A stretch of 28,065 nt of DNA from a virus, in the IMG/VR virus record IMGVR_UViG_3300042563_000332, positions 1 to 28,065 of that record, one strand, 5' to 3'. The notes below the pieces were generated by a model that was not told the origin of the DNA, did no database searches, and worked only from the letters and a program-made list of their open reading frames with translations. Numbering within the stretch: the stretch's first letter is position 1; every line of letters starts with the position of its first letter. The position numbers were made by a program, and so were the translations under genes. Shown here piece by piece: positions 1-28,065 of this stretch.

Positions 1-2
1 CA

Positions 3-41
3 ATATTCATGAATACTACTAGCAAAAAAGGAAAAAGATAA
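3..41 (+). CDS. C-terminal end of an upstream gene (partial)
   Basis: The frame is open from the window edge to TAA at 39-41 and would encode a tail ending NTTSKKGKR. The other two forward frames stop by base 22. The basic tail and its place directly before the small terminase would fit a tail-completion protein such as gp15 in T4 gene order, but 12 codons cannot identify it. It could also be non-coding. Confidence 0.35.
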   Translation: MFMNTTSKKGKR

Positions 42-50
42 TTATTTTTT

Positions 51-58
51 AATAAATA
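51..58 (+). promoter_or_regulatory. T4-type late promoter box (AATAAATA)
   Basis: Matches the NATAAATA late -10 consensus of T4-like marine phages. It ends five bases before the ATG at 64. With T4 late spacing, transcription would start at or next to that ATG. No Shine-Dalgarno sequence lies in the gap; the nearest AAGGA is at 29-33, upstream of the box. Confidence 0.5.
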
Positions 59-63
59 GTTAC

Positions 64-546
64 ATGACTAAAAAATTAAGCGAACTTTTTGAATTACCCG
101 AAGACTCTGATATTTCAGATACTGATTTATCAGAACCTATTTTTGACCACGCGCAAGAAATCACTCAAACTGCTTTAACTAACTTAGAAAAAATAGAAGC
201 TGCATTACCTCAAGTAAGAGGATTGGAAGCGGCAGATAGCGAATTAGATGAACTTGCAGAATTAGCAGCTAGTAGTTACAAAGACTTAATGGATTTGGGT
301 ATGCAAGTAGAGTCTAGATTTTCAAGTGAAATATTTAACAGTGCTAGTAGTATGTTGGGACATGCGATTACGGCAAAGACTGCAAAAATTAATAAAAAGC
401 TAAAACAACTTGATCTTCAATTAAAAAAAGCCGCTTTGGATCAAAAACTACAAAACAAACACGAAGAAGTAGAAAACACACCTATCGGTGAAGGTAAAGC
501 ATTAGACAGAAACGAACTTTTAAAACTTTATACAAAAGACAAGTAG
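64..546 (+). CDS. Terminase small subunit (gp16-like)
   Basis: A 160-residue acidic, mostly helical protein. Residues about 50-130 form a coiled-coil-rich core (DSELDELAELA, then FKD-like SSYKDLMDLGMQVESRF, GHAITAKTAKINKKLK), followed by a short disordered stretch and a C-terminal DRNELLKLY segment. This order resembles small terminases (gp16) annotated in T4-like cyanophages, which bind DNA ends and regulate the gp17 packaging motor; the identification is from memory of the family. There is no ATPase motif, as expected. The ATG is preceded by a late promoter box but no ribosome binding site, suggesting a leaderless late mRNA. The large subunit is not in the window. Fairly sure of the family, less of the activity. 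Confidence 0.62.
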   Translation: MTKKLSELFELPEDSDISDTDLSEPIFDHAQEITQTALTNLEKIEAALPQVRGLEAADSELDELAELAASSYKDLMDLGMQVESRFSSEIFNSASSMLGHAITAKTAKINKKLKQLDLQLKKAALDQKLQNKHEEVENTPIGEGKALDRNELLKLYTKDK

Positions 547-561
547 ATTTTAAAAGATAAA

Positions 562-569
562 GATAAATA
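562..569 (+). promoter_or_regulatory. T4-type late promoter box (GATAAATA)
   Basis: Exact GATAAATA in the 53-base gap between the terminase and the next gene. It ends 30 bases before the ATG at 600, leaving room for a normal leader with TAAGGA (588-593) as ribosome binding site. Confidence 0.6.
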
Positions 570-599
570 ATAGATATTATACATATTTAAGGATTAACC

Positions 600-1220
600 A
601 TGCGAAGCTTCAAACATTATTTGGTAGAATCTGTACACAGTTACGACTACACTATTAAAATTGTAGGCGATATAGATGCTAAACAGATGGACCTGTTCAA
701 GTACAACTTGAATAAATTTGATCCAATAGAAATTACTGGACCAACTTCTACACCTATTCAAAAATCACCATATGGATTTCCTGGTGTTACAAATCAGTCT
801 GTAAATATCATTAAAGCAAAGTTTAGATATCCTGCAACTGAGCCAATGGTTAGACAAATGGCTAGATTAATAAACATAGATGAAAACAGAGTGCGATTAG
901 TTTCTACTGCGTTTGATGACAGCATTGATCATGAAGCAGAACAGTATGAAAATCAAATGGAAAAGTCACCAGTATTAACTAACGATTATCCCGATGATAA
1001 GTCTGCTAAAGCAGCAGCAAAAGCATATGGTAATTCTTACTTAGATGAAATTGAAAAGTCTATGAAAGATCATAAAATTGAAAGCCCGTATGCTGGTGAA
1101 AAAACTAAACAAGCGTTTGATCCATTTAAGCCAGAAGAGTATATGAAATCAATGGGCGATAAAAGTCCAATGAGTACTATCAACAGACCAGCTAAGCCCA
1201 AGATTGGCGCCGGAAGATAA
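600..1220 (+). CDS. Virion structural protein with capsid-targeting-like N-terminus
   Basis: A 206-residue protein of a type I recognise from T4-like marine phages, where it is listed as a virion structural protein of unknown role. It begins MRSFKHYLVE, close in form to the T4 internal-protein targeting peptide MKTYQEFIAE, with a possible gp21-type cut after Glu10. Residues about 15-115 look like a mixed alpha/beta domain (DYTIKIVGDIDAKQMDLF, then KFRYPATEPMVRQMARL). The rest is charged and low-complexity, with an Ala/Lys-rich part and a Pro/Lys-rich basic end (NRPAKPKIGAGR). It follows its own late promoter and lies 10 bases from the next gene. Best guess: an internal head protein processed in the prohead; no enzyme motif seen. 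Confidence 0.6.
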   Translation: MRSFKHYLVESVHSYDYTIKIVGDIDAKQMDLFKYNLNKFDPIEITGPTSTPIQKSPYGFPGVTNQSVNIIKAKFRYPATEPMVRQMARLINIDENRVRLVSTAFDDSIDHEAEQYENQMEKSPVLTNDYPDDKSAKAAAKAYGNSYLDEIEKSMKDHKIESPYAGEKTKQAFDPFKPEEYMKSMGDKSPMSTINRPAKPKIGAGR

Positions 1221-1230
1221 GGAATCTATT

Positions 1231-4212
1231 ATGAGTATGAAAGATTTATTAAACAAAATGACTGAACTTCAAGGCACTACTAAAGAAGAGAAAGTTACTA
1301 CTACTGGTAAAAGAGTTCTAAACGAAAGTGCTGAACGCCCGTATGTATGTGTTCATGCTAAAAAAGGCAAGTATGAAGTTAAGGCTAACTCTAGTTATGA
1401 AGCTGTTAAAAAAGCTGCTGATAAATGGAAGTTGAAATCAACTGCTGGTATTGATGCTTATGTGGCTGATAAACCCATTTCTGCTGCAAGTTTAGAAGAA
1501 AACACGAAGCCATCTTTAAAAAGTATGTTTAACGCTTTACTTGCTGAAGCTGAACAAGTTACTATTCAACCAGCTCAACAAAACACTCAAGTAATCAAGC
1601 AAGGTAATAAAACTCTTGGTACAGTTACTAATCCTAATCTAGCTAATCAAATTAAGCAAAGCATTGGTAAAGGTGAAATGAGTTTAGCTGGTGATGAATT
1701 AAATGAAGTTGATGATGATTATGACGGTGATGATTACGATCATGATGACGGCAGTGATCAATATGCTACAGAATTACACGGTCTTCATCTTGGTGATGTA
1801 GTAAAAGCTAACTATAACGGTAAAACTGTAATAGGTAAAATTAGTGAATTACACCCAACTTATCTTGAAGTGGAATTAGAATTAACTGGAAGAAATGCTG
1901 GTAAAACAGTTATAGTTGATGTTAGAGAAACTGAATATGTAGATAATCTTAATGAAGCCAAGCTAACCGAAAAAGCAAAAAGTAAGTCACAGCAACAAGC
2001 AGCTGGTGCAGCATTAGCAGCTAAGCGCGGTGATGCTCCAAAAAGCACACTAAAAGGTGCATCAAAAGAAATGGCAAAAATGCCCGCTAAAGAGTTAGAA
2101 AAGTTTGCGAAAACTAAACACAAAGGCTTACCTGACAAAAAAGAAAAAACTAACGAAGAAAAGGGTTCTCCTTTAATGTGGAAAGATATAAAGACAAAAA
2201 AAACAACTCCTGCATTATGTACTCAACACAACAAACCCTTATTCAAGAAAGGGGAAGGTGCGAATGCTAAGTATGCTTGTGCAGATTGTCCTAAACCTGA
2301 AAAGAATAAAACTGATGAAGCAGCTATGCCAACCAATGACAGCGACTTTGGTGCAGGATTAGGCGCTGGAAGAAACAGCAAGACTTTAGAAGCTAAAAAA
2401 GCCAAGCCAGATTTTCTAGACTTAGACAAAGATGGCAACAAGAAAGAATCAATGAAAAAGGCAGCAGCCGACAAACAAAAGGTATCAACAATGAAAAAGA
2501 CAAATGAAGCTAAAGCTAAGCCAGACTTTTTAGACTTAGATAAAGATGGTGACAAAAAAGAACCAATGAAAAAAGCTGCGGCGGACAAGAAAACAGGTTC
2601 TACTGATAAAAAGAGCAGTGCAGGGTTAACCGCCGCGCAGAAAAAGTTACCGGCTGGTTTACAAAAAGCTGTTGCGAAAAAGAAAACAGTTAAAGAAGGC
2701 ACAAATCCAACCGAGTCAGCAAGATTACTTGGTAAAGCACATGCTATGGCAAATGATACTTTCAGTTGTAAGTATGAAGAAGGTTCACAAGAAGCACAAG
2801 CTTATCTTGATGGATACAAATCTGGTTTAGACGAATGCTATGGATCAGGCGGCATGGGAATGCAACAAGATATCGGTATGATGCCTGGTATGGTATCACA
2901 AGATTCTATGATGGATACTCCTTCACCAAGAGGCGGTAGTGAGTTTGCGTTTGGTGGATTTGATGATGTGAGTGATGACGATATGATGGCGTTTGAGTCA
3001 TGGGATCGTGAACTAAATGCTTTATTGAATGAAGCAGTAACACCTAAATTCCAAGTTCGTTATTTACCTAACAACCGAGACACGTATAAAATAGAGAAAG
3101 GATTCGCGAGTAAAAAAGAAGCTCAGGATTGGATAAAGGGAGAAAATCTACGAGATAGGGCAGAAGATATTAGTATTGAAACTAGTACGAGCAAAGAAGT
3201 TAATGAAGGCAAAATTAAAGACATTGATATTGACATGACACACATGACTGATACTAAGTTTAAAGAAAAGTATGGTAAATCAAAAGCTGACATGAAAAAA
3301 GACTTGTCTGGTTCTACTGACAAAAAACCAGTAAAAGAAGGTATGACTGTTTCCGTTTCTAAAGGACAACAAGGATCACCTGACTCTGTTACTATTTCAG
3401 CACAAGATAGTGAAGCCGATCAGTTACTAAGTCTGATTAAGCAAGCTGGCTTAGGATTGTTCGGCGGTGAAGACACTGCGCGAACTAGCGCATATGGTGC
3501 TCCGGTACAATCTGATGCAGGATCGCAAAGTGTATATCCTGACTCAAATGTAGATACTGGAGATCATGATGGCATGATGGCACTGATGCAGAAAGTAGCA
3601 GGCAATGATTACGAGGATGAAGAATCTCAAGATGCATCATGTGACGTATGTGGATCAGGTGATTGTGGATGCAATGATTCAGACAGTAAAGCATTGGTAG
3701 TTGGTGAAGAACAAGGCTACGATGACAAAGAAGATGAATCATTGGGAATGCGTACAGGTAAAGAATCTGGTAAAGAACAATCTATGAAAGATCGTAGAGA
3801 TGATTCTTATGGAAAATTTGGAAAAAGAACAGACGAAGATGAAACTGAAGATCAAATGGAGTTTGAAGTATCCGAAGCAAATGCTCCTGATTCCGGTGAA
3901 GCTGAAACTACTGCTGACGAAAACGCAGAAGCTAAAGAAGATCAAGCACTAGCTGGTGCAATGTCTGACAACGAAGAAGAAATTGACGAAAGCGAAGAAG
4001 AATTAACTGAGTGGGCTAATGACGCTGGATATCAAGGTTCTGAAAACATAAAAGACAATACGTTTGAACAAGACATTGAGTTTATGACTAGAGTTATTTC
4101 AGGTGGATTGAACGGACAAAAACAAGATCAAACTACTTTACCGCATACTAAAGTTAAAGTAGCAGAGTCTAGTTTGCTTGATGATTGGAAGAAACTAAGC
4201 GGAATAAGATAA
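1231..4212 (+). CDS. Giant modular internal-capsid-type protein (993 aa)
   Basis: A mosaic of short modules in low-complexity linkers. In order: a possible targeting peptide (MSMKDLLNKMTE, 1-12); a YVCVH module (35-80); a beta-rich segment (about 183-240); a Lys/Ala-rich stretch; a CxxH...CxxC zinc-ribbon-like pair (330-353); two nearly identical DxDxDGxxxE modules (391-415 and 429-453); a segment around SCKYEEGSQEAQAYL (about 510-545); a Met/Gly/Asp-rich stretch; a Cys cluster CDVCGSGDCGC (about 804-814); a long acidic region; and a C-terminal helical module near FMTRVISGGL. Hydrophobic-x-Glu sites followed by Ser, Ala, Gly or similar (LNE, LAE, VKE, VNE, VSE, VAE) recur between modules. I chose ATG 1231, behind TAAGGA, over an in-frame TTG at 1204 that overlaps the previous gene. 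Likely a virion protein cut into peptides; function unknown. Confidence 0.6.
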   Translation: MSMKDLLNKMTELQGTTKEEKVTTTGKRVLNESAERPYVCVHAKKGKYEVKANSSYEAVKKAADKWKLKSTAGIDAYVADKPISAASLEENTKPSLKSMFNALLAEAEQVTIQPAQQNTQVIKQGNKTLGTVTNPNLANQIKQSIGKGEMSLAGDELNEVDDDYDGDDYDHDDGSDQYATELHGLHLGDVVKANYNGKTVIGKISELHPTYLEVELELTGRNAGKTVIVDVRETEYVDNLNEAKLTEKAKSKSQQQAAGAALAAKRGDAPKSTLKGASKEMAKMPAKELEKFAKTKHKGLPDKKEKTNEEKGSPLMWKDIKTKKTTPALCTQHNKPLFKKGEGANAKYACADCPKPEKNKTDEAAMPTNDSDFGAGLGAGRNSKTLEAKKAKPDFLDLDKDGNKKESMKKAAADKQKVSTMKKTNEAKAKPDFLDLDKDGDKKEPMKKAAADKKTGSTDKKSSAGLTAAQKKLPAGLQKAVAKKKTVKEGTNPTESARLLGKAHAMANDTFSCKYEEGSQEAQAYLDGYKSGLDECYGSGGMGMQQDIGMMPGMVSQDSMMDTPSPRGGSEFAFGGFDDVSDDDMMAFESWDRELNALLNEAVTPKFQVRYLPNNRDTYKIEKGFASKKEAQDWIKGENLRDRAEDISIETSTSKEVNEGKIKDIDIDMTHMTDTKFKEKYGKSKADMKKDLSGSTDKKPVKEGMTVSVSKGQQGSPDSVTISAQDSEADQLLSLIKQAGLGLFGGEDTARTSAYGAPVQSDAGSQSVYPDSNVDTGDHDGMMALMQKVAGNDYEDEESQDASCDVCGSGDCGCNDSDSKALVVGEEQGYDDKEDESLGMRTGKESGKEQSMKDRRDDSYGKFGKRTDEDETEDQMEFEVSEANAPDSGEAETTADENAEAKEDQALAGAMSDNEEEIDESEEELTEWANDAGYQGSENIKDNTFEQDIEFMTRVISGGLNGQKQDQTTLPHTKVKVAESSLLDDWKKLSGIR
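1333..1470 (+). repeat. YVCVH module, copy 1
   Basis: Encodes a 46-residue segment beginning ERPYVCVHAKKG and ending with VAD. It matches copy 2 at 26718-26855 in 34 of 46 residues by my count. It starts two residues after a predicted LNE cleavage site. Function unknown; the pattern (beta strand with Cys, then SSYEAVKKAADKW helix) suggests a small alpha/beta fold. Confidence 0.8.
2401..2475 (+). repeat. DxDxDGxxxE calcium-loop-like module, copy 1
   Basis: Encodes 25 residues beginning AKPDFLDLDKDGNKKE. The DxDxDGxxxE core resembles Ca2+-binding loops of the EF-hand/excalibur kind. It is 23/25 identical to copy 2 and lies 39 bases before it. Calcium binding is inference. Confidence 0.75.
2515..2589 (+). 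repeat. DxDxDGxxxE calcium-loop-like module, copy 2
   Basis: Encodes AKPDFLDLDKDGDKKE and the same MKKAAADK tail as copy 1, with two substitutions (Asn to Asp in the loop, Ser to Pro after it). The in-frame tandem copy suggests recent duplication or selection for copy number. Confidence 0.75.
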
Positions 4213-4224
4213 TAATAATAATAA
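4210..4224 (+). repeat. Five tandem in-frame TAA stop codons
   Basis: The 993-residue gene ends in five consecutive TAA triplets in its own reading frame. The stretch may simply be an (AAT)n slippage tract, or a safeguard against readthrough before the terminator 21 bases on. Confidence 0.9.
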
Positions 4225-4245
4225 TGCTCAACTGAACGTTTCTTT

Positions 4246-4272
4246 AATACCCGGTTCGCCGGGTATTTTTTT
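4246..4272 (+). terminator. Rho-independent terminator with UUCG loop
   Basis: A perfect 9-bp stem AATACCCGG / CCGGGTATT closes on the stable TTCG tetraloop and runs into a T tract (4266-4272). It separates the internal-protein gene from the fibre block, whose own late promoter starts 13 bases later. Confidence 0.92.
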
Positions 4273-4284
4273 GTTTGTAACAAT

Positions 4285-4292
4285 GATAAATA
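4285..4292 (+). promoter_or_regulatory. T4-type late promoter box (GATAAATA)
   Basis: Exact GATAAATA directly after the terminator and 27 bases before the GTG start at 4320. An AGAGGA ribosome binding site lies between. It likely drives the fibre and lysis block. Confidence 0.65.
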
Positions 4293-4319
4293 CAGTAATA
4301 TATTATAGAGGATATACTT

Positions 4320-6110
<1,791 letters not shown>

Positions 6111-6121
6111 AGGAAATATAA

Positions 6122-6742
6122 ATGATTACATTATCTTTACTACAACAAATAGCTCCTAAAACTAAAAAAGAAGTTTTAGAAACATACGTTGCCCCACTCA
6201 ATGCTGTGTGTAAAAAATATGGTATTTTAGATAACCATAAAAGAACAGCCGCATTTTTAGCGCAAGTTGCACACGAGTCAGGTGGTTTTAATTTTACTAA
6301 AGAAAACTTAAATTATAATGCTAAAGCATTACAATCAGTATTTAAAAAGTATTATTCAACAGAAAAAGACGCATTAGTACATGAAAGAAAGCCAGAACAA
6401 ATCGCTAACAAAGTATACGCAAGCAGAATGGGAAATGGTGATGAAAAATCAGGAGACGGTTGGACTTACAGAGGTCGCGGTTTAATTCAGTTAACTGGTA
6501 AAGAAAATTATACTAAGTTTGCTGAATCTATAAAAAAGCCAATAACAGAAGCAGTTAGTTATCTAGAAACCGCAGAAGGTGCTGTAGCTAGTGCTGCTTG
6601 GTTTTGGGATAAGAATAAATTAAATGATTTATGTGATAAAGACGATTTTGTTACACTAACAAAAAGAATCAATGGTGGAACAAACGGGTTAGAAGATAGA
6701 AAGCATCACTACGAGTTAGCATTAAAAGCATTAAAAGGATAA
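6122..6742 (+). CDS. Endolysin, glycoside hydrolase family 19-like
   Basis: A 206-residue single-domain enzyme of the GH19 chitinase/lysozyme family that cleaves beta-1,4 glycosidic bonds, here presumably in peptidoglycan at lysis. Visible signatures are AFLAQVAHESGGF with the expected catalytic Glu52, a second motif GDGWTYRGRGLIQLTGKENY (about 111-130), the AAWFWDKNKLNDLCD helix and TKRINGGTNG near the end. There is no signal peptide or transmembrane segment, so a holin elsewhere would be needed for release. Start is ATG behind AAAGGAAA. It sits between two structural genes and might instead be virion-bound and act at entry. Confidence 0.9.
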   Translation: MITLSLLQQIAPKTKKEVLETYVAPLNAVCKKYGILDNHKRTAAFLAQVAHESGGFNFTKENLNYNAKALQSVFKKYYSTEKDALVHERKPEQIANKVYASRMGNGDEKSGDGWTYRGRGLIQLTGKENYTKFAESIKKPITEAVSYLETAEGAVASAAWFWDKNKLNDLCDKDDFVTLTKRINGGTNGLEDRKHHYELALKALKG

Positions 6743-6743
6743 T

Positions 6744-9362
6744 ATGTCTCAACCAAATTGGACTACACCTGCAGGCAGTATAGGATCATATCCAGCACTA
6801 GTATTATTATCTGTGCAGTTACTGGCTCAGCCGGTAGCACCTGCTGCAACCGTAACTTATACATTGATAAGCGGATCATTACCTGAGGGTTTGAGTTTAT
6901 CCAATATTGGTTTAATATCAGGAACTCCTATAATAGTTATTAGCGATACGACTTATACATTTGTGGTTAGAGTTACAGACAATTTAGGAAACATAAGAGA
7001 CAGAACATTTTCTATGATAATTTCAGGAGTAGCATCTCCTGAATTTACTACCCCTACTGGTAGTATATTAAATACTCCAGACAGTACATGGGTACAATTA
7101 CCTATTGAATATAGTAATCCATTAAGTAACAATTTAGTTGCTATCAGAATAATACAAGGACAACTACCGCCAGGTTTAGAAATAAACACTAACGGACTGA
7201 TACGAGGTTATGCTGAGCCACCAATTAATAATGTTAACTTGGGTGCGGTAAATACATCTATAACTTCTACAAATTCAAATATTATAACTTGTTTAAGTAC
7301 TACTGGGTTTAGAATAGGAAGACCTATAATATTTTCAGGTACACCGTTTGGCGGTATAGTAGCATCGCAAACTTATTACATTAAAACTTTTGATGAATCT
7401 TCTTTTACTATATCAAATATTGTTGGAGGATCAACCGTTGTATTAAGTAATGACGTAGGATACATGACTGCTAGCCTACCTAACATATCAATAGGACAAC
7501 CTACTACACGCACATATTCATTTACTGTAAAACTAGAAAGCTTATTAGGCAGTGACATAGAATCCTATAACATTACCGTAGTGAATCAAAATGCTCCCGA
7601 AGCAGAAGGTGGACCTAAACCTGCGAATTCCAGAGAGCCTACTATATACAACACTAGACCCCCTACATTTAATATAAATGAATCTACCCCTTACTATGGT
7701 TACTATGTATTACCACCAAACGAACAAGGTAATACCTATCTTCCTACAGAAGATGCTTATATAGGTAGTATTACCAGTGATAATATATTTTCGTTTAAGG
7801 TAATAGGTCATGACTTTGATAGCAATGTATTAACTTATACATTTGCAGACTTACCATCAGGACTAACAGCAAATAGTGCTACTGGCTGGATCACAGGCAA
7901 TCCCGTAATAGCTAATAATTCTATAAGTGAATTTTCATTTAGTGTAGCGGTAGCTAAAGCTGGTAACCCAGCTATCACTACTCCTTCTTATAACTTTTCA
8001 TATAGACTAGTTAACAATTTGATAGGTGATATATTCTGGATAACTCCTTCTGATTTAGGGCAAATAGAAAATAGTACAGTTAGTGTTTTAAGTGTAGTGG
8101 CAGAATCAGATGTAAACTTAGAATACAGATTAGTAAGCGGAACTCTTCCACCTAATTTGGTTTTGTTGTCTAACGGAGAAATTACTGGTACAGTAGCATA
8201 TCAACCTACAGATACATTATTACCAGCAGGCGCTATTACTGACTTTACATTTGAGATAGAAGCGTTTTCTCCTCTATATTCAACGGTTGTTAACTCTACA
8301 CGAACTTTTACTTTATCAGTGGTGCAGCAATATACACAGCCAACTGACACACTATACATTAAGTGTACACCAAGTATACAAGATAGAAATTTACTAAGAA
8401 CTTTATTGAATGATACTACACTAATACCTGACAGTTATTTATATAGACCAACAGATTTAAATTTTGGTAAAGCAACTAGTGTTATATATGCTCATGCTTA
8501 TGGAATATATGCTAATGATTTAGACGCATATGTAGCTGCGGTTACTAAAAATCATTATTGGAGAAATATTACATTAGGTGAATTAAATACCGCAGTAGCA
8601 AAGAATGATGCAGGCGAAGTTATATATGAAGTTGTATATAGTTCAGTAATTGATAACTTGATAAACCCTGAAGGTGTTAGTGTCAGTAAAGAAATAGTTT
8701 GGCCTAGACTTATAGATTTAAACTTAGGTCCATGGTATACAAGTGTTACTGATATTTATACTAGTTACATAAATGCACCAGTTGAGGGACAGTCTTGGCT
8801 AACACAAAATAATGAATATATTACCTCTGAGGATTTGTTCATTTTAGAAACTGAATCAGGTCAGCCCGGTTTTTATACTAGTTTAACTCCCGGATATGCA
8901 ACCGTTTTATATCCTAACAGTTTACCTAATATGAGAGAACAAGTGGGGGAAGAATTAGGGCAAGAATATAATTTTAGACTGTATCCAAGATGGATGACTT
9001 CACAACAAGCGAATGGTAGCACATTAGGATTTACACCAGCTTGGGTTATTGCTTATTGTAAGCCAGGAACAACAACATTAAATGGTCAAACTGTAACTTA
9101 CGGTGAGTATATCAAGTATCAAATAGAAAATAATTGGCAAGATCCTGTAACAAATTATAAATTTCAACTTAACGAAATTAACTTTAAGATAGATAGATTT
9201 ACTGTAGATAAGAGTTTGACATATAACTATGATAATAATTTAAGTCCGGCTACGTGGATTGGATTACCAAGTGCGACTCCAGTACCAAATCCAGTGAATA
9301 GTAATGATTTTTATACACTATTTCCTAGAAAAACTATTTTACCCGATGAAACTCAGTACTAA
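6744..9362 (+). CDS. Large virion structural/adhesin protein with putative Ig (He_PIG) repeats
   Basis: An 872-residue protein. The first ~540 residues contain about four putative-Ig repeats, each with a hallmark such as LPEGLSLSNIGLISGTP, LPPGLEINTNGLIRG, LPSGLTANSATGWITG or LPPNLVLLSNGEITG. An inserted beta segment with TYYIKTFDESSFTI (about 195-250) is related to two segments in the 9393 product. The C-terminal ~330 residues (from LYIKCTPSIQDRNLLRTLL) are a conserved module I associate with large structural proteins of marine T4-like phages. The gene starts one base after the endolysin stop, with AAAGGAT as ribosome binding site. Probably a tail or baseplate adhesin; not an enzyme by sequence. 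Confidence 0.75.
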   Translation: MSQPNWTTPAGSIGSYPALVLLSVQLLAQPVAPAATVTYTLISGSLPEGLSLSNIGLISGTPIIVISDTTYTFVVRVTDNLGNIRDRTFSMIISGVASPEFTTPTGSILNTPDSTWVQLPIEYSNPLSNNLVAIRIIQGQLPPGLEINTNGLIRGYAEPPINNVNLGAVNTSITSTNSNIITCLSTTGFRIGRPIIFSGTPFGGIVASQTYYIKTFDESSFTISNIVGGSTVVLSNDVGYMTASLPNISIGQPTTRTYSFTVKLESLLGSDIESYNITVVNQNAPEAEGGPKPANSREPTIYNTRPPTFNINESTPYYGYYVLPPNEQGNTYLPTEDAYIGSITSDNIFSFKVIGHDFDSNVLTYTFADLPSGLTANSATGWITGNPVIANNSISEFSFSVAVAKAGNPAITTPSYNFSYRLVNNLIGDIFWITPSDLGQIENSTVSVLSVVAESDVNLEYRLVSGTLPPNLVLLSNGEITGTVAYQPTDTLLPAGAITDFTFEIEAFSPLYSTVVNSTRTFTLSVVQQYTQPTDTLYIKCTPSIQDRNLLRTLLNDTTLIPDSYLYRPTDLNFGKATSVIYAHAYGIYANDLDAYVAAVTKNHYWRNITLGELNTAVAKNDAGEVIYEVVYSSVIDNLINPEGVSVSKEIVWPRLIDLNLGPWYTSVTDIYTSYINAPVEGQSWLTQNNEYITSEDLFILETESGQPGFYTSLTPGYATVLYPNSLPNMREQVGEELGQEYNFRLYPRWMTSQQANGSTLGFTPAWVIAYCKPGTTTLNGQTVTYGEYIKYQIENNWQDPVTNYKFQLNEINFKIDRFTVDKSLTYNYDNNLSPATWIGLPSATPVPNPVNSNDFYTLFPRKTILPDETQY

Positions 9363-9368
9363 ATACTG

Positions 9369-9376
9369 TATAAATG
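9369..9376 (+). promoter_or_regulatory. Possible late promoter box (TATAAATG)
   Basis: One mismatch from the T4 late consensus. It ends 16 bases before the ATG at 9393. A start six bases downstream would leave AGGA at the 5' end of the mRNA. Weak, because this AT-rich sequence gives similar words by chance. Confidence 0.35.
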
Positions 9377-9392
9377 AAATTAGGAATTAAGA

Positions 9393-10688
9393 ATGAGCAC
9401 AATTAATACCAATGGAATAAATGTAAACTATCCTATACCGGGAGAGAATAATTCTACTCAAGGTTTTAGAGATAACTTTGCATCTATCAAAACGAATTTA
9501 AATACTGCCGGAACAGAAATAACTGATCTTCAGAATAAAGTAGTTCTTAAAGCTGCGTTGAATGGTTCTACAATTAACAACGACATGGCTAATACTCTTA
9601 TTAGCAATGCTTCTACTAGATCGTTTAGAGCTACTACTTATAATTTAGGTAATGCGTTATCAGGCACTGTTTTAGTTAACGTAGCACAAGCAGATGTACA
9701 ATATGGTAATGTAGCAGGAAATGTAACATTACAGTTTGGTTCTTGGGCTCCCACTAACACAGAAAGTGCTATTACTTTGCGTTTAGGCATTAGTAATAGT
9801 AGTGCAGTTATAACATTTCCTAGTCAAGTAGTAGCATCAAATAATAATTTTGGTGGAACTATTTTAGAAAACTATGCAAACATAGCAAACGTAATTACAA
9901 TTACAGCGCCGTACGATGTTGAGCAGTTAGAATTTAAACTAAGAACATTAGATTGCGGTAATACTATTACTATAGAACCTATGAATAGACCCTACCAGTC
10001 TACTCAAATTATAAAAAGAACTCCTCCAAGTACCGGCCAACAAGGTGACAAAGTAGGTACTGTTTGTATTGATACCGGTACAAGTCAGTTAGTTGTTACT
10101 GGTGCAAATACTGATCCTTATTTTACAACGTCAAGCACAACAACTCTGTATCCAGGATTATCAGTAACCTTTACAGGAACTAGTTTAGAAGCAAACGTTG
10201 TAGTAGGTAATACTTATTATATTAGAAACGTAGTAAACAGTACACGATTTACTGTATCTTCTACCGTAAGCGGATCAAATATTGCTATAGGTGCTAACGC
10301 TACAGGAACAGCAATGCTGTTAAATGCCGTACAGTATATGTATGTTGCTGTAGCAAATTACTCTGCAAATGCATTCAATAGAAATATAGCTAATACCACC
10401 TCTCCGAATATCATAACTGTAAGTGGATCAACAGCTAACTTAGAAGTAAATAATCCTATTATTTTCGCAGGTAATGCTTCGGGTAATACTGCTAACATAG
10501 AACTAGATACAGTATATTACATTAATTCAGTGTCAGGTAGTAATGTAACTATTAGTAAGACTAGATACAACGGTGTAGCAGGACCTGAATATACTAATAT
10601 TACTACAGTTAGTTCTAATGTTGATATTGATTATACGGTATACGACGGACCAGATATTTTTAGAAGAACAACGTTGAATCCATTCTAA
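9393..10688 (+). CDS. Virion structural protein, fibre-type
   Basis: A 431-residue, Asn/Thr/Val-rich beta protein. Its N-terminus (VNYPIPGENNSTQGFRDNF, then a helix ending in TDLQNKVVLKAAL) matches a start I recognise in virion structural proteins of T4-like cyanophages and is similar in layout to the collagen fibre above. Two internal segments (about 250-310 and 345-395) repeat a pattern with NTYYIRNV or TVYYINSV followed by a strand such as STRFTVSS. The end (GPDIFRRTTLNPF) is polar. No enzymatic motif. Start is ATG behind TAGGAATT. Likely a tail fibre or baseplate accessory protein. Confidence 0.65.
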   Translation: MSTINTNGINVNYPIPGENNSTQGFRDNFASIKTNLNTAGTEITDLQNKVVLKAALNGSTINNDMANTLISNASTRSFRATTYNLGNALSGTVLVNVAQADVQYGNVAGNVTLQFGSWAPTNTESAITLRLGISNSSAVITFPSQVVASNNNFGGTILENYANIANVITITAPYDVEQLEFKLRTLDCGNTITIEPMNRPYQSTQIIKRTPPSTGQQGDKVGTVCIDTGTSQLVVTGANTDPYFTTSSTTTLYPGLSVTFTGTSLEANVVVGNTYYIRNVVNSTRFTVSSTVSGSNIAIGANATGTAMLLNAVQYMYVAVANYSANAFNRNIANTTSPNIITVSGSTANLEVNNPIIFAGNASGNTANIELDTVYYINSVSGSNVTISKTRYNGVAGPEYTNITTVSSNVDIDYTVYDGPDIFRRTTLNPF

Positions 10689-10690
10689 TT

Positions 10691-10930
10691 ATGGAACATC
10701 CATTTATAGTATCACTTACAGATAAAAATTTAGAAGAGCTCCAGAATACGTTATCCGATTTGTACGGTAAATTAAATTTTGCATACAGATCGGGTAATGG
10801 AGCATTGATCAGTCAAATACATATGGTTATAGAAAGTTATCGGACTGAATATAATAAAAGAATGGACGAAATGATCAAAAAGCAAAACATTAACGCTCAA
10901 ATTAACATTGAAAAAGGTAGTAAGAGTTAA
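10691..10930 (+). CDS. Small conserved T4-like phage protein (79 aa)
   Basis: A short helical protein: LEELQNTLSDLYGKLNFAYRSGNGALISQI, a second helix with YRTEYNKRMDEM, and a polar basic tail. I recognise the pattern from marine T4-like phages, where it has no known function. It follows the fibre gene by two bases without a clear ribosome binding site, so translation may be coupled. A helical-hairpin adaptor or assembly role would fit but is a guess. Confidence 0.6.
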   Translation: MEHPFIVSLTDKNLEELQNTLSDLYGKLNFAYRSGNGALISQIHMVIESYRTEYNKRMDEMIKKQNINAQINIEKGSKS

Positions 10931-10939
10931 CCTTTTTCA

Positions 10940-10968
10940 TTGACATAAACTTACAATTAATATATCAT
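10940..10968 (+). promoter_or_regulatory. Sigma70-like promoter (TTGACA-17-TATCAT)
   Basis: A perfect -35 box at 10940-10945, a 17-base spacer and TATCAT at 10963-10968. The ATG of the next gene begins seven bases after the -10 box, where transcription would normally start. It heads the replication/chaperonin set and is probably an early promoter read by host RNA polymerase. Confidence 0.75.
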
Positions 10969-10974
10969 CAATCA

Positions 10975-11481
10975 ATGATTATTGATAACTTCGGTCAGCA
11001 CATCTTTAACGAAAAAGACATATGTAATTTGTACATGACTGACCCTACTCGGCAGTTAAAATCATTACTTGTAAAAGAAGTAATTAACTTTGATTCAGAA
11101 CTAGATTTACAAAAACTACCAGAACTTCTTGAATATCAAACCAGTGACCAAACTATTGAAGAATTTGACAACATAAGATCAACCGAATGGTTCATGCCTG
11201 AAGAATATAAAAATTTTGATATTGCTAAATGGATTTTAGAGCAATGCAAAACTGATGAAGAATTACAACGCGCAGGAGAAGAACTGATTATGTTTCAAGA
11301 ACGAGACATGTTTATTCTTCTTCAATACTTAAAATATTTAGTAGACACTATGCGTAAACATAACATAGTATGGGGTGTAGGTAGAGGTAGTAGTATTGCT
11401 AGTTTTGTTTTATATCTAATAGGGATACATAGGATAAATAGTTTATACTATCAAATATCAATTAATGAGTTTTTAAAATAG
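10975..11481 (+). CDS. DnaE-palm-like fragment protein (Pol III alpha-like motif)
   Basis: A 168-residue protein whose C-terminal third (VGRGSSIASFVLYLIG at 135-150, then INSLYYQISINEFLK) closely resembles the bacterial DNA polymerase III alpha palm motif GRGSxxxSLVxYxLGI...PxxYxLxFxRFL. In DnaE this is followed by the catalytic PDxD aspartates; here the protein ends right after FLK, so it lacks a complete active site. The first 130 residues (acidic, helical, DEELQRAGEELIMFQERDMF) may match the region just before it in DnaE. No ribosome binding site: the mRNA is predicted to be leaderless. It heads the set containing the clamp loader, so a polymerase- or clamp-binding role is possible but unproven. 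Confidence 0.6.
   Translation: MIIDNFGQHIFNEKDICNLYMTDPTRQLKSLLVKEVINFDSELDLQKLPELLEYQTSDQTIEEFDNIRSTEWFMPEEYKNFDIAKWILEQCKTDEELQRAGEELIMFQERDMFILLQYLKYLVDTMRKHNIVWGVGRGSSIASFVLYLIGIHRINSLYYQISINEFLK
11433..11440 (+). promoter_or_regulatory. Intragenic late promoter box (GATAAATA)
   Basis: Exact GATAAATA within the end of the DnaE-like gene, 48 bases before the ATG at 11489. It could give late transcripts of the chaperonin genes separately from the early promoter at 10940. Confidence 0.45.
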
Positions 11482-11488
11482 GAGACTA

Positions 11489-11827
11489 ATGATGACAAAG
11501 TATAGAACTGCAATGGGAAAGACGATAGACATGGCTTCACTAACCGCAAAAAATGAAAAGGTAAGAGCCGTAGGTAACATGAGTGTAAATGCTCGTGGAG
11601 ACACGATTGATGCTCAAGGTAACGTAATAGTACCTGCTACAAAAAAAGTAAGTAATAATTATCAAAAAACTGTGGGTAATAGGTCAGCAAACGTAGTAAA
11701 ACCCCAACCAAAAGCTAATAAACCTACACCTGAACTAACACCAGATGAAATTGAACTAGAACAATCTCTTGACGATGATATAGAAATAGAACAAATTAAA
11801 GCAAAAGAAAGGAAAAGTACTAAATGA
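11489..11827 (+). CDS. Conserved marine T4-like phage protein (112 aa)
   Basis: Begins with a conserved-looking core (YRTAMGKTIDMASLTAKNEK, then AVGNMSVNARGDTIDAQGNV) that I recognise from T4-like marine phages as a protein of unknown function. The second half is a disordered Lys/Pro then Glu/Asp-rich tail. Start is ATG behind GGAGACTA; a second ATG follows immediately. Its stop overlaps the GroES start in ATGA, so translation is probably coupled. Possibly a virion or assembly factor that needs the adjacent chaperonins; no motif shows this. Confidence 0.6.
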   Translation: MMTKYRTAMGKTIDMASLTAKNEKVRAVGNMSVNARGDTIDAQGNVIVPATKKVSNNYQKTVGNRSANVVKPQPKANKPTPELTPDEIELEQSLDDDIEIEQIKAKERKSTK

Positions 11828-12111
11828 AGATTAAACCAATACAAGGCAGAATAGTAGTTAAAGAAGTTGAAACAATAAAAAAGAGTGCAGGCGGTCTTAT
11901 CTTAGCAGGCGCGGCAGCAGATAAACCTAATCAAGGTATCGTAATTGCTGTAGGTCCTGGAACTTATTTAGAAAATGGCACTTTTGTAGTACCCGGAGTT
12001 AATGAGGGTGACAAAGTTCTTTTCGTTCAAGGCGCGGGTCAAGTAGTAAAAGTAGAAGATCAAGAGTACCGCATTCTACAAGAAGATGAAATTTTGGCAA
12101 TTATTAAGTAA
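11824..12111 (+). CDS. groES: GroES-type co-chaperonin
   Basis: A 95-residue protein of normal GroES length and layout: the N-terminal strand IQGRIVVKEVE, the mobile loop KKSAGGLILAGAAADKP with the hydrophobic GLIL contact to GroEL, then GIVIAVGPG and the final EYRILQEDEILAIIK strand. It would cap the host GroEL to fold phage proteins, probably the major capsid protein as T4 gp31 does. It is more like bacterial GroES than gp31. The ATGA overlap with the gene before it and the seven-base gap to a second GroES-fold gene show a co-expressed chaperonin pair. Confidence 0.92.
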   Translation: MKIKPIQGRIVVKEVETIKKSAGGLILAGAAADKPNQGIVIAVGPGTYLENGTFVVPGVNEGDKVLFVQGAGQVVKVEDQEYRILQEDEILAIIK

Positions 12112-12118
12112 GGATATT

Positions 12119-12484
12119 ATGTTAACAGCTAAAAATACGAATGCTATTCAAGTAGAAGAGTTTTTACCTCTTAAAGATTCTGTAGTTGTTCATCAAATGG
12201 AATTTGGTGAAAGATTGAGTCATGCAGGTCTTATTCTTCCAAATGATGATATGAAAAATTCTGGTATCAGACCTCGTTGGGCTAGAGTTTATGCGATCGG
12301 TCCAGATCAAAAAGATTTAGAAGTCGGGAAATGGATTTATATCGCACACGGAAGATGGACTAGAGGTGTAAAGATTGAAGACGCTGAAGGTGTCCAAATT
12401 GTTCGCAAAGTAGACAATAAAGATATACTATTAGTAAGCGATGAAAAAGTTGAAGACTATAACATGAGTGATAAGGGAATCTAA
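12119..12484 (+). CDS. Second GroES-fold co-chaperonin, gp31-like
   Basis: A 121-residue protein with the GroES plan but diverged: EFLPLKDSVVVHQMEFGE, a loop containing HAGLILPNDDMKNSG (same GLIL tripeptide as the mobile loop of its neighbour), then RVYAIGPDQ, VGKWIYIAHGRWTRGV and a C-terminal extension. This fits the T4 gp31 type, which replaces GroES on GroEL and enlarges the folding chamber for the capsid protein. I start it at ATG 12119 behind TAAGGATATT; an earlier in-frame ATG at 12086 lies within the GroES gene. Its stop overlaps the next ATG by one base. Confidence 0.72.
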   Translation: MLTAKNTNAIQVEEFLPLKDSVVVHQMEFGERLSHAGLILPNDDMKNSGIRPRWARVYAIGPDQKDLEVGKWIYIAHGRWTRGVKIEDAEGVQIVRKVDNKDILLVSDEKVEDYNMSDKGI

Positions 12485-12789
12485 TGAAATTTTTTAAGAA
12501 ATGGTTTGCAAATATGTGCCGTGAAGCGTGGGAAAATGCGCGTGAATACGAAAAAACAAGAGGGGATAGACCTTCAATAGCAAATTCACTATCGCCTAAG
12601 TCAGTTGATTCTATTGACTCTAACGGTACTAGGTTTACTGTGTACAAAGCTGACGGCGGGCATGTAGTAGAAACACGTAGTTATGATAAAAACCACGACA
12701 GTCAAACCAGTTTATACATAGTTACATCCGAACAAGATTTGGGTGAGAGACTAGCACACATTGTAACATACGAAGCAATCAAGAGATAA
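12484..12789 (+). CDS. Unknown small protein (101 aa) beside clamp loader
   Basis: Begins with a basic amphipathic helix (KFFKKWFANMCREAWENARE) and ends in an alpha/beta-like part (GTRFTVYKADGGHVVETRSY, then SEQDLGERLAHIVTYEAI). I recognise similar proteins in marine T4-like phages, without function. It starts at the overlapping stop of the gp31-like gene, with AGGGAAT as ribosome binding site, and ends three bases before gp44. The position suggests co-expression with replication genes only. Confidence 0.6.
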   Translation: MKFFKKWFANMCREAWENAREYEKTRGDRPSIANSLSPKSVDSIDSNGTRFTVYKADGGHVVETRSYDKNHDSQTSLYIVTSEQDLGERLAHIVTYEAIKR

Positions 12790-12792
12790 TTA

Positions 12793-13722
12793 ATGAAGAA
12801 TAGACTTTGGGTTGAGGCATACAGGCCTAAATCTGTAAATGAATATGTTTTTGTTGATGAAAGACAAAAACAAATCGTTAATCAATGGATCAAAGATGGA
12901 ATGATCCCTCACTTACTGTTATCCGGTGATCCAGGCACCGGTAAGACTACACTGGCAAAAGTTCTAATCAAAGAGCTTGGCGTAGAAGAATACGATGTAA
13001 TGGAGATTAACGCTTCTAGAGATAACGGCGTAGGTATTGTTAGAACTAAAATCAATAACTTTGCTGAAACAATGCCTTTTGGTAAATTCAAAGTTATCTT
13101 GCTAGACGAAGCTGATTACACTTCTCCTGAGTTTCAAGCAGCACTTAGAAACGATATGGAAGCTTATGCTAATACAGTAAGATTTATTCTTACTTGTAAC
13201 TATGAGCACAAGATTATTCCTGCACTAAGAGAAAGCAGATGTACTAAGTTTCACATTGCAAAACCTGATATTACTGAATTTACTGCTAGAGCAGCAACGG
13301 TTCTTGTTACCGAAAACATAGATTTTACACTAGAAGACTTAGATAGCTATGTTCGCGGCTGTTATCCAGATTTGCGCAAGTGTTTGAATCAGCTACAAGC
13401 TAACTCAGGTACAGGAAAATTACAACCTCCTCATTCTGAAGGTAATGGTGAAGAAGAGTTATTGACTCAAGCTGCACAGTTATTTAAAACAGGTAAGATT
13501 CTTGAAGGTAGACAGCAACTAATGCAGTACATTGCTCTTTATCCAACAAGAGTAGAAAATACATATCGGTGGATGTACAACAATCTTGATCTTTGGGGTA
13601 AGACTAACGATAAGAAAGATCAGTCTATTATCACTATTAGAAATGGCTTGGCTAGTCTTCCTCTTGTGGGTATACCTGAAATAAGTTTAGCAGCTACACT
13701 TGCTGAGCTAACAGGGAGTTAA
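12793..13722 (+). CDS. 44: Sliding clamp loader ATPase subunit (gp44-like)
   Basis: A 309-residue AAA+ protein, close to the 319 of T4 gp44. Visible: the N-terminal WVEAYRPKSVNEYV box, Walker A SGDPGTGKTTLAK (residues 45-52 core), Walker B KVILLDEADY, the sensor region FILTCNYEHKI and the clamp-loader SRC arginine-finger motif in LRESRCTKFHI. It would load the gp45 clamp onto primer ends together with gp62. No gp62 or gp45 is recognisable in the window. Translation probably couples to the gene before it (three-base gap, weak ribosome binding site). Identity is secure. Confidence 0.95.
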   Translation: MKNRLWVEAYRPKSVNEYVFVDERQKQIVNQWIKDGMIPHLLLSGDPGTGKTTLAKVLIKELGVEEYDVMEINASRDNGVGIVRTKINNFAETMPFGKFKVILLDEADYTSPEFQAALRNDMEAYANTVRFILTCNYEHKIIPALRESRCTKFHIAKPDITEFTARAATVLVTENIDFTLEDLDSYVRGCYPDLRKCLNQLQANSGTGKLQPPHSEGNGEEELLTQAAQLFKTGKILEGRQQLMQYIALYPTRVENTYRWMYNNLDLWGKTNDKKDQSIITIRNGLASLPLVGIPEISLAATLAELTGS

Positions 13723-13723
13723 A

Positions 13724-14011
13724 ATGCGTTATTTGTTAATATCATTTTTTAGAAGAAAGGGTGGTCAAATTGATGAAATGGTTAAGACATCCAAACGACT
13801 TCAAGAATCCGATATCAATACTTCTAATGTTATTATTGATTATGCGGACAAAAAAGTAGAAAAGTGTGTAATTGAAGGTAAAAAGGTTGATACTGATTTT
13901 GACAAAATGAATATTTATTATAAAAAAATATACCCTAATATCATTGATCAGTTAGAAAAAGAAGCGATAATAACAAAAAATCAACTATCCAAACTTAAGA
14001 AAACAAAATAA
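13724..14011 (+). CDS. Conserved small T4-like phage protein (95 aa)
   Basis: Starts one base after gp44, with AGGGAG as ribosome binding site. The protein runs RYLLISFFRRKGGQIDEMVK, then TSNVIIDYADKKVEKCVIEG, DTDFDKMNIYYKKIYPNII, and a Lys-rich end. I recognise this compact alpha/beta protein from T4-like phages as a conserved unknown. It occupies the place where gp62 might be expected but is about half its size and looks unrelated. A two-way terminator follows directly. Confidence 0.6.
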   Translation: MRYLLISFFRRKGGQIDEMVKTSKRLQESDINTSNVIIDYADKKVEKCVIEGKKVDTDFDKMNIYYKKIYPNIIDQLEKEAIITKNQLSKLKKTK

Positions 14012-14034
14012 AAAACGGGGCTAAGCCCCGTTTT
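14012..14034. terminator. Bidirectional terminator between convergent genes
   Basis: A 10-bp stem AAAACGGGGC / GCCCCGTTTT closes on a TAA loop. The flanking A and T runs give a U tract on either strand. It lies between the end of the + strand replication set and the end of phoH on the - strand, so it can stop both. Confidence 0.92.
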
Positions 14035-14037
14035 ATT

Positions 14038-14829
14038 TTATGAGTACATCTTAAGTATATGTTCTATAATCTTATGCCTCCTTATATCTTTAGTGTCAAA
14101 TTTGCAGACAGTCATTCCAGGCACTGCACATTTTTCTACTCGTGTTACTAAATCTAGTAGGCCGTTTTGAGATGTTTGGCGATCTGTTTGTTCAATGTCG
14201 CCTGTAATGATAATCTTACTACCTTCGCCTATTCTAGTTAATAACATCTTGAGTTGAACGGGTGTGCTATTCTGGCTTTCATCCACAATAATCCAACTAT
14301 TTTTAAAAGTTCTGCCTCGACAAAAACCAAGTGGTGTAATTTCTATCACATGTTCGTCTAACATATACTTTAATTCTGTTGCACTATAAAATTCATTGAG
14401 AACATCATATAAAGGACGCACCCATGGTTCCATCTTCTGATTTAAGTCTCCTGGTAAGAATCCATGATCTTCATCGTCTACTGATACCGCCGGCCTCGTC
14501 AATATTATCTTTTCGCATTCCCCGTCTCGTAATGCTTGTATAGCAGCTAATACCGCTAGATAAGTTTTACCTGTACCTGCTGGTCCTGAAGAGATAACTA
14601 CATCTTTTTCTGGATCAGTAAGTGATAAAATATATTTTTCTTGGTTTACGCTTTTTGGAATAAGTTCAATTTTTCTGCGGGGTTTTTGTTTTTGCTGAGC
14701 TTGATTAAAATCTATCACTGTTTTAGATTCTTTAGTATAGAATGTTTTACTATCATCATACGAGTTCATTTCTTGTCTAGTGAATCTTGGATCTTTCTTT
14801 CGTAATGCACCGGTTTTTCTTTTGCTCAA
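14038..14829 (-). CDS. phoH: PhoH-family ATPase
   Basis: A 263-residue P-loop protein. Residues 1-60 are basic and disordered. The ATPase core has Walker A SSGPAGTGKTYLA (81-93), ILTRPAVSVDDEDHGFLPGD, Walker B SWIIVDESQN and IIITGDIEQTD, all typical of PhoH. The family is ATP-dependent and RNA-linked; its phage role is not settled, though it is widespread in marine phages and named from the phosphate-stress gene of E. coli. The start is TTG behind a strong AAAGGAG. It is the only gene here on the - strand, suggesting separate control. Family assignment is secure, function is not. Confidence 0.93.
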   Translation of the reverse strand: MSKRKTGALRKKDPRFTRQEMNSYDDSKTFYTKESKTVIDFNQAQQKQKPRRKIELIPKSVNQEKYILSLTDPEKDVVISSGPAGTGKTYLAVLAAIQALRDGECEKIILTRPAVSVDDEDHGFLPGDLNQKMEPWVRPLYDVLNEFYSATELKYMLDEHVIEITPLGFCRGRTFKNSWIIVDESQNSTPVQLKMLLTRIGEGSKIIITGDIEQTDRQTSQNGLLDLVTRVEKCAVPGMTVCKFDTKDIRRHKIIEHILKMYS

Positions 14830-14851
14830 GTGTGTTCTCCTTTTGTTTTAC

Positions 14852-14868
14852 ATGAAGCTATGCTTCAT
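14852..14868 (-). promoter_or_regulatory. Perfect hairpin in the phoH leader
   Basis: ATGAAGC TAT GCTTCAT forms a 7-bp palindromic stem with a three-base loop, about 10 bases upstream of the phoH ribosome binding site (14835-14841). It could be an operator, a leader hairpin that stabilises the mRNA, or a weak terminator for transcripts coming from the right. No T tract follows on the phoH strand. Confidence 0.5.
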
Positions 14869-14926
14869 TAATATTTAAGTAGGTAATATGCGCGTAAGAC
14901 TGTACTATTAAAAGTAGTTAGCTTAT

Positions 14927-14934
14927 GATAAATA
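14927..14934 (+). promoter_or_regulatory. Upstream late promoter box (GATAAATA)
   Basis: Exact GATAAATA, 56 bases before a second identical box. Transcripts from here would carry a leader of about 55 bases to the ATG at 14996. Both boxes sit in a similar context, TGATAAATA...TATGAA, suggesting a local duplication. Confidence 0.45.
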
Positions 14935-14982
14935 TATGAATGTTCCGATTAAGTATTTTTACCGTTGTGTTTTATAATAAGT

Positions 14983-14990
14983 GATAAATA
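14983..14990 (+). promoter_or_regulatory. Late promoter box adjacent to start codon (GATAAATA)
   Basis: Exact GATAAATA ending five bases before the ATG at 14996, the same spacing as the box before the terminase gene. With T4 late geometry, transcription would begin on the ATG itself. No ribosome binding site is visible. Confidence 0.55.
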
Positions 14991-14995
14991 AGTAT

Positions 14996-15580
14996 ATGAA
15001 AACAAAAACCGCAGATAAATTCTTTGACACCATTAACTTTATTAGTATCGTAGATACTGTAAAAGGTATATACACTAGTGACGGCACAATGTCCACTTTG
15101 TTAGACTATGAAAGAGTTATAGATGATGCTGATGTTTATGCATTTAAAAATTGGATTAACGGTGAGTTAGTTCAAGGTCCTGATGTAGGAAGATACACAG
15201 CAACTTGCATTTTCATGTGGCCGTACAAAATGATGCCTGATCCCAGAGGTGCTGTAAGATTATTAAAGATTGGATGCAAAGTAGAATTTGCTAAATCTGA
15301 AATAAAAGTTCCAGTTGAAGTAAGAGACTATGAAGACTTGGTCCCGGGCGGTAATTATCCCAAGATGAAAGAAAGAAAAGTTTGGTTCGTAAAAATAGAA
15401 ATACCTTTAGCACTAATGGATTCTATTAAAGAGGGATCTATTGACTTAGCAGATAGCACTATTGACTTAGCAGATATTGAAGATGCATATAACGAAGATT
15501 TAGACAAAGATGCGTCAAAAATAGAAGATTCTGAACAAGAAGATATGGATCAACCAGCATTACCATCAGAGCAGATATAA
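14996..15580 (+). CDS. Conserved unknown protein (194 aa), acidic tail
   Basis: I start it at ATG 14996 rather than the in-frame GTG at 14981, because that GTG overlaps the late promoter box. The first ~145 residues look globular (TADKFFDTINFISIVDTV, then YAFKNWINGELVQGPDVGRY, then RKVWFVKIEIPLALMDSI). The tail holds a short repeat (SIDLADSTIDLADIEDAY) and is strongly acidic and disordered. I do not recognise a defined family. The gene abuts the next one with no gap, so the two products may act together. Late promoters suggest a structural or assembly role. Confidence 0.6.
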   Translation: MKTKTADKFFDTINFISIVDTVKGIYTSDGTMSTLLDYERVIDDADVYAFKNWINGELVQGPDVGRYTATCIFMWPYKMMPDPRGAVRLLKIGCKVEFAKSEIKVPVEVRDYEDLVPGGNYPKMKERKVWFVKIEIPLALMDSIKEGSIDLADSTIDLADIEDAYNEDLDKDASKIEDSEQEDMDQPALPSEQI

Positions 15581-16123
15581 ATGACTATTATAAAAGAAAG
15601 TTTAGATTATTTGGATATGGAAGGACAATTAGAATCTAAGATTTCTATAGATGAATATGCTGCTAAAATGGGTCCAGATCACGAGGTAGTAACACTGTCA
15701 TTTATTGTAAAATCCGAATTGGCAGGTGAAGATTTGGTATCTTGGTTTGAAAAGGGTTATGATTTTGTTATTGATGCTAGTACTAGTGAAGGTGAGCTTG
15801 CTCCGGGAAAGTATGTAGTGTTCGTAGAATTGGACAGAAGATCAAGAGTACCTCAGCGTGTTATTGAATTATTAAACGATTTAAAAACACTTACTGGAAT
15901 ACAAATGAAAGATTGGGTAATACAAATTGATAGCAAAGAATACCCAGCTAGTGAAGAAATAATACGAGAAAAGGTTATTCTAAACCCAAACGAGTACAAA
16001 TCCGAAAAAGAAGATGAATCAGAACTTAATGAAATGCGAGTAGCAGCTGGATTAGAACCTAAAAAACTTTTTGGGGAAAAAGACGCACTATTAAAAGATT
16101 TTATTATGTCCGCAGGGCTTTAA
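15581..16123 (+). CDS. Conserved unknown protein (180 aa)
   Basis: Starts at the base after the previous stop, with only a weak ribosome binding site. Residues 1-115 look like a compact alpha/beta domain (HEVVTLSFIVKSELAGEDLV, PGKYVVFVELDRRSRVPQRV, LLNDLKTLTG), followed by a charged linker (YKSEKEDESELNE) and a C-terminal helix ending DFIMSAGL. I do not recognise its function. The coupled pair with the gene before it and the late promoters suggest a virion or assembly role; there is no catalytic motif. Confidence 0.58.
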   Translation: MTIIKESLDYLDMEGQLESKISIDEYAAKMGPDHEVVTLSFIVKSELAGEDLVSWFEKGYDFVIDASTSEGELAPGKYVVFVELDRRSRVPQRVIELLNDLKTLTGIQMKDWVIQIDSKEYPASEEIIREKVILNPNEYKSEKEDESELNEMRVAAGLEPKKLFGEKDALLKDFIMSAGL

Positions 16124-16127
16124 ACCA

Positions 16128-16156
16128 TTGACATTATCTAAATCGTGTTGTATAAT
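16128..16156 (+). promoter_or_regulatory. Consensus sigma70 promoter (TTGACA-17-TATAAT)
   Basis: Both boxes match the bacterial consensus exactly (16128-16133 and 16151-16156) with the ideal 17-base spacer. The dnaJ ATG begins six bases after the -10 box, at the predicted transcription start. It would give strong early expression of DnaJ and the Clp unfoldase by unmodified host polymerase. Confidence 0.85.
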
Positions 16157-16161
16157 AAACA

Positions 16162-16953
16162 ATGGAATATTATTCAATATTAGGCATAGACAATAAATCT
16201 TCTCAAGAAGATATCAAAAAAGCCTATAAAAAATTAGCTATGAAATATCATCCTGACCGAAATAACGGAGATGATGTTCAATTCAAAAAAATCCAAGAAG
16301 CATATGATACATTGGGCGACCCAATAAAAAGACAACAGTACGATAACCCATCTAGAAATCAGCAGCAATTTGGGTTTAATATGAATTCCGCTGAATTTGA
16401 TACTATCTTTAGTCAGTTTTTCGGAGGTAGACAACACAACTATGCCCATAATCAAAAACAAACATTTAAAACTCAAGTTAGTGTGTCATTAGTAGATGCT
16501 TTTAAAGGATCTACACATGTTTTGCAGTTGTCTACTCATTCTGGTAGTAAAATAATAAATATTAATGTACCTCCAGGAATTGAAACCGGAGATTCTATTA
16601 GATATGACGATGTAATAGAAAATGCAATATTGTTAGTGCAATTTGTTGTTTTACCTGATTTGAGATTTGACAGAAAAGGAAATGATTTGTACTCTCACTA
16701 TTCCATTTCTATATTAGATTTAATAGTTGGTACTAAGTTTAAGTTTACAACAATAGATCAACGAATTCTAGAAGTTAAAATAAATCCCAAAACACAACCT
16801 TATATGCAACTTAAAATACCCAAAGCAGGTATGCCCGATAAAAAAAATGGATACGGAGACCAATTTATCTTGCTAAAACCTTATATGCCTGATAATATAA
16901 GTCATGAAATAACTACAGCTATTAACGATCATTTAGAAAGAACAACCAAATAA
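16162..16953 (+). CDS. dnaJ: DnaJ/CbpA-type co-chaperone
   Basis: A 263-residue J-protein. Residues 1-62 are a J domain with the HPD motif (30-32) that stimulates DnaK ATPase. A short linker (about 65-95) is Asn/Gln/Phe-rich rather than the usual Gly/Phe. The rest matches the substrate-binding C-terminal part ([53 protein letters not shown]). The CxxCxGxG zinc region of classic DnaJ is absent, so it is the CbpA/type II form. It probably recruits host DnaK to phage proteins. No ribosome binding site; the mRNA appears leaderless. ClpA follows after 17 bases. Confidence 0.92.
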
Positions 16954-16970
16954 ATCAAAAGGAGTAAAAG

Positions 16971-19250
16971 TTGAACACCAGTCCCGAAATTGAAAGTATC
17001 ATTGAACAGGCAATAGAACAAGCAAAATCCCGCAAACACGAGTATGTAACACTAGAGCATTTATTGCTTGCATTAGTTATTCATCCTCCCTTTAAAAAAT
17101 GTTTAAACTCTTTTGGAATAGACACAGGATTGATGACTGATGAGATAAGTTCTTACTTAGATGGATTACATTCTATTGAATCTGTTGAACTTAATGTTAC
17201 TCCCAAAAGAACGAATACATTAGAACGAGCAATGAATCGTAGTGTTACCCAAGTTCTTTTTACTAATAGAAAACAAGTAACTACTATTGATTTGTATCTT
17301 AGTTTAACTTCTGAAAACAACTCACATGCCCATTACTTTTTGTTAAAGTATGGTGTATTTAGAAATGAGTTTGCGCAGCACTGGCAAAAGAATTATAAAG
17401 GTGGCGACTACACTACTTCTTTAACATCTAATCAAGCTGATGATATTTTGGAAGAGTTTACTATTAATCTTACTCAATTAGCAAGAGAAAATAAACTAGA
17501 ACCAGTTATCGGTAGATCAAAAGAAATAGATGACATTGTAAATGTGTTAGCTAAAAGATTTAAAGCTAATGTACTTATGGTAGGTGATCCAGGTGTAGGT
17601 AAAACTGCAATTGCTGAAGGTATAGCAAACGCTATTATTAGTGGGGATATTCCCGAGTTTCTAGAAGGATTTGAATTGTATTCTCTTGAAATAGGTAGTT
17701 TACTTGCTGGTTCTAGATATCGCGGTGATTTTGAAGAAAAAGTAAAAACTGTGTTAGAAGCATTGGCAACTAAGAAAAATGCTATCTTGTTTATTGATGA
17801 AGCACATACCATGCAAGCAGGCGGCACAAGTAACGGATCAGTTGACTTTGCTAATATGATTAAACCAGCTATTACTAAAGGTAACTTAAAAGTTATAGCA
17901 TCAACAACTTGGGAAGAGTTTTACGAATCTTTTGAGAAAGATCGTGCTTTGATGCGCAGGTTCTACAAAATTTCAATTGATGAACCATCACATGATTCTA
18001 CTATTAGAATCTTAAATGGATTGTCAGCAAGATTAAACGATTTTCACTCTGTAGATATTACAGAAGAAGCTATTAAAGCAGCAGTAGAAAGTGCTGATCG
18101 TTATATTCATGATCGCAAAAATCCCGACAAAGCAATTGACTTGCTAGATGCTGCGTGTGCCAAGCAACGAGTCTTAGGCAACAAAGAAGCTAAAATAACT
18201 AAAGAGCTTATTCATGAACAAGTAGAAAAATATACAGGGGTTCCTGCTGACAAGCTTTCAAACAACAACTATGAACGCATTAATAATTTGGACGCGGGCA
18301 TTAAATCAAAACTATACGGTCAAGATGACACAGTTGATAAGGTTCTTGAGCGAGTGTATGTATCATTTGCAGGCATTGGTAATGAAACTAAGCCCATTGC
18401 AAGCTTTTTGTTCTTAGGCCCGACAGGTACTGGTAAAACTGAATTGGCTAAACTCTTAAGTAAGAATCTAGAAATGCCATTGCTCAAATACGACATGAGC
18501 GAATACAGTGAAAAGCATTCAGTATCATCATTGATCGGACCTCCTCCGGGATATGTTGGTTTCGGTGATAGTCAGGTTCAGGGAGGAAGACTTATCTCTG
18601 ATCTAAGCAAGAATCCACATGCTATCATGTTGTTTGACGAAGTTGAAAAAGCACATCCAGATATTTTTAATATCTTTTTGCAAATTCTTGACGAAGGTAC
18701 GATCACTGGGTCTAATGGTAAGAAAGTTAGTTGTAAGAACACTGTTATTATCTTGACTTCTAACCTAGGTTCGGCTGATAGCGAAAAGAACGCCATTGGA
18801 TTTGGTACACAAGAAAAAACTGGTGAAGATGATAAAGCACTTAAAGACTTTTTTAAGCCAGAGTTTAGAAACAGATTAGACATGGTTTGCAAGTTTAAAA
18901 AGCTTGATATGCTTTCTATTAAAAAGATTGTTATTAAGTTTACTGAAGATGTTAAAAAGAGCTTGTTGGAAAAACACAACATTACTCTTAACTTGAGCGA
19001 ACCGGTTATTGAATATCTAGCTGATAAAGGTTATGATAACAAAATGGGAGCAAGACCCCTGGCTCGTAAGATTGATGAAATGATCAGAGTACCCTTGAGT
19101 AAAAAGATTTTGTTTGAACGCATTAAAGATTCAAACATCATGGCTATCATTGAAAATGATGAAATTGTGTTTAATGTGACCAACAAAGTAACAGCTAAAC
19201 TTAATGATCAAGGTATTATAGAGGTTAGTAGTGAACATAACCCTGACTGA
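16971..19250 (+). CDS. clpA: ClpA-type AAA+ unfoldase
   Basis: 759 residues, matching E. coli ClpA in length (758). A Clp N-domain (1-145) precedes AAA domain 1 (Walker A GDPGVGKTAIAEG near 205, Walker B AILFIDEAHT) and domain 2 (Walker A GPTGTGKTELAK near 485, Walker B IMLFDEVEKAHPDIF, sensor-2 GARPLARKIDEMI). There is no long coiled-coil middle domain, so it is not ClpB. The loop NAIGFGTQEK, just before FFKPEFRNRLD, carries IGF where ClpA/ClpX have the IGL/IGF tripeptide that docks on ClpP. The phage protein may therefore steer host ClpP. TTG start behind AAAAGGAG, same operon as dnaJ. Confidence 0.93.
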   Translation: MNTSPEIESIIEQAIEQAKSRKHEYVTLEHLLLALVIHPPFKKCLNSFGIDTGLMTDEISSYLDGLHSIESVELNVTPKRTNTLERAMNRSVTQVLFTNRKQVTTIDLYLSLTSENNSHAHYFLLKYGVFRNEFAQHWQKNYKGGDYTTSLTSNQADDILEEFTINLTQLARENKLEPVIGRSKEIDDIVNVLAKRFKANVLMVGDPGVGKTAIAEGIANAIISGDIPEFLEGFELYSLEIGSLLAGSRYRGDFEEKVKTVLEALATKKNAILFIDEAHTMQAGGTSNGSVDFANMIKPAITKGNLKVIASTTWEEFYESFEKDRALMRRFYKISIDEPSHDSTIRILNGLSARLNDFHSVDITEEAIKAAVESADRYIHDRKNPDKAIDLLDAACAKQRVLGNKEAKITKELIHEQVEKYTGVPADKLSNNNYERINNLDAGIKSKLYGQDDTVDKVLERVYVSFAGIGNETKPIASFLFLGPTGTGKTELAKLLSKNLEMPLLKYDMSEYSEKHSVSSLIGPPPGYVGFGDSQVQGGRLISDLSKNPHAIMLFDEVEKAHPDIFNIFLQILDEGTITGSNGKKVSCKNTVIILTSNLGSADSEKNAIGFGTQEKTGEDDKALKDFFKPEFRNRLDMVCKFKKLDMLSIKKIVIKFTEDVKKSLLEKHNITLNLSEPVIEYLADKGYDNKMGARPLARKIDEMIRVPLSKKILFERIKDSNIMAIIENDEIVFNVTNKVTAKLNDQGIIEVSSEHNPD

Positions 19251-19911
19251 GCGTAATAAGCTTTTTTATAATAAGTTTTGTTATCGTGTGATTTTAAAGT
19301 ACCTTGGTGTTAGATTTGTTTCTAACACTAGGGACTTGGATCATTTTAAACGAAAGATCAGCATGGCACGAAAAAATAATTCAACTGCTTGGTATAAGGT
19401 ACCAGTACCTAAGCTAACTCAACTAAACTTAGATGTATGTGAAAAGCTAATAGGGTTTTATAATAACTATTCATGTAATAAAGAAGTTACTTTTTTACAT
19501 GATCATTTAGCATTATCTGTTTATACTTCTAATATAGATATTTTAAAAGAGTTGTATCAAATTGATAACAACATAGAAATAATTCAAGCATTACCGGCTC
19601 CGCCTGCAATAATGTATTTTGCAAAAGACCCCTCTTTTAAGTTTAGAGTATACTTAAAAGGTATCAGAGTAAATGAAACTTTGATATCGGATTTAAGAGA
19701 CTTTAGCAAAAGATATGAGTATTCACTAGATATACAATTATGTGGCGCATTAAAAGATTATGTTAATAGTAATCGTTGGGGTATAAGGTATCGTAAATAT
19801 TTGACTAACAATTACTTTATTAACTACAATGACCCTAGTACACTAACATTAATGCACTTACTTTTTAACGAATGCTTGGGTAAAAATTATAAGTTAGAAA
19901 AACGTCCTTAA
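19231..19911 (+). CDS. Unknown protein (226 aa) overlapping clpA
   Basis: A GTG start behind AGAGGTT lies 20 bases inside the end of clpA, so translation is probably coupled. The protein is Asn/Lys/Tyr-rich: a basic N-terminus (NKLFYNKFCYRVILKYLGVR, KRKISMARKNN), a middle part with LHDHLALSVYTSNIDILKEL, and a C-terminal part with NRWGIRYRKYLTNNYFINY. I do not recognise it with confidence; similar small basic proteins of unknown function occur in marine T4-like phages. It could be an adaptor for the unfoldase or a nucleic-acid-binding protein; neither is shown. Confidence 0.6.
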   Translation: MNITLTERNKLFYNKFCYRVILKYLGVRFVSNTRDLDHFKRKISMARKNNSTAWYKVPVPKLTQLNLDVCEKLIGFYNNYSCNKEVTFLHDHLALSVYTSNIDILKELYQIDNNIEIIQALPAPPAIMYFAKDPSFKFRVYLKGIRVNETLISDLRDFSKRYEYSLDIQLCGALKDYVNSNRWGIRYRKYLTNNYFINYNDPSTLTLMHLLFNECLGKNYKLEKRP

Positions 19912-19913
19912 GA

Positions 19914-19944
19914 GATAAATACTCTATATATTTATAGGGTATTT
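19914..19944 (+). promoter_or_regulatory. Late promoter overlapping an SD-sequestering hairpin
   Basis: GATAAATA (19914-19921) overlaps the 5' arm of a 12-bp hairpin, AAATACTCTATA (19917-19928) with TATAGGGTATTT (19933-19944), one G-T pair and a TATT loop. The 3' arm holds the GGG that would serve as ribosome binding site two bases before the ATG. Readthrough RNA from clpA would fold and hide it. RNA started at the late box (about 19927) would lack nearly all of the 5' arm. Confidence 0.7.
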
Positions 19945-19946
19945 AC

Positions 19947-20108
19947 ATGGCTAAAATCGTAGAAGAAATCATCGTAATCAAGCTAAGCAAATTAGTAAAA
20001 GACGATGTTACTCAGGGTATTGTAACTAATGATTTACAAGCGGCGCTAGAACAAGTTGCTCAAGAGTTGGTAGGTGATAGTGTGATAGTTGAGGTTGAAA
20101 AAGCCTAA
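19947..20108 (+). CDS. Small conserved phage protein (53 aa)
   Basis: ATG to TAA encodes MAKIVEEIIVIKLSKLVKDD and then a helix-strand end (NDLQAALEQVAQELVGDSVI, VEVEKA). The composition, the strand-helix-strand pattern and the one-base overlap with the next ATG (TAATG) support a real gene. I recognise the type from T4-like cyanophages as a short protein of unknown function. The start lies within the hairpin-controlled region, indicating tight late control. It probably forms a functional pair with the 122-residue structural-type protein that follows. Confidence 0.68.
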   Translation: MAKIVEEIIVIKLSKLVKDDVTQGIVTNDLQAALEQVAQELVGDSVIVEVEKA

Positions 20109-20476
20109 TGTCACAAACTTCTACACTCATTCTATTACCGCAAACTACATACGACGGTGGCGGAACCGCTAATGTGTATACTGTTACTGGTAATGCTCAA
20201 CCCGCCGCTGCTTATTATTTGGGTAATCAAGACTTGCAAACTATAACTTATAGTTTTACAAATGTCACTGGTAACTTAGAAATTGAAGCTACTCTTGCTA
20301 CTGAACCGGGATCAGGTGATTGGTTCAAGGTTTATGAAGTAGAAGCTGATAACAATTCCAACACAAACAGTACAATAAACGCATATCAAAATATTACTGG
20401 AAATTTTGTGTATATGAGAGCAAAGATAAAAGACTTTGCTAACGGCGTTGTACAATATGTTAAAATTTCTTATTAA
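20108..20476 (+). CDS. Putative virion decoration/structural protein (122 aa)
   Basis: An all-beta protein rich in Thr, Asn, Gly and Tyr (STLILLPQTTYDGGGTANVY, QTITYSFTNVTGNLEIEATL, FVYMRAKIKDFANGVVQYVK). No signal, enzyme or helix-rich motif. The single compact beta-sandwich-like domain and the late promoter fit a surface protein of head or tail, as I recall for similar cyanophage proteins. Its start overlaps the previous stop, and the next gene follows eight bases on. Confidence 0.55.
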   Translation: MSQTSTLILLPQTTYDGGGTANVYTVTGNAQPAAAYYLGNQDLQTITYSFTNVTGNLEIEATLATEPGSGDWFKVYEVEADNNSNTNSTINAYQNITGNFVYMRAKIKDFANGVVQYVKISY

Positions 20477-20484
20477 GGACTAAC

Positions 20485-21753
20485 ATGAAAAAGATCGTAG
20501 TACTTCCAGGTGGCTATCACCCGTATCATGCAGGACATTATTCGCTGTTTAAAGCAGCAGAAGAAAAGTTTCCTGATGCTGATGTATACTTAGCAGCTAC
20601 TAACGATACCAAAACTCGTCCGTTCCCTTTTGAAATTAAAAAGAAACTAGCACAATTAGCTGGAGTTAATCCTGATCAATTTGTTCAAGTAAAAAGTCCT
20701 TTCAAAGCTGAAGAAATTACTCAAAAATATAATCCTGAACAAGATGTATTAATATTTGTTAGAAGCGAAAAAGATAGAGACGAACAGCCTAAGCCCGGTG
20801 GTACTAAAAAAGATGGATCACCTTCATACTTTCAACCATATGATCCCGATAATTTAGAATCTTTTAATAAACATGCTTACATGGAATACTTACCGACTAT
20901 TGAGTTTGGACCCGGTATTAAAAGCGCGACAGAAATAAGAAACGCTTGGCCTAACTTAAACGAAAGACAAAAATTAGCAATGGTAATGAGTTTATACCCT
21001 AGAACACAACAAAACAAAAAGCTGGCTGATGTAGCAGTAAAAATGTTAGATGCCGGTATTATTGGTGATCAAGTAAATGAAGAAGGTGTAGCGGAGGGCT
21101 GGAAAGACGTTGTAGCAGGGGGTGCTTTAGCATTAGCATCATTGGGAGCTAATGCTCAAACTTCTGATATGGATAACATACAACAGTATACGCAACTAAC
21201 TAAACAGTATTATGAAGCATTGGTTGATCGCGCAGAGAATGAAGACGGTTTTGTTTTAGATAGAAGAGACTTAAATCGTATTAAAGCAAAAGCACAAGAT
21301 ATGGCCGCTGCAAAAGTAGCCAAACAGAAACAGAGTAATACACAGAATAATAATTCATCAAGTAATAGTTTTCCAAGTCAGGGAAGCGAAAGAAGAGTGG
21401 CTAGTGATAGAGATCAGTTTGAGTCAATGGATGTTGAAGAAGCAACTCTTATTAACGATCCAGAACAAGGTCATTTGATTGTACCAGACGGCGGTATGGG
21501 TACTTGGGATGAACAATCACTTTTATCTAACTTAACAAGAAAGTTTTCTAGTATGGTAGAAATGATCAAAGAAAAAAGATACAGCAATTTGTATCATTCA
21601 CTGTACGAAGCTGGTGTAGTAGAAAACATGTTAAAAGCATTAGTTGAATATGAAAACTTTAAAACCAAGCAAGGTAACAGACCTATAGCTAAAAATCGTT
21701 CTATTGATATAAGTCAAGTTAACGAATCTACAGATTATATCTCAGAAAAATAA
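20485..21753 (+). CDS. Nucleotidyltransferase fused to an internal-protein-like tail
   Basis: Residues 1-196 form a cytidylyltransferase-like Rossmann domain: PGGYHPYHAGHYSLF with HxGH at 15-18, VYLAATNDTKTRPFPFEIKK, and IKSATEIRNAWP corresponding to the ISSTxxR motif. Such enzymes join a nucleotide to a phosphorylated partner (NMN, pantetheine or an alcohol phosphate); the substrate here is unknown. At 197-204 come two hydrophobic-x-Glu sites (VNE, VAE), then a hydrophobic segment (VVAGGALALASLGANA, 209-224), a helical part, an Asn/Ser linker and a C-terminal helix domain ending VNESTDYISEK. ATG behind TAAGGA. The fusion is the odd part; the enzyme family is fairly sure. Confidence 0.8.
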   Translation: MKKIVVLPGGYHPYHAGHYSLFKAAEEKFPDADVYLAATNDTKTRPFPFEIKKKLAQLAGVNPDQFVQVKSPFKAEEITQKYNPEQDVLIFVRSEKDRDEQPKPGGTKKDGSPSYFQPYDPDNLESFNKHAYMEYLPTIEFGPGIKSATEIRNAWPNLNERQKLAMVMSLYPRTQQNKKLADVAVKMLDAGIIGDQVNEEGVAEGWKDVVAGGALALASLGANAQTSDMDNIQQYTQLTKQYYEALVDRAENEDGFVLDRRDLNRIKAKAQDMAAAKVAKQKQSNTQNNNSSSNSFPSQGSERRVASDRDQFESMDVEEATLINDPEQGHLIVPDGGMGTWDEQSLLSNLTRKFSSMVEMIKEKRYSNLYHSLYEAGVVENMLKALVEYENFKTKQGNRPIAKNRSIDISQVNESTDYISEK

Positions 21754-21760
21754 TTTGATG

Positions 21761-21801
21761 TCCTCTTCAGATAGTAAATAATATTACTTATTTGAAGAGG
21801 A
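21761..21801 (+). promoter_or_regulatory. Long SD-sequestering hairpin with embedded late-promoter-like box
   Basis: TCCTCTTCA (21761-21769) pairs perfectly with TGAAGAGGA (21793-21801). Pairing continues as G-T, A-T, T-A and, after one bulged base, AGTAA (21773-21777) with TTACT (21784-21788). The 3' arm is the ribosome binding site (GAAGAGGA) of the glycosyltransferase gene. AGTAAATA at 21773-21780 is one mismatch from the late consensus. A start near 21786 would remove the 5' arm. There is no T tract, so it is not a terminator. Confidence 0.75.
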
Positions 21802-21805
21802 TAAC

Positions 21806-22699
21806 ATGGCAAAACGTAAAACAAATCAAGACAAAGCTATTCCAGTAGAAGCAGTTCAGGAACTAGCTGATAAAGCACCACAAGCAGCAAGCATCGGCGG
21901 CACTGAAGCTCCCGCACAAAATCAAGTTCAAGTCAATGTAGATTTTTTAAGAACTACAAGAGCACATTTGGCAATGCCCTGCTACGGTGGCATGTTAACA
22001 GAATCTACATTCATGAGTTATATCAAGTGGGCTAACACTGCTAGACAGTTAGGCATTGACTGGACTCTTGAGACAATGGTAAACGAGTCGCTAATTAGCA
22101 GAGCTAGAAATACACTGACTGCCAAGTTCTTAGAAATGCCTGAATCATCTCACTTGATGTTTATTGACGCTGATATTGGTTGGGAGCCATGGCATCTACT
22201 GGTTCTATTAAACAGAGATGTAGATGTAATCGGTGGACTTTACCCGATGAAAACTATGCCAATTAAATGGGTAGTAAACGGGTTTGATGGAGCAGAAGAA
22301 GGCGCCGATGGTTTACAAGAAGTAAGTAAAGCAGGTACTGGATTTTTATTAACCAAGAAGCATGTATTTGAAAAAATGAACGGACATCCTGCTGTGAAGC
22401 AGTATAAGAATGATATTGGTCTTGACCCTAAATATGACAAGTACTTGAAAACTTACTTTGACACAGCAGTAAGGCAAAACAGATATTATTCAGAAGACTG
22501 GACTATGTGTGAAAATTGGCGTGATCTAGGTGGTAGAATTTGGGTTGACAAACGAGTTTTGTTAAGACACACAGGTACTTATACCTTCTGCCAGGAAAAT
22601 CAAGACCATTTGTTGAATACTATTGGACCTATGTATCTAGAAGCACAAAAAGCTAAAGGAATGAAACTGGTAGATCAAGCAGGAAATGAAGTAAAATAA
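21806..22699 (+). CDS. GT-A glycosyltransferase
   Basis: A 297-residue protein. After a disordered N-terminal 40 residues it carries a GT-A nucleotide-sugar fold: SLISRARNTLTAKFLEM, then SSHLMFIDADIGWEPWHLLV with the DxD metal/nucleotide motif in DAD, DVDVIGGLYPMKTMPIKWVV, an acceptor-side segment with SKAGTGFLLTKKHVFEKM, and YSEDWTMCENWRDLGGRIWV near the end. This matches glycosyltransferases common in marine T4-like phages. The target (phage DNA base, virion protein or host glycan) is unknown; phages here may use it on Thr-rich fibres, which is speculation. Strong ribosome binding site, but inside the hairpin described upstream. A terminator follows after about 20 bases. Confidence 0.85.
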   Translation: MAKRKTNQDKAIPVEAVQELADKAPQAASIGGTEAPAQNQVQVNVDFLRTTRAHLAMPCYGGMLTESTFMSYIKWANTARQLGIDWTLETMVNESLISRARNTLTAKFLEMPESSHLMFIDADIGWEPWHLLVLLNRDVDVIGGLYPMKTMPIKWVVNGFDGAEEGADGLQEVSKAGTGFLLTKKHVFEKMNGHPAVKQYKNDIGLDPKYDKYLKTYFDTAVRQNRYYSEDWTMCENWRDLGGRIWVDKRVLLRHTGTYTFCQENQDHLLNTIGPMYLEAQKAKGMKLVDQAGNEVK

Positions 22700-22718
22700 T
22701 AATATTTTGACATAAAAA

Positions 22719-22738
22719 GGGGCTTAGGCCCCTTTTTT
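22719..22738 (+). terminator. Rho-independent terminator
   Basis: GGGGC / GCCCC stem with a TTAG loop, extended by A-T pairs, and a T run (22733-22738). Nearly the same stem sequence as the two-way terminator at 14012. Ends the structural/glycosyltransferase block. Confidence 0.92.
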
Positions 22739-22762
22739 ATTGTTCTATAAATTTACAGATTT

Positions 22763-22770
22763 GATAAATA
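22763..22770 (+). promoter_or_regulatory. T4-type late promoter box (GATAAATA)
   Basis: Exact GATAAATA directly behind the terminator and 12 bases before the first ATG of the next gene. It likely drives the whole cassette to at least 26.6 kb. A start near 22776 leaves about 7 bases to ATG 22783 or 19 to ATG 22795. Confidence 0.65.
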
Positions 22771-22782
22771 TACATATCACTT

Positions 22783-25326
22783 ATGGATTTCATTATGAAC
22801 AGCAAACAATTCACAGAATCAACTACTTCAGGGGCTATAGCTACTGTTGCTACACCTGTAGGCAAAACACAAACACGCGGTAAAGGAATTTATCCTAACG
22901 AAAAAGGCGGCAACTTATTAACTGGCAAAAAGACTAATGAAAAGTTTGCTAACAGTAAATCAGTTAAAGAATCTCAAGAGCAAGATGTTTCAGAAGCTAG
23001 TAACAGGTTAACAATACCTGACTCACCATATACACGTAAAAACTTTGGTAGTGAAAAGCTAGTTGAAATCTTAAAAAGTCGAGGATGGCAAGGACCTTTC
23101 CAAATACAACAACTAGGTAAAAAATGGATTAAATCCTTAGTTGGTTTACAAGGCATTGATACAGATGATTACGCTATGGTTCAAGGTAAAGACCCTGAGT
23201 ACGATGGATGGGTCGTATATGCAGGAAATTATGTGTTTGGTATAGAATATGGATATCATATGGGTGATGCTAATAAAGTCGCAAAATGGACAAAAGACTG
23301 GAACCAAGACTTATCAGAAGCCAAACTTGATGAAGAAGACATTATCATTGTTCCTGGTCAAGGAAATCGTATCAAGCCTGGATTTATTCCAAAAGCAAAA
23401 GACCGTACTGATCACGAAGTTGAAATGGCAAAGAGTGACTTGTTTCAATCTAATAAGAATGCTAAAAAGATATATGAACTGATCAAAGACATTCCCGAAG
23501 AAGTGGGTATTGAAGGTTGGGTTCAAGAAAAGATTATCAAAGCAAATGATTACTTAAACACTGTTCGTGAGTATTTAGAACATAAACAACTAAGTGAAGA
23601 CACCATTGAAGGCAAAAGAGATAACTTTAGTATAGACGATATTAAACAATTAGAAAAAATAAAAGATTTAGAAACTATTAAAGCTAGAGCAAGAGAATTA
23701 ATAAAAGGTTTCCCTGATCGTAGAATGAAACCTGAAAAAATAGATTACTTTTATAATAGAATTGATAGTTTGTTTTCGCCCATGCAAGTTATAAAACTAA
23801 TGTATGATTTATTGTTAGCCGGCGAAGGTATGAAAACAATAGGTTCTAGATATTCTACAAGTGCTAATTCATATCAGCGCCGTTTTGATGAAATGACCGG
23901 CGGAGTTATTGCTGGCGGCGGCGTAGGGGAAGGATTAGCAGATGATTTTGCTAGTATGGCAAAATCAATGGGCATGAACGCAAAAATTAGACAGCCAGGG
24001 GAAAAACAACCTGTAAAACCTGCATTTAAAGCAACACCACCATCTCCAGAAGAAAGAATAAAACTTCAACAACAACTTGAACAGACTAAAAGAGAAATAA
24101 ATAAGTTGCGCCAAGATAAAGATGAAAGTTTTAGCTCTAGAGAAAGATGGAGTGGACTATTAGCACAACATGATTATATCAGTAAGAGATTAAAAATAGA
24201 ATCTGTTGATCAAGATATGGCGGAAGGCTACCGTATACTACCAAACATTGATCGTGAAAAATATCAAGAAAGACAAGGCTTAGAAGGGCCATTCAGAGCA
24301 AGAAACGGTAAAGTATATTACTACGATCCAAAAGCTGGTTTGGCATATGACCCAGACACAGACTTTTATATTGACTATGATACATTAACCATGATGGACA
24401 GAGAAATGTCCGAAGGAGTAATAGGAAAAGTATTAGCAGGTACAGCACTGTTAGCTTCTCTTTGGGGAATAGGACAGCAGCAAGCACAACAAGTGTATAG
24501 CAATAGTCCTCAACTACAAACACTTATCAAGTATCATCAAATGGCTGCACAGCAAAATGATCAAGCTAAAATTAAAGAACTAGAAAGAAGAATAGAAAAT
24601 CATAAAACTCGTTTGTCATTAGGTAAAGGCGAAGTAATGGGCGCAGACGACAAACCAATCGTTCCTAGTTTTGAAAGTTCTATCATGCGAGGTATTCAGA
24701 ACGAACAGAATGATGATTGGGGTTCAATGAGCAAACGCGACTTCAAGCGTAGAGAAATGGAACATGAGTTAGGTCACGAAACACGCAAAACTTATAACAA
24801 ACCTAAAGGTATGTTTTTTTACAATGTACCAGCAGGAAAAGAAACTGATGCTAGTCGTGCAGGATTAAAACAAAGTAAATCAGGTAAGTGGTATGGTTAT
24901 CAAGATAATATGTTGGGTAAAGGAAGATACTGGGAACCTAAAAACGAAAGTGTAACAGAAAATACTGATCAAGAACACGATTCAGCATCACTACAAAAAC
25001 ATTTTGGTGCAGAAGTTGCGTATGATGCGGCAAGTCACGGCCCAAAAATGATGCAACGAAAAGATTTAAAAGGAAATTCATATCAACTTATTCGTTTACC
25101 TAATAAAAACTACAAAGCAACATTAGTTACAGAAAATACTGATAAGTGCCCCGAATGCGGCGGTAAGCTAGTAGCAGAAAGCGAACTAAACGAAGAAGGC
25201 AATAAAGATGCTTGCTATCATAAAGTAAAATCGCGCTACAAAGTTTGGCCAAGTGCGTATGCTTCAGGTGCGTTAGTAAAGTGCCGCAAAGTTGGCGCTA
25301 GTAATTGGGGTAATAAAAGCAAATGA
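22783..25326 (+). CDS. Modular internal-capsid-type protein (847 aa)
   Basis: A mosaic protein. A second ATG at 22795 would give MNSKQFTES, more like a targeting peptide; neither start has a ribosome binding site. In order: a disordered part; a domain around YTRKNFGSEKLVEILKSRGW to DWNQDLSE (about 85-185); a helical module (DHEVEMAKSDLFQSNKNAKK ... EGWVQEKI, about 208-268) I recognise from marine T4-like phages; a helical stretch; a coiled coil (EERIKLQQQLEQTKREINKL); a hydrophobic segment (549-563); a second coiled coil; and a C-terminal part with CPECGG and the RYKVWPSAYASGALVKC motif. Cut-like sites (VKE, VSE, LSE, MAE, MSE, VTE, VAE, LNE) separate several of these. Probably processed and packaged. 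Confidence 0.6.
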   Translation: MDFIMNSKQFTESTTSGAIATVATPVGKTQTRGKGIYPNEKGGNLLTGKKTNEKFANSKSVKESQEQDVSEASNRLTIPDSPYTRKNFGSEKLVEILKSRGWQGPFQIQQLGKKWIKSLVGLQGIDTDDYAMVQGKDPEYDGWVVYAGNYVFGIEYGYHMGDANKVAKWTKDWNQDLSEAKLDEEDIIIVPGQGNRIKPGFIPKAKDRTDHEVEMAKSDLFQSNKNAKKIYELIKDIPEEVGIEGWVQEKIIKANDYLNTVREYLEHKQLSEDTIEGKRDNFSIDDIKQLEKIKDLETIKARARELIKGFPDRRMKPEKIDYFYNRIDSLFSPMQVIKLMYDLLLAGEGMKTIGSRYSTSANSYQRRFDEMTGGVIAGGGVGEGLADDFASMAKSMGMNAKIRQPGEKQPVKPAFKATPPSPEERIKLQQQLEQTKREINKLRQDKDESFSSRERWSGLLAQHDYISKRLKIESVDQDMAEGYRILPNIDREKYQERQGLEGPFRARNGKVYYYDPKAGLAYDPDTDFYIDYDTLTMMDREMSEGVIGKVLAGTALLASLWGIGQQQAQQVYSNSPQLQTLIKYHQMAAQQNDQAKIKELERRIENHKTRLSLGKGEVMGADDKPIVPSFESSIMRGIQNEQNDDWGSMSKRDFKRREMEHELGHETRKTYNKPKGMFFYNVPAGKETDASRAGLKQSKSGKWYGYQDNMLGKGRYWEPKNESVTENTDQEHDSASLQKHFGAEVAYDAASHGPKMMQRKDLKGNSYQLIRLPNKNYKATLVTENTDKCPECGGKLVAESELNEEGNKDACYHKVKSRYKVWPSAYASGALVKCRKVGASNWGNKSK

Positions 25327-25826
25327 GAGCTGGTGAGTTTATAACAGAAGCTTGGAGCGAGAAATATAAACGCTCTATCAACTGTAGTAATCCAAAAGGC
25401 TTTAGCCAAAAAGCACATTGTCAGGGCAGAAAAAAGACTGATGAAGAAGTTGACCAGCTTGATGAAGCATGTTGGGATACATACAAACAAGTGGGTATGA
25501 AAAAGAAAAGTGGCAAAATGGTTCCTAACTGTGTGCCAAAAGAAAGTATAGATGAAACTAGCGAAGAACAACTAGAAGAAGACTTGCGTAAATGGTTTAA
25601 AGAAAAGTGGGTTAGATTTGGTCCTGACGGTAAAATCAGAGGCTCATGTGCTAGGGGCAGTGAAGGTGAAGGTAAGCCAAAATGCTTACCGCAAAAGAAA
25701 GCACAGTCTTTAGGTAAAAAAGGTAGAGCAAGTGCTGCTAGCAGAAAGCGTAGACAAGATCCAAATCCTGAAAGACAAGGTAAGGCAAAGAACGTGCCTA
25801 CTAAGAGTACTAGAGATAAGAAATGA
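25323..25826 (+). CDS. Basic, Cys-paired protein with capsid-targeting-like N-terminus
   Basis: A 167-residue, very basic protein starting MRAGEFITE followed by Ala, nearly the T4 internal-protein targeting peptide with its cut site. Three short units follow, each with a Cys pair around a Lys/Gly-rich segment: INCSNPKGFSQKAHCQG, CWDTYKQVGMKKKSGKMVPN then C, and GSCARGSEGEGKPKCLPQ. LDE before the second unit and LEE before the third could be cut sites. The end (GRASAASRKRRQDPNPERQG) is Arg/Lys-rich and likely binds DNA. The start overlaps the previous stop in ATGA. Best guess: a precursor of small DNA-binding internal peptides. Confidence 0.65.
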   Translation: MRAGEFITEAWSEKYKRSINCSNPKGFSQKAHCQGRKKTDEEVDQLDEACWDTYKQVGMKKKSGKMVPNCVPKESIDETSEEQLEEDLRKWFKEKWVRFGPDGKIRGSCARGSEGEGKPKCLPQKKAQSLGKKGRASAASRKRRQDPNPERQGKAKNVPTKSTRDKK

Positions 25827-26212
25827 GAGCCCGCGAATTCATAACTCTTAAAGAAGATACTACTTCTTTAAATCAAGTTTATCAAAATGATTTCCCCGAT
25901 CGTGACGAAGCTTTTTGGGAATATGTTACTAATAGTGAATTGAATACTCAACATGAAATTCAAACTATGCAACCTTATAAATTAGAAATATTACTAAAAG
26001 GACAGTACAGAATAGAACACGTAGATGAGTTATATGATATCATGGACAGCTATCAACAGAAGTTAGTCAAAACATATGCTAAACAAAATCTTGCAAATCA
26101 AATAATCGTTATTGCTGACGGTAGAATTATTGATGGTAATCACAGAGCGTTAGCAGCAGTAAAAAGTAAACAACCTATTAAGTTTATAAACTTAGACGAT
26201 ATTGAGGAATAA
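25823..26212 (+). CDS. ParB/sulfiredoxin-like domain protein with capsid-targeting-like N-terminus
   Basis: 129 residues beginning MRAREFITLKE, again a targeting-peptide form. Residues 94-129 (IIVIADGRIIDGNHRALAAV, then KFINLDDIEE) match the ParB N-terminal/sulfiredoxin fold with its G-x-H-R motif (DGNHR at 104-108). Members of this fold include CTP-dependent partition proteins, nucleases and kinases, so activity cannot be named. Residues 12-90 look helical and may bind the partner. ATGA overlap with the previous gene; Dps follows after two bases. A packaged effector is possible. Confidence 0.7.
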   Translation: MRAREFITLKEDTTSLNQVYQNDFPDRDEAFWEYVTNSELNTQHEIQTMQPYKLEILLKGQYRIEHVDELYDIMDSYQQKLVKTYAKQNLANQIIVIADGRIIDGNHRALAAVKSKQPIKFINLDDIEE

Positions 26213-26214
26213 AA

Positions 26215-26658
26215 ATGTTATCAGATGATTTAAAAGTATTATTAGCAAGTTGTTATGGCTTTGCTATAAAAGCCCAAAATTTTCATTGGAATGTAGAGGG
26301 ACCAGACTTTCCCCAATATCACAAGTTTTTTGGGAAAATCTATGAAGATGTGTTTGACAATGCCATTGACCAAACAGCAGAATATGTAAGAACTTTGGGC
26401 AGTTACGCTCCCGGAAGCTTTACACGAATGGCAGAACTGTGTATAATAGAAGATCAGCTAAAGATACCCCGTGCCCAATTAATGATAGCTGAAATTTATC
26501 AAGACAATTTAAAACTTATTGATCTTTTGAATACTTGCTTCAAATCCGCAGAGCAAGAGAACAAACAAGGTATTATGAACTTTTTAGCTGAAAGACTAGA
26601 TGCACATGAAAAATGGTCTTGGCAGTTAAACAGCACATTAAAAACAGATAGAGCATAA
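26215..26658 (+). CDS. Dps-like ferritin-fold protein
   Basis: 147 residues with the Dps signature: FAIKAQNFHWNVEGPDFPQY, then HKFFGKIYEDVFDNAIDQTA and EY. His24, His36, Asp52 and Glu56 line up with the intersubunit iron/peroxide site of Dps, the acidic pair one residue later than in E. coli. The C-terminal helix FLAERLDAHEKWSWQLNS is also typical. Dps dodecamers oxidise iron and protect DNA; a phage copy may guard replicating DNA or scavenge iron. It lacks the targeting peptide of its neighbours. Ribosome binding site GAGGAAT. Confidence 0.9.
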   Translation: MLSDDLKVLLASCYGFAIKAQNFHWNVEGPDFPQYHKFFGKIYEDVFDNAIDQTAEYVRTLGSYAPGSFTRMAELCIIEDQLKIPRAQLMIAEIYQDNLKLIDLLNTCFKSAEQENKQGIMNFLAERLDAHEKWSWQLNSTLKTDRA

Positions 26659-26661
26659 ATA
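26654..26661 (+). promoter_or_regulatory. Late promoter box (CATAAATA)
   Basis: NATAAATA match overlapping the Dps stop codon, 23 bases before the ATG at 26685. AAAGGAAC lies between as ribosome binding site. Confidence 0.5.
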
Positions 26662-26684
26662 CTAAATTAATAAAGGAACTTAAT

Positions 26685-27236
26685 ATGAAAATCCAAGAAG
26701 TTTTATTAGAAAACGCAGAACGCCCTTACGTGTGTGTTCATGTTAAAAAAGGTACGTATGAATGTACTGCTAGTTCAAGCTATGGCGCTGCTAAAAAAGC
26801 TGCTGAAAAGTGGGGCTTGAAGTCTACTGCTGGTATTGCTGTTTACTTAGCTGATGTTACGCACACTCCTACTAACGAAGCAAAAAACAGAGAAATTGAC
26901 GATTGGGATGAAGACGAACCGGTTGCTGATGCCGATCAAGACAAAGTAAAGCACTTGGTTATGCAACTACGGTCAGCACTTGACGTTGATGGAAACTATG
27001 CTATTAGTTTTAAAGATGGCTCTAAAGCTAAATTACCGGTAGAAGATATTAACTTGTTTTTGCGCAAGTATGAAACAGTTATGCCGGCAAATAAAGAAAC
27101 TATGCAAAATGTTGGTGGCCAAAACAAAGAAGGTTTTGATAAAATTGTTAAGTTCTTTAAGGGACAAGCAAGACCAAAATCACCTTATGATAATATGGCA
27201 CCTAGCAAAAGTGGCGGCCCCACTTATTATAATTAA
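26685..27236 (+). CDS. YVCVH-module protein with capsid-targeting-like N-terminus
   Basis: A 183-residue protein starting MKIQEVLLE followed by Asn, a targeting-peptide-like start with a possible cut after Glu9. The YVCVH module (12-57) begins two residues later and is 34/46 identical to the module in the 993-residue protein. An acidic linker (NREIDDWDEDEPVADADQDK) leads to a globular part (VKHLVMQLRSALDVDGNYAI, LPVEDINLFLRKYETVMP) and a Gly/Pro-rich tail. Its stop overlaps the next ATG by one base. It looks like a short relative of the large mosaic protein. Function unknown. Confidence 0.68.
   Translation: MKIQEVLLENAERPYVCVHVKKGTYECTASSSYGAAKKAAEKWGLKSTAGIAVYLADVTHTPTNEAKNREIDDWDEDEPVADADQDKVKHLVMQLRSALDVDGNYAISFKDGSKAKLPVEDINLFLRKYETVMPANKETMQNVGGQNKEGFDKIVKFFKGQARPKSPYDNMAPSKSGGPTYYN
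26718..26855 (+). repeat. YVCVH module, copy 2
   Basis: Partner of 1333-1470. Both copies begin ERPYVCVH two residues after a hydrophobic-x-Glu site (LNE and LLE). Conserved parts are ERPYVCVH, KKG, SSY, KKAA and LKSTAGI. Confidence 0.8.
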
Positions 27237-27424
27237 TGAAAGTAGCAGACGTTGTACAACCATATAAAATGTACATTGCCCGGGTGTTTGTAAAGCAACC
27301 GGGTTATACTGGTAATATGGATGTTACTGTAACTGCGCAAAACTTGTTTATGGCTAGGCAATTAATGAAACAACAATATGGCATTACTGATGCTGTTATT
27401 GGTACGATTAAAGAAATGAAGTGA
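27236..27424 (+). CDS. Small unknown protein (62 aa)
   Basis: Overlaps the previous stop by one base (TAATG). The sequence (QPYKMYIARVFVKQPGYTGN, then MDVTVTAQNLFMARQLMKQQ) reads as two strands, a helix and a final strand, like a small single-domain protein. No motif recognised. Likely co-translated with the gene before it. Confidence 0.55.
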   Translation: MKVADVVQPYKMYIARVFVKQPGYTGNMDVTVTAQNLFMARQLMKQQYGITDAVIGTIKEMK

Positions 27425-27474
27425 ACATACCCAGGGACCGTTGGGGTTATGTGCGTGAGCTACTACGCGACTGA
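27421..27474 (+). CDS. Possible 17-residue peptide ORF
   Basis: A GTG overlapping the previous stop (GTGA) opens a 17-codon frame reading MNIPRDRWGYVRELLRD. It is Arg/Leu-rich and uses C/G-rich codons unlike its neighbours. It lies over a predicted RNA stem, so the base bias may reflect structure rather than coding. Low confidence. Confidence 0.25.
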   Translation: MNIPRDRWGYVRELLRD

Positions 27475-27506
27475 AGGATTCGCTACCCCATAAGTCAAAG
27501 TGTAGC
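27442..27506 (+). ncRNA. Candidate structured RNA element in a GC-rich gap
   Basis: In the 100-base gap before the metalloprotease gene, TGGGGT (27442-27447) pairs with ACCCCA (27485-27490). Inside, TGCGTG (27452-27457) can pair with TACGCG (27464-27469, two wobbles), leaving an AGCTAC loop. GCTAC of that loop is complementary to GTAGC (27502-27506), which would make a pseudoknot. No T tract follows. It matches no RNA family I can name. Confidence 0.4.
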
Positions 27507-27524
27507 ACCAAATACTGAGTTATT

Positions 27525-28049
27525 ATGAGAGCAAAAGAGTTTATTATAGAAAATACAGTTCAAGAAAATCCAGCATACGGTTTGCCTACCTTAGATAAAC
27601 ATAGATACAGTGTTCTAGATAAACTTGTAAAAAATGCTAAAAAAGAAAGAAATATAGCTAAAAAAGCAATACAAAGCTTGGATGAAGAAATTGATGATAA
27701 CAAAGCTGCTGAGATAGCTAAAGCAGTAGAATGGATTTGTAAAAAACTTAACATCACAAAAATACCCGCAATTGAACTAAGCATGGATACTGATGAGGCG
27801 CAAGGCAATCATCATACTGGTGGACACGTACCTGGTTCAGGCAAGATTTGGATTTATGCTAAAAACAGAAACTTAGTAGATATTTTAAGAACTACCTTCC
27901 ACGAACTAGTACATGTAAGACAACACGACCTAGATATGATTAAACCCGATTCAAGTTATCCGGGATCACCCATTGAAGCTATGGCAGATATGATGGCTGG
28001 AAAAATGATAAAAATTTACGGCGCTGCTAACCCACATATCTTTGAATAA
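27525..28049 (+). CDS. Zinc metalloprotease with capsid-targeting-like N-terminus
   Basis: A 174-residue protein starting MRAKEFIIE followed by Asn, a clear targeting-peptide form with a possible cut after Glu9. A helical, Lys-rich part (about 25-65) leads to a protease-like domain: GSGKIWIYAKNRNLVDILRT and then FHELVHVRQHDLDM with HExxH at 126-130. The third zinc ligand may be Glu151 in SPIEAMADMMAG, 21 residues on, as in gluzincins. There is no signal peptide. If packaged, it would enter the host with the DNA. Alternatively it acts in prohead maturation. Ribosome binding site is weak (CTGAG). Confidence 0.8.
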   Translation: MRAKEFIIENTVQENPAYGLPTLDKHRYSVLDKLVKNAKKERNIAKKAIQSLDEEIDDNKAAEIAKAVEWICKKLNITKIPAIELSMDTDEAQGNHHTGGHVPGSGKIWIYAKNRNLVDILRTTFHELVHVRQHDLDMIKPDSSYPGSPIEAMADMMAGKMIKIYGAANPHIFE

Positions 28050-28065
28050 TACCAATTAGATTGAT

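Follow-up and report, generated by a model that had tools for sequence, protein, structure and literature searches.

The glycosyltransferase-like gene that begins at 21806 in the window (the entire 28,065-nt stretch of viral DNA analysed here) is very probably controlled by a two-layer late-expression switch, in which readthrough RNA from upstream is silenced by a hairpin and a late promoter embedded in that hairpin yields an RNA with an open ribosome-binding site. Mechanistically, RNA from upstream, initiated at 16128 (sigma-70 promoter) or at 19914 (late promoter), would carry both arms and fold into a hairpin at 21759-21803 that hides the Shine-Dalgarno sequence, so that the glycosyltransferase would barely be made. 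Late in infection, RNA polymerase with a phage gp55-type sigma would start at the embedded GTAAATA, near A21786, and the resulting RNA, being without the 5' arm, would expose the Shine-Dalgarno on a 20-nt leader and be translated. We infer the start site, the folding in vivo, the repression and the timing of this switch from predicted folds and from comparison among related phages. The elements involved are:

16128-16156 (+), sigma-70 promoter (TTGACA, 17 nt, TATAAT; 12/12), probable source of early readthrough RNA
19914-19945 (+), sister switch, a late box within a hairpin predicted to bury the ribosome site that serves the gene at 19947
20485-21753 (+), upstream gene with a cytidylyltransferase-like domain, ending 52 nt before the ATG
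21759-21777 (+), 5' arm of the hairpin (RNAfold), co-varying with the 3' arm between phages and absent from the predicted late RNA
21773-21780 (+), late-promoter-like box AGTAAATA, core TAAATA
21778-21783 (+), hairpin loop (RNAfold)
21784-21803 (+), 3' arm of the hairpin, in which U21788 forms the bulge (RNAfold)
21786 (+), predicted late transcription start, an A, by T4 spacing
21796-21801 (+), Shine-Dalgarno AGAGGA, wholly within the 3' arm by sequence and fold, its GAGG kept in relatives
21806-22699 (+), regulated gene, starting with ATG at 21806 and encoding a 297-aa GT-A-fold glycosyltransferase-like protein (phrog_1574)
22712-22740 (+), intrinsic terminator after the glycosyltransferase gene

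Hairpin, late box and predicted upstream transcription

Structurally, RNAfold predicted a single hairpin from U21759 to A21803, with 19 pairs, one bulge (U21788) and a 6-nt loop, at a minimum free energy of −23.2 kcal/mol compared with −7.3 ± 2.3 kcal/mol in dinucleotide shuffles (z = −7.0; 0/200 shuffles as stable). In the 267-kb copy of the same phage, its z-score of −7.8 was the most extreme among 42 late-box genes, and an Rfam search of the window gave no match. The initial annotation, made from the window sequence, had proposed perfectly pairing arms extending to about 17 pairs with one bulge, a buried ribosome site, and a box one mismatch from the late box lying in the 5' arm and loop, and each of these held: TCCTCTTCA (21761-21769) is perfectly complementary to TGAAGAGGA (21793-21801), the core at 21761-21801 has 17 pairs, GAAGAGGA (21794-21801) is paired throughout the fold, and AGTAAATA occupies the upper 5' arm and the loop. 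This box differs from AATAAATA at one position and from GATAAATA, a common octamer in this phage, at two, with TAAATA as the shared core. Its late-type GTAAATA (21774-21780) is a minority form, found in 3 of the 42 late-box genes of this genome, which counts somewhat against the switch. T4 late promoters place the box at −13 to −6 relative to the start. With that spacing, late transcription is predicted to begin at A21786, the sixth base after the box, and the 20-nt leader of the resulting RNA would exclude the 5' arm.

The consequence for the ribosome can be expressed as the cost of opening its binding region, which for the window leader was 18.7 kcal/mol in the long RNA versus 1.9 kcal/mol in the predicted late RNA. 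Mean costs were 11.2 kcal/mol for readthrough RNA, 2.1 kcal/mol for predicted late RNA and 5.6 kcal/mol with shuffled arms. Other late-box genes (69, from three genomes) averaged 5.2 kcal/mol, near the 4.7 kcal/mol of their own shuffles, and the pattern of the long RNA being closed and the late RNA open occurred in 84 of 106 leaders of the glycosyltransferase gene versus 13 of the 69 other late-box genes. Such hairpins are thus specific to this gene and a few others and no general feature of late promoters. The arm-shuffle test flagged neither the sister site at 19914 (p = 0.81) nor T4 gene e (p = 0.39). At both, the arm is made by the box itself, and the test can inform only on arms that lie 5' of the box.

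The phage belongs to an uncultured family of T4-like bacterial viruses, and the window matches a 267-kb IMG/VR record (L007) at 99.4-100%. A gp55-type late sigma was found in that record by direct family search (phrog_234, E 9.6e-23), whereas gp55 was absent from the 25 families listed in a PHROG scan of 127 proteins; phrog_234 was present in 5/6 related records, the 267-kb record counted. The gp45 clamp family (phrog_223) gave a weak match in 1/6 records (E 6e-4) and none in the 267-kb record, which divergence may explain. In addition, the TAAATA core is strongly enriched 5' of genes in the 267-kb record, and the baseplate wedge protein encoded there most resembles those of jumbo T4-related phages. 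The late sigma, the enriched core and the T4-related baseplate wedge together make it reasonable to assume T4-style late transcription.

Upstream, the sigma-70 promoter at 16128 is one of 37 consensus sites in this genome, where 5 would be expected, and no terminator-like site was found on the + strand between it and 22712, so readthrough RNA across the hairpin is predicted to be likely. Because this upstream RNA could be partly late (a box lies at 19914), ‘insulation from upstream RNA’ is a safer wording than ‘early versus late’.

Variation among leaders and competing explanations

Four scans yielded 109 distinct leaders of the glycosyltransferase gene, the window's own counted, and TAAATA lies 27-42 nt 5' of the ATG in 106 of them. 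At the sixth position past the box, 71/73 distinct leaders have an A versus 42/90 other late-box genes, a preference that fits a fixed start at the predicted +1, although pairing in the upper stem may contribute. In most leaders an arm upstream of the box closes the ribosome-binding site despite widely differing arm sequences. Pairing was compared without alignment, as arm registers slide: mean pairing between a phage's own 5' arm and 3' segment was −12.4 kcal/mol versus −9.0 kcal/mol when segments were swapped between phages (47 clusters; z = −9.6), with related phages not fully independent even after clustering. CCTC occurs upstream of the box in 55/106 leaders versus 4/72 control late-box genes, and around this CCTC/GAGG anchor 53% of cells for the flanking bases were paired versus 39% after permutation, with exchanges among T-A, A-T, C-G and G-C pairs. 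This same sliding of registers accounts for RNAalifold finding no consensus structure on a MAFFT alignment of 53 leaders. In six genomes, a scan with a rigid and overly strict pattern gave no match, nor did a megablast of the region against cultured phages.

At a pairing threshold of 0.4, the 106 leaders are predicted to close the Shine-Dalgarno in 91 cases (34 of these the AUG too), mainly the AUG in 11 and neither in 4, class counts that stand without a control comparison. The part of the initiation region that would be closed varies by phage, which points to selection for silencing and not for one sequence. The co-occurrence of hairpin and late box is not chance. This agrees with the initial annotation, which had taken two such cases within 2 kb to suggest regulatory design: besides the near-invariant box, the A at +1, the co-varying arms and the site exposed in the predicted late RNA, the setting supports it, with a late sigma gene, an upstream sigma-70 promoter with no terminator-like site in between, and a conserved sister switch, both hairpins recurring in relatives.

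Three other explanations were weighed against this evidence. Ribosomes ending the upstream gene might melt the base of the stem, so that expression follows the upstream gene and not the gene's own late RNA. Such translational coupling is suggested by the position of the upstream stop (21751-21753), only ~6-8 nt from the stem, and by stop-to-ATG gaps in relatives that are mostly 49-60 nt, but it leaves unexplained a near-invariant TAAATA inside the hairpin and a preferred A six bases on. The stem, moreover, lies outside the upstream gene, and two relatives (L011 and L026) keep the hairpin though in them the ATG lies 120 nt from the end of the closest long upstream frame; we consider coupling quite improbable. 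A stable hairpin that regulates nothing, or that serves the RNA in another way (as processing site, end protection or thermometer), beside an ordinary late promoter would accommodate the few relatives that keep the box without a hairpin (L029 and L049, as well as L068 and L295). It is nevertheless very unlikely, as closure of the ribosome site is far above that of shuffled arms and of other late-box genes, and end protection is impossible for a predicted late RNA without the 5' arm. A terminator reading of the hairpin was dropped, there being no T-run after the stem.

The inverted repeat could alternatively act in DNA, as an operator around the box that binds a transcription regulator, as in I-TevI autorepression, with the RNA fold a by-product. 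The repeat does enclose the promoter box, and the T4 I-TevI operator overlaps a late promoter (PMC2988022). However, a protein operator would conserve sequence, whereas here arm sequences vary widely with complementarity kept, exchanged pair types included, and some leaders close mainly the start codon, making this the sort of explanation to which we assign almost no probability. The two-layer switch suggests that these phages avoid making the glycosyltransferase from upstream RNA, a clue to the protein's role.

Sister switch, other candidate sites and the regulated gene

At 19914-19921, within a hairpin spanning 19916-19945, the sister switch carries the box GATAAATA, with arms GATAAATACTC...AGGGTATTT. 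For the homologous 53-aa gene, 31 distinct leaders were compared, and most have a similar late box and hairpin, mostly AAATACTC...GGAGTATTT. We consider it about an even bet that in this clade the embedded late promoter and start stay fixed as the core and the silencing arm is remade again and again, sliding between closure of the Shine-Dalgarno and of the start codon, and that together with the conserved switch at 19914 this makes a conserved cluster of two late genes insulated from upstream transcription.

Several other sites combine these elements. In the same phage, a strong hairpin with the embedded late box CCCTCTTTATTAAATACATATAAAGAGGAG precedes a 412-aa gene with no PHROG match (L088:18494, +), with a leader opening cost of 19.5 versus 1.9 kcal/mol. 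Homologues of phrog_15894 in two phages (L090:1795-2505 and L110:12428-13156, both −) have a late box in a hairpin pairing the Shine-Dalgarno, and hairpins span the late box of head-tail adaptor (phrog_211) genes in two phages (L098:8026-8790 and L108:512-1309, both −). Separately, TAAATA shows a second peak exactly 10-11 nt before the ATG in 36 genes of three genomes (G001, G003 and G006), with few at adjacent offsets; an SD-like motif was found in 0/36 of these genes versus 327/811 of all genes, the box itself occupying part of that region. Window examples are boxes at 51-58 (ATG at 64) and 14983-14990 (ATG at 14996). With T4 spacing, transcription would begin on the A of the ATG, making these genes a candidate class of leaderless late mRNAs.

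The predicted structure of the regulated protein (mean pLDDT 70) has its matches among GT-A glycosyltransferases and related folds, lysyl hydroxylase LH3 and STIV A197 being two of them. Distant cultured homologues (ACG-2014f, Cr30 and phiM12; ~27-33% identity) have no TAAATA box in their leaders, a further point against the switch. The ACG-2014f homologue has a small hairpin adjoining the AUG, and those of the alphaproteobacterial T4-like phages phiM12 (L126:1974-2951) and Cr30 (L125:1998-2846), also without a late box, lie near replication/recombination genes (46, 45 or clamp). In the literature searched, no link of such a switch to a glycosyltransferase was found.

Comparison with known switches

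Switches of the hairpin and late-promoter kind have been described for a handful of genes in T4 and near-T4 phages, with few sequences each. The roughly one hundred natural variants of a single switch described here show which parts are kept by selection, and so turn the mechanism into a testable rule by which such genes can be sought in uncultured phages. In T4, the initiation regions of e, soc, 49 and I-TevI are closed (reviewed in PMC3014915), and further homing-endonuclease cases are listed in PMC2988022; segB and Aeh1 mobE are also of this type (PMC3014915, PMC2988022). In longer transcripts of T4 gene e, structure lowers lysozyme synthesis 100-fold, and the late-promoter RNA, without the 5' part, is translated well (PMC3014915).

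Our predictions for the window leader resemble gene e in having the ribosome site shut in the long RNA, a late promoter inside the hairpin and a late RNA without the 5' part. On the same metric, the opening cost for gene e was 15.7 versus 3.4 kcal/mol, next to 18.7 versus 1.9 kcal/mol here, and T4 soc showed the same contrast between long and late RNA. In gene e, however, the box supplies much of the 5' arm, whereas the box at 21773 has most of the 5' arm on its upstream side and itself sits at the stem top and in the loop, the 19914 design, with the box itself in the arm, being the closest to gene e; the regulated gene also differs, a glycosyltransferase here and a lysin there. As with T4 soc, 49 and I-TevI, segB and Aeh1 mobE, a late gene lies inside a long upstream RNA, would be closed there, and has a late promoter that omits the 5' arm, but the gene is a different one without homology, and those switches are experimentally supported whereas support here is purely comparative. 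The promoter itself resembles T4-type late promoters (TATAAATA, gp55) in its TAAATA core, the presence of a gp55 family gene and the strong preference for A at the expected start, and departs from them in having GTAAATA, not ATAAATA. Judged from leader sequences, the best reading is that this element belongs with the T4 e/soc/49/I-TevI-type switches, here on the gene of a GT-A glycosyltransferase.
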